DNA of 44,013 nucleotides, taken from the NCBI RefSeq assembly GCF_000564855.1, contig NZ_AYXG01000069.1, positions 1 through 44,013 of the forward strand, read 5' to 3'. This stretch comes from Actinokineospora spheciospongiae. Lineage in GTDB: Bacteria; Actinomycetota; Actinomycetes; Mycobacteriales; Pseudonocardiaceae. Below, piece after piece: positions 1 through 44,013 of the stretch. Both the position numbers and the translations under genes were made by a program. Positions within the stretch are counted from its first letter, which is position 1. Each line of letters opens with the position of its first letter. The notes beneath the pieces are model-generated. The model was not told the DNA's origin. It saw only the letters and a list, made by a program, of their open reading frames with translations, and searched no databases.

Positions 1-52
1 TCGCGACCCTCACCTTGGCAAGGTGATGCGCTACCAGCTGCGCTACATCCGC
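1..52 (-). tRNA. tRNA-Gly (anticodon GCC), 3' part cut off by window edge
   Basis: Read on the minus strand, the segment begins with the acceptor strand GCGGATG. A D-arm GCGC/GCGC follows, then the anticodon stem TCACC/GGTGA around the 7-base loop TTGCCAA, which gives anticodon GCC. The variable loop and the first T-arm bases reach the window edge, so the T-loop, the 3' acceptor strand and any CCA are not visible. The layout matches the usual actinobacterial tRNA-Gly(GCC). Confidence 0.93.
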
Positions 53-289
53 GTGCCCCGGTTTCCCGGTGCGGCGTGAACTGTACCCGATGCCGTTCAC
101 CGGGTCGCAACCCGGGGGGTGCCTTCCCCGTCGGGGGATGGTCGTGACTGTGCGTGATGTGGAACTCGGACGGACTAGGACATCCGTAGGGCTCCGCTTA
201 ACGTTATTCACGGATATCAACCGGAAGACCAGCGCATGTGGCAATCTGTTCACTATTGTCACGACGGCCAGGAGGAGGTACCGGGCCGG

Positions 290-1828
290 ATGACCGGGGA
301 CGACCGGCCTGCCGCGGGCGGGTGCCGCGACGGTGCGCACGACGAGGCCGAGCCGTCCGCCGCCACCTGCGAAGACCGTGCTCTGCTCCGCCGCCTGCGG
401 GCCGGTGAGGACGCCGCCTTCGGTGAGCTGTTCTCCCGCCACTGCGACGCCGTGCGCAGGTTGGCGCGCGGCATGGTCACCGACCGTGCCGAAGCCGAGG
501 ACCTGACCGCCGAAGCCTTCTTCCGCGTGTTGCAGGCCATCCGCCGCGGTTCCGGGCCCGTCGACAACGTGCGCGGGTACCTGCTGATCGTCGTCCGCCG
601 GGTGGCCTGGGAGTGGGCCGGGCGCAGGCGGGACGTGCCGGTGACCGACGAGGAGCTGGACTACCGGGCCGGTCCCGAGCTGGACGACCCGGGGCGGTCC
701 ACCGAGCGGTCCCTGATCACCCGTGCGTTCACCAGCCTGCCCGAGCGCTGGCGCAGCGTGCTGTGGAAGGTCGAGGTCGAGGGGGAGCGGCCCGCCGTGG
801 TCGCGGGCAAGTTCGGGTTGAGCCCCAACGCCACCGCCGCGCTGGCCCGCCGCGCCCGGCAGGGGCTGCGGGCGGCGTACCTGCAGGCGCACCTGGCCAC
901 CGAGCGCGGTTCCGTGGGGTGCCGGGCCGCGCTGGAGAAGCTGGGCGCCTACACCGCGGGCAGCATCAAGGGCACCGAGCGGCGCAAGGTCCGGGCGCAC
1001 CTGCAGGTCTGCCCGTCGTGCACCGACATGCAGGCCGAGTTGCAGGACGTCTGCGCCGGGCTGCGCGCGCACGCCGCGTTCCTCACCGTCCCGGTCGCCG
1101 GGCTCGCGCTGGCGCAGCAGGCCGCCGCGCCCGCCGGGTTGCTGGCCGGGGCCAAGGCGGTGCTGACCGGCGTCAAGTTCCAGGTGGCCGCCGCCGCCGC
1201 GTCGGCCGCCGCGGTCGGGGCGTTCACGCTGCTGCCGCTGGGGCACGTCGACGGGCAGCCGGACGCCTTCGCCGACCTCGACGGCACCGCGCCGACGCTG
1301 GTGGTCACCTCCGGCAGCCCCGCTCCGGTGGGCACCACCGGCGCCACGGACCCGCCGACGGCCGCCTCCAGCGCGATCAGGATCGAGGCCGGGCACGACC
1401 CGTCCGCCGGACAGCCGCCCCCCGGGGTCGGGCGGGAGCCCGAGCGCGAGCGGACCCCCGCGCCGCCGGTGCCGCCGGTGACCGACCCGGCGCCGACCAG
1501 CACGACGACGCGCACCCCCGAGGGCCGCGACGAGGGGCCCACGGTGCTCGACGCCCCGGTCGACGACTACGACGACACGCTGCCGGTGGTGTCGCGGCAG
1601 GTGTCCCAGCAGCGCAAGTGGTGGGTCTACGACCAGTACGACGTCATCTCCGAGGTCAGCACCACGACGCTGGTCAACGCCGCCGACCAGACCACGGTGT
1701 CGACCAGCACCAGCGAGTACACCCGCTACCGCGCCCCCGGTGGCACCACCGCGCCCACCCCGATGTCGGGCGGCGCGGGCCGCGAAGCCCCCGAGGCGCC
1801 CACGGTGACGCGCACGCCATCCGGTTGA
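290..1828 (+). CDS. ECF-type sigma factor with fused zinc-finger and membrane/extracytoplasmic C-terminus
   Basis: The 512-residue protein starts at the ATG at 290, behind a strong AGGAGG; an upstream in-frame start lacks one. Residues about 30-105 form sigma region 2 and about 140-200 region 4 with a helix-turn-helix. At 237-244 there is an H-x3-C-x2-C zinc-finger motif like that of anti-sigma factors (zf-HC2). A hydrophobic stretch follows at about 298-317, then roughly 190 residues rich in Pro, Thr and Ser. Sigma and anti-sigma-like parts therefore appear to be on one chain, possibly membrane-tethered. It is predicted to redirect RNA polymerase in response to an unknown signal. No separate anti-sigma gene lies beside it. 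The 237 bp upstream (53-289) holds no other gene I can support. The sigma-factor call is firm; the self-inhibition model is inference. Confidence 0.85.
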   Translation: MTGDDRPAAGGCRDGAHDEAEPSAATCEDRALLRRLRAGEDAAFGELFSRHCDAVRRLARGMVTDRAEAEDLTAEAFFRVLQAIRRGSGPVDNVRGYLLIVVRRVAWEWAGRRRDVPVTDEELDYRAGPELDDPGRSTERSLITRAFTSLPERWRSVLWKVEVEGERPAVVAGKFGLSPNATAALARRARQGLRAAYLQAHLATERGSVGCRAALEKLGAYTAGSIKGTERRKVRAHLQVCPSCTDMQAELQDVCAGLRAHAAFLTVPVAGLALAQQAAAPAGLLAGAKAVLTGVKFQVAAAAASAAAVGAFTLLPLGHVDGQPDAFADLDGTAPTLVVTSGSPAPVGTTGATDPPTAASSAIRIEAGHDPSAGQPPPGVGREPERERTPAPPVPPVTDPAPTSTTTRTPEGRDEGPTVLDAPVDDYDDTLPVVSRQVSQQRKWWVYDQYDVISEVSTTTLVNAADQTTVSTSTSEYTRYRAPGGTTAPTPMSGGAGREAPEAPTVTRTPSG

Positions 1829-1909
1829 TCAAGTTCCCGGCCGGTGCGACAATCGGCCACGATGAGCGCATTTCACCCATTGGGCGGAGAGCTGAGGCGG
1901 TACCGTTGT

Positions 1910-1977
1910 CTCTCGGTGTCCTACGCACTGCCGACTCTGATCAGCGTGACTCCCGATCAGCAGCGCCACACCGAGAG
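1910..1977 (+). promoter_or_regulatory. nested inverted repeat in the leader of the next gene
   Basis: CTCTCGGTGT at 1910-1919 is perfectly complementary to ACACCGAGAG at 1968-1977. Inside it, CTGATC at 1937-1942 pairs with GATCAG at 1955-1960. The 3' arm covers the purine-rich GAGAGGG immediately before the ATG at 1987. As RNA it could hide the ribosome binding site; as DNA it could be a two-tier operator. No known family is recognised. Confidence 0.55.
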
Positions 1978-1986
1978 GGCTGAGAG

Positions 1987-2424
1987 ATGACGCGCCAGGT
2001 ACGCGACGTGAACGGCCGCCTGTGGACCGTGCACGGCACGCTCGAGTGGCGCACCCCGGCCACCGAGGACGACTTCGAGCACGACGTCGCCGCCGGGTAC
2101 GTGCCCGGCGTGGTGATGCTGTCGGTGGTCGTGCTGCTGGCCGTGGTGCTGGTCTACTGGACCCCCGCCGACGTGTACGTGCCGAGCTGGCTCGTCGTGC
2201 TGCTGGTCCTGCTTGCCCTGTTCTTCCCGGTCCGCTGGGCGATGCGCAGGCCGTGGACGCTGATCGCCGAGACCGGTGACGACGGCGACGGCGAGCCCAC
2301 CGAGCGCTGGGTCGGCAAGGTCCGCGGCTACTTCGCCGCGCGCGGGGAGATCGCCCGGATCGCCAAGAGCCTCAGCATGGACGCCCAACCCAGCTACGAG
2401 GGCATCCTCAAACCGATCAACTAG
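1987..2424 (+). CDS. small membrane protein of unknown function, two TM helices
   Basis: The 145-residue protein starts with ATG behind a GAGAG-type ribosome site. A soluble N-terminus of about 35 residues is followed by two hydrophobic helices at about 41-59 and 66-83, and then by a soluble C-terminus of about 60 residues. I do not recognise a named domain. It lies 38 bp before the Fpg/Nei gene in the same direction, so the two may be co-transcribed. The preceding inverted repeat at 1910-1977 suggests leader-level control. It is coding by good third-position GC bias and a clean start. Confidence 0.75.
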   Translation: MTRQVRDVNGRLWTVHGTLEWRTPATEDDFEHDVAAGYVPGVVMLSVVVLLAVVLVYWTPADVYVPSWLVVLLVLLALFFPVRWAMRRPWTLIAETGDDGDGEPTERWVGKVRGYFAARGEIARIAKSLSMDAQPSYEGILKPIN

Positions 2425-2462
2425 GGCATGACAGGTGGGCGGTTCCGGGTGAGACTGGTCCG

Positions 2463-3326
2463 GTGCCGGAACTGCCCGAGGTCGAAGCCCTGGCCCACCA
2501 CCTGCGCGAACACGCCGTCGGCCGCACCGTCGCGCGCGTCGACGTCGCTTCCATGAGCGCGTTGAAGACGGCCAGCCCGCCGTGGACGGCGCTGCACGGC
2601 CGGGAGGTGACCGGCGCGGGCCGCTTCGGCAAGTACCTCGACCTGGACTGCGACGGCCTGCACCTGGTCACCCACCTGGCCAGGGCCGGGTGGCTGCGCT
2701 GGGCGGACACCATGTCGGCCGCGCCGCCGAAGCCGGGCAAGGGGCCGCTGGCGCTGCGGGTGCACCTGGGCCCGCCGGGGGAGGGGCCCGGGTTCGACCT
2801 CACCGAGGCGGGCACCAAGAAGGGCCTCGCGGTGTGGGTCGTGGAGGACCCGACGTCGATCGAGCAGGTGGCAACCCTGGGGCCGGACGCGCTGGCGCTG
2901 ACCCGCGACGAGTTCGGCGAACTGCTCGCCGGGCGCGGTGAGCGGCTCAAGACCGCCCTGACCGGGCAGCGGGTCATCGCGGGCATCGGCAACGCCTACT
3001 CCGACGAGATCATGCACGTGGCGAAGCTCTCCCCGTACGCCACCGCGGGCCGCCTGGACGACGACGCCCTGGACCGGCTGTACGCGGCGATGCGGGAGGT
3101 GCTGCTCGGCGCGGTCGACCGCTCGGTGGGGCAGTCCGCGGCCCGGCTCAAGGGCGAGAAGCGCTCCGGGCTGCGGGTGCACGCGCGCACCGGGCTGCCC
3201 TGCCCGGTCTGCGGGGACGCGGTCCGGGAGGTGTCGTTCGCCGACAAGGCCTTCCAGTACTGCCCGACCTGCCAGACCGGCGGCAAACCGCTCGCCGACC
3301 GGCGGCTGTCCAGGCTGCTCAAGTAG
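2463..3326 (+). CDS. Fpg/Nei-family DNA glycosylase/AP lyase
   Basis: The protein has 287 residues and starts with GTG. It begins M-P-E-L-P-E, the invariant family N-terminus: after removal of Met, Pro is the Schiff-base nucleophile and Glu3 the acid. Lys57 matches the conserved beta-hairpin lysine. The H2TH segment with G-I-G-N-x-Y lies near 180-190. A C-terminal zinc finger has C247, C250, C267 and C270. It should excise oxidised bases and nick the abasic site. The overall pattern is closer to the actinobacterial Fpg/Nei2-like group than to classic MutM, so the base preference (8-oxoG or oxidised pyrimidines) is left open. Length and motifs are intact. Confidence 0.9.
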   Translation: MPELPEVEALAHHLREHAVGRTVARVDVASMSALKTASPPWTALHGREVTGAGRFGKYLDLDCDGLHLVTHLARAGWLRWADTMSAAPPKPGKGPLALRVHLGPPGEGPGFDLTEAGTKKGLAVWVVEDPTSIEQVATLGPDALALTRDEFGELLAGRGERLKTALTGQRVIAGIGNAYSDEIMHVAKLSPYATAGRLDDDALDRLYAAMREVLLGAVDRSVGQSAARLKGEKRSGLRVHARTGLPCPVCGDAVREVSFADKAFQYCPTCQTGGKPLADRRLSRLLK

Positions 3327-3372
3327 GTACTACCGTTGTCAGCCGACCCTGTGACAGGCGGGAGCTTCCCTG

Positions 3373-4620
3373 GTGGGCCAACTGCTGACCGAGCGCGCGG
3401 TGGTGGGTGTCATCGCCACGCTGCTGGTGCTGGGTCTGTTCGTGGCGCTGTGCCGCCCGCGCAAGGCCGGGTCGGTCGACGACGCCGTGCTCGACGCGGT
3501 CCAGCGGCTGTCGCGGGCGGCACCGGAGCTGCGCGGCGGGCTGACCGAGAAGGCGGCCGACCAGGCCACCAAGGAACTGGTCGAGCTGCTCAAGTGCGTC
3601 GCGGTGGGCATCTCCGACGGCGAGGGCAGGCTGCTGTCCTGGGCCGGTGACGCCAACGAGCACTACGTGGACCTGGAAGTGCCCATCGTGGAGGTCGTCC
3701 GCCGGGGCCACCGCGAGCACATCCAGCACGAGAACCTGCAGTGCGGCCGCCGCGGTAGCTGCCCGATGCGCACGGCGGTGATCGTCCCCCTGATCATCGA
3801 CGGGCAGATCGAGGGCACCCTGGTCCTGGTCGGCGGGGTGGACAGCAAGCGGCTGATCCGCGCGGCCGACGAGCTGGCGGGCTTCCTGGTGATCCAGTTG
3901 GAGCTGGCCAAGCTCGACGAGTCCAAGCAGGCCCTGGCCAGGGCGGAGATCCGGGCGCTGCGGGCGCAGATCTCCCCGCACTTCATCTACAACACGCTCA
4001 ACACCATCTCCTCGCTGATCCGCACCGACCCGGAGCAGTCGCGCGAGCTGCTGCAGGACTTCGCCGACTTCACCCGCTACTCGTTCCGCTCCTCGGGCCT
4101 GTTCGCCACCCTCGCCGACGAGCTGGGCAACATCGACCGCTACCTGACCATCGAGTGCGCCCGGTACCGCGAGCGGCTCAACGTGCGGCTGCGCATCGCC
4201 CCGGAGGTCCAGTCGGTCGTGGTGCCGTTCCTGGTGCTGCAACCGCTGGTGGAGAACGCGGTCCGGCACGGCATCGCCAAGAAGCCGGGCGGCGGCACGG
4301 TCAGCGTCTTCGCCCACGACAACGGCTCCGAGGCGCTGATCGTGATCGAGGACGACGGCGTCGGCATGGACGCCGACCGCCTCTTCGAGGACCTGCGCGA
4401 CGCGCACAAGACCGGCTCGCACGTCGGCGTCGGCAACATCAACCAGCGGATGCGCCAGGTCTTCGGCGACGAGTACGCGCTGATGGTCGAGACCGCCCCC
4501 GGCGCCGGGATGAAGATCACGCTGCGGGTGCCCAAGTTCTTCCCCGGCGTGCGCCCCGACCTGCCGGACTTCTCCGAGGACCAGGACCCCGACACCGCCG
4601 TCGCCCGCCCGGTGGGCTGA
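3373..4620 (+). CDS. LytS-type sensor histidine kinase with GAF-like domain
   Basis: The 415-residue kinase starts with GTG. One TM helix spans about 9-26, followed by a GAF-like sensory region at about 60-180. The His_kinase (LytS family) domain has the phosphoacceptor H203 in S-P-H-F-I-Y-N-T-L-N. The N box is at E294-N295 and the ATP-lid motif E-D-D-G-V-G-M at 326-332. It should phosphorylate the LytTR regulator at 5615-6454. In actinobacteria this pair commonly sits with an ActP-like symporter, as it does here. The S49 peptidase gene lies between kinase and regulator. Cysteines C75, C124 and C130 in the GAF region could bear on sensing, but that is speculation. Confidence 0.9.
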   Translation: MGQLLTERAVVGVIATLLVLGLFVALCRPRKAGSVDDAVLDAVQRLSRAAPELRGGLTEKAADQATKELVELLKCVAVGISDGEGRLLSWAGDANEHYVDLEVPIVEVVRRGHREHIQHENLQCGRRGSCPMRTAVIVPLIIDGQIEGTLVLVGGVDSKRLIRAADELAGFLVIQLELAKLDESKQALARAEIRALRAQISPHFIYNTLNTISSLIRTDPEQSRELLQDFADFTRYSFRSSGLFATLADELGNIDRYLTIECARYRERLNVRLRIAPEVQSVVVPFLVLQPLVENAVRHGIAKKPGGGTVSVFAHDNGSEALIVIEDDGVGMDADRLFEDLRDAHKTGSHVGVGNINQRMRQVFGDEYALMVETAPGAGMKITLRVPKFFPGVRPDLPDFSEDQDPDTAVARPVG

Positions 4621-4658
4621 CCCGGCCGCGGCACCCGGTGCGCCCGGGCCGCGCGCCG

Positions 4659-4664
4659 TAGGGT
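4659..4664 (+). promoter_or_regulatory. -10 element TAGGGT of a leaderless promoter for the S49 peptidase gene
   Basis: TAGGGT is followed by exactly 7 bases and then the ATG at 4672, with no Shine-Dalgarno. This is the geometry of actinobacterial leaderless transcripts and supports that start codon. It also implies the peptidase is transcribed separately from the kinase. Confidence 0.55.
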
Positions 4665-4671
4665 CGGGGGC

Positions 4672-5529
4672 ATGAGTGTGGCCGAGAAGCTCGTGGCGCG
4701 GTTGCCCGGTGTCGGGGACCGCGGGGAGAAGTCGTCCGTGGTGGCCGTGGTGCGCCTGCACGGGGTGATCAGCCCGTCGGCGACGCCGCTGGCCCGCGGG
4801 GCGATCAACGTGTCGTCCGTGGAGTCCGCGCTGAGCCGGGCGTTCGACCGGGAGCGGCTGGTGGCGGTGGCGCTGGTCGTCAACTCCCCCGGGGGTGCGC
4901 CGACGCAGTCCGCCCTGGTCGCGGAGCGGGTGCGGGAGCTGGCGGCGAAGAGGGGCGTCCCGGTGCTGGCGTTCTGCGAGGACGTCGCCGCCTCCGGGGG
5001 CTACTGGCTGGCCTGCGCGGGCGACGAGATCTACGCGCACCCCACCTCGCAGGTCGGGTCGATCGGCGTGGTCTCGGCGACCTTCGGGCTCAACGGGCTG
5101 CTGGAGCGGTTCGGCGTGGAGCGGCGGGTGCACACGGCGGGCGCGCGCAAGGTGCGCCTCGACCCGTTCCTGCCCGAGGACCAGGAGGACGTCGAGTGGC
5201 TCAAGGGGTTGCAGCGCGAGCTGCACGACCAGTTCGTCGAGTGGGTGTTGCAGCGGCGCGGCGACAAGCTCACCGGCACCCCCGAGCAGCTCTTCTCCGG
5301 TGAGGTGTGGACCGGGGTGAAGGCGGCCGAGCTGGGGCTGGTGGACGGGCTGGGCAGCGTGCGCTCGGTGCTCGCCGAGCGGTTCCCGGACGCGGAGCTG
5401 GTGGTGGCCGAACCCCGCCGGGCGCTGCTGGCGCGGCTCGGCGTGCCGGGGGCCTCCGCGGCCGACCGTGTACTGGCCGCGCTCGACGCGATCGAGAACC
5501 GGGTGACGTGGTCGCGCTTCGGCCTGTGA
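4672..5529 (+). CDS. S49-family (SppA/SohB-like) serine peptidase
   Basis: The protein has 285 residues. The S49/ClpP-like core contains V-N-S-P-G-G near 70-75, the nucleophile Ser108 in A-A-S-G-G-Y, and a candidate general-base Lys160 in A-G-A-R-K-V-R. Family members use a Ser/Lys dyad to degrade signal peptides or membrane-protein fragments. The protein lacks a clear N-terminal TM helix, so it may act at the inner face of the membrane as a single-domain SohB-like enzyme. It interrupts the kinase/regulator pair; its own leaderless -10 box suggests independent expression. A role in regulated proteolysis of this membrane system is possible but only inferred from position. Confidence 0.88.
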   Translation: MSVAEKLVARLPGVGDRGEKSSVVAVVRLHGVISPSATPLARGAINVSSVESALSRAFDRERLVAVALVVNSPGGAPTQSALVAERVRELAAKRGVPVLAFCEDVAASGGYWLACAGDEIYAHPTSQVGSIGVVSATFGLNGLLERFGVERRVHTAGARKVRLDPFLPEDQEDVEWLKGLQRELHDQFVEWVLQRRGDKLTGTPEQLFSGEVWTGVKAAELGLVDGLGSVRSVLAERFPDAELVVAEPRRALLARLGVPGASAADRVLAALDAIENRVTWSRFGL

Positions 5530-5614
5530 AGGCAGTCCAATCTCGACATTGAGTCACAATCGTCTCGGTTCGCTACTTCGGACGGGTGACACTGGGATTG
5601 GTCATGGACAGGCC

Positions 5615-6454
5615 ATGGGGGTACTGGGCAAGATTGCGCTCACCGTGAGTACCGCCACCAAAACCCCGGGTCTCGTCGTTCTCGCCGTCGACGACGAGCA
5701 AGCAGGCATGGACGAGCTCGTCATCCTCCTGAACGGGAACCGACAGGTTCGGCGCGTCCTGAAGGCCTTCGACGCCACCGAGGCACTGCGCCTGCTCTCC
5801 GGCGACGACGAGGAACTGGCCGCCCGCAAGGCGGCCGGGATGCCGGTCGTCGACGTCGTCTTCGCCGACCTCGACATGCCCGGGCTGACCGGGATGGAGC
5901 TGGCCAAGGTGGTGGCCGGGTTCAAGCCCGCCCCGGTGCTGGTCTTCGTCACCGCGCACAGCCACGAGGCCGTCGCCGCGTTCGAGCTGGGCGCGGTCGA
6001 CTACATCCTCAAGCCCGCCAAGCAGCCGCGGATGGACAAGGCCATGGAGCGGGTGCTGACCAAAATCAACTCCGATGGCGGCGGCGGTTCGACCGCGGTC
6101 CCCGAGCAGCGCGACGACGAGGTCATCCCGGTCGAGCTGGCGGGCACCACCAAGCTGGTCTCCCGGGCGGCCGTGCGCTGGGTCGAGGCCCAGGGCGACT
6201 ACGCCCGCCTCTACACCTCCGACGGCTCGCACCTGGTGCGCATCCCGCTCGCCCAGCTCGAGGAGCGCTGGGAGAAGGCCGGGTTCGTGCGCATCCACCG
6301 CTCCTACCTGGTGCCGCTGTCGCTGATCACCGAACTGCGGATGGGCGGCTCCGGCTACTCGGTGGTCATCGGCCACGAGGAGAAGGTCCTGCCGGTCAGC
6401 CGCAGGCACACCCGCGAACTCAAGGACCGCCTGGTCCGCGGCGCGGGCCCGTGA
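5615..6454 (+). CDS. LytTR-family response regulator
   Basis: With the ATG at 5615 the protein has 279 residues. A GTG at 5645 would also give a complete receiver domain, and a TTG at 5549 is possible. The receiver has D26/D27, phospho-acceptor D85 in A-D-L-D-M-P-G, and K133 in Y-I-L-K-P. A LytTR DNA-binding domain follows from about 168 to 277 and contains the I-H-R-S-Y-L motif. The partner is the LytS-type kinase at 3373-4620. Its stop overlaps the start of the next gene by 4 bp, so it is translationally coupled to the membrane protein and symporter, which are its likely targets. Exact start is uncertain; identity is not. Confidence 0.9.
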   Translation: MGVLGKIALTVSTATKTPGLVVLAVDDEQAGMDELVILLNGNRQVRRVLKAFDATEALRLLSGDDEELAARKAAGMPVVDVVFADLDMPGLTGMELAKVVAGFKPAPVLVFVTAHSHEAVAAFELGAVDYILKPAKQPRMDKAMERVLTKINSDGGGGSTAVPEQRDDEVIPVELAGTTKLVSRAAVRWVEAQGDYARLYTSDGSHLVRIPLAQLEERWEKAGFVRIHRSYLVPLSLITELRMGGSGYSVVIGHEEKVLPVSRRHTRELKDRLVRGAGP

Positions 6455-6843
6455 CCGACGGGACCACCCAGCCCAAGCCGCCGCGCCCGCCGCGGCGCAA
6501 GCGGGTCGTGCTCGCCGACTCCCGCGCCCCGGTCACCGTGCTGCGGACCGTGCTGGAACTCGAGGAGCAGACGAGCTGGGCCGAGGAGGTCGTGCGCGGC
6601 TTCATCCGCACCCAGTTCTGGACGGCGGTGAAGCTGGCGCTGCTGGTCATCGGCACGCTCGGGGCGCTGCCGCTGGTGTTCTTCCTGGCGCCCGGTTTGT
6701 CCGGGGTGACCGTGGTGGGCGTCCCGCTGCCGTGGATACTGCTCGGGATCGTGCCCTTCCCCCTGTTGTTCGGCCTGGCGTATTGGTACAACGTGCTGGC
6801 CGAACGGCACGAGCGCGACTTCGTGGACATGGTCGAGAAGTAG
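6451..6843 (+). CDS. small membrane protein coupled to a sodium:solute symporter
   Basis: The 130-residue protein starts with a GTG that overlaps the regulator's TGA (GTGA). A basic N-terminus is followed by a soluble stretch to about 50, then two TM helices at about 54-78 and 86-110, and a short charged tail. It sits directly before the symporter, the place held in many bacteria by DUF485-type accessory proteins of ActP transporters. The sequence is not clearly DUF485, so only a role as accessory subunit is suggested. Confident as a coding gene because of coupling and codon bias. Confidence 0.8.
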   Translation: MTDGTTQPKPPRPPRRKRVVLADSRAPVTVLRTVLELEEQTSWAEEVVRGFIRTQFWTAVKLALLVIGTLGALPLVFFLAPGLSGVTVVGVPLPWILLGIVPFPLLFGLAYWYNVLAERHERDFVDMVEK

Positions 6844-6877
6844 TGCCCAGATCGAGGGACACGGGGATTCGGGAGCC

Positions 6878-8671
6878 TTGGAACTGAACCTGTGGGCGGT
6901 GGCGGGCATCGTCGCAGTCGGGCTCGCCACCTTCACCATCGGCTTCCGCAGCGCCCGGCAGGCGAGCACCACCCAGGACTTCCTCGTCGCCCGGCGCACC
7001 GTGCGGTCGCGGCGCAACGCGGCGGCGGTGTCCGGGGAGTACCTGTCGGCCGCGTCGTTCCTCGGCGTCGCCGGGCTCGTGCTCAAGGACGGCGCCGACG
7101 CGCTGTGGTACCCGATCGGCTTCACCGCGGGCTACCTGGCGCTGATGCTGTTCGTCGCCGCGCCGCTGCGCCGGTCCGGGGCCTACTCGCTGCCCGACTT
7201 CGCCGAGGCGCGGCTGGGGTCGCGGCAACTGCGCGGGCTCTCCACCGTGTTCGTGGTCTTCATCGGCATGCTCTACCTGGTCCCGCAGTTGCAGGGGGCC
7301 GGGCTGACGCTGAGCCAGATCGTGCCCGGGGTGCCGCTGTGGGCGGGCGCGGTGGTGGTGGCCGTGCTGGTGATGGTCAACGTGCTGGGCGGCGGGATGC
7401 GCGCCATCACCGTCGTCCAGGCGTTCCAGTACTGGCTCAAGCTGTTCGCCCTCGCCGCGCCGACGTTCGTGCTGTGCGTGCTGTTCCTGCGCGACGGCGG
7501 GGCGGGCGGGGTGGGCGGCACCGGGCTCGCCGCGCCGCTGCCGCCCCGGTTCACCAGCGCCGCCGAGATCGACGTCAGCACCGACGTGGTGCTCCAGGTC
7601 CGCGAGGCGGTGCTGCTGTGGGCCGACGGCGCGGTCGACGGCGGGCGCACCACCGGGGTGGTCTACTGGGGCCCCGGCGAGCACACCGTGCTCGCGGGCA
7701 CCCGGCTGCGCTTCGCCGCGGACACCGCGGTGCCGGTGGTCGAGGGCGCACCCGTGGACAACGCCACCTGGTTGCGGCCGGGGTCGGGCGTCGGCGACCT
7801 GTTCACCACGTACTCGCTGGTCTTCGCCACGTTCCTGGGCACCATGGGCCTGCCGCACGTGCTCACCCGGTTCTACACCAACCCCGACGGACGGGCCGCG
7901 CGCCGCACGACGCTGCACGTGATGATGCTGCTGAGCCTGTTCTACCTGTTCCCGATCGTGCTGGGCGCGCTGGCGCGGATCTACACACCGGAGCTGCTGG
8001 TCACCGGCGGCACGGACGCGGCGGTGCTGATCCTGCCGCTGAAGGTCGTGCCGGGCACGCTCGGGCAGGTCCTGGGCGCGGTGACGGCGGCGGGCGCGTT
8101 CGCGGCGTTCCTGTCGACGTCGTCCGGGCTGGTGGTCAGCGTCGCCGGGGTGCTGTCGACGTCGAACGGCGGGCGCGGCCGGGTGCGCGACTTCCGCTGG
8201 GCGTCGGTGATCGCCGGGTCGGTGCCGCTGGGGATCGCGCTGGTGCTGCCCCACGGGGACGTCTCGATCAGCGTGGGCCTGTCGTTCGCGCTGGCCGCCT
8301 CCACCTTCTGCCCGGTCCTGCTGCTGGGCATCTGGTGGCCCCGGATCACCTGGGTCGGCGCCGCGGCGGGCATGTGCGTCGGCGGCGGGCTGGTGCTGCT
8401 GTCGCTGGCCATCACCACCGTCAGCGGGTTCACCGGCGGCTGGGCGCCCGCGTTCTTCCAGCAACCGGCGCTGGTCACCGTGCCGGTGGCGTTCCTCTGC
8501 GTGTTCCTGCTGAGCAAGGCCACCGCGAGCAAGGTCCCACCGGAGACCAACCGCATCCGGATGCGCATGCACGCCCCCGACCGGCTCGGCTTCATCCGCG
8601 ACCGCGACACCGCCCGCTGGGGCACCGCGGAGGAGCGCAGCCGACTCGCCAACGGCCGCCACCGGCGGTAG
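6878..8671 (+). CDS. sodium:solute symporter (SSS family, ActP-like)
   Basis: The 597-residue protein starts with TTG at 6878 behind GGGAG. Many hydrophobic helices are spread along the chain, and the SSS fold begins near the N-terminus with the conserved S-G-E-Y-L-S-A-A-S-F segment. It should couple uptake of a small organic anion such as acetate or pyruvate to Na+ or H+. About residues 215-290 form a less hydrophobic insertion between helices, as in actinobacterial ActP-like carriers. It closes the LytS/LytTR operon, so its expression is probably set by that two-component system. The exact substrate cannot be read from sequence. Confidence 0.9.
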   Translation: MELNLWAVAGIVAVGLATFTIGFRSARQASTTQDFLVARRTVRSRRNAAAVSGEYLSAASFLGVAGLVLKDGADALWYPIGFTAGYLALMLFVAAPLRRSGAYSLPDFAEARLGSRQLRGLSTVFVVFIGMLYLVPQLQGAGLTLSQIVPGVPLWAGAVVVAVLVMVNVLGGGMRAITVVQAFQYWLKLFALAAPTFVLCVLFLRDGGAGGVGGTGLAAPLPPRFTSAAEIDVSTDVVLQVREAVLLWADGAVDGGRTTGVVYWGPGEHTVLAGTRLRFAADTAVPVVEGAPVDNATWLRPGSGVGDLFTTYSLVFATFLGTMGLPHVLTRFYTNPDGRAARRTTLHVMMLLSLFYLFPIVLGALARIYTPELLVTGGTDAAVLILPLKVVPGTLGQVLGAVTAAGAFAAFLSTSSGLVVSVAGVLSTSNGGRGRVRDFRWASVIAGSVPLGIALVLPHGDVSISVGLSFALAASTFCPVLLLGIWWPRITWVGAAAGMCVGGGLVLLSLAITTVSGFTGGWAPAFFQQPALVTVPVAFLCVFLLSKATASKVPPETNRIRMRMHAPDRLGFIRDRDTARWGTAEERSRLANGRHRR

Positions 8672-8712
8672 CTCACCCGCAGGCAACGACCGCGCGTGGC
8701 AGCATTGACCCC

Positions 8713-9054
8713 GTGACGACCCCCGACGTGCCCACCACCACCGTGGCCGACATCCCGGCCGAGCTGCCCGAGGGCACCACCCTGCTCGACGTGCGCGAGC
8801 GGGACGAGTGGGACGCCGGGCACGCGCCGGGCGCCGCGCACATCCCGATGAGCGAGCTGGCCGGGCGCCTCGGCGACCTCACCGACACCACCTACCTGGT
8901 GATCTGCCGCTCCGGTGGCCGCTCCGCCCGGGTCACCGCCTACCTCAACGCCAACGGCTGGGAGGCGGCGAACGTCGATGGCGGCATGCAGGTCTGGGAG
9001 GCCCAGGGCAGGCCGGTCGTCAGCGACACCGACCCGACCCCGAGGGTCATCTGA
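8713..9054 (+). CDS. single-domain rhodanese (sulfurtransferase)
   Basis: The 113-residue protein starts with GTG at 8713 without a Shine-Dalgarno. The rhodanese motifs L-L-D-V-R-E near 24-29 and G-H-A-P-G-A-x-H-I-P near 36-45 are followed by the active-site loop C-R-S-G-G-R-S with Cys65. The loop of six residues is typical of sulfurtransferases rather than Cdc25/arsenate enzymes. It likely carries a persulfide on Cys65 and transfers sulfur in the cytoplasm. The next gene starts 2 bases after its stop, so the two are probably co-expressed. Confidence 0.9.
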   Translation: MTTPDVPTTTVADIPAELPEGTTLLDVRERDEWDAGHAPGAAHIPMSELAGRLGDLTDTTYLVICRSGGRSARVTAYLNANGWEAANVDGGMQVWEAQGRPVVSDTDPTPRVI

Positions 9055-9056
9055 CC

Positions 9057-9956
9057 GTGCAGCCGCACCGGCCCCGGTTCGACTGGGTGGCGACCCCGCC
9101 GCCCGGGGCGGGCGCGCCCCCGGCCCGCCCGCGCCGCGGCCCGTACACCGGTCCCCCCGCCTACCGCACCCCGCCGCGCTGGGGCTTCCCCGCGCTGGCC
9201 TGGCGCTGGCCCACCGCGGTCTCCGGCCTCGACGCCGACGAACCCGCCCCGGTCGACCGGCTGCGCCGCCGGGGCAGGCTGGCGTCCTCGGCGCTGTGGA
9301 TGCTCGCCGCGGTGGCGCTGCTGGCCGCCGGTGCCGAGGCCTGGCGCTACGTGCTCCTGCTGCTCAGCCGCGATGGCGCGCTGTCGCGCGGGGTGGTCGA
9401 GGTGTCGGACAGCCTGGTCGTGACCGGTGCCGTGCTGGCGCTGGTGGCCGGGCTGCTCGCGCTGCTCGGCGCGGTCTGGTGGCTGTTCACCGCCCGCCGG
9501 GTCGCCGCCGACGTCGCGGGCTACGACCCGCCGCGACCGGACTGGCAGGTGCTGCCCGCCCTGGTCGTCCCGCTGGTCAACCTGGTCGTGCCGGGTTCGC
9601 TCCTGGCCGAGCTGGAGCACGCGGTGCTGCGCCGCCCGGAGGCCGAACGGCCCCGGCCGTCGCCGCTGGTGCGCTGGTGGTGGGCGGCTTGGGCGGCGAG
9701 CGTGGTCCTGTTCACCGTCACGGTGGTCTGGCGCTTCCGCTCCGGCGTGCAGGCCGAAGCCGACGGGGTGCTGCTGAACGTGCTGACCGACCTGGCCGCC
9801 GCCGCGCTCGCGATCGCCACCGAGGTGGTCGTCGCCCGCTTCTCCGCCCTGCTCGCCCCGGTCGACGCGAACGAGGTGCGCCGGGTCCGGGTGGTCCGGG
9901 TCAACGGCGCCCCGGAACTGGGCCTGCGCCCCCGCCCGGCCACCTCCCGGCGCTAG
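9057..9956 (+). CDS. DUF4328-type membrane protein
   Basis: The 299-residue protein starts with GTG 2 bases after the rhodanese stop. A Pro/Arg-rich cytoplasmic N-terminus of about 75 residues precedes four or more hydrophobic helices. The centre has the DUF4328 pattern: T-A-R-R near the second helix, then W-Q-V-L-P-A-L-V-V-P-L-V-N-L and a P-G-S-L-L-A-E-L-E segment. No catalytic residue is known for this family. Its stop shares the palindrome CTAG (9953-9956) with the stop of the P450 gene on the other strand, so the two genes end exactly on each other. Confidence 0.8.
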   Translation: MQPHRPRFDWVATPPPGAGAPPARPRRGPYTGPPAYRTPPRWGFPALAWRWPTAVSGLDADEPAPVDRLRRRGRLASSALWMLAAVALLAAGAEAWRYVLLLLSRDGALSRGVVEVSDSLVVTGAVLALVAGLLALLGAVWWLFTARRVAADVAGYDPPRPDWQVLPALVVPLVNLVVPGSLLAELEHAVLRRPEAERPRPSPLVRWWWAAWAASVVLFTVTVVWRFRSGVQAEADGVLLNVLTDLAAAALAIATEVVVARFSALLAPVDANEVRRVRVVRVNGAPELGLRPRPATSRR

Positions 9957-11137
9957 ACGCCCACCGGCAGTTCCTCCAACCCCCGGATCACGAACTCCGG
10001 CCTGCGCTCCGGCGCACCCGCGCCGACCAGGCCGGGCAGGCGCGCGGTGAGGGCCTTGAGCGCCGCCGAGACCTCCACCCTGGCCAGCGGGGCGCCGACG
10101 CAGTAGTGGATGCCCGCGCCGAAGCCCAGGTGCGGGTTGGGGGAGCGGGTGATGTCGAGGCGGTCCGGGTCGGTGAACACCGCCGGGTCGCGGGCGGCGG
10201 CGCCGAGCAGGGCGGCGACCTTGGCACCGGGCTCGACCCGGTGGCCCGCGATGGTCACCGGGGCCGTGGCGGTGCGCTCGAAGAGCTGCAGCGGGGCGTC
10301 GAAGCGGATCAGCTCCTCGACCGCCGACGGCAGCAGCGCCGGGTCGGCGAGCAGCAGCTCCCACTGGTCGCGGTAGGTCAGCAGGGCGTGCACGCCGTTG
10401 CCGACGACGTTGACCGTGGCCTCGTGGCCCGCCATCAGCAGCAGCACGGCGGTGGCGACCAGCTCGTCCTCCGACAGCCGGTCGGTGCCGTCGCGGACCG
10501 CCACCAGGTCGGAGACCAGGTCGTCGCCCGGGTGCGCGCGGCGGTGCGCGACCAGGGTGCGCAGGTAGGCCGCGAACTCGCCCGCCGCCCGCTCCGCCGC
10601 GGCGGCCAGGTCGGGGGCGAGGTCGTACTCGTACATCTTCACGATCGCGTTCGACCACGGTTGCAGCAGCCCGCGCTCGGACTCCGGCACGCCCAGCAGC
10701 TCACCGATCACCTGGATCGGCAGCGGCGCGGCCAGCACCGCCAGCAGGTCGGCCGACCCGTCGGCGTCGACCCGCTCGGCCAGCTCCTCGACCAGGCCCG
10801 CCGCCAGCGCCTCCACCCGGGGCCGCAGCCGCTCGGTGTGGCCGCGGCCGAACGCCGCCGCGACCAGCCGCCGCAGCCGGGTGTGCGTCGGAGGTTCGCT
10901 CTCCAGCAGCGAGTTGCGGTGCAGCAGGTTGAACTCGGCGAAGGCGGCCACCGGTGCCGCGTCCGTCCACAGTCGACCGAGCGACCGCTCCCGCAGCACC
11001 GCGCTGGAGGCGGCGTGCGAGACGGCCACCGCCAGCCCCAGGCCCGGGTGGTCGTGCACCTCGGCCTCGGCGCGCAGCGCGGCGAAGACCGGGTACGGGT
11101 CGGCGAGGAAGGCCGGGTCAGCGGGGTCGAAGCTCAC
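9953..11137 (-). CDS. cytochrome P450
   Basis: With the GTG at 11137 the protein has 394 residues, a full bacterial P450; the open frame upstream is non-coding in character. The I-helix motif A-G-H-E-A-T is present, then E-E-L-I-R as the ExxR motif. The haem loop F-G-A-G-I-H-Y-C-V-G carries the ligand Cys346. The I-helix shows the usual acid-threonine pair. It is a soluble class I monooxygenase needing ferredoxin and reductase, neither of which is nearby. No biosynthetic cluster surrounds it, so the substrate is unknown. It is divergent from the DUF5926 gene across about 135 bp. Confidence 0.93.
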   Translation of the reverse strand: MSFDPADPAFLADPYPVFAALRAEAEVHDHPGLGLAVAVSHAASSAVLRERSLGRLWTDAAPVAAFAEFNLLHRNSLLESEPPTHTRLRRLVAAAFGRGHTERLRPRVEALAAGLVEELAERVDADGSADLLAVLAAPLPIQVIGELLGVPESERGLLQPWSNAIVKMYEYDLAPDLAAAAERAAGEFAAYLRTLVAHRRAHPGDDLVSDLVAVRDGTDRLSEDELVATAVLLLMAGHEATVNVVGNGVHALLTYRDQWELLLADPALLPSAVEELIRFDAPLQLFERTATAPVTIAGHRVEPGAKVAALLGAAARDPAVFTDPDRLDITRSPNPHLGFGAGIHYCVGAPLARVEVSAALKALTARLPGLVGAGAPERRPEFVIRGLEELPVGV

Positions 11138-11223
11138 CCGGCCACGGTAACCCCGCCTGCGGCGCGACCGTGGTCCGCGCGCCGCCGACCCACCCGCACC
11201 GACCCCGGCGCGGCCGGATTGGG

Positions 11224-11229
11224 TAGCGT
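11224..11229 (+). promoter_or_regulatory. -10 element TAGCGT upstream of the DUF5926 gene
   Basis: TAGCGT plus 7 bases predicts transcription from about 11237. That leaves a 36-base leader with GAGGAG at 11261-11266 before the ATG at 11273. The -35 region is not recognisable. Confidence 0.4.
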
Positions 11230-11272
11230 CCCACGCATCAATCCCGGTCTCGGTCTCGACGAGGAGTCGTAG

Positions 11273-12226
11273 ATGTCCAGGCGATCCGCCGTGAAGAACG
11301 CGCGCAAGGCGACCCCCCAGGACTCCTCGGGAGTGAACCCGCGCCAGCCGTGCCCCTGCGGCTCCGGCAAGCGCTACAAGGCCTGCCACGGCTCGGCCGG
11401 TGGCGTCGTCGACGTCCCCGTGGCCAGGCCGTTCGAGGGGCTGGCCGGTGAGTGCGAGCTGATCGCGCTGCGCGAGTTCGTCCCCTCCGGCACCGCCGTG
11501 CTGCCCGGGGCGGGCGCGGACGAGATCACCCTCGCCACCGTGCTGCCGATGGCCGCCGCCGGACTGGTTCGCGCCGACGGGGTCAAGTTCGTCGGCCTGC
11601 AGGTGCAGACCCGGTCCAACGACATCAGCCGCGACCTGGCCCGCGCCGTGCTGTGGGCGCGCGACGCCGAACCGGGCGACGTGCTCGCCGTCGTCGGCCC
11701 GGACACCGACGCGGGGGAGAACCCGGAGCGGTTGCAGGACCTCATCGACGCCACCGCGCCGCTGGAGCCGGTCGTGCACGCCGACTTCACCTGGTGGATG
11801 CCCGAGGGCAGCGAGCCCACCGGCGAGGTCGCCCTGTCGCTGGAGCGGGCCAACGGCGCCATCCTGCCCACCGAGCGCATCGGCCCGGCCGCGTACTGGG
11901 TCGACGCGGGGGAGAAGGCGCACCTGCGCTGGGTCCGCCCGGAACCGGAGGAGCAGCTCCTCGCCGCCCTGTCCCGGCTGCACGCCGCCGGTGAGCTGGC
12001 GCTGGGCGAGGGCTCCCGCTACGCCGGTTCGTTCCGCGCGCACGGCCTGCTGGTGCCGGTGTGGGACCTCGACCGCGAACTCCACGCCCGCGAGTGGACC
12101 GACGGCGCCACCGCCCTCGGCGAGCGCCTCGACGCCGCGCTGGCGTCGGTGGAGTCCACCCCGCTCACCCCGGCCGAGCGCCGCGCCCGCGACGGCCTGC
12201 TGGGCCGCCAGATCACCATCCGGTGA
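11273..12226 (+). CDS. DUF5926 protein with N-terminal SEC-C zinc motif
   Basis: The 317-residue protein starts with ATG behind GAGGAG. After a basic tail the SEC-C motif C-x-C-G-S-G-x(4)-K-x-C-H appears at about 26-40, a zinc-binding element named for the SecA C-terminus. The remaining 270 residues match the actinobacterial DUF5926 family pattern. Because of the SEC-C motif such proteins are often mislabelled as SecA-related; nothing else here is SecA-like. The function is unknown. Its stop overlaps the start of the DUF952 gene (GTGA), so the two are translationally coupled. Confidence 0.85.
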   Translation: MSRRSAVKNARKATPQDSSGVNPRQPCPCGSGKRYKACHGSAGGVVDVPVARPFEGLAGECELIALREFVPSGTAVLPGAGADEITLATVLPMAAAGLVRADGVKFVGLQVQTRSNDISRDLARAVLWARDAEPGDVLAVVGPDTDAGENPERLQDLIDATAPLEPVVHADFTWWMPEGSEPTGEVALSLERANGAILPTERIGPAAYWVDAGEKAHLRWVRPEPEEQLLAALSRLHAAGELALGEGSRYAGSFRAHGLLVPVWDLDRELHAREWTDGATALGERLDAALASVESTPLTPAERRARDGLLGRQITIR

Positions 12227-12558
12227 TCGTCTACATCACCGCCCGCGCGGACTGGCCCGCGGCGGAGATCGAGCCCGACCCGGCCGTGGGCTTCGTGCAC
12301 TGCTCGGACCCCGGCTCGGTGCTGGTCCCGGCCCGCAGGCTGTTCGCGGGTCGGGACGACCTGCTGCTGCTGGAGATCGACCCGGCGCTCATCGGCGCCC
12401 CGGTCCGCTGGGAGGTCGGGTCGCCCCCGGAGCCCGGCGGACCGTGGTTCCCGCACGTCTACGGCCCCATCCCGGCCTCGGCCGTGGTGGGCGTGCACGA
12501 GTTCCCACCCGGCCCGGACGGGGAGTTCGAACTGCCCGCGTCGCTGGCCCACCGCTGA
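12223..12558 (+). CDS. DUF952 family protein
   Basis: The 111-residue protein starts with a GTG that overlaps the previous stop. It shows the DUF952 pattern: V-G-F-V-H-C-S near 22-28, a segment with D-D-L-L-L-L-E-I-D, then W-F-P-H-V-Y-G-P-I-P. The conserved histidines suggest an enzyme or ligand-binding fold, but no activity is established for the family. Length fits the family well. A strong terminator follows 6 bases after the stop. Confidence 0.85.
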   Translation: MIVYITARADWPAAEIEPDPAVGFVHCSDPGSVLVPARRLFAGRDDLLLLEIDPALIGAPVRWEVGSPPEPGGPWFPHVYGPIPASAVVGVHEFPPGPDGEFELPASLAHR

Positions 12559-12564
12559 CAGCGC

Positions 12565-12600
12565 AGTGGGGTGGTCCCGGTCGCCCGGAACCACCCCACT
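12565..12600. terminator. hairpin terminator between convergent DUF952 and ferritin genes
   Basis: AGTGGGGTGGT at 12565-12575 pairs with ACCACCCCACT at 12590-12600. The stem continues through one mismatch as CCGG/CCGG around the loop TCGC. It lies between two convergent stops and could stop transcription from both sides. There is no clear U-run, as is usual in high-GC actinobacteria. Confidence 0.75.
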
Positions 12601-12611
12601 CGTGCGTCGGA

Positions 12612-13142
12612 TCAGATGGCGCCACCCGCGACGCGCGGCGCCGTCGGGTCGGAACCGGTGTCGCCCACGGTCTCGCGGGCCAGGTAGGTCTCCACGTCGA
12701 ACAGGTTCCCGCCCGCCCGCTTGACGACGTTGAGCAGCGTCGTCATCGAGGCCACCTCTTCGACCTGCTCCTTGAGGAACCACTGCATGAACTGCTCGCC
12801 GGTGTAGTCGTCCTCGTCCCGCGCGGTCTTCGCCAGCGCCACCACCTCGTCGGTGACGGTCCGCTCCTGCTGCAACGCCAACGCGATCAACTCGACCGGG
12901 TCCGCGAAGTCGTTGCGCGGCTCGTCCACCCCCGTCACCGCGGGCGAGATGTCGTTGTCCAGCAGGTACTGCACGATCATCATCCCGTGGTTCCGCTCCT
13001 CCAGCGACTGGCGGTAGAAGTGCTTCGCCAACTGCGGGAGGTCTTGCCCGTCGAACCAGACGGCGAGCGCGACGTACTGCTGGGAGGCGCTGAACTCGTT
13101 GCGGATCTGGGACTGGAGCAACTGGTGGAACTTCGTGGTCAT
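12612..13142 (-). CDS. bfrB: bacterial non-haem ferritin (BfrB type)
   Basis: The 176-residue four-helix protein starts with ATG. Ferroxidase-centre residues E16, E49, H52, E93, Q126 and E129 sit one position off the classic E17/E50/H53/E94/Q127/E130 set. Y23 is also in place. It should oxidise Fe(II) and store iron in a 24-mer shell. There is no haem-ligand Met of the bacterioferritin type in the expected place. Upstream there are three iron-box-like sites at 13205-13270. In mycobacteria bfrB has several IdeR boxes and is activated by iron-loaded IdeR, so activation is expected here too. Confidence 0.93.
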   Translation of the reverse strand: MTTKFHQLLQSQIRNEFSASQQYVALAVWFDGQDLPQLAKHFYRQSLEERNHGMMIVQYLLDNDISPAVTGVDEPRNDFADPVELIALALQQERTVTDEVVALAKTARDEDDYTGEQFMQWFLKEQVEEVASMTTLLNVVKRAGGNLFDVETYLARETVGDTGSDPTAPRVAGGAI

Positions 13143-13161
13143 GGCACCGACGATACGTCCC

Positions 13162-13196
13162 GAATAGCGATTATGCAGGTTTTTGATGCGCTATTC
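13162..13196 (-). promoter_or_regulatory. inverted repeat GAATAGCG/CGCTATTC in the ferritin promoter region
   Basis: Eight-base arms at 13162-13169 and 13189-13196 flank 19 bases, between the ferritin start and the iron boxes. The spacing of the arm centres is 27 bases. It may be a second operator; the binding protein is unknown. Confidence 0.4.
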
Positions 13197-13204
13197 TCGT
13201 CACG

Positions 13205-13270
13205 TTAGGCAAGGCTATTGCACAGTTAGGCAAGCCTATCGAGTGGCAATTCAGGTTAGGCATTCCTATC
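13205..13270 (-). promoter_or_regulatory. array of three IdeR/DtxR-type iron boxes upstream of ferritin
   Basis: Three copies of the form TTAGGCA-x-x-CTAT start at 13205, 13226 and 13256: TTAGGCAAGGCTATT, TTAGGCAAGCCTATC and TTAGGCATTCCTATC. The left half fits the iron-box consensus TTAGGTTAGGCTAACCTAA well and the right half only partly. The start-to-start spacings of 21 and 30 bases are close to two and three helical turns, so dimers would stack on one face. They lie 62-128 bp upstream of the ferritin start codon, a position suited to activation. Confidence 0.75.
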
Positions 13271-13320
13271 TTTTGGCCTGATGTCACAAAATGTGACTGA
13301 CTACGCCTGTCCAGGTAAGC

Positions 13321-13450
13321 CCCGATCGAGCGACTACGCGGCGGGTGTCGAATGGGGTAGAGTCATCGTTGCTGAGGCCACTAGGCCGCAGAAGTGGACC
13401 CGGGCAGGACCCGCCGGACGACGGGAGCCCGGGTTTCGCGCTGTCCGGGG
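13321..13450 (+). ncRNA. structured RNA element, copy A (promoter plus two hairpins)
   Basis: This element is repeated at 14063-14192. It opens with CCCGATCG, then GCGACT at 13330 and a -10-like TAGAGT at 13358-13363. Hairpin 1 (13372-13391) has stem CTG-A-GGCC/GGCC-G-CAG and loop ACTA. Hairpin 2 has outer stem ACCCGGGC (13398-13405)/GCCCGGGT (13427-13434) and inner stem CCCG/CGGG around CCGGACGA. It ends with TTCGCGCTGTCCGGGG, directly at the stop of the minus-strand DUF3800-like gene. Stems are kept between copies although bases differ, which supports an RNA. Plus-strand orientation is preferred because of the conserved -10. It may belong to the published DUF3800-associated RNA motifs; I cannot test which. 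Confidence 0.6.
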
Positions 13451-13993
13451 TCAATTCTCGACCTGGATCACCTGGTTGATGACCCCCTGGATTCGTCGCC
13501 GCCAGTCACCGCCCGCGCCGTAGGCCCACGCCGTGGCGTCGGCGATGCCGAGCAGTGGGTCCTCGTGGGATTGGACGTGCTCGTAGAACGGCCCGTCGAA
13601 CGTCCCCACGCCGATCGCGCGCAGCGTCGAGGAGATGGTCAACCGGTCGGCGCGGTCACCCGTCTCCCCTCGCGACTCGATGGCGACGCGGTGCGCGCCC
13701 CGCTTGCAGGCGTCAATGGTCATGGCGCGCACGCACGCCGCCCGCGCTTGTCCCGCCGGGCCCTGGGCCAGGTAGAGGTCCGCCGAGATCCCCCCGGCCA
13801 CCAGTTCGGAGATCAGCGCGCGCCTTCTGGTGTTGCTCTCGGCTTGGAAGTGCACCCGTCGCTCGCCCGGGAGGCAGAGCGCGCGCAGCAGGGTGCGAGC
13901 GGCGGCCAGTCGGTTGACCGGGACGACGGCGACACCCAGCAGGTAGGTGCGTCCCCGGATCGACTCGTCGATGAACAGGTGGGGCGATTTCAC
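13451..13993 (-). CDS. DUF3800-like protein (RNase H-like fold suspected)
   Basis: Using the GTG at 13993 gives 180 residues; a TTG at 14041 would add 16. Near the N-terminus is L-F-I-D-E-S, the D-E-S signature of DUF3800. Mid-protein there is I-E-S-R-G-E, and near the C-terminus D-P-L-L-G-I-A-D-A-T-A-W followed by G-G-D-W-R-R-R. The spaced Asp/Glu/Asp residues would suit a metal-dependent RNase H-like site, but activity is not established for this family. The gene is bracketed by two copies of a structured RNA element on the opposite strand, copy A touching its stop and copy B lying just upstream of its start. No Shine-Dalgarno is visible. Family assignment is by motif memory only. Confidence 0.7.
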   Translation of the reverse strand: MKSPHLFIDESIRGRTYLLGVAVVPVNRLAAARTLLRALCLPGERRVHFQAESNTRRRALISELVAGGISADLYLAQGPAGQARAACVRAMTIDACKRGAHRVAIESRGETGDRADRLTISSTLRAIGVGTFDGPFYEHVQSHEDPLLGIADATAWAYGAGGDWRRRIQGVINQVIQVEN

Positions 13994-14046
13994 CCGCTGG
14001 GCATCGGCTGTATCAGGGGGTGAACCACTGGGGGCGCGCAAATGTT

Positions 14047-14243
14047 CGCTCGAACGGGCGGTCCCGATCGGGCGACTGCCCGGCGAACGCCGAATGGGCT
14101 AGATTCGGCGTCAGCCAAGAACACTCGGTCTTGGAAGTGAACCCGGGCAGGCTCGTCGGACGGCGAGAGCCCGGGTTTCGCGCTGTTCGGGGCAGGTTCA
14201 CCCCACCCCCCGCGCGTGGTCGGCCTTGTCCCGCTCGAACGGG
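14047..14243. repeat. 12-bp direct repeats flanking RNA copy B
   Basis: CGCTCGAACGGG occurs at 14047-14058 and again at 14232-14243, enclosing RNA copy B. The right copy ends exactly at the arcA stop codon. The arrangement resembles a target-site duplication around an inserted unit, though no transposase or terminal inverted repeat is present. Confidence 0.55.
14063..14192 (+). ncRNA. structured RNA element, copy B (promoter plus two hairpins)
   Basis: This is the second copy of the element at 13321-13450, same strand and almost the same length. CCCGATCG and GCGACT are kept, and the -10-like box is TAGATT at 14100-14105. Hairpin 1 at 14115-14134 has a wholly different sequence, CCAAGA/TCTTGG with loop ACACTCGG, but the same overall span of 20 bases. 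Hairpin 2 keeps the outer stem ACCCGGGC (14141-14148)/GCCCGGGT (14169-14176). Its inner stem is CTCG/CGAG where copy A has CCCG/CGGG, a compensated change. TTCGCGCTGTTCGGGG closes the element. It lies divergent to the DUF3800-like gene and convergent with arcA. Confidence 0.6.
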
Positions 14244-15482
14244 TTACAGGGGGTCGCGGGTGATGGGGCAGGACATGCAGCGGGGGCCGCCCCGGCCGGT
14301 GCCGAGTTCGGAGCCGCTGATGCGCAGGACCTCGATGCCCGCGTCCTCCAGCCTGGCGTTCGTCTCCACGTTGCGCTCGTAGGCGACGACCACGCCGGGG
14401 GCCACGGCGAGGGTGTTGTTGCCGTCGTCCCACTGCTCGCGTTCGGCGGTGACCGGGTCGAGGCCGGTGTGGATGACGCGGAGGCGGTCGATGGACATGG
14501 CCGCGGCCGCTGCCTCCAGGAAGGGGGCGGGACCGTCGACGACCACGCCGTCCGACTCGGGGCGCAGGGTGTAGGCCTGGAGGGTGTCGCGGATGGCCGG
14601 GTACATGACCACGGCGTCGCGGTCGACCATGGTGCAGACCGTGTCCAGGTGCATGGTGGCGCGGTCCTGGGCGATGGGGACGGCGAGGACCGTGTGCGCG
14701 AGGCCGTCGCGGAAGGCGGAGCGGGCCAGGGACTCCGCGCCCGCGGGGGTGGTGCGCTCGCCGACGCCGATGGCCAGGACGCCGGGGGCCAGCAGGAGGA
14801 CGTCGCCGCCCTCGACCGGGGCGTAGTGGGCGCCGTAGGCGCGGCCCGCGGCGCGGAAGCGGGGGTGGTAGGCGTAGATGAGGTCGAGCAGCGCCGTCTC
14901 GCGGGCGCGGGCGGGCATGGCCAGGGATGCGATGGCCACCCGGTCGCCGATCCAGACCGAGGAGTCGCGGGTGAACAGCAGGTTCGGCAGCGGGTCGACG
15001 ACGAAGTCGTGCGGGTGGTGCATCCGGCGGACCAGGGAGGCGCCCTCGGCGTGCGGCAGCTCCTCGAAGGTCATGCCGCCCATCAGCACGTCCGCCAGGC
15101 CCTTGGCGTCCACAGTGGACAGGTGGGCGGCCAGGGCGTCGCCCAGTTCGTTGCCGAGCCTGCGGCGGTCGACGGCGGTGGTGGCGGCCGCGGCGTGCGC
15201 CCGCTCGTCGGCCAGGGCGGCGACCAGGGCATCGGCCAGCAGTACCACCTCCACGCCGCGACCGGTCAGGACCTCGGCGAAGCGGTCGTGCTCGTCCTGG
15301 GCCCGGTCGACCCAGGGGATGCTGTCGAACAGCAACTGGTCGTTGTTGCGCGGGGTGAGGCGCTTGAGCTCGGTGCCCGGCCGGTGCAGCAGGACCGTGC
15401 GCAGGGGGCCGACCTCGCTGTCCACCCGGGGTGCGGGCGGCGGCTGCTCGACTTCGGGGATGTCCGGGGAGGGAGCGGTCAC
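14244..15482 (-). CDS. arcA: arginine deiminase
   Basis: With the GTG at 15482 the protein has 412 residues, the family's usual length. Catalytic elements are visible: T-R-D at 171-173, E-G-G-D at 224-227, M-H-L-D with His278 and Asp280, and the nucleophile Cys402 in R-C-M-S-C-P-I near the C-terminus. It hydrolyses L-arginine to citrulline and ammonia. No ornithine carbamoyltransferase or carbamate kinase gene is beside it, so it is not part of a compact arcABC operon. Candidate -10 TACGCT ends exactly 7 bases before the GTG, pointing to a leaderless transcript. The stop abuts the repeat that flanks RNA copy B. Confidence 0.93.
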
Positions 15483-15489
15483 GGATTCG

Positions 15490-15495
15490 AGCGTA
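15490..15495 (-). promoter_or_regulatory. -10 element TACGCT of the arcA promoter
   Basis: On the minus strand TACGCT is followed by 7 bases and then the GTG start of arcA. No ribosome site is present, consistent with leaderless translation. The -35 is not obvious. Confidence 0.45.
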
Positions 15496-15546
15496 ACCAC
15501 TCGGTAAGGAAAACGCCGCTCCAGAGCGGGCAGAATGGCGGAGAAA

Positions 15547-15567
15547 GCCACAGATCGGGCCTGTGGC
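15547..15567 (+). promoter_or_regulatory. inverted repeat upstream of the DM13 gene
   Basis: GCCACAG (15547-15553) and CTGTGGC (15561-15567) form a perfect 7-base inverted repeat around ATCGGGC. It sits in the arcA/DM13 intergenic region about 31 bp before the DM13 start. It could be an operator for either gene. Confidence 0.4.
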
Positions 15568-15597
15568 ACACCGGTCGTTAAGCGGAGGGCGAGGTCG

Positions 15598-16176
15598 ATG
15601 CGCGGATCGTTGCGCCGCAGGGTGTGGTGGGGTGCGGGTACCGCGGTGCTCGCCGTTGTGATCATCGCACTCTGGGCGTTCCAGCCGTGGAAACTCTTCA
15701 CGCACAGCCGCGTGGACGAGCCGCTGGCCTTCGAGGCCCCCGTGGTCAGCACCACCCCGGCGACCCCCGGGACGACCACCGCCACACCCGCACCGGCCCC
15801 CGAAGCGACCACCACGACCGCGCCCACGCCGACCGGTCCCGCGGTCCTGGCCGAGGGCCGGTTCGTCAGCCAGGAGCACCCCACCTCCGGTGCCGCCCGC
15901 CTCCTCGAACAGGGCGGTGCCCGGGTGCTGCGCCTGGAGGGCTTCTCCACCTCCGACGGCCCGGACGTGCACGTCTGGCTGAGCACGGCCACCGCGGGCG
16001 GCGACTGGCACAAGTACGACGACGGCCGCGTGGTCAAGCTGGGGAAGATCAAGGCCACCGACGGCAACCACAACTACGCCGTCCCCGCCGACGCCGACCT
16101 CGGGGGCCTGCGCAGCGTCGTCATCTGGTGCGACCGGTTCAACGTCGCCTTCGGCTCCGCCCCGCTCGCGCTCTAG
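15598..16176 (+). CDS. membrane-anchored DM13-domain protein
   Basis: ATG at 15598 follows GGAGGGCGAGG; a longer frame from 15535 lacks such a site. The 192-residue protein has a basic N-terminus, one TM helix at about 12-30, and a Thr/Pro/Ala linker from about 55 to 82. A DM13 domain fills about 86-190, with H-P-T-S-G near its start, V-H-V-W-L, a central G-N-H-N-Y and a C-terminal V-I-W-C-D-R-F segment. DM13 domains are proposed to bind redox cofactors through a conserved Cys; here it is in W-C-D. The domain would lie outside the membrane. Its stop shares CTAG (16173-16176) with the LigD polymerase stop on the other strand. Confidence 0.85.
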
Positions 16177-17084
16177 CGCGGCAGCCGGGGGCCCTTCTCC
16201 AGCAGCGGCGCGAACAGGTCGCCGTGCTCGGCGACCCGGTCCAGGACGTCGTCGGCGGTGAACACCAGGTCGTCGGGGGTGCGGCAGGCGGTGACCTCGT
16301 CCCAGGTCAGCGGGGTGGAGGCGGTGGGCAGGGGGCGGGCGCGCAGCGAGTACGGGGCGACCGTGGTCTTGTGCGGGTTGTTCTGGCTCCAGTCGATGAG
16401 GACCTTGCCCGGGCGCAGCTTCTTCGCCATCCGGGAGACCACGAGCCCCGGCAGTTCCGCCTCCAGCCGCTCGGCCAATGCCCTGGCGTAGTTCGAGGTG
16501 CGGTCCGGGGAGGTGGTCGTGACCGGGGCGTAGAGCTGCATCCCCTTGGAGCCGCTGGTCTTCGCCACCGCGGTCAGCCCGTCCGCCTCCAGCGCCGAGC
16601 GCAGCGCCAGCGCGACCTCGCAGCACTCCACGACCGTCGCGGGTTCCCCCGGGTCGAGGTCGAACACCAGCCGGTCCGGTGCCCGCCGACCGCCGCGCGG
16701 GCCTACGGTCCACTGTGGAACGTGCAGTTCGATCCCGGCCCGGTTCGCCGCCCACACCAGTGCCGGGAGGTCGCACAGCAGCGCGAAGTCCAGGCTCTCC
16801 GCGCCGGTGGTGGACCCGGGGGTCTCGATGGTGACCGTGCGCAGCCAGTCCGGTGCACGCCCGGCGGCGTTCTTCTCGAAGAACCCCGGTTTCGCCACGC
16901 CGTCCGGGAAGCGGCGGAAGGTGACCGGGCGGTCGAGCAGGTGCGGGGTCAGCACCGGGGCGACCCGGCTGTAGTAGTCGATCACGTCGCCCTTGGTGAA
17001 GCCGTCCCCCGGGTAAAGCACTTTGTCCAAGTTGGACAGTTGGAGCCGCTGACCGGCCACGTCGACGAGCACCTCACCGGCCAC
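16173..17084 (-). CDS. LigD-type NHEJ polymerase/primase (stand-alone POL domain)
   Basis: The 303-residue protein starts with ATG. It is the archaeo-eukaryotic-primase-like polymerase domain of bacterial LigD. Recognisable parts are L-S-N-L-D-K-V-L-Y-P near the N-terminus, the catalytic F-D-L-D-P with D142 and D144, and V-L-I-D-W-S-Q-N carrying the third acidic residue. It adds ribo- or deoxynucleotides at DNA ends during non-homologous end joining. The gene overlaps the ligase gene by 11 bp on the same strand and is read second, so the pair forms one operon. In mycobacteria these domains are one protein; here they are two. No ku gene is in the window. Confidence 0.92.
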   Translation of the reverse strand: MAGEVLVDVAGQRLQLSNLDKVLYPGDGFTKGDVIDYYSRVAPVLTPHLLDRPVTFRRFPDGVAKPGFFEKNAAGRAPDWLRTVTIETPGSTTGAESLDFALLCDLPALVWAANRAGIELHVPQWTVGPRGGRRAPDRLVFDLDPGEPATVVECCEVALALRSALEADGLTAVAKTSGSKGMQLYAPVTTTSPDRTSNYARALAERLEAELPGLVVSRMAKKLRPGKVLIDWSQNNPHKTTVAPYSLRARPLPTASTPLTWDEVTACRTPDDLVFTADDVLDRVAEHGDLFAPLLEKGPRLPR

Positions 17085-18531
17085 CGGGCCACCCCTCCGC
17101 GCCGTTGACGTCCTCCGGCCCCTTGTCCGGCCGCAACCCCCGCCAGGACGGCGCGCGCAGCCGCCCGTCGGTCGTCCAGTTCCGGAACACGACCTCCCCG
17201 ACCAGGGTCGGCCGCACCCAGTGCCCGCCCCGCGCCCGCGCGCGCGGCACCTCGTTGTGGAACGGCGGGGTCTTGCGCTCCAGCGGGCGCAACCGGCCCA
17301 TCAGGTCGTGCAGCACCTCGTCGGTGAACCCGGTGCCGACCTGGCCGACGTAGTGCAGACCCGCGTCCGTCGGCACGCCGAGCATGAGCGAGCCGAACAC
17401 GCCCCGGCGCCTGCCCTCACCCGGCCGCCACCCGCCGATGACCACCTCCGCCGTGCGCAGATCGGTGATCTTCACCCAGTCCGCCGAGCGCCGCCCCGGC
17501 AGGTAGCGCGATTCCAGCCGCTTGGCGATCACCCCCTCCAACCGCTGCTCGCGGGCGGTGGCGAGGACCGCCGGGCCCTCGCCGGGGAAGCTGGGGGAGA
17601 GGTTCCAGTGGGGGCCGCGCAGGTCCAGGTCCTCCAGCAGCGCGCGGCGGCGCTCGTGGGGCAGGTCCAGGCAGGGGCTGCCGTCGAGGTGCAGCAGGTC
17701 GAACACCACGTAGGTCACCGGGAAGTCGGCCGCGAGCCTGCGGGCCAGCCGCTCGTCGTCGACGTGCATCCGCTGTTGCAGCGCGGCGAACGACGGTGTG
17801 CCGCCGGTGAACGCGATCACCTCGCCGTCCAGCCAGACCCGCGTGCTGCCCAGGTCCTCGCCGAGCGCGCGCAGTTCCGGGTAGGTGGCGGTGATGTCGG
17901 CGCCCTTGCGGGAGAACAGCCGCAGCCGCCCGCCCTCGACCCTGGCCAGGGCGCGGACGCCGTCCCACTTGAACTCGTACGCCCACAGGTCGTCCTCGTC
18001 GGCGGGCGGGAGGGCACCGAGGGTGGCCAGCATCGGCTCCAGGAGGTCGGGCAGCGGGGTCCGGTCCGGGTGCTGCGGCGGGTCGGAGCGGCGGACCATC
18101 CAGTCCTTCTCCGAGCGGCCCTTGAAGAAGGTGTACTTGCCCCGCACCCGGCTGCCGTTGAACACGACCGCCACCTCGCGGTCGTCCCACTTGACGGTCT
18201 CGTAGGTGCCCCGGTCCCAGATGAACATCCTGCCGCCGCCGTACTCGCCCCTGGGGATGCTGCCCTCGAAGGCGGCGTACTCCACCGGGTGGTCTTCGGT
18301 GTGCACGGCCAGGCGGATGTCGCCCTTGTCCTCCGGCAGGCCCTTGGGCACGGCCCAGCTCACCAGCACGCCGCCGCGTTCCAGGCGGACGTCCCAGTGC
18401 AGGCGGGTCGCGTGGTGTTCCTGGATGACGAAGGTGTCGTCGTTGCCTGCGGGCAGCGGGCCGTCGGCGGGGACGGGCTCCGGGGTGCGGCCGGGGTTCC
18501 GCTTCCTGCGGTACTCGCCGAGGCCTGCCAT
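17074..18531 (-). CDS. ATP-dependent DNA ligase with N-terminal 3'-phosphoesterase domain (PE-LIG LigD)
   Basis: The 485-residue protein starts with ATG. Residues about 30-150 form the PE domain, with H-H-A-T-R-L-H-W-D (H39, H45, D47) and E-D-H-P (H81). The ligase core follows, with the adenylated Lys188 in E-F-K-W-D-G-V-R. D-G-E, F-D-L-L and E-G-V-I-A-K motifs precede a C-terminal OB domain with W-V-K-I. It trims 3' ends and seals breaks in end-joining repair. Order is PE then LIG, with POL as a separate overlapping gene downstream. Both catalytic parts are intact. Confidence 0.93.
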   Translation of the reverse strand: MAGLGEYRRKRNPGRTPEPVPADGPLPAGNDDTFVIQEHHATRLHWDVRLERGGVLVSWAVPKGLPEDKGDIRLAVHTEDHPVEYAAFEGSIPRGEYGGGRMFIWDRGTYETVKWDDREVAVVFNGSRVRGKYTFFKGRSEKDWMVRRSDPPQHPDRTPLPDLLEPMLATLGALPPADEDDLWAYEFKWDGVRALARVEGGRLRLFSRKGADITATYPELRALGEDLGSTRVWLDGEVIAFTGGTPSFAALQQRMHVDDERLARRLAADFPVTYVVFDLLHLDGSPCLDLPHERRRALLEDLDLRGPHWNLSPSFPGEGPAVLATAREQRLEGVIAKRLESRYLPGRRSADWVKITDLRTAEVVIGGWRPGEGRRRGVFGSLMLGVPTDAGLHYVGQVGTGFTDEVLHDLMGRLRPLERKTPPFHNEVPRARARGGHWVRPTLVGEVVFRNWTTDGRLRAPSWRGLRPDKGPEDVNGAEGWPGGR

Positions 18532-18568
18532 GTGCCCTTACTACCTCGACCGGGGCTGTTCCGCTGGA

Positions 18569-19366
18569 TCAGGGGAGCCAGGAGACCTTGTCGCGCAGCG
18601 CGGCGTAGCCGACGAAGGCGACCACGTCGATCAGGGCGTGCGCGATCACCAGGGGCCAGAGGCGGTTCGTCCGCTGCCAGGCGCGGCCGAAGACCAGACC
18701 CATCACCACGTTGCCCAGGAACCCGCCGAAGCCCTGGTAGAGGTGGTAGGAGCCGCGCAGGACCGCCGCCACGACCAGGGAGCGGTTCTCGCTCTGGCCG
18801 AGCTGCCGCAGCCGGGTGATCAGGTAGCCGACGACCAGCGCCTCCTCGGCCCAGGCGTTGCCGATGGCGAGCAGGATCAGCACGACCGGGCGCCACCAGG
18901 CGTCGTTGAGGGTCGTGGGCGCCACGGCGAGGTTGATGCCCAGGCCGTAGGCGAGCAGGTAGAACCCCAGGCCGGGGATGCCGATGAGGGCGGCGAGGCC
19001 CAGGCCGCCCAAGGCGTCCCGCTTCTTGCGGGACGCGTCCAACCCGATTGCCGCGAGCGCGAAGCCCGCCCGGTGCAGCAGGTACACGCCCAGCGCGCCC
19101 CACGCCGTCAGCCGGATGACGCCGACCAGTTGCTTGAGCAGGTCCAGCACACCCAGGTCGGCCTGCGGGACGTTGATCGCCACGGTCTGCCTGCTCAACG
19201 CCACCGGCTGCAAGAGCGAGTCGACCAGGGACAGCAGGCTGCTCAGGCCGGTGAGACCCAGGGTGATGGCGAAGACGATCAGCAGTTCGACGCGGATGAG
19301 GCGCCGTTCTCGCGGGTCGTCGACCAGCCACCGGTCTGGGCGCGGGGGGAAGAACCAGGCTCGCAC
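18569..19366 (-). CDS. CPBP-family intramembrane metalloprotease (Abi/Rce1-like)
   Basis: The 265-residue protein starts with GTG and has about seven or eight hydrophobic helices. The CPBP motifs are A-W-A-E-E-A-L-V-V-G-Y (Glu-Glu) at about 170-180, R-G-S-Y-H-L-Y-Q-G with a His at about 208, and A-H-A-L-I-D near the C-terminus. These residues would hold the metal/catalytic site within the membrane. Family members process prenylated proteins or bacteriocin-related peptides, but most actinobacterial ones have no known substrate. It is in line with, and about 25 bp after, the DUF2470 gene. Confidence 0.85.
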   Translation of the reverse strand: MRAWFFPPRPDRWLVDDPRERRLIRVELLIVFAITLGLTGLSSLLSLVDSLLQPVALSRQTVAINVPQADLGVLDLLKQLVGVIRLTAWGALGVYLLHRAGFALAAIGLDASRKKRDALGGLGLAALIGIPGLGFYLLAYGLGINLAVAPTTLNDAWWRPVVLILLAIGNAWAEEALVVGYLITRLRQLGQSENRSLVVAAVLRGSYHLYQGFGGFLGNVVMGLVFGRAWQRTNRLWPLVIAHALIDVVAFVGYAALRDKVSWLP

Positions 19367-19391
19367 CCGGCGAAGCTACCCGGCGGTCGGG

Positions 19392-20174
19392 TCAGGTGCG
19401 CTGCGCGGCCAGGAAGGGGCAGCCGACCAGCCTGCGCAGCTCGGTGCTCAGCTCGGCGGGGGTGCCGACCGGGCGGGAGAAGGCGAGCCGGACGTCGTGG
19501 TCGGCGTCGGTCGCCTCCACCCGCAGCCGCAGGCCGAAGCGGTCCAGGCCCAGCGGCCGGACGTGGCCCCCGCGCAGCTCCTCCGGCAGGTGCCGCACCA
19601 GGGCGGCCACCACGTCGGTGTGGGAGACCTCCAGGTGCCGCAGCCAGCCCGCTTCCTGGGCGGCGAACGGGTCGGGCTCGGCGGCGGCGAAGGCGTCGAG
19701 CGGCACCGGGTGGGTGCCCTCCCCGTCGGCCAGGACCAGGGAGGCCGGGACGAGCTTGAGCAGGGCGGCGCCGTGGCCGAGGTCCAGCAGCCGCGGGTCC
19801 GGCCGGTCGGCGGCCACCTCCACGGCCAAGGCGCGGGCCTCGTCGTCGGACAGGGCGCGCAGCCAGCCGGTGATCCACAGCAGACCGCGGATGGACTCGC
19901 GCAGCGGGACCGGCGCCGGGTCGGCCAGTTCCACCATGGTGGCCAGTTCCCCGCGCGGCGCCTGCCAGGCGGTGGCGACCAGCTCGTGGTCGTCGGGCAG
20001 CAGGACGCTGACCGAGGCGTCGGCGTGCACGTGGTGGACCAGCGGGGTGAAGCGGTCGGTGCGGGTGGGGTCCCCCGCGGGGACGAGGGTGGCCCGACCA
20101 CCGAGGGCGGCCATGGTCCTGGCGCGCTCGGGGGGTTGTGGTGCCGGGGGCCGCGGGGCGTCTGCTCTGCTCAC
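19392..20174 (-). CDS. DUF2470-domain protein, iron-box regulated
   Basis: GTG at 20174 lies 6 bases after AGGAGG, giving 260 residues. The N-terminal part resembles the split-barrel flavin-reductase-like/PNPOx fold. The last ~85 residues are DUF2470, with H-T-D-V-V-A-A-L-V-R-H-L, P-L-G-L-D-R-F-G-L-R-L and a D-H-D-V-R-L-A-F pattern. DUF2470 occurs in HugZ-type haem-degrading proteins and in actinobacterial proteins near iron-uptake genes. A good iron box lies just upstream, so it should be made when iron is scarce. A role in haem or siderophore iron release is an inference from these two facts. Confidence 0.83.
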   Translation of the reverse strand: MSRADAPRPPAPQPPERARTMAALGGRATLVPAGDPTRTDRFTPLVHHVHADASVSVLLPDDHELVATAWQAPRGELATMVELADPAPVPLRESIRGLLWITGWLRALSDDEARALAVEVAADRPDPRLLDLGHGAALLKLVPASLVLADGEGTHPVPLDAFAAAEPDPFAAQEAGWLRHLEVSHTDVVAALVRHLPEELRGGHVRPLGLDRFGLRLRVEATDADHDVRLAFSRPVGTPAELSTELRRLVGCPFLAAQRT

Positions 20175-20190
20175 TGGCACACCTCCTGGG

Positions 20191-20209
20191 TTAGGTAACC
20201 CTAACTTGC
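20191..20209 (-). promoter_or_regulatory. IdeR/DmdR-type iron box overlapping the DUF2470 promoter
   Basis: TTAGGTAACCCTAACTTGC matches the 19-base iron-box consensus at about 14 positions when read on the minus strand. It lies directly before the AGGAGG of the DUF2470 gene, a position for repression by iron-loaded regulator. It is also about 84 bp upstream of the divergent membrane-protein gene at 20293. Confidence 0.8.
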
Positions 20210-20292
20210 CGGGGTGCCCCCGCGAAAGGCGGTGTCCGCACATCCCACCAACTGGTTACGCTGCCGAGACATCGCACCAGGGTGGAGGTTTG

Positions 20293-21393
20293 ATGAGCGC
20301 GACGCAACGGGAGGCGCCCGCGGTCGAACCGCCCACGGACGTCCCGGCACTGTCCGATGGGGTCACCGGGCGGGCGCTGCGGGCGTTGCGGCTGCCGCTG
20401 TTCGCCCTGCCCGCCACCGCCCTGGTCTTCGGCGCCCCCGCCGCCTGGCTGGCCGCAGCGGGGGCGTCCTGGCTGGTCGTGGCCGTGCTGACCATCGCGG
20501 CACTGGCGTTCGTGATCGCCTTCCTGCTCACCGCCCACCTGTACGGGACGTGGTTGCGGCCCGCGGCCCGGCTGCTCGCGGCGCAGCCGTGGCGGCGGGC
20601 GGCGGTCACCGTGTTCCGACCCGCCCGGGGGAGGACGCCGCTGCTGGTGACCGAACCGGACGGCACGCGGCACGCGCTGGTGGCCGCCGCGCTGCCCTGG
20701 GCGGTGCGGCAGGTCTTCGCCCGCACGGGTCGCGTGTGGCTGGTGGGACCGGACGCGGGCGGCTGGGTCGCGCTGCGGTCCTCGGGGCTGGCGCTGCCGC
20801 TGGGCGCGGCTCGGGTGACGGCGGCGGACGTCGCCTTGGGGTACGAGGTCGAGGTGGCGCAGCCCGCCCCGGTGCGGGCACCGGTCGCCGCGGCGGACGC
20901 GGTGGTGTCGCGGCTGATCGCGGGGCCGCGGCGGCGCTCGCGCACCGAGCTGATCGCCCCGACCGTCCTGCTGGTGTTCGCCGGGGTGGTCATCGCGGAC
21001 CTGCTCGGGCGGGACTTCGCCGGGGAACTGCTGGAGCTGACATTGCTCGTGCTGCTGGCGACGCTGCTGCTCGCCGGGCTGCTGGCGTGGCGGGTCCGGA
21101 AGGTCCGCTACTGGGCCAAGGTGGACCGGATGCTCGGCGTCGGCGGGTGGACCCCGGTCCCCGCGACGCTGGCGGAGTCCGCGGTCGACGGTGGGCCGCG
21201 GACGGTGACCGCGCAGGCCGTCGTGGCCGGGCGGACCGTGCCGGTGACGCTGCCGCGGGCCAGTCAGGCGCTGCGGGCGAACGTGGCCGGGACCGGCAAG
21301 CTGTGGGTGGCGGGGGTGCCCGCGCCCGGGGCGGAGGCCGTCGCCGGGCTGCCCGGGTACCCGTACCTGAACCTCGCCCGGTTCGGGTCGTGA
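20293..21393 (+). CDS. membrane protein of unknown function, four TM helices in two pairs
   Basis: The 366-residue protein starts with ATG at 20293 behind GGTGGAGG. One helix pair lies at about 35-80, followed by a soluble region of about 130 residues. A second pair at about 222-268 is followed by another soluble region of about 95 residues. The repeated helix-pair/soluble layout suggests internal duplication, but I see no clear sequence repeat. No named domain is recognised. It is divergent from the iron-box-controlled DUF2470 gene and might share that site. Coding is supported by start, length and base composition. Confidence 0.78.
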   Translation: MSATQREAPAVEPPTDVPALSDGVTGRALRALRLPLFALPATALVFGAPAAWLAAAGASWLVVAVLTIAALAFVIAFLLTAHLYGTWLRPAARLLAAQPWRRAAVTVFRPARGRTPLLVTEPDGTRHALVAAALPWAVRQVFARTGRVWLVGPDAGGWVALRSSGLALPLGAARVTAADVALGYEVEVAQPAPVRAPVAAADAVVSRLIAGPRRRSRTELIAPTVLLVFAGVVIADLLGRDFAGELLELTLLVLLATLLLAGLLAWRVRKVRYWAKVDRMLGVGGWTPVPATLAESAVDGGPRTVTAQAVVAGRTVPVTLPRASQALRANVAGTGKLWVAGVPAPGAEAVAGLPGYPYLNLARFGS

Positions 21394-21420
21394 CCGGACC
21401 TGTTGCCCGGTGGGGGGTCG

Positions 21421-21479
21421 CTCAGCGCAGATTCCTCAGCGCGGATTTCCTCAGCGCGGATTTCTTCAGCGCAGTGCCT
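21421..21479. repeat. four tandem ~15-bp units at the 3' end of the IclR gene
   Basis: Units start at 21421, 21435, 21450 and 21465, each of the form [C/T]TCAGCGC-[A/G]-GATTTC or a variant. The fourth unit contains the IclR stop codon (TCA on the plus strand at 21466-21468) and last codons. The other three look like tandem duplications of that gene end. Confidence 0.75.
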
Positions 21480-22143
21480 CGGCGATGAGCCGGGCCGCCT
21501 CCACCACGGCGGGGCCGACCGCCTCGGCGTCCATCGGATCGAGGCTGACCACGCCCACGCTGGCCCGCAGGCCCAGGACGCCGCGCACCGGGGCCGCGAC
21601 GCCGTGGGCGCCCGGTTGCAGCTCGCCGGTGCTCCCCGTCCACGGGGCCTCCTCGGCGCGCAGGCCGATCGCCCGCCCGGCCGCGCCCCGGTGCAGCGCG
21701 TGGCGGGTGCCCACCCGGTAGGCCACGTGGTAGGTCGTCCACGACGGTTCGACGACCGCCACGGCCTGCGCCTCGTCCCCGTCGGCGACGGTCAGGTGCG
21801 CGGTGGCGCCCACGGCCTCGGCCAGCTCCCGCAGGGCGGGCAGGGCGGCCACCCGCAACTGGGGCGCGACCTTCGCCGCCAGTTGCAGCAGGCCCAGGCC
21901 CAGGCGCACCTTCGACCCCTCGCGCCGGACCAGGCCGCGGGCCTGCAACGGCACCAGGAGCCGGTAGACCGCGGCCCGGCTGGCGCCGATGGCCACGGCG
22001 AGGTCGCTGATGGTGGGCGCCTCGGTGTCCGCGTCCGCCACCGCCTGCAGCAGGGCCAGGCCCCGGTCCAGGGTCAGCGAGCTCTCCTTCCCCGCCGCCG
22101 GGGTCGGGCGCGGCGCGGGGCCGGTGGACCGGATGCCGGGCAT
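21466..22143 (-). CDS. IclR-family regulator of the homogentisate locus
   Basis: The 225-residue protein starts with an ATG that overlaps the fahA stop (TGATG). A winged helix-turn-helix lies at about 35-85 (T-I-S-D-L-A-V-A-I-G then R-A-A-V-Y-R-L-L) and the IclR effector-binding domain fills the rest. It is somewhat shorter than the usual ~250 residues. It is the third gene of the operon with fahA and an unknown protein, diverging from hmgA. The palindrome TGTCCG-5-CGGACA between the two transcripts is its likely operator. The effector may be homogentisate or a later intermediate; this is inferred. Confidence 0.88.
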   Translation of the reverse strand: MPGIRSTGPAPRPTPAAGKESSLTLDRGLALLQAVADADTEAPTISDLAVAIGASRAAVYRLLVPLQARGLVRREGSKVRLGLGLLQLAAKVAPQLRVAALPALRELAEAVGATAHLTVADGDEAQAVAVVEPSWTTYHVAYRVGTRHALHRGAAGRAIGLRAEEAPWTGSTGELQPGAHGVAAPVRGVLGLRASVGVVSLDPMDAEAVGPAVVEAARLIAEALR

Positions 22144-23342
22144 CAGGGTGCTGCCACCACGGTGCCGGTGACCTCGGCGAGGCCGACGACCGAACCGTCC
22201 GGGCCGGGGGCGGTGGCGGTGATCGTCACCGTGTCGCCGTCCTCCAGGAAGGTGCGGGTGCTGCCGTCTTCGAGGGTGATCGGCTCCGCGCCGCTCCAGC
22301 TCAGCTCCAGGAACGAGCCGCGCTGGCGCTTCTCCGGGCCGGAGACGGTGCCGGAGGCGAACAGGTCGCCGGGGCGGACGGTGGCGCCGTTGACCGTCAT
22401 GTGCGCGAGCTGCTGGGCGCACGAGTAGGCCATGCCCGCGAAGTCCGGGCGGGAGACGACGGTGCCGTTCCAGACCACCTCCAGGTGCAGGTCCAGACCC
22501 CAGTTCTGGTCCTCGACCAGGTAGTCCAGCCGGGGGTGGCCGGGGTCGGGCACCTTCACTCGCGCCGCGGCGAAGGCCTCCAGCGGGGTGATCCAGGCGC
22601 TGATGGAGGTGGCGAAGGACTTGCCGAGGAACGGGCCCAGCGGCACGTACTCCCAGGCCTGGATGTCGCGGGCGGACCAGTCGTTGACCACGGCCACGCC
22701 GAAGACGTGGTCCGGGGCCGACGAGGTCGACACCCGGCCCGCCACCGGGCCGCCGCAGACGAAGCCGATCTCGGCCTCGATGTCGAGCCGGGTGCTCGGG
22801 CCGAACTCCGGGCCCTCCGCCCCCCGGCGCTGCCCGTGCGGGCGGACCACGTCGGTGCCCGACACCACGACCGTGCCCGCCCGGCCGTGGTAGCCGACCG
22901 GCAGGTGCGTCCAGTTCGGCAGCAGCGGCTCCGCGTCCGGGCGGAAGATGCGGCCGACGTTCTCCGCGTGGTCCCGCGACGAGTAGAAGTCCACGTAGTC
23001 GCCCACGGTGAACGGCAACCGCGTGGTCGTCTCCGCGAGCGGCAGCAGGACCGCGCCCGCCGGGGCGGCGGGGGCCGTCACCAGCTCGCGCAGCCGGGCG
23101 CGCAGGACCGACCACGCGGGCCTGCCCGCCGCCAGCAGCGGGTCGAGCGATGCCGCGGTGACCAGCTCGCGCAGGTCGGGGGTGAACTCGGCCGCGATCG
23201 GGCGCAGCGGCAGCGCGTGGTCGCCCACCCGCACGGCCACCGAGGGCCCGTCCGGGGTCTCCACGACCCCGTAGGGCAGCGTCTGCGGTCCGAACGGGGA
23301 GGAAGCGGTGAACGCCGGGTCGTCGATCCAGCAGGCCGTCAC
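22143..23342 (-). CDS. fahA: fumarylacetoacetase
   Basis: The 399-residue protein starts with an ATG that overlaps the previous gene's stop (ATGA). The N-terminal SH3-like part is followed by the FAH fold. Active-site elements seen are D-Y-V-D-F-Y-S-S with nearby R-D-H-A, E-A-E-I-G-F, N-D-W-S-A-R-D-I and G-K-S-F. These hold the divalent metal and catalytic His/Glu/Lys. It cleaves fumarylacetoacetate to fumarate and acetoacetate, the last step of tyrosine breakdown via homogentisate. Divergent hmgA supplies the upstream step. No glutathione-dependent maleylacetoacetate isomerase gene is present in the cluster. Confidence 0.95.
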   Translation of the reverse strand: MTACWIDDPAFTASSPFGPQTLPYGVVETPDGPSVAVRVGDHALPLRPIAAEFTPDLRELVTAASLDPLLAAGRPAWSVLRARLRELVTAPAAPAGAVLLPLAETTTRLPFTVGDYVDFYSSRDHAENVGRIFRPDAEPLLPNWTHLPVGYHGRAGTVVVSGTDVVRPHGQRRGAEGPEFGPSTRLDIEAEIGFVCGGPVAGRVSTSSAPDHVFGVAVVNDWSARDIQAWEYVPLGPFLGKSFATSISAWITPLEAFAAARVKVPDPGHPRLDYLVEDQNWGLDLHLEVVWNGTVVSRPDFAGMAYSCAQQLAHMTVNGATVRPGDLFASGTVSGPEKRQRGSFLELSWSGAEPITLEDGSTRTFLEDGDTVTITATAPGPDGSVVGLAEVTGTVVAAP

Positions 23343-24205
23343 AGCAGGCCCAGCCCTTCCAGGTCGGTCGCGGGGTCGGTCAGCGAGCAGGAGCCGTAGG
23401 AGCCGAAGACCGCGCGCACCGCGTGCGCGGCCTGGTCGCTGAGCCCGCCCGCCTCCTCGGCGAGCAGCTTGCCGTCGGTCTCCGACAGCGCCGCGCGGAC
23501 GTCGCCGCCGGAGAGCAGCCGGGCCGTGGCGACCAGCAGGTTGAGGAACCCGTGGTGGGTGAAGCCGGTGGTCCCGTCGGTGTGCCGGACGGCGTTGTGC
23601 AGGCCCGCGGTGGCCTTGAACGACGCCTCGCCCGCGCTGATCACCGACAGGAAGTCGGCGACCTCGTCAACGCTGGGGAAGGCCTCGTGGCTCAGCCCGC
23701 CGGTGCGGATCTTGGGCCAGCTCCCGTGCTCGACGACCCGGCGGATGCCCTCCAGCCACTCGACCCCGCCGCGGCGGGGCTCCACGACCCGGATGACGTC
23801 CTCGGGGACGAACTCGTTGACCCGCTCCAGCCAGACGTCGTCGATGTCGGCAGGGGCGGGCATCTCGACCATCCGCAGCGCGAGCAGCTCGGCTCGCGAC
23901 TCGACGATCGACAGCGCCTTCGGCACCCCGCCCAGCCCGGTGTCGATCACCAGCGAGAGCGCGACCGGTTTCGCCGGTTTCGCCTTCACCAACTCGGTGA
24001 TCAGCTCGGGCAGGCGGGACGCCTGGCACAGGAACAGGCCCATCAGGCCCGCGCGCTCGCCCGCCCGCCCGGCGAGGTGCAGGCGCACCGCGTCGGGCAT
24101 GGCGGCGTTCCCCGGGGGGAACAGGGCGGCGTCGTCGACAAGCCGCGCGAACAGGGGCGGAATGCCGCGAGGGCCGGGCGGAGGCAGGGGAACGGCGCTT
24201 GACAC
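23339..24205 (-). CDS. conserved protein of unknown function in the homogentisate operon
   Basis: Starting at the GTG at 24205, which fits a leaderless promoter, the protein has 288 residues; a GTG at 24214 is also in frame. I do not recognise a named family. Conserved-looking segments are D-D-A-A-L-F-P-P-G near the start, W-P-K-I-R-T-G-G in the middle, and F-K-A-T-A-G-L-H-N then H-G-F-L-N-L-L later. The alternation of strands and helices and the lysines in K-I-R-T-G-G and F-K-A-T-A-G suggest a TIM-barrel enzyme. It overlaps fahA by 4 bp and faces hmgA, so it should act in the same pathway. The isomerase step between HmgA and FahA has no assigned gene here. Confidence 0.8.
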   Translation of the reverse strand: MSSAVPLPPPGPRGIPPLFARLVDDAALFPPGNAAMPDAVRLHLAGRAGERAGLMGLFLCQASRLPELITELVKAKPAKPVALSLVIDTGLGGVPKALSIVESRAELLALRMVEMPAPADIDDVWLERVNEFVPEDVIRVVEPRRGGVEWLEGIRRVVEHGSWPKIRTGGLSHEAFPSVDEVADFLSVISAGEASFKATAGLHNAVRHTDGTTGFTHHGFLNLLVATARLLSGGDVRAALSETDGKLLAEEAGGLSDQAAHAVRAVFGSYGSCSLTDPATDLEGLGLL

Positions 24206-24212
24206 GGCTGAC

Positions 24213-24241
24213 ACGCTAGTGGCGTACCGGCAACTGAACAA
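24213..24241 (-). promoter_or_regulatory. promoter of the unknown-fahA-iclR operon (leaderless)
   Basis: On the minus strand TTGTTC (24241-24236) and TAGCGT (24218-24213) are separated by 17 bases. Seven bases after TAGCGT comes the GTG at 24205. The geometry is that of a sigma-70-type promoter with a leaderless transcript. Confidence 0.6.
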
Positions 24242-24244
24242 AGA

Positions 24245-24261
24245 TGTCCGACTAACGGACA
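24245..24261. promoter_or_regulatory. palindromic operator between hmgA and the fahA operon
   Basis: TGTCCG-ACTAA-CGGACA is a perfect 6-base inverted repeat with a 5-base centre. It lies 3 bases upstream of the minus-strand -35 and 11 bases before the hmgA start codon. One bound protein could control both directions. The IclR protein encoded in the same operon is the obvious candidate. Confidence 0.7.
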
Positions 24262-24272
24262 CCGGAGGAGCC

Positions 24273-25448
24273 ATGCCTTACTACCGCCGAGTCGGGCAGA
24301 TCCCCAGCAAGAGGCACACAACCTTCCGTTCACCGGACGGTTCCCTCTACGCCGAAGAGCTGATGGGCGTCGAGGGCTTCTCGTCGGATTCCGCGCTGCT
24401 GTACCACCGGTACCCGCCCACCGCGATCGTCGACGCGGTCGCCGTCGACGACTTCCGGACCCCGCTGGCGCCCAACCGCCCCCTCAAGCCGAGGCACCTG
24501 CGCACCCAGGAGATGCAGTGGGCCGAGGGCACCGACGCGGTCACCGGGCGGCGCACCCTGCTGGGCAACGCGGACGTGACGATCTCCTTCGTCGTGGCCG
24601 CCGCCCCGAGCCCGCTCTACCGCAACGCGGTCGGCGACGAACTGCTCTACGTCCAAGGCGGCGCCGCCACCATCGAGACCATCTACGGCGCCCTGGCGGT
24701 CACCGACGGCGACTACGTGGTGATCCCCACCTCCACCACCTACCGCGTGCTGCCCGAGGGCGACCTGCGGCTCTACACCGTGGAGGCGACCGGCCACATC
24801 GGCCCGCCCAAGCGCTACCTGTCCACCCGGGGCCAGTTCCTGGAGCACTCCCCGTACTGCGAGCGCGACCAGCGCGGCCCCACCGAGCCCCTGCTGGTCG
24901 AGGGCACCGACGTCGACGTGCTGGTGCGCCACCGCTCCGGCCTGACCCGCTACACCTACGCCCAACACCCGTTCGACGTGGTCGGCTGGGACGGCTGCCT
25001 GTACCCGTGGGCGTTCCACATCGGCGACTTCGAGCCGATCACCGGCCGCATCCACCAGCCGCCACCGGTGCACCAGACGTTCGAGGGACCGAACTTCGTG
25101 GTCTGCTCGTTCGTCCCGCGCAAGGTCGACTACCACCCGGACGCGGTCCCGGTCCCCTACAACCACGCCAACGTCGACTCCGACGAGCTGATGTTCTACG
25201 TCGGCGGCGACTACGAGGCGCGCAAGGGCTCCGGCATCGGCATCGGCTCCCTGTCGCTGCACCCGGCAGGCTTCACTCACGGCCCGCAGCCCGGCGCCGC
25301 CGAGGCATCCCTGGGCGCCGAGCGCTTCGACGAGACCGCGGTCATGGTCGACACCTTCCGCCCCCTCGACCTGGCCGACCCGGAGACCACCCACGAGGAC
25401 CCCCGCTACGCCTGGTCGTGGGCCCGCCGGGGCCCGGACTGGGACTAG
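24273..25448 (+). CDS. hmgA: homogentisate 1,2-dioxygenase
   Basis: The 391-residue protein starts with ATG behind GGAGGAG. It has the cupin-like HGD fold with the metal-binding C-terminal region: H-Q-T-F-E-G, N-x-D-S-D-E-L-M-F-Y, then H-P-A-G-F-T-H-G-P-Q-P-G. Non-haem Fe(II) cleaves the ring of homogentisate to maleylacetoacetate. It is shorter than the ~430-residue proteobacterial and animal enzymes, as is usual for the actinobacterial form. It is divergent from the unknown-fahA-iclR operon and shares its palindromic operator. Confidence 0.93.
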   Translation: MPYYRRVGQIPSKRHTTFRSPDGSLYAEELMGVEGFSSDSALLYHRYPPTAIVDAVAVDDFRTPLAPNRPLKPRHLRTQEMQWAEGTDAVTGRRTLLGNADVTISFVVAAAPSPLYRNAVGDELLYVQGGAATIETIYGALAVTDGDYVVIPTSTTYRVLPEGDLRLYTVEATGHIGPPKRYLSTRGQFLEHSPYCERDQRGPTEPLLVEGTDVDVLVRHRSGLTRYTYAQHPFDVVGWDGCLYPWAFHIGDFEPITGRIHQPPPVHQTFEGPNFVVCSFVPRKVDYHPDAVPVPYNHANVDSDELMFYVGGDYEARKGSGIGIGSLSLHPAGFTHGPQPGAAEASLGAERFDETAVMVDTFRPLDLADPETTHEDPRYAWSWARRGPDWD

Positions 25449-25458
25449 GGGGCGCTCG

Positions 25459-26052
25459 TCAGGCGGCGATGGGGTGGGCCGCCTGGAACGCCAGGCGGTG
25501 GTCGGCGTCCGCGGCGAGGGCTTCGAGGTGGTCGTCGAGGGCCAGGAAGGCCTCCCACGGCTGCTGGCCGCTCGCGGCGGCCAGCCGGTCGACGACCAGT
25601 TGCTCCAGGTCGGGGAGGCGCTTGGCCTTCCAGACCTTGTCGGCCAGGCTGACCAGCAGGTCCTCGGTGCCGGTGTCGGCCGGTGCCCACGTCGCGTGGG
25701 TGCGGGCGAAGCGGGCCAGGTCCGCCGGGACGCCGTGGGTCAGGAGGAGCCGGTAGCCCGCTTCCTCGTGCGCGGAGCCGGGGCCGGACAGCTCGGCGGG
25801 GTGCAGGGTCTTGCCGATGTCGTGCACGGCCGCGCCGAAGAGGGTCGCCTCGCGGTCGAACGGCAGGCCGGGGTGGTTCCGCTGGACCCAGCCGGTGAGC
25901 TGGTGGGCCACGTCGTGGACCGCGCGCAGGTGGGCGGCGAGCCGGGGCGGGGCGTCCAGCTCCTCCAGGAGCGCGGCGGCGCGTTCGGGCAGCGTTCGCA
26001 GCGGTGGGATGCCGGGGTCGGTGAGAGCGCGGTGCAACAGAGCGGAGGCCAC
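25459..26052 (-). CDS. HD-domain phosphohydrolase-like protein
   Basis: With the GTG at 26052 the protein has 197 residues. The metal-binding HD pattern is present: H46 or H50, then A-V-H77-D78-I-G-K, a downstream H-E-E, and S-L-A-D-K. Family members hydrolyse phosphate esters of nucleotides; the substrate here is unknown. It is convergent with hmgA, with 10 bp between stops. The 186 bp upstream (26053-26238) is GC-rich intergenic sequence in which I see no gene. Confidence 0.83.
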   Translation of the reverse strand: MASALLHRALTDPGIPPLRTLPERAAALLEELDAPPRLAAHLRAVHDVAHQLTGWVQRNHPGLPFDREATLFGAAVHDIGKTLHPAELSGPGSAHEEAGYRLLLTHGVPADLARFARTHATWAPADTGTEDLLVSLADKVWKAKRLPDLEQLVVDRLAAASGQQPWEAFLALDDHLEALAADADHRLAFQAAHPIAA

Positions 26053-26238
26053 CGACCACGGTAACCCGATCGGCGGTGGTCGCGGCACCGCGCGATCACC
26101 GGGGACCGGTCCTGCCCGCCACCGCGGCCGGGAGCACGTGTCGTCCGCTGATCTCGCCCCCGGTGGTGCTCCGAGCTGGCACCATCGGTCGGGTTCCGCA
26201 CCGCGGGTCCCGGACCCGCGACTTCCCGGGGGGCCGAC

Positions 26239-26985
26239 ATGGGGTACGCGAAGCACCTGGTCGAGCCCTGGGGCCTGCTCGCGGCCACCGTCGCGGGCGG
26301 CGCCGCCTGGGCCGCCCACCTGCCCGCGCCCACAGCCGCCGGGATCGGCGCGGGGGTGCTGCTGCTCAAGGTCGTGCTGTTCGGGCGCTCCAAGCGCGAG
26401 CGGGAACCCGAGGAGCGGCAGCGGCCGGTGGTGGAGGTGGCGCAGTTCAGCGACGAGGCGGGCTGGTTGCGCCGCGCCGTCGACGCCGAGCGGGAGTTCG
26501 CCGACGTCGCCGGGTCGCTGCCGCCGGGGCCGTTGGCCGAGCAGGTCGCGGGCATGACCGCGACCGTCAACGGCACTGTCGACACCCTGCACCGCCTCGC
26601 GGGCCGGGTGACCGCCACGCACCGGGCGCTGGCCCGCGTCGACCTGGGCACCCTCGCCGCCGACGACCGCAGGCTGCGGGCGGCCAAGACCAACGCCCGC
26701 GCCGACGACGTGCGCGCCGAGCTGGACAAGTCCCTGGCCTCGGTGCGCGACCAGCGGGAGGTGCACGGCAGGCTCACCGCCGCCCGCGACCGGCTGCTGG
26801 CCCAGCTTGAGTCCGGGGCTATCGGCCTGGCGGGTCTGGTGGCCCGCGCGGTGGAGCTGGCGACCTCGCCGCCCGCGTTCCCCGAGGCCAACCCGGTCAC
26901 CGACCTGGCCGAGCAGCTTGAGGGCATCCGGCGCGGGGTGGCCGAGACCGACGAGACCACCCGCCGCATCCTCGGGCTCAGGTGA
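26239..26985 (+). CDS. membrane-anchored coiled-coil protein of unknown function
   Basis: The 248-residue protein starts with ATG. One or two hydrophobic helices occupy about 10-52. A long, mostly helical, Ala/Arg/Glu-rich region follows from about 65 to 245, compatible with coiled coils. No named domain is recognised. It overlaps the 3' end of the GDT1 gene by 8 bp tail to tail. It could be a scaffold-type membrane protein; that is only an impression from the layout. Confidence 0.72.
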   Translation: MGYAKHLVEPWGLLAATVAGGAAWAAHLPAPTAAGIGAGVLLLKVVLFGRSKREREPEERQRPVVEVAQFSDEAGWLRRAVDAEREFADVAGSLPPGPLAEQVAGMTATVNGTVDTLHRLAGRVTATHRALARVDLGTLAADDRRLRAAKTNARADDVRAELDKSLASVRDQREVHGRLTAARDRLLAQLESGAIGLAGLVARAVELATSPPAFPEANPVTDLAEQLEGIRRGVAETDETTRRILGLR

Positions 26986-27565
26986 GTTCGGTGATCGCCT
27001 CCACCAGCAGCCAGGCGCCGAAGAGGAAGAACAGGGCCGACGCGCCGTAGCGGATGGCCTTCTCCGGGAGGTTGCGGCCCAGGGCCCGGCCGATCACGAT
27101 CGCCAGCGCGTCGGCGGCGACCATGCCGACCGTGGAGCCCAGCCACACGCCGAACCAGCCGTAGTCCGTGGCCAGGGTGATGGTGGCGAGCATGGTCTTG
27201 TCGCCCAGTTCGGACAGGAAGAACGCGGTGCCCACGGCGATCACCACCGACTTGGTGACCCGGCTCGCCTTGGCCTTCTCGTCCTCGGTCAGTTCGTCGC
27301 CGCGCAGCGTCCACAGGCCGAAGGCGAGGAAGGCCAGCGCGGCGGCCAGGTTGATCCACCCGGTGGGCAGCGCCGAGCCCAGGCCGTGACCGATGGCGAC
27401 CGAGGCCAGGTGCACGACGGCGGTGGCGGCGGTGATGCCGACGAGGACCGGCCACACCCGGTACCGGGTGGCGAAGGTCAGTGCCATCAACTGGGACTTG
27501 TCGCCGAGTTCGGCGACGAAGATGACCCAGAACGACACGAGAGTGCTGACGACGACCGCGTCCAT
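26978..27565 (-). CDS. TMEM165/GDT1 (UPF0016) family cation exporter
   Basis: The 195-residue protein starts with ATG at 27565. About six TM helices form two halves, each with the family motif E-x-G-D-K-[S/T]: E19-L-G-D-K-S24 and E119-L-G-D-K-T124. Members exchange Mn2+ or Ca2+ for protons across membranes. A yybP-ykoY-type Mn2+ riboswitch precedes the gene, so it should be induced by manganese and export it. This pairing is known in many bacteria. It overlaps the convergent coiled-coil gene by 8 bp. Confidence 0.92.
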   Translation of the reverse strand: MDAVVVSTLVSFWVIFVAELGDKSQLMALTFATRYRVWPVLVGITAATAVVHLASVAIGHGLGSALPTGWINLAAALAFLAFGLWTLRGDELTEDEKAKASRVTKSVVIAVGTAFFLSELGDKTMLATITLATDYGWFGVWLGSTVGMVAADALAIVIGRALGRNLPEKAIRYGASALFFLFGAWLLVEAITELT

Positions 27566-27620
27566 CGGTGCGCTTACCCCTGACCTGATTTCAGGCCGGA
27601 CCTCGGACGCGCGCGACCTC

Positions 27621-27647
27621 GATCCGGCACATGGCTGTGCCTGGATC
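27621..27647 (-). promoter_or_regulatory. hairpin next to the Mn2+ riboswitch, possible expression platform
   Basis: GATCCGGCACA/TGTGCCTGGATC (plus-strand reading) forms an 11-base stem with one bulged base and a 4-base loop TGGC. It directly follows the P1 3' strand of the riboswitch on the minus strand and lies 56 bp before the gene start. It has no U-run, so it may act through alternative pairing or termination with other factors. Confidence 0.5.
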
Positions 27648-27749
27648 GAAGGTCTCGCCCGCCTCGGATCTCCCGGGGCCGCCCGACCGGACCCGGCGAG
27701 CCGGGTCAGTATGTCGATCGGGTCGTTGGGGGCTACTCCCCTTCTACCG
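27648..27749 (-). promoter_or_regulatory. yybP-ykoY Mn2+ riboswitch
   Basis: On the minus strand the element begins near GGTAGAAGGGGAGTAGCCCC, which holds the conserved GGGGAGUAG. It continues with ACGACC and CATACTGACCC and ends with GAGACCTTC. P1 can form from GAAGG (27744-27740) and CCTTC (27652-27648). These are the hallmark pieces of the Mn2+-sensing yybP-ykoY aptamer, and the downstream gene belongs to the exporter family it normally controls. Confidence 0.88.
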
Positions 27750-27755
27750 GGCGCC

Positions 27756-27761
27756 AGCATA
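27756..27761 (-). promoter_or_regulatory. -10 element TATGCT of the riboswitch/GDT1 transcript
   Basis: TATGCT on the minus strand ends 7-8 bases before the first riboswitch bases, so transcription would start near 27749. No clear -35 is visible. Confidence 0.5.
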
Positions 27762-27780
27762 GCCGATCGGGGCGCCCGCA

Positions 27781-27837
27781 CCAGGTGGTCCCGCTCACGG
27801 GACCTACGTCCCGGTCGAGGGGGACCCGCAGACCTGG
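27781..27837 (+). promoter_or_regulatory. candidate three-way-junction leader of the cydABDC operon
   Basis: P1 is CCAGGT (27781-27786) with ACCTGG (27832-27837). P2 is GGTCCCG (27787-27793) with CGGGACC (27798-27804) and loop CTCA. P3 is GTCCC (27808-27812) with GGGAC (27821-27825) around an 8-base loop. All three stems are perfect and fit one fold, 33 bp before the cydA GTG. No known RNA family is recognised. A run of GC-rich inverted repeats by chance is possible. Confidence 0.45.
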
Positions 27838-27870
27838 GATCGGGGCCGGGACCGGCGGACCCTGTGTGGT

Positions 27871-29343
27871 GTGGACGTACTCGACCTGGCGCGGTGGCAG
27901 TTCGGCATCACCACCGTCTACCACTTCCTGATGGTGCCGCTGACCATCGGTCTGGCGGTGCTGGTCGCGGGCGTGCAGACGGCGTGGGTGCGCACCGGCG
28001 ACGTGAAGTACCTGCGGATGACCAAGTTCTGGGGCAAGTTGATGCTGGTCAACTTCGCCATGGGCGTGGTCACCGGCATCGTGCAGGAGTTCCAGTTCGG
28101 GATGTCCTGGAGCGAGTACTCCCGGTTCGTCGGCGACGTGTTCGGGGCGCCGCTGGCGATGGAGGGGCTGGTCGCGTTCTTCGTCGAGTCCACGTTCCTG
28201 GGGCTGTGGATCTTCGGCTGGGACCGGTTGCCGAAGCGGGTGCACCTGGCCTGCGCGTGGGCGTTCTCACTGGCCACGGTCGCCTCGGCGTACTTCATCC
28301 TGGCGGCGAACTCGTGGATGCAGCACCCGGTGGGGGTGGAACTGGTCGACGGGCGGCCCCGGCTGACCTCGATCTGGGCGGTGCTGGGCAACAACACCGC
28401 GCTGACCGCCGTGCCGCACGCGATCGCGGGCTGCTTCGCGGTGGCCGGGGCGTTCCTGGTCGGCATCGGCACCTGGCACCTGTGCCGCCGCGAGTCCGAG
28501 GACCAGCCCGTGTGGCGGGCGTCGGTGAAGCTCGGCGGGGTGGTGGGGCTGGTCGCGTTCGCGGCGCTGGCGGTCAGCGGGGACGCGCAGGGCAAGCTGA
28601 TGTTCGAGCAGCAGCCGATGAAGATGGCCGCCGCCGAGGCGCTGTGCCACACCGAGCAGCCAGCCAGCTTCTCGATCTTCGCCGTGGGCGACGTGTCGCG
28701 GCCGGACTGCGAGAGCGTCAAGTCCATCACCGTGCCCGCGCTGCTGTCCTTCCTGGCGCACAACGACTTCACCACCGAGGTGCGCGGCATCGACCAGCTC
28801 GTGGCCGAGTACCGGCAGGCGTACGGCACCAACTACCCGGTCGACGACCGGCTCGGTGAGCTGTCGGGCAAGCCGATCGACTACGTGCCGAACCTGCCGG
28901 TCACCTACTGGGCCTTCCGGTTCATGATCGGCTTCGGTGCGCTGTCGGCGCTGACCGGGGCGGCCGTGCTGTGGTTCACCCGCAAGGGCCGGGTCCCGCG
29001 CTCGAAGTGGCTGCCCCGGCTGGCCCTGGCGGGCATCGCGACACCGTTCGTGGGCAACAGCTTCGGCTGGATCTTCACCGAGATGGGCAGGCAGCCGTTC
29101 GTGGTCGCGCCCAACCCGTCCGGTGTGGACGGTGTGTGGCTGTTCACCGCGCGCGGCGTCTCCGGGGTGACCGTCGGCGAGGTGCTGACCTCGCTCATCG
29201 CGCTGACCACCGTCTACGCGGTCCTCGCCGGGGTGGAGTTCTACCTGATCAGGCGGTACGCCCGGGCGGGCGTGGCGGGCGTGATGCCGCCGAAGGACAC
29301 CGACGACACCGAGCCGGGCGACAAGCTCGCGTTCGCCTACTGA
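27871..29343 (+). CDS. cydA: cytochrome bd oxidase subunit I
   Basis: The 490-residue protein starts with GTG. It has about nine TM helices. The N-terminal W-Q-F-G-I-T-T-V-Y-H segment holds the haem-ligand His18, and W-M-Q-H-P-V-G the second His region. G-R-Q-P-F-V-V near helix 7 is typical. The Q-loop is short, as in other actinobacteria. With CydB it oxidises menaquinol and reduces oxygen with high affinity at the cytoplasmic membrane. It is the first gene of cydA-cydB-cydDC-kinase. Confidence 0.95.
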   Translation: MDVLDLARWQFGITTVYHFLMVPLTIGLAVLVAGVQTAWVRTGDVKYLRMTKFWGKLMLVNFAMGVVTGIVQEFQFGMSWSEYSRFVGDVFGAPLAMEGLVAFFVESTFLGLWIFGWDRLPKRVHLACAWAFSLATVASAYFILAANSWMQHPVGVELVDGRPRLTSIWAVLGNNTALTAVPHAIAGCFAVAGAFLVGIGTWHLCRRESEDQPVWRASVKLGGVVGLVAFAALAVSGDAQGKLMFEQQPMKMAAAEALCHTEQPASFSIFAVGDVSRPDCESVKSITVPALLSFLAHNDFTTEVRGIDQLVAEYRQAYGTNYPVDDRLGELSGKPIDYVPNLPVTYWAFRFMIGFGALSALTGAAVLWFTRKGRVPRSKWLPRLALAGIATPFVGNSFGWIFTEMGRQPFVVAPNPSGVDGVWLFTARGVSGVTVGEVLTSLIALTTVYAVLAGVEFYLIRRYARAGVAGVMPPKDTDDTEPGDKLAFAY

Positions 29344-29352
29344 GGAGGGGAC

Positions 29353-30360
29353 ATGGAACTCGCGGTCGTCTGGTTCTGCGTCATCGCCCTGCTCTGGCTG
29401 GGCTACCTGTTCCTGGAGGGCTTCGACTTCGGCGTCGGGATGCTGCTGCCGGTGCTGGCCGAGGACAACACCGAGCGCCGGGTCATGGTCAACACCATCG
29501 GACCGGTGTGGGACGGCAACGAGGTGTGGCTGATCGTGGCCGTCGGCGCCACCTTCGCCGCCTTCCCCGGCTGGTACGCCTCGCTGCTCAGCGCCACCTA
29601 CCTGCCGGTGCTGCTGGTCCTGCTCGGCCTGATCGGGCGCGGGGTGGCGTTCGAGTACCGCGGCAAGGTCGACTCCGACCGCTGGCGGCGCACCTGGGAC
29701 CGGGTGATCTTCACCGGGTCGCTGGTCCCGGCGCTGGGGGTCGGCCTGCTGATCTCGACGACCGTGTTCGGGCTCCCGCTCGACGCCGACGGCAACCGGG
29801 TGGGCTCGGTGTTCGCCTCGGTGCGGCCGGAGACGGTGCTCGGCGCGGTCGCGCTGGTCGGCTTCGCCCTGGTGCACGGGGCGGTGTTCCTGTCGCTCAA
29901 GACCGACGGGGACATCCGGCACCGGGCGCGGAACCTGGCGCTGCGGTTCGGGCCGCTGGCGCTGGCGCCGCTGGGTGCACTGCTCGTGCTGGCGCAGCTC
30001 GAGGCGGGGGCAGGGTGGAGCTGGCTCGCGGTCGGGGTGGCCGCGGCGGCCGGGGTGGTCGCGTTCGACCGCCTGGGCCGGGGACGGGAGGGGCAGGCGT
30101 TCGCCGCGCTGGGGGTCGTCATCGCCGCCGCGGTGGTGGCGCTGTTCGGCGCGCTCTACCCGAACGTCCTGCCCTCCACCCTGGACCCGGCCTGGTCGCT
30201 GACCGTCGCCGACACCGCGTCGAGCCCCTACACCCTCCAGGTCATTAGCTGGGTCGCCCTGTTCGGCACACCCGCCGTGCTGGTCTACCAGGCCTGGACG
30301 TACTGGGTCTTCCGCAAGCGCGTGAGCACGGCGCACATCCCGCCCGTGCACGTGCCATGA
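29353..30360 (+). CDS. cydB: cytochrome bd oxidase subunit II
   Basis: The 335-residue protein starts with ATG behind GAGGAGGGG, 9 bp after cydA. Multiple hydrophobic helices begin with W-F-C-V-I-A-L-L-W-L-G-Y and the family motif E-G-F-D-F-G-V-G near residues 21-28. It pairs with CydA in the bd oxidase. Its stop overlaps the start of cydDC (ATGA), so the two are translationally coupled. Confidence 0.95.
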   Translation: MELAVVWFCVIALLWLGYLFLEGFDFGVGMLLPVLAEDNTERRVMVNTIGPVWDGNEVWLIVAVGATFAAFPGWYASLLSATYLPVLLVLLGLIGRGVAFEYRGKVDSDRWRRTWDRVIFTGSLVPALGVGLLISTTVFGLPLDADGNRVGSVFASVRPETVLGAVALVGFALVHGAVFLSLKTDGDIRHRARNLALRFGPLALAPLGALLVLAQLEAGAGWSWLAVGVAAAAGVVAFDRLGRGREGQAFAALGVVIAAAVVALFGALYPNVLPSTLDPAWSLTVADTASSPYTLQVISWVALFGTPAVLVYQAWTYWVFRKRVSTAHIPPVHVP

Positions 30361-33300
30361 GCACCCCCGGTGACGGCCGTCCCGCCAGTCGGCACACCGG
30401 GGGAGGTGGGCGGTCGGGACCACCCCCGGCCGCCCGCCGAGGGCCCCTCGGGGCCCTGCCAGGGCTGTCGCCGTCGGCACGGCGGGCGCTTCAGGGGTGC
30501 GGCGCCCTGTCCGTGCTGGCGGCGGTGGCCGTGCTCGTGCAGGCGTGGGCGCTCGCGGCGGCGGTGGCCGGGGTCGTCACCGGTTCCGGGCTCCCGCCGT
30601 GGGCGCTGCCCGTGCTGGCGGGCGCGGTGGTCGCGCGGGCCCTGCTGTCCTGGGCGACGCAGGTCGTGGCCGTGCGCGCGGCGGCCGGGGCCAAGGCCGA
30701 ACTGCGCGCCCTGGTGCTCGACCGGGCGCTGGCCGCGGGTCCGGAGTGGATCGCCGAGCGGGGCGCGGGTGAGCTGACCGCGCTCGCCACGCGCGGGCTC
30801 GACGCGCTCGACGACTACTTCGCGGTGTACCTGCCCGCCCTGGTCACCGCCGTCGCGGCGCCGCTGGGCGTCGGCGCGGTGATCCTGTTCGTGGACTGGC
30901 CCTCGGCGGTGGTGGTCGCGCTGACCGTGCCGCTGATCCCGCTGTTCGCCATCGTCATCGGCCGCTACACCGAGGACCGCGTCGGACCCGCCGCGGCGGC
31001 GCTGGAACGGCTGTCGGGGTACCTGGTGGAGCTGGTCGGGGCACTGCCGGTGCTCGCGGCGTTCCGGCGCGCGGAAGCGCAGGCGCGGACCGTGCGGGAG
31101 GTGTCCGAGGCGCACCGCAAGCGCAGCCTCGGCGTGCTGCGGGTGGCGTTCTCCTCGGCGTTCGCCCTGGAACTGGTGGCCACGCTGTCGGTCGCGCTGG
31201 TCGCCGTGGTGATCGGCCTGCGGCTGGTCGCGGGGGACCTCTCGCTGGCCGTGGGGCTGTTCGTGCTGGTCGTGGTGCCGGAGTGCTACCTGCCGCTGCG
31301 GGCGGCGGGCGCGGCGCACCACGCCAGCGAGGACGGGCTGGAGGCGGTCCGCCGGATCGCGGCCGTGCCCGAGGTGCCGCGCGCGGGTGGGGTCGCCGTG
31401 GCGGACTTCGCCGAGCTGCGGGTCACCGGGCTGCGGGTGCGGCGGCGGGAGGGCTTCGCGCCGGACGGGGTGACGTTGACCGTGCGGCCGGGAGAGGTCG
31501 TGCGGCTGGACTCACCGAGCGGCAGCGGGAAGTCGACGCTGTTCGGGGTGCTGCTGGGGTTCGTCGCGCCCACGGGCGGTTCCGTCGAGGTGGACGGGGT
31601 CCCGCTGGGGGAGCTGGACGTCGAGGCGTGGCGGCGGCTGGTGGGGTGGGTGCCGCAGCGGCCGGTGTTCGCCTCGGACGTGGTGGACGTGCCCGCGGAG
31701 TGGGCGCGCGAGGTGGGGATCGCGCACGCCCTGGGCAGGCCGGTCGCCGAACTGTCCACAGGGGAGCGTCAACGGGTGGCGGTGGCGCGGGCGCTGGCCC
31801 GGCCGGGGGTGCGGCTGCTGGTGCTCGACGAACCCACGGCGCACCTGGACGCGGCTGCGGCGGCGTACGTGATGGGGGCGGTGCGGCGGGCTGCTGAACG
31901 TGGGGTGGCGGTGCTGCTGGCGACGCACCGGGTGGCGGACGGGGAGGCCGCCGCGGAGCCGGGGGCGGCGGTCGCGCCCGCCGTCGAGTCGGCGGCGGAC
32001 CGGCTGCCGCTGCGGTCGCTGGTGACGCGCAGGCTCGTCGGCGGGGCGCTGCTGGGGGCGGCGGCGCTGGTGTGCGGGGTGGCGCTGACGGCGCTGTCGG
32101 GGTGGCTGATCGCGCGGGCGTCGCAGCAACCGCCGATCCTGGTGCTGTCGGTCGCGGTCGTCGGCGTGCGCTTCTTCGGGCTCGCCAGGGCCGGGTTGCG
32201 CTACCTGGAACGCCTGGTCAGCCACGACGCGGCGTTCCGGATCGCCACCGGCCTGCGGGTGCGGCTGTGGACCGACCTGGTGCGGCTCGGCCCCGCCCGC
32301 ACGCTCGGCCTGCGCCGCGGCGAAGGGGTGCGGCGGCTGGTGGACGACGTCGACGCCGTGCGCGACCTGGGCCTGCGGGTGCTCGTGCCGCCGATCGTGG
32401 CGGCCTGCGTCGCGGTGGCGGCGGTCGCGGTGCAGGCGGCGGTGCTGCCCGGCGCCGGGCTGGCCCTGGCGCTGGCCGTCGCGGTGGCCGCGCTCGCCGG
32501 ACCCGCGGTGGCCGTGCTCGCCGAACGGCGGGCCAGCCGGGCGCTCGCGGCGGGGAAGCGGCGGATCGCGGTGGGCACGCAGACGCTGTTCACCGCCGCG
32601 GCCGAACTGCTCGCGTTCGGCGAGGCGCAGCAGCGGCGGGCCGCGATCGCGGTGGCCGACCGGGCACTGGTCGCCGCCGCCCGGCGCCAGGCGTTCGGGG
32701 CGGGTGCGGGGCAGGCGGTGATCACGCTCGCCCTGGGGGCGGCAACCGTCGTCGGGGTCGCGCTGGCGGCGACGTCCGGGATCGACCCGGTGCTGGTGCC
32801 GATCGTGGGGCTGATCCCGCTGGCGCTCGCCGAAGCCCTGGTCCCGCTGACCACGGCGGCGGTGAACCTCGCCCCGCTCCGCGCGGCCCACGCCCGGACC
32901 GCGCTGCCCACACCCGAACCCGCCGACCGGTCGGTGACCCCCGGCCCCGGCATCCGCTTGGACGGCGTGACCGCCCGGTGGCCGGGAGCGGCCGAACCCG
33001 CGCTGGAAAATGTCGACTTGGCGATACGCGCGGGGCAGCGGGTGGCCGTCGTCGGACCGTCCGGGGCGGGCAAGTCGACGCTGGTGGCGCTGCTGCTCGG
33101 GTTCCTCGACGCGGAGCGGGGAACGGTGAGCAGGCCGGACGCGGTGGCGTGGTGCCCGCAGGAACCCATGCTGGTCTCGACGACCCTGCGCGAAAACCTC
33201 CGCCTCGCCGACCCGGGGGCCACCGACGCGCAACTGCGGGCCGCGCTGGCGAAGGTCCGGCTGCACCTGCCGCTCGACACCACCGCCACCACCCTCTCCG

Positions 33301-33542
33301 GCGGCGAGGCGCAGCGCGTCGCCCTGGCCCGCGCCCTGCTCACCGGGGCGGACCTGCTGCTGCTCGACGAGCCCACCGCCCACCTGGACCCGGAGAACGC
33401 CGAGCACGTCCGCGCCGCCGTCGCCGCCCACCCCGGCACCGTCGTGCACATCACCCACCACCCCGAGGAGGCCGCCGCCGCCGACGTGGTGCTGGCTGTC
33501 TCACACGGTCGGGTGCGCGTCGTGGACCCGGTGAGCGCCTAA
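30357..33542 (+). CDS. cydDC: fused CydD-CydC ABC exporter required for cytochrome bd assembly
   Basis: The 1061-residue protein holds two complete ABC half-transporters. CydD-like TM helices span about 40-310 and NBD1 about 340-520; CydC-like TM helices span about 535-840 and NBD2 about 865-1055. NBD1 has S-P-S-G-S-G-K-S, where the first Walker A glycine is replaced by Ser, the signature L-S-T-G-E and V-L-D-E-P-T. NBD2 has canonical G-P-S-G-A-G-K-S and L-S-G-G-E. The stretch between Q-loop and signature is short in NBD1. CydDC exports reduced thiols or haem-related compounds for oxidase assembly. The fusion is known in actinobacteria. Confidence 0.93.
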   Translation: MSTPGDGRPASRHTGGGGRSGPPPAARRGPLGALPGLSPSARRALQGCGALSVLAAVAVLVQAWALAAAVAGVVTGSGLPPWALPVLAGAVVARALLSWATQVVAVRAAAGAKAELRALVLDRALAAGPEWIAERGAGELTALATRGLDALDDYFAVYLPALVTAVAAPLGVGAVILFVDWPSAVVVALTVPLIPLFAIVIGRYTEDRVGPAAAALERLSGYLVELVGALPVLAAFRRAEAQARTVREVSEAHRKRSLGVLRVAFSSAFALELVATLSVALVAVVIGLRLVAGDLSLAVGLFVLVVVPECYLPLRAAGAAHHASEDGLEAVRRIAAVPEVPRAGGVAVADFAELRVTGLRVRRREGFAPDGVTLTVRPGEVVRLDSPSGSGKSTLFGVLLGFVAPTGGSVEVDGVPLGELDVEAWRRLVGWVPQRPVFASDVVDVPAEWAREVGIAHALGRPVAELSTGERQRVAVARALARPGVRLLVLDEPTAHLDAAAAAYVMGAVRRAAERGVAVLLATHRVADGEAAAEPGAAVAPAVESAADRLPLRSLVTRRLVGGALLGAAALVCGVALTALSGWLIARASQQPPILVLSVAVVGVRFFGLARAGLRYLERLVSHDAAFRIATGLRVRLWTDLVRLGPARTLGLRRGEGVRRLVDDVDAVRDLGLRVLVPPIVAACVAVAAVAVQAAVLPGAGLALALAVAVAALAGPAVAVLAERRASRALAAGKRRIAVGTQTLFTAAAELLAFGEAQQRRAAIAVADRALVAAARRQAFGAGAGQAVITLALGAATVVGVALAATSGIDPVLVPIVGLIPLALAEALVPLTTAAVNLAPLRAAHARTALPTPEPADRSVTPGPGIRLDGVTARWPGAAEPALENVDLAIRAGQRVAVVGPSGAGKSTLVALLLGFLDAERGTVSRPDAVAWCPQEPMLVSTTLRENLRLADPGATDAQLRAALAKVRLHLPLDTTATTLSGGEAQRVALARALLTGADLLLLDEPTAHLDPENAEHVRAAVAAHPGTVVHITHHPEEAAAADVVLAVSHGRVRVVDPVSA

Positions 33543-33546
33543 CCTG

Positions 33547-34683
33547 ATGAAGCTCATGGACCCGACCCTGGCCGCGCGGACCCTGACCGCGTCAACCGAG
33601 ATCGCCACCGCGGCGCTCGCGGGCGATGACCCCGCCGCGGTGCTGGACCGCGTCGTCCGGGCGGCGGCCGAACTGGCCGAGGCCGACCTCGGCCTGGTCA
33701 TGGCGGGCAACCCGGACGGCTCGCTGACCGTGGAGGCGGCGGCGGGCGCCCGCGACCCCGACCCGGTCGGCGTCGTCCTGTCCCCCCGCTCCTCGGCGGC
33801 CCGAGTCGCCCGCGGCGGCGTCCCGATCGTGGCCGACGACGTCACGACCGACCCCCGCACCGCCCCCTACGTCCCCAGGGAGTTGAGCGTCTACGGCCCC
33901 TTCGCCGCCGCCCCCTTCGGCACCAGGGAGAGCAGGCTGGGCGCGCTCACCGTCTACCGCAAGCGCCGCGCCGAACCGTTCCAACGCGACACAGTCGACA
34001 TGTTGACCGCGTTCGCCGCCCAAGCGGGCCTCGTCCTCGTCCTCGCCGAGGGCGCCACCGCCCGCAACCGCGTCGACCTCTACGAGGAACGCGAACGCAT
34101 CGCCCGCGACCTGCACGACGTGATCATCCAGCGCCTCTACGCCGCGGGCATGCAACTGGACCTCCTCGCCCGCCGCCCCACCCGCAAACTCCCCCGGGCC
34201 GACGCCACCCGCCTCGCCGAAGCCGTCGACCAACTCGACACCGCCATCGCCGACGTCCGCGCGGTCGTCCGCACCCTGCGCAACCCCGAACCCGACGAAC
34301 CCGCCACCGACCTGGCCGAATCAGCCCAGGCCGAGGTCGACACCGCCCGCGAACTCCTCGGCTTCACCCCGTCCTTCGACCTGACCGGCGACATCCGCGG
34401 CGTCCCGGTGCCGGTCGCCGACAACGCCAGGGCCGCCCTCCGCGAAGCCCTCTCCAACGTCGTCCGCCACGCGGGCGCCATGCGCGTCGCGGTCCACCTC
34501 CGCCGCACCCCCACCACCCTCCGCCTCACCGTCGCCGACGACGGCTGCGGCATCCCCCGGGGCATCACCAAGCGCGGGTTGCAGAACATCCGCGAACGCG
34601 CCGAGAGCGCGGGCGGCCACTGCGAAGTCCGCTCCAGCCCCCGCAGCGGCACCACCGTCACCTGGGAAGTCCCCCTCGCCTGA
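33547..34683 (+). CDS. GAF-domain histidine kinase (DevS/NarX-like, HisKA_3)
   Basis: The 378-residue protein starts 4 bp after cydDC. A GAF domain spans about 20-165, followed by HisKA_3 with H190 in R-I-A-R-D-L-H-D-V-I-I-Q-R-L. A HATPase domain has D-D-G-C-G-I-P and G-L-Q-N-I-R-E-R. No TM helix is present, so it is cytoplasmic. It resembles the DevS/DosS class that senses redox or gases through GAF domains, which fits the cyd operon. The likely partner, a DevR-like regulator, is at 39742-40371 on the other strand. The next 189 bp (34684-34872) shows no gene. Confidence 0.92.
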   Translation: MKLMDPTLAARTLTASTEIATAALAGDDPAAVLDRVVRAAAELAEADLGLVMAGNPDGSLTVEAAAGARDPDPVGVVLSPRSSAARVARGGVPIVADDVTTDPRTAPYVPRELSVYGPFAAAPFGTRESRLGALTVYRKRRAEPFQRDTVDMLTAFAAQAGLVLVLAEGATARNRVDLYEERERIARDLHDVIIQRLYAAGMQLDLLARRPTRKLPRADATRLAEAVDQLDTAIADVRAVVRTLRNPEPDEPATDLAESAQAEVDTARELLGFTPSFDLTGDIRGVPVPVADNARAALREALSNVVRHAGAMRVAVHLRRTPTTLRLTVADDGCGIPRGITKRGLQNIRERAESAGGHCEVRSSPRSGTTVTWEVPLA

Positions 34684-34872
34684 ACACCAGCCCAACGCTC
34701 GTGCTCACCGCAACGTCCAACCCCCGCGGCGCGGTCACGGCGGCCTGGGCGCGATGGGGGAGGTGTGCCCGAGGTGGTGCGGCAGCCGGACCGGGCCGCG
34801 AACCCGGTGAGTGGCCCCGGCCATCCCGGCGCACTGCTGCTCATTCCCCGGTCCACCCAGGCTGGGCCGGTC

Positions 34873-35661
34873 TCAGCCGGCCGTTCGACTCGTGGATGAA
34901 CCGTCGGTTCCGGCGGCGGGACCCGCGCTGAGGTCGTGATCGGCGGTTCGGCGCCGCTCGGCGCGGTGGGCGAGGGCTTCGAGGATGCGTCGCCAGGCCG
35001 GTGACGCCTCGGCGATCCGGGAGGAGATCAGCCGCAGGCTGCCCGGTCTGCTGTCCCGTTCGTGGGCGACCTCCCACGCGTCCAGGTCGTCGATGAGCCG
35101 GTCCAGGCGCGGGTCGCTCGGGTCCCAGTCGACCGATTCGTCGCAGGCGCGGTACAGGCGCATCGTCTCGGGGTCGTCGAAGTCCGCGTTCTTGTCCCGT
35201 AGGCGCTGGGGTACGGCGCCCGGGTCCAGGGCCCGCATCAAGATCCACGAGTCGCGTTCGAGGCGCACCCGCTGTTCGCTGATCCCGAGGTCGCGCATCC
35301 GGTCCAGGGTGGCGACCACCTCGGGGGGCAGGACGAGCCGTTCGCCGCTGGTCAAGTCGGCGATCCGGCGGCGGGACTCGGTGATCCGGTCGACCCTGCG
35401 CCGCAACTCGGCGTCGATGTCGGCGATGGCCGACGCGAACTCGGTGGGCTGGGCGTGCAGCAACGCGTCGACGCGGGCGAGGGGAACGCCTGCGTCGGCG
35501 AGGGTCCTGATGCGGATGAGGTCCACCGCCGCCTGCGCGCTGTAGCGGCGGTAGCCGGAGGCGTCGCGCTCGGGTTCGGGCAGCAGGCCGACGTGGTGGT
35601 AGTGGCGGACGGTGCGCACGGTCACGCCCGCGGTCGCCGCGAGTTGACCGATCGTCAGCAC
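34873..35661 (-). CDS. MerR-family transcriptional regulator
   Basis: With the GTG at 35661 the protein has 262 residues. The N-terminal winged helix has T-I-G-Q-L-A, V-R-T-V-R-H-Y-H-H-V-G-L-L and G-Y-R-R-Y near 3-45. A coiled helix at about 75-115 follows. A further ~150 residues form a C-terminal domain of unknown ligand, as in TipA-like or other ligand-sensing MerR proteins. It overlaps the hydrolase gene by 7 bp and is read second. The promoter before the hydrolase has a long spacer with a central palindrome, so this protein probably controls its own operon. Confidence 0.88.
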   Translation of the reverse strand: MLTIGQLAATAGVTVRTVRHYHHVGLLPEPERDASGYRRYSAQAAVDLIRIRTLADAGVPLARVDALLHAQPTEFASAIADIDAELRRRVDRITESRRRIADLTSGERLVLPPEVVATLDRMRDLGISEQRVRLERDSWILMRALDPGAVPQRLRDKNADFDDPETMRLYRACDESVDWDPSDPRLDRLIDDLDAWEVAHERDSRPGSLRLISSRIAEASPAWRRILEALAHRAERRRTADHDLSAGPAAGTDGSSTSRTAG

Positions 35662-36575
35662 CGTCCGCCTTCGGTCCGGGGAACGTGGTCGTGCCGGGTC
35701 CTGGGGCGGGCCACCCGGTCGACGACGTCGCGGATCGCCTGGACCACGGCGTCGGGGCGGTCGAAGCAGAGCCGGTGGTGGAGGGTGTCGGACAGGGTGC
35801 GCTGCTCCCCGTGCGTGACCGCGCCCACCAGGGCCGCGTCCATCCTCCTGCGGCCGTCCCGCGTCTCGTCCTGGGCCAGGACGCTGAGCGCGATCACCGG
35901 TACGTCGGGGAGGTCTGGACCGGCCCGCAGTTCGGCGGCGAGTTCGACCAGCGCGCCGCGCTCGGCGCTGCCGACCCGAATCCACCCGTCGCTGTCGTGG
36001 GCGTCGATCAGCGGTTGCCGCACGTGGTCCGGGTAGTCCGCCAGCAGTTCGGCACGCATCTCGCGCAGGGCCGGGCGCATCCGTTCCAGTTGCTCCGGGC
36101 CGGGCGCTCCCCGTTCGGTCTCGGCGAGCCGCACCGCGGGCGGCATGAACTCGTCCCAGTCGCGGTGCAGGCCGTCCAGCCAGACCAGCCCGGCCACGTC
36201 CCGGGGGTACAACTGCGTGAACCGGTGCGCGTGCAGGCCGCCGAGGGAGTGCGGCACGAGCACGTACGGGGCGGCGATGTCCATGGCGCGCAACAGTTCG
36301 CGCAGTTCCACCGCGACCGCGCCCGCGGTCCGTGGCAGTGGGAGGGGATCGCTGTAGCCGGTGCCGCCCCGGTCGTACACCACCGCGGTGGTGAACCGGG
36401 AAACCTCCTGCTGGACCCCGAAGTAGTCCAGGCCGACCGCCCCCGCGCCCGCCAGGAACACGACGGCCGGTCCGCCGCCGCCCGACCGGTGCGCGAAGAC
36501 CCGTCGACCGCTGATCTCCTGGAAACCCCCGACCGGCGGGGTGAGCCGGGCCGGGGGAGTGCTGCTGTTCGTCAC
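35655..36575 (-). CDS. alpha/beta-fold hydrolase
   Basis: GTG at 36575 gives 306 residues and fits a leaderless promoter; a longer frame to 36626 lacks support. The alpha/beta hydrolase fold has the nucleophile elbow V-P-H-S-L-G-G with Ser110, an upstream Y-D-R-G-G-T-G-Y-S segment, and a late His expected near the C-terminus (T-H-G-E-Q). It could hydrolyse an ester, epoxide or lactone. It is co-transcribed with a MerR regulator, so it may be induced by its substrate, for example an antibiotic or xenobiotic. That role is inferred only. Confidence 0.86.
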   Translation of the reverse strand: MTNSSTPPARLTPPVGGFQEISGRRVFAHRSGGGGPAVVFLAGAGAVGLDYFGVQQEVSRFTTAVVYDRGGTGYSDPLPLPRTAGAVAVELRELLRAMDIAAPYVLVPHSLGGLHAHRFTQLYPRDVAGLVWLDGLHRDWDEFMPPAVRLAETERGAPGPEQLERMRPALREMRAELLADYPDHVRQPLIDAHDSDGWIRVGSAERGALVELAAELRAGPDLPDVPVIALSVLAQDETRDGRRRMDAALVGAVTHGEQRTLSDTLHHRLCFDRPDAVVQAIRDVVDRVARPRTRHDHVPRTEGGRC

Positions 36576-36581
36576 CCGGCA

Positions 36582-36613
36582 ATGCTCCGACCCTGACGCA
36601 GGGGCAAGGTCAA
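36582..36613 (-). promoter_or_regulatory. MerR-type promoter/operator of the hydrolase-MerR operon
   Basis: On the minus strand TTGACC (36613-36608) lies about 20 bases from a weak -10 GAGCAT (36587-36582). The palindrome CCCTG-CGT-CAGGG is centred in the spacer. A long spacer with a central operator is the hallmark of promoters activated by MerR proteins. The GTG start lies 6 bases after the -10. Confidence 0.6.
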
Positions 36614-36669
36614 CCCTTCCCGCCACCGATCACCGTGCGACCGCGCCGCTCCACCACCCGCGCTGGTCC

Positions 36670-37524
36670 TCAGCGGAGGCGCCGTTCGCGTGAGGCGCGC
36701 AGGTATCCCATGACCAGCGACTCCAGGTCGGGTTCGGTGCCCGCCCACCCCTCGGGTGCCCGCCCGGCCCCCCGCAGCAGCAGGGTGGACTGGCGCCCGG
36801 TGCGGGTCGCGCTGATCAGCGTTCCCCCCACGGCGGACTCGTCGGCCACCGGGCCGACCAGGACGCGGTGCTCGGCGAGGACTTCCTCGATGTCGCCGTC
36901 GACCTGGACCCGGCCCCCGTCGACCAGCAGGAGGTGGTCGCACACCTCGCGCAGGTCGCTGAGCAGGTGCGAGGACACCACCACCGTGGTCCCGCGGTCG
37001 GCGACCTCGGTCATGATGATCCGCAGCGTCTCGTCGCGGGCCAGCGGGTCCAGGTCGGACAGCGGTTCGTCCAGGAGCAGCAGCCGGGGGAGGCGCCCCA
37101 GCGCCATCGCGATGGCCACCTGGGTCCGGGCGCCCGCGGACAGGGTGTCGACCTTCGCGTCGCGGTCCACACCCGCCAGCAGCCCGAGCACCTCGCGGAC
37201 CCGGTCGGCGGACCAGCGGTCATTCATGGCCGCGCAGGCGCGGGTCAGCTCGCGCACCGTGAGGTCGCGGTAGAGCGGTCGGTCCTGCGCCAGGAACGAG
37301 ACGTCCGGGTGGGTGCGGCCGTCGGTGGGGGTGTCGAAGGTCCTCAGCTCGCCGGTCGTCGGGCGGACGAGGCCCGCGGCCATGCGCAGCAGGGTGCTCT
37401 TGCCCGCGCCGTTCGGGCCGACCAGGGCGACGACCTTGCCCTCGGGGACGGCGAAGCTGCACTCGCGCAGCGCCCAGCGGGTGCGGTAGCGCTTGCCCAC
37501 GGCGGTGGCGGACAGGGGGTTCAT
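36670..37524 (-). CDS. ABC transporter ATP-binding protein
   Basis: The 284-residue protein starts with an ATG that overlaps the GntR stop. Walker A is G-P-N-G-A-G-K-S-T, the signature is the slightly altered L-S-A-G-A-R-T, and Walker B is L-L-L-L-D-E-P with S-D-L-D-P. H-loop S-S-H-L is intact. A C-terminal extension of about 60 residues follows the core. It is the last gene of the operon and is clearly related to the frameshifted ATPase at 38943-39666. With that copy broken, this protein is the only intact ATPase for the permease at 37957-38946. Confidence 0.9.
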   Translation of the reverse strand: MNPLSATAVGKRYRTRWALRECSFAVPEGKVVALVGPNGAGKSTLLRMAAGLVRPTTGELRTFDTPTDGRTHPDVSFLAQDRPLYRDLTVRELTRACAAMNDRWSADRVREVLGLLAGVDRDAKVDTLSAGARTQVAIAMALGRLPRLLLLDEPLSDLDPLARDETLRIIMTEVADRGTTVVVSSHLLSDLREVCDHLLLVDGGRVQVDGDIEEVLAEHRVLVGPVADESAVGGTLISATRTGRQSTLLLRGAGRAPEGWAGTEPDLESLVMGYLRASRERRLR

Positions 37525-37931
37525 GGTCGTTCCTCAGCGGGGTAGTGCTCGTCGCGGACCGCGGAGTACAGGGCGTCGACGTCCTCGACGACGAGGCCGC
37601 CCTCCCGGGCGCGGCCCATCCAGCCCGCCAGTTCCCGCCGCAGCGGCGCGTCGTCGCCGGTGGTGGCCTCGGAGGACAGCGACGTGGTGACGAAGGTGCC
37701 CAGGCCGCGGCGGGCCTCCACCAGCCCTTCCCGTTCCAGCTCGCGGTACGCCTTGAGCACGGTGTTGGGGTTGACGGTGGTCGCCTCCACCACCTCCCGC
37801 GCCGAGGGCAGCCGGTCGCCGGGGTTCAGCAGCCCCAGTCGCATGGCCTGCCTGACCTGCTGGACGATCTGCACGTAGGTGGAGACCCCGGAGCGCCGGT
37901 CGATCCGGAACTCGATCACACCGGTCAGCAT
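37521..37931 (-). CDS. GntR-family (YtrA-type) repressor
   Basis: The 136-residue protein starts with ATG behind GGGAG. The winged helix has Y-V-Q-I-V-Q-Q-V-R-Q, G-D-R-L-P-S-A-R-E and N-P-N-T-V-L-K-A-Y. A short C-terminal helical tail of about 40 residues follows, as in YtrA-subfamily GntR proteins. Such regulators control the ABC transporter genes beside them and respond to cell-wall antibiotics in other Gram-positives. The palindrome at 39711-39728 before the operon is the likely operator. Stop overlaps the ATPase start (ATGA). Confidence 0.9.
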   Translation of the reverse strand: MLTGVIEFRIDRRSGVSTYVQIVQQVRQAMRLGLLNPGDRLPSAREVVEATTVNPNTVLKAYRELEREGLVEARRGLGTFVTTSLSSEATTGDDAPLRRELAGWMGRAREGGLVVEDVDALYSAVRDEHYPAEERP

Positions 37932-37956
37932 AGGTGCTCCCGGGTCCCCACCGCGC

Positions 37957-38946
37957 TCAGCTCTGCCGTCGCAGCACCCAGGCGGTGCCCGCCAGCAGCA
38001 GGACCGCGAGCCCGCCGAAGATCGAGGCGTCGACCAGGTGCACCTGCCAGGCGTGGCCCTCCGGGACGAAGGTCGCGTACTGCTTGGCGAGACCGGACCG
38101 CGGCAGGCACGCCAGCCACTCCTCCTGGGTCCTGCGCACCCCGGCCGCCGTCGTCTTGCAGGCTTGGGCCAGGGCATCAGCCCTGTCGGTGGAGACCCGC
38201 TGCCCGGCCGCGTCGAGCCAGCCGCTCTCGACCGCCAGGTTGCCGCCCCGGCTCTCGGCCAGGCTCTCGCCCGCCGCGACTTCCAGCCGCTGGGTGGGAA
38301 CCAGGCGGCCCACCACGTCGGACAGGGCGAAGCGCACGACGGTGAACGCGCTGAGCGTCACGGTCATCGCCACCAGGGTGCGGCGGGACACCACGCCGAC
38401 GAAGGTGCCGAGCGCGAAGGCGAACAGCGCGTGGGCGACCGGCGAGGCGTGCTCGATCCCGAAGTTGAGGAAGTGGAACGACCCGCTGCTCCGCGGACCC
38501 AGCAGCCCGGCCGCGGACAGCCACCACGAGACCAGGGATTGCAGCGCGATCAGCACGACCAACGCCGGTGCCAGCGCGACGACCAGCTTGCTGGACATCC
38601 ACCGGGTGCGGCTCACCGACTGGGTGAAGGCCAGGACGTGCGTGCCCTGTTCCAGTTCCCTGGCGAACAGGGGTGCGCCGATGAACACGCCGATCAGGGC
38701 GGGCAGGGCGAGGATCGCGGCTTGCCCCAGGTTGAGCTCGGTGGTCCACGCACCCCGGAAGTCGCCCGCCCGACTGCCCTCCAGGCACTCCGGGCCCACC
38801 CGCGTCACGCATCCGTTGAGCTGCAACGAGTTGATGGTGTCGACCATGTTCGACCGCAGCAGGACGACGGCACCCGCGCCGACGACCAGCACGGCGAGCA
38901 GGGTGATCAGTTGCGGGCGTTGTCGCCGCCAGGAGACCCAGATCAT
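37957..38946 (-). CDS. ABC-2 type transporter permease subunit
   Basis: The 329-residue protein starts with ATG at 38946, overlapping the stop of the upstream ATPase frame. One TM helix lies near 14-32 and is followed by an outside loop with several cysteines. Further helix groups lie at about 87-110, 135-165, 185-225 and at the C-terminus (about 300-325). It would move a substrate out across the membrane with the operon's ATPase. The substrate is unknown. The frame is continuous with the frameshifted ATPase above it. Confidence 0.85.
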   Translation of the reverse strand: MIWVSWRRQRPQLITLLAVLVVGAGAVVLLRSNMVDTINSLQLNGCVTRVGPECLEGSRAGDFRGAWTTELNLGQAAILALPALIGVFIGAPLFARELEQGTHVLAFTQSVSRTRWMSSKLVVALAPALVVLIALQSLVSWWLSAAGLLGPRSSGSFHFLNFGIEHASPVAHALFAFALGTFVGVVSRRTLVAMTVTLSAFTVVRFALSDVVGRLVPTQRLEVAAGESLAESRGGNLAVESGWLDAAGQRVSTDRADALAQACKTTAAGVRRTQEEWLACLPRSGLAKQYATFVPEGHAWQVHLVDASIFGGLAVLLLAGTAWVLRRQS

Positions 38947-39666
38947 GCCGCTTCCCCCCGGGCCGCCCTGCGCATGTGGTCCAGTACCAGTTCGCCGAGC
39001 GGGGTGCCGTCGGCGCCGAGCCGGTCGACGTCGCCCGCCAGCAGGACGCGGCCCCCGTGCAGCAGCACGAGGTGGTCGCACACGCCTTCGAGTTCGGCCA
39101 GCACGTGCGAGGACAGCACCACGGTGATGCCGTGGGTCCGCGCCTCGGTGATCAGCGCGCGCAGCACGGTCTCGCGGGCCAGCGGGTCCAGGTCGGCCAG
39201 CGGCTCGTCGAGCAGCAGCAGCCTCGGGCGCTAGGGCCAGGGCGACGCGGGTGCGCTGCCCGCCGGACAGGGTGCCCACCGCCGCACCCATCGGCACCGC
39301 CGCCTGCTCGACCAGGTGCTCGGCGTGGTGCTGGTCCCAGGTCGGGTTGGTCCGCGCTCCGAACGCCAGCGTCTCGGCCACGGTGAACTCCTGGTACAGC
39401 GGCTTCTGCTGGGCCAGGTAGGACACCGCGGGGTGCAGCCCCCGGCCCGTGGGGCGGTCGCCGAAGACGGTGATCGACCCGGTCGTCGGGCGCAGCAGAC
39501 CGGTGATCAGCCCCATCAGCGTGCTCTTGCCCGCGCCGTTCGGGCCGACCAGGGCCACGATCCGGTTCTCGGGGACCTCCAGGGACACCTCCCGCAGCGC
39601 CCACCCCCTGCGGTACTCCCTGCCCAGTCCTCCGGCACTGACCGGAAGCGCTTCTCGCGAGTTCAC
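38943..39666 (-). pseudogene. ABC transporter ATP-binding protein, frameshifted
   Basis: The reading frame starts at GTG 39666 with Walker A G-P-N-G-A-G-K-S-T and the signature L-S-G-G-Q-R-T. Just after A-L-A-L, near 39226-39232, the frame changes. Walker B (L-L-L-L-D-E-P), A-D-L-D-P and the H-loop S-S-H-V then continue in the +1 frame to the TGA at 38943. Comparison with the intact paralogue at 36670-37524 suggests loss of two bases, or gain of one, at the run CGCCC. Without correction the first frame runs on through the permease without a stop. It may be a true pseudogene or an assembly error. Confidence 0.8.
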
Positions 39667-39710
39667 GGCCGTCCCCCTCTCCGTCGTCGACCGACGTCAA
39701 GGTAACACCT

Positions 39711-39728
39711 TTCACTAGTGAAGTAGTG
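39711..39728 (-). promoter_or_regulatory. palindromic operator before the GntR-ABC operon
   Basis: TTCACTAGTGAA (39711-39722) is a perfect 12-base palindrome. It overlaps CACTA-6-TAGTG (39713-39728). It lies 45 bp before the first ATPase start on the minus strand. A YtrA-type GntR repressor encoded in the operon is the likely binder. Confidence 0.6.
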
Positions 39729-39741
39729 GACTAGGTCCGCC

Positions 39742-40371
39742 TCAGCGCTTCTCCCGCCGGGCGATCCACGCCACCGCCTGCGTCCGCCGCTCCATCCCCA
39801 GCTTCGCCAGGACCGACGTCACGTAGTTCTTCACCGTCTTCTCCGCCAGGAACAGCCGCTCGGCGATCTCCCGGTTCGACATCCCCTCGCCGATCAGCTC
39901 CAGCACCGCCCGCTCCCGCTCGGTGAGCCCCGCCAGCTCGTCGGCCTCGGCGCTGCGCCGCATCCGCTCCAGCACCCGGGCCGTCGTCACCGGGTCCAGC
40001 AGCGACCGCCCGGCGGCCACCTCGCGCACCGCCGTCACCAGGTCCTGCCCCCGCACCTGCTTCAACAGGTACCCCGCGGCCCCCGCCATGATCGCCTCGA
40101 CCAGCGCCTGCTCGTCGTCGAACGCGGTGAGCACCAGGCAGTGCGGTGCCGGGTCGAGTTCGCCGAGCCGCCTGCACAGCCCCACCCCGTCCCCGTCCGG
40201 CAGGCGCACGTCCACCACCGCCACGTCCGGGGTCGACGCCGTGGCGCGCACCAGGGCCTCGGCCACCCCGCCCGCCTGGGCGACGACCTCGATGTCGGGT
40301 TCGCCGTCGAGGAGGTCGCGCAGGCCGCGGCGGACCACCTCGTGGTCGTCGACCAGCAGCACCCGGATCAC
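39742..40371 (-). CDS. NarL/FixJ-family response regulator (DevR/DosR-like)
   Basis: The 209-residue protein starts with GTG. The receiver has D8-D9, phospho-acceptor D54 in V-V-D-V-R-L-P-D-G-D-G, and a late Lys in Y-L-L-K-Q. The LuxR-type helix-turn-helix at about 148-205 has N-R-E-I-A-E-R-L-F-L-A-E-K-T-V-K-N-Y-V, very like DevR. It starts 3 bases after the coaA stop on the same strand, so it is in the coaA transcript. The GAF kinase at 33547-34683 is the best candidate partner, now 5 kb away behind an accessory block. Confidence 0.92.
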   Translation of the reverse strand: MIRVLLVDDHEVVRRGLRDLLDGEPDIEVVAQAGGVAEALVRATASTPDVAVVDVRLPDGDGVGLCRRLGELDPAPHCLVLTAFDDEQALVEAIMAGAAGYLLKQVRGQDLVTAVREVAAGRSLLDPVTTARVLERMRRSAEADELAGLTERERAVLELIGEGMSNREIAERLFLAEKTVKNYVTSVLAKLGMERRTQAVAWIARREKR

Positions 40372-40374
40372 GGT

Positions 40375-41310
40375 TCAGAGCTTACGGAGTCGGACCCTGG
40401 TGGTGCGGTGGTCCGATCCCTTGCGCAGGACCAGGGTGGCGCGGGGGCGGGTGGGGAGGATGTTGTTGACCAGGTTGGGTTCGTTGGTCTGCTTCCACAG
40501 CTTCGCCGCCTCCGCCGAAGCCTGCTCGTCGGTCAGGGAGGCGTAGTGGTGGAAGTGCGAGGCGGGGTCGGCGAACGCGGTGCTGCGCAGGGCCAGGAAC
40601 CGGTCGATGTACCAGCGCTCGATGTCGTCGGTGTGGGCGTCGACGTAGACGGAGAAGTCGAACAGGTCGGACACGGCGAGCCGGGCGCCCGGTTGCAGGA
40701 CGTTGAGGCCCTCGACGATGAGGATGTCCGGGCGGCGCACCACCTGCTCCTCGCCGGGGACGATGTCGTAGGCCAGGTGCGAGTAGACCGGGGCGCGCAC
40801 CTCCGCCGCCCCCGCCTTCACCTCGGAGACGAACCGCAGCAGGGCGCGGCGGTCGTAGCTCTCCGGGAAGCCCTTGCGGCTCATCAGGTCCCGGCGCAGC
40901 AGCTCGGCCTTGGGGAACAGGAAGCCGTCGGTGGTGATCAGGTCGACGTGCGGGTGGTCGGGCCAGCGGGCCAGCAGGGTGCGCAGCAGCCGGGCCGTTG
41001 TCGACTTGCCGACCGCGACGCTGCCCGCGATGCCGATGACGAACGGCACCTTGTCGCCCACCTTGGGGTCCTCGCCGAGGAACTCCCTGGTCGACTGGTA
41101 CAGCCGCTGCCGGGCCGCCACCTGCAACGAGATCAGCCGCGACAGCGGCAGGTAGACGTCGACGACCTCTTCCAGGTCGACCGGGTCGCGCAGGCCGCGC
41201 AGGGCGACCAGTTCGTCGAGGGTCAGCGGGAGGGGCGTCGACCGGCGCAGTTGCCGCCACTGCTCCCGGCGGAGCTCCACGTACGGGCTCAGCTCGCGCA
41301 CCCGGGTCAT
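40375..41310 (-). CDS. coaA: pantothenate kinase, type I
   Basis: ATG at 41310 follows GAGGAG and gives 311 residues, near the 316 of the E. coli enzyme; the longer open frame is not needed. The P-loop G-S-V-A-V-G-K-S lies at 96-103. Typical later parts are D-G-F-L-F-P, G-F-P-E-S-Y-D and E-G-L-N-V-L-Q. It phosphorylates pantothenate in the first, regulated step of CoA synthesis, and the type I enzyme is feedback-inhibited by CoA. The response regulator gene follows 3 bases later. Confidence 0.95.
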
Positions 41311-41497
41311 GACCGACTCCTCGCCGAGTTGGGTGGTGCGTACGCCGCCAACGTAGGTGTTCACCGGGTGTTTGCGCTGTGACCGATTACACCGATCGGG
41401 CGACGGTTTGGTGTGGCGCACATGACGTGGCGCCGATTTCACTCATCCCGGTGAGTGCGATCACCCGGGTACCCGTGCGCACCTGCGGGGATCGGGC

Positions 41498-42112
41498 TCA
41501 GACGCCCGCGAAGACCTCGTCCCACGCCGCGGCGAGCTGGCGGGCGCACACGGCGGGCGGCACCCGGCCGACCCCGGTGCCCAGGCCCGGCACCGCGATG
41601 GTGCGGACGACCTCGCGGACCGGGGTGCCGTCGTCGAGCGCGCCGTCGCGCCAGAGCCGGAAGACCGCGCGGGCCGCCAGGTAGGGGTGCACGGTGTCCG
41701 GCGGGAGCAGCACCCCGGGTTCGCGCATGGTGGGGGCGGTGATCAGCCACGCCGGGCGCACCGCGTCGGTGGGCACGATCAGCGCCTCGCCGACCGGCAG
41801 CTCGCCACCGTGGTAGGCCAGCACCGCGCTGCGCACCGACTGCTCGACCGTGGGGAAGGCGGCGGTGTAGACCGCGTCGATGCCGCCGCGCATCCACCCG
41901 AAGGAGTTGGCGGGGGAGACGACCGCGTCCGCGTCGACCTCCAGCAGGGAACCGCGGTGCACCCGGATCTCCGGCCTGCCCGCGGCGGCGGAGTCCCACG
42001 CCTCGGCGAGGTCCGCGTGCACCGCGCAGAGCACGAGCTGCGGTCCGCTGGCGAGGTGGCCGTGCGGGGACGCCGTCCCGGTCTCCGAATCCGCGGTCAC
42101 GGGTCCCAGCAT
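41498..42112 (-). CDS. macro-domain (ADP-ribose-binding) protein
   Basis: With the ATG at 42112 behind GGGAG the protein has 204 residues; a GTG at 42097 is also possible. Macro-domain features are V-S-P-A-N-S-F-G-W-M-R-G-G-I-D near 70-85 and G-E-A-L-I-V-P-T. W-L-I-T-A-P-T-M-R and the late I-A-V-P-G-L-G-T-G-V-G form the ribose/phosphate loop. It should bind or hydrolyse ADP-ribose derivatives in the cytoplasm. There is no neighbouring ADP-ribosyltransferase, so it may serve general turnover. It is divergent from pheA. Confidence 0.88.
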   Translation of the reverse strand: MLGPVTADSETGTASPHGHLASGPQLVLCAVHADLAEAWDSAAAGRPEIRVHRGSLLEVDADAVVSPANSFGWMRGGIDAVYTAAFPTVEQSVRSAVLAYHGGELPVGEALIVPTDAVRPAWLITAPTMREPGVLLPPDTVHPYLAARAVFRLWRDGALDDGTPVREVVRTIAVPGLGTGVGRVPPAVCARQLAAAWDEVFAGV

Positions 42113-42199
42113 GGCACTCCCGACCGCCGCCGTGTAACCGCCGTTCGGTAACCAGCACCACAACCGGTGGTGGCCACCGGTGGTCGGGGGCACCCTGCG

Positions 42200-42205
42200 T
42201 AGGGT
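42200..42205 (+). promoter_or_regulatory. -10 element TAGGGT of the leaderless pheA promoter
   Basis: TAGGGT is followed by exactly 7 bases and the GTG at 42213. This supports that start over the in-frame alternatives at 42180 and 42204. Confidence 0.6.
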
Positions 42206-42212
42206 GAACCGC

Positions 42213-43130
42213 GTGCCGATCATCGCCTACTTCGGGCCCCGGGGGACGTTCACCGAGCAGGCGGCCCGCACCTTCGACGCGCGTGCCGAGCTGGTCCCCC
42301 ACACCACGATCCCCGACGCGGTGGACGCGCTGCGCGCGGGCGGGGCCGACCTGGCCTGCGTGCCGGTGGAGAACTCGGTCGAGGGCGCGGTGTCGGCCAC
42401 GATGGACGCGTTGGCCGTCGGCGAACCGGTGGTCGCGGTCGCCGAGCACGTGCTGCCCATCCGCTTCTCCGTGCTGACCCGCCCCGGCACCACCGCCGCC
42501 GACGTGCGCACCGTGGCCAGCCACCCGCACGCGCTGGCCCAGGTCCGCGCCTGGCTGGCGGCCACCCTGCCCGGCGCCACCCAGGTGGCCGCCACCTCCA
42601 CCGCCGCCGCCGCGGTCGGGGTCGGCGAGGGCCGCTTCGACGCCGCCGTGACCGCCCCGGTGGCCGCCGACCACTACCCGCTGGCCGCGCTGGCCGAGGA
42701 CGTCGCCGACGAACCCGACGCGGTCACCCGGTTCCTGCTGCTGGCCCGCCCCGGGACGCTGCCCGAGCCGACCGGCGCCGACCGCACGTCGGTGTTCGCG
42801 GTGGTCTCGCACCGGCCGGGGGAGCTGGCCGCGATGCTGTCCGAGCTGTCGCTGCGCGGGGTCAACCTGTCGCGCATCGAGTCCCGGCCGCTGCGCAACC
42901 GGTTCGGCGAGTACCGCTTCTACCTGGACTTCGACGGGCACGTCGCCGAGCAGCGGGTGGGCGACGCGCTGGCCGCGCTGCACCGGCGCAGCCAGTTGGT
43001 GCGGTTCCTCGGCTCCTACCCGAAGGCCGACCGGTCCACCGCCGCGGCGGTCCCCGCCGCCAACACCGACGCCGACTACGCGGAATCCACCGGCTGGCTG
43101 GCCGGTCTGCGGAAGGGGGAGCACGCGTGA
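42213..43130 (+). CDS. pheA: prephenate dehydratase
   Basis: The 305-residue protein starts with the GTG at 42213. The PDT domain opens with I-A-Y-F-G-P-R-G-T-F-T-E-Q-A. It has C-V-P-V-E-N-S-V-E-G-A-V and the catalytic T-R-F in A-V-T-R-F-L. A C-terminal ACT domain has G-E-L-A-A-M-L, N-L-S-R-I-E-S-R-P and Y-R-F-Y-L-D-F. It converts prephenate to phenylpyruvate in phenylalanine synthesis and is feedback-regulated through the ACT domain. There is no fused chorismate mutase. The start of the next gene overlaps its stop by 4 bp. Confidence 0.95.
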   Translation: MPIIAYFGPRGTFTEQAARTFDARAELVPHTTIPDAVDALRAGGADLACVPVENSVEGAVSATMDALAVGEPVVAVAEHVLPIRFSVLTRPGTTAADVRTVASHPHALAQVRAWLAATLPGATQVAATSTAAAAVGVGEGRFDAAVTAPVAADHYPLAALAEDVADEPDAVTRFLLLARPGTLPEPTGADRTSVFAVVSHRPGELAAMLSELSLRGVNLSRIESRPLRNRFGEYRFYLDFDGHVAEQRVGDALAALHRRSQLVRFLGSYPKADRSTAAAVPAANTDADYAESTGWLAGLRKGEHA

Positions 43131-43741
43131 GCCTGCGCCTGATGCTCGTCCGGCACGGCGAGACGCCGTCGAACGTGCTGCACCTGCTCGACTCGCGCCC
43201 ACCCGGCCCCAGCCTCACCGAGCTGGGCAGGCAGCAGGCCGCCGCACTGGCCGAACGCCTCACCGACGAACCGGTGCTCGCCGTCTACGCCAGCACGGCC
43301 ACCCGCGCGCAGGAGACCGCGGAACCGGTCGCCAAGTCGCACGGCCACACCGTCCGGGTCGTCGAGGGCCTGCACGAACTCCAGTGCGGCGACCTGGAGG
43401 GCCGGGGCGACCAGGAGGCGATCCTCGCCTTCGGGCAGGTCTACCTGAGCTGGGTGGCCGGCGACCTGGACACCCTGATGCCCGGCGGCGAAACCGGCGC
43501 CTTCATCCGAACGCGCTACCTGGCCGCCGTCGACGACATCGCCGCCCGCCACCGCCACGAGGACGGCCTGGTCGTCGCGGTCAGCCACGGCGGCGTCATC
43601 CGCCTGGCCGCCGAATGGCTCGCCGACAACGTCACCCCGGAACTGGCGGGCACCCACCTGCTGGCCAACACCGGCCACGTCCTCCTGGAAGCCCGCGACG
43701 AGGGCTGGCACTGCCTGGAGTGGACCGGCGTCGAGGTCTGA
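43127..43741 (+). CDS. histidine phosphatase superfamily protein
   Basis: The 204-residue protein starts with a GTG that overlaps the pheA stop (GTGA). The catalytic L-V-R-H-G-E has His10. The E-L-Q-C-G-D-L-E-G segment and V-V-A-V-S-H-G-G-V-I-R with the second His complete the site. It transfers phosphate through a phospho-His intermediate; the substrate is not deducible. The pheA-phosphatase pairing is common in actinobacteria, often annotated as a phosphoglycerate mutase, which it need not be. Confidence 0.92.
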   Translation: MSLRLMLVRHGETPSNVLHLLDSRPPGPSLTELGRQQAAALAERLTDEPVLAVYASTATRAQETAEPVAKSHGHTVRVVEGLHELQCGDLEGRGDQEAILAFGQVYLSWVAGDLDTLMPGGETGAFIRTRYLAAVDDIAARHRHEDGLVVAVSHGGVIRLAAEWLADNVTPELAGTHLLANTGHVLLEARDEGWHCLEWTGVEV

Positions 43742-43807
43742 GCCACCCCCCAGGGCCCGTCCGCAAAACCACCAGCCCCCGAAACCCTACCGGCGCAGCA
43801 ACAACAA

Positions 43808-44013
43808 CCGACCGCCCCGAAAACCGCCGGCCCAGCGAGCAAATCCCGGGTGGGTGGAGGTGCTTGACCGGCCGACCACCCCGAAACCCGCCGGCCCGGC
43901 GAGCCAACTGCCCCAGTGGGTGGAGGTCCTGAACGCAGGCCGACCGCCCCGAGAACCGGCGGCCCGGCCAAGCAACTGCCCGGGTGGGTGGATGTGTTTG
44001 GCCGGGGGTGGCG
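43808..44013. repeat. imperfect tandem repeats of about 64-68 bp, running off the window
   Basis: Three units start at 43808, 43872 and 43940 with CCGACC-[G/A]-CCCCGA. Each then has A-A-[A/C]-CC-G-[C/G]-CGGCCC and, later, a TGGGTGGA block. Units differ by several substitutions and small indels. The third reaches the window end, so the copy number is unknown. No convincing gene lies in this 272-bp stretch; the open frames on the minus strand only mirror the repeat. Confidence 0.75.

Follow-up and report, generated by a model that had tools for sequence, protein, structure and literature searches.

What function joins a small DUF3800-type gene to the structured RNA elements on either side of it? 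The question is raised by a locus of Actinokineospora spheciospongiae that lies in a stretch of 44,013 nucleotides (contig NZ_AYXG01000069.1), referred to as a whole as the window. A sequence-only reading of this DNA had described the order as RNA copy A (+), gene (−), RNA copy B (+), and this order was borne out, with two RNAs of ∼80 nt flanking a gene for 180 amino acids. Copy A occupies 13364..13446 on the plus strand (covariance model R1, 78.8 bits, E = 1.7e-18; covariation) and directly follows a −10-like box, TAGAGT, read in the sequence at 13358..13363 on the same strand. It consists of a 5′ hairpin (13372-13391), the sequence GAAGTG, a long stem with an inner stem-loop, a CGGACG loop (13415-13420), and a TTCGCGCTGTC tail. 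The gene, which encodes a DUF3800-related protein with a predicted RNase HII fold, spans 13451..13993 on the minus strand, from a GTG start to a stop codon at 13451-13453; translation might also begin at a TTG at 14041. Upstream of the gene start lies the diverged copy B (14107..14188, plus strand; R1, 76.7 bits, E = 6.8e-18), with its 5′ hairpin at 14115-14134, its CGGACG loop at 14157-14162, and a −10-like box, TAGATT, read in the sequence at 14100..14105 (plus strand).

Several details of the earlier description could be refined. The two copies do align end to end with indels that cancel (78% identity over 130 nt; +1/−1 in the core), and the −10-like boxes, the variable 5′ hairpins, the CCCGGGC/GCCCGGG stem, and the CGGACG loop are indeed shared in the sequence. 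The similarity spans the ∼130 bp first given as the size of each copy, but the RNA proper measures ∼80 nt, and the first ∼45 nt are promoter or upstream DNA. Copy A adjoins the stop codon, as had been noticed, but does not end exactly at it, since the R1 match ends at 13446, 4 nt short of 13451-13453. The bracketing by two copies is true in the window, but the constant element in the loci examined is one RNA at the tail of the gene, with extra copies, some of them in tandem, in certain relatives besides the tail copy. An insertion with the two RNA copies as its ends was considered and not adopted, the constant element being the single copy at the gene tail. R1, trained on 34 sequences with A and B among them, finds A and B in the 7.5-Mb source genome with very small E values and nothing else at E ≤ 0.001, and the resemblance of the two copies is thus not due to chance.

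A BLAST search with copy B, made before any model was built, gave matches in 9 of 41 genomes, the source genome included; one of these nine (G009) was discarded because it looks like coding sequence. Three copies from contig G016:C56, whose 5′ part differs, were also left out of the alignment. The resulting alignment, A4, holds 34 RNAs and is the basis of the structure named here, composed of a variable 5′ hairpin, a conserved GAAGTG, a long stem with an unpaired U, an inner stem, and the CGGACG loop. In A4, 88.0% of the cells pair and 16 of 22 pairs change on both sides; none of 500 shuffles reaches any of the five observed values, and the structure slid along the alignment leaves only 32 to 49% paired. 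For 108 model-fitted RNAs, the values are 91.9% of cells paired and 15 of 21 pairs with double-sided changes, in an alignment that is biased towards the structure and for which 1 of 500 shuffles reaches the 15 double-sided pairs (one of the five measures). Covariation in homologues, on which the earlier reading had staked its RNA elements, was thus found in both alignments. RNAalifold recovers the long and inner stems from A4 but not the 5′ hairpin, so this hairpin is based on the manual pair list and the model-fitted alignment.

Of 143 distinct RNAs, 115 have a TAnnnT box in the interval from −20 to +5 relative to the start of the RNA model; in the controls, the reverse complement of this interval gave 19 and an interval further upstream gave 8. 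When the RNA in the window and 48 relative loci were scanned with Rfam 15, no family matched the RNA; matches elsewhere in the scanned loci were tRNAs, one FMN riboswitch, and low-scoring families, and at one locus (L203) a subthreshold PtaRNA1 match (29 bits against a cutoff of 47) covers a weak R1 match. The ∼80-nt RNA is a covarying structured family without an Rfam 15 match in the scanned loci. Seen by eye, a palindrome-like TTCACnCGATCGnGTGAA stands tens of nucleotides before the −10 box in several loci of the genus (e.g., L023 to L028), and a similar sequence also occurs at the ferritin locus in relatives that lack the module.

The window protein itself has no Pfam match at E ≤ 1, and its DUF3800 label comes by way of its relatives: 7 of 18 match DUF3800 (PF12686) at E ≤ 1 (best, 3.2e-4), and 3 of 7 more distant relatives pass the curated cutoff. 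The predicted protein model has a pLDDT of 97, and in a structure search with this model the first 21 VIA-align rows are all RNase HII, HIII, or H2 entries; two of these rows are a repair complex, in which we take the matched chain to be RNase HII. The suggestion of an RNase H-like protein from spaced acidic residues is supported by this prediction, which points more exactly to an RNase HII-like protein. The positions of D9, E10, E52, E106, D116, D145, and D152 hold an acidic residue in 72 or more of 73 proteins, and the conserved acids D9, E10, E106, and D152 may correspond to the four active-site carboxylates of RNase HII, a match assigned by motif and secondary structure rather than by superposition. 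For five members, PADLOC gave no match, NCBIfam no useful match, and PHROGs weak matches only; a PDB sequence search returned nothing meaningful, and a paired genome scan using the window protein alone returned no relative.

How strictly are the gene and the RNA linked? Among 27 homologue matches with printed tails, a set that includes fragments and several matches from one genome, the RNA was seen by eye to be convergent at or near the gene end in 25, the exceptions being L021, where the RNA lies some 840 bp off, and L039. Across 150 genomes of the order, R1 gave 51 matches in 36 genomes, and 34 genomes hold the 47 matches of the protein profile. Each of the 24 protein matches with E < 1e-40 is followed, 2 to 17 nt beyond its end, by the start of an R1 match on the opposite strand; a pair of them in G052, identical in score and spacing, are probably copies. 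Among the 23 weaker protein matches, an R1 match lies no further than about 160 nt away in 9 and is absent at E ≤ 0.001 from the other 14, which belong mostly to other DUF3800 branches. Nine of these 14 loci were inspected by eye, and 7 show another convergent, promoter-preceded hairpin RNA, with a weak R1 match in two of the nine (L203 and L207). The proposal that a structured RNA gene and a DUF3800-type gene form a unit is supported by this linkage as well as by the covariation. Of 57 gene-RNA pairs, 35 have the end of the RNA model no more than 5 nt from the stop codon (at −2 or −3 nt in 28), and the spacing of adjacent copies to the stop codon ranges from −63 to +33 nt.

For the other branches, a second model, R2, was built from five RNAs of their loci. 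In 197 genomes of the class it gave 21 matches in 12 genomes; 16 of these are convergent at the tail of a gene found by a second protein profile (two or more of them broken), and 5 have no gene match nearby. The second profile returned 30 loci, of which 28 were searched with R1, yielding a tail match in 23; R2 adds tail RNAs at L212 and L223, whereas L218 and L238 match neither model. One further locus, L236, is a gene fragment in the source genome, where R1 alone was tried. The R1 and R2 matches at so many gene tails indicate that related RNAs accompany several DUF3800 branches across the Actinomycetes. One contig of this survey (G413, contig 1, 4160047-4162283) carries three gene-plus-RNA units of the second DUF3800 branch in tandem.

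The unit is also found outside chromosomes. In the fetched plasmid and phage records, the RNA is convergent at the gene tail in 13 of 15; one record (L247) has a gene without an RNA, and on a plasmid of Mycolicibacterium pallens (L246, 2118-2202) the RNA match is found downstream of the gene and on the same strand as it. Searches with tblastn returned 79 plasmid records for one member and 67 for one member of the other branch, the organisms named in these listings being actinobacteria. Mycobacteriophage Gaia (two records of one phage) is the only phage match for P0105, and its RNA is convergent; the phage search with an other-branch member gave none. Among the plasmids is one of 5,666 bp from Kocuria flava (L242), with four annotated genes, a DUF3800-type gene, and a convergent RNA.

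Within the genus, all 16 genomes have a ferritin gene, and in the window the module is held by the interval between the ferritin and arginine deiminase genes. A module element stands beside the ferritin gene in 3 of the 16 genomes, with the gene present in 2 and the RNA plus a gene trace in 1; as with any accessory gene, absence from this locus in the other 13 is to be expected. Upstream of the ferritin gene, at 13204-13269 of the window, are three GTTAGGCAAGCCTAT-like boxes, which presumably resemble the boxes of iron regulators (DtxR/IdeR) and have similar counterparts by eye in many relatives of the genus. Also by eye, several relatives without the module, among L187 to L201, appear to have a short open reading frame (ESDWRW...LLVVFGTLAF) between the ferritin and arginine deiminase genes. 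At another locus (L211, 1-14071), the contig end is a 99.6% inverted self-repeat that contains a mirrored pair of RNA copies, one of them next to a gene with a frameshift, and this is either an assembly artefact or a real palindrome.

Copies of the RNA without a gene were collected with a DNA pattern for the RNA core, which finds only RNAs with an intact core. It yielded 12 viral loci, and 80 bacterial loci were taken from at least 119 stretches; the titles of these 80 are all actinobacterial. Of the bacterial loci, 44 hold an intact gene, 12 show no gene match, 4 are cut by an edge, and the other 20 show a partial match, a class that includes frameshifted remnants as well as some divergent genes that may be whole (L111, L116, and L141). 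The viral loci comprise 3 with an intact gene, 7 with none, and 2 near an edge, of which L058 (391 nt of room and no gene end) was counted as gene-free and L060 (20 nt of room) was left out. On this count gene-free loci are in excess among the viral set (3 with and 8 without, versus 64 and 12 in bacteria; Fisher's P = 2.3e-4). Two bacterial loci, L126 and L130, are identical to the viral L060 and L063; P becomes 1.0e-4 with L126 and L130 removed from the bacteria and 7.3e-4 if L063 is removed from the viral side. Restricting "with" to intact genes removes the significance (P = 0.10). This dependence on counting shows that the viral loci differ by lacking any trace of a gene, while bacterial loci often keep a wreck.

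Three of the RNA-only loci (L056, L063, and L055) have phage terminase, portal, major head, and tail proteins nearby, and the neighbors at L064 and L066 gave no telling protein match; the chromosomal solo RNAs stand beside ordinary genes where Pfam named the neighbors. Among RNA-only copies, 7 of the 9 bacterial and 5 of the 8 viral ones keep the −10 box, compared with 46 of 52 copies beside intact genes. The energy of the 5′ hairpin is −10.2 and −10.7 kcal/mol in RNA-only copies and −10.6 beside intact genes, with weaker z-scores in the former (−1.84 bacterial and −1.69 viral versus −2.38); neither the −10 box nor the 5′ hairpin had been required by the search pattern. In three hand-picked pairs with one gene broken or lost, the RNAs are 93 to 96% identical, and in a fourth, distant pair (L144 versus L088) only 65%; a wider test of RNA against dead-gene identity was uninformative, as the aligner setting gives even unrelated DNA 74% identity. 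Three genomes of the order have R1 matches of 59.8 to 79.9 bits and no protein match in the genome: G051, whose solo RNA (79.9 bits) lacks a TAnnnT box; G148, which is only 89% complete; and G042, whose stretch is identical over 1,880 nt to the viral contig L056.

Most of 100 loci examined have a single RNA copy, and directly adjacent RNA dimers occur at L067, L064, and L058. At the two viral loci among these (L064, 2613-2694; L058, 306-387), the second, diverged copy follows the first and has no CGGACG loop, an arrangement suggestive of a dimeric transcript. Both copies share one 5′ hairpin within L113, L138, and L068; between loci the hairpin varies. Over 72 gene-RNA pairs, protein distance correlates with that of the RNA core (0.55), the 5′ hairpin (0.42), and the upstream DNA (0.32), each value being reached in 0 of 2,000 permutations, and the core and hairpin correlations persist after allowing for the upstream DNA. 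These correlations indicate common descent of the unit; they are compatible with coadaptation and do not prove it.

The reading that fits best is the toxin/antitoxin idea already raised in the sequence-only reading, to which we give a probability of about 0.48: gene and RNA would be a two-gene module of the toxin-antitoxin type, a nuclease plus an inhibitory RNA, with the solo RNAs of phages as decoys. This inference builds on the computed RNA family and structure, promoter signal, convergent linkage, predicted fold, and conserved acidic residues. The protein is predicted to be an RNase HII-fold nuclease of the DUF3800 group, and the RNA would be an ∼80-nt transcript with its own promoter on the opposite strand, running from near the 5′ hairpin to the stop codon or next to it. 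We infer that the RNA is made and binds its cognate protein through the core and the variable hairpin, that the bound RNA would block the nuclease, and that losing the module or the RNA would free it. The strong genes are always accompanied by the RNA, the RNA is kept without a gene, and there are small plasmids and phage-like solo RNAs; this is why the RNA is cast as the antidote and the protein as the potential toxin. Extra, tandem, and solo copies could then act in trans as added antitoxin, and gene-free copies on phage or prophage contigs could, by analogy with pseudo-ToxI of a type III system, be decoys that protect the phage. The RNA-only loci may also be young relics, an 80-nt RNA being a smaller target than a 540-nt gene, and our confidence in the toxin-antitoxin-like and decoy readings is slightly lowered by the dependence of the viral excess on counting broken genes.

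A wider generalization is possible, and we offer it tentatively as something short of probable: actinobacterial DUF3800 proteins would be RNase HII-derived toxins with a superfamily of convergent RNA antitoxins transcribed from their own promoters, a new class of toxin-antitoxin or abortive-infection systems that phages counter with gene-free decoy RNAs, and the DUF3800-associated RNAs described earlier would be antitoxins of the same kind. If the decoy idea is true, it would add another protein fold to the RNA-antidote systems and another case of RNA mimicry by phages. Structured RNAs linked to DUF3800 have been listed without a function, and the present family comes with a fixed anatomy and a predicted nuclease partner. 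The near-strict dependence of gene on RNA and the gene-free phage-like copies make the function of the whole class testable.

Other explanations account for part of the same evidence. An RNase HII-like effector, e.g., one directed against plasmids or phages, could instead need the RNA as its cofactor, as a scaffold, or for recognizing the substrate, in which case the RNA would not be its inhibitor. The strict linkage of strong gene matches to the RNA and the coinheritance of RNA and protein would be expected of such a ribonucleoprotein nuclease too, and passages of PMC10910872 and PMC12669027 place DUF3800 nucleases in some Cas12a2-type loci. We nevertheless consider it rather unlikely: gene-free RNAs persist in good shape, G051, G148, and G042 carry the RNA without a gene match, and no guide-like variable single strand was seen. 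The last point bears directly on the RNA-guided nuclease that the sequence-only reading had entertained, which we reject because no free guide-like segment was seen in the RNA; its variable part is a base-paired hairpin, and it lies opposite the gene strand.

Control by pairing is a further candidate. In convergent type I toxin-antitoxin pairs, an antisense RNA pairs with the 3′ end of the mRNA, and the RNA described here might likewise pair with the 3′ end of the convergent mRNA, or its hairpin might serve as a two-way terminator. The closeness of the RNA model end to the stop codon (5 nt or less in 35 of 57 pairs) and a stem that forms a strong hairpin would suit such control; yet structure, loop, and 5′ hairpin are conserved outside the coding overlap, and the spacing to the stop codon varies (−63 to +33 nt), both of which weaken an antisense role. 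Extra and phage copies moreover lie away from any such mRNA, and the −10 box is conserved upstream, leaving this explanation clearly improbable. Less probable still is a selfish or mobile unit in which RNA and protein serve their own transfer, homing, or copy spread. Such a unit could explain the patchy distribution (36 of the 150 genomes surveyed in the order have R1 matches, and at one locus the element is present in 3 of the genus's 16) and the occurrence on plasmids and in a phage, but copy number is low, with at most four R1 and five R2 matches per genome, and the tandem arrays resemble ordinary duplications.

How does the module, read as a toxin-antitoxin-type pair, relate to what has been described? 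That DUF3800 proteins associate with structured RNAs is already known: passages of PMC10910872 link DUF3800 to putative noncoding RNAs and to an RNase H fold, the former in line with what the earlier reading had stated of published work. The Rfam DUF3800 motifs, which according to passages of PMC11701678 include DUF3800-I (RF02969) and DUF3800-IX (RF02968), are likewise structured RNAs near a DUF3800 gene with no function assigned, but none of the Rfam models matches this RNA, either in the window or in the scanned relatives. A search for DUF3800-I in 198 genomes of the phylum gave no match, with none in the control genomes either. None of the texts covered describes the RNase HII link, the convergent anatomy, the RNA superfamily, or the gene-free phage copies, and the RNA family may be a motif of the founding comparative-genomics work that is absent from Rfam.

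The RNase HII and RNase H2 catalytic subunits share 10 to 16% identity with the protein in the structure-search rows and differ from it in that the protein has a partner RNA and a patchy, accessory distribution. In the transposon-derived RNA-guided nucleases of the TnpB/IscB type, a same-strand RNA overlaps the nuclease gene and carries a guide, unlike the opposite-strand RNA with a base-paired variable hairpin found here. The DUF3800 proteins of Cas12a2-type loci share the RNase H fold (passages of PMC10910872 and PMC12669027), but those are accessory domains in CRISPR loci, whereas here a stand-alone protein comes with its own RNA. The type III systems ToxIN, CptIN, and TenpIN likewise occur on plasmids, and the module would share with them a protein nuclease paired with a structured RNA; tandem RNA copies occur in some loci of the present family. 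A precedent for a phage RNA mimic exists there as well, in the phage-encoded pseudo-ToxI that mimics the ToxI RNA (passages of PMC3475682). In type III systems, however, RNA, terminator, and toxin form one operon (passages of PMC5086642), whereas here the RNA is convergent with the gene and has its own −10 box, and the protein is predicted to be RNase HII-like. Given that its RNA lies on the opposite strand with its own −10 box rather than upstream in an operon, the module is not a member of type III, but it would work like one.
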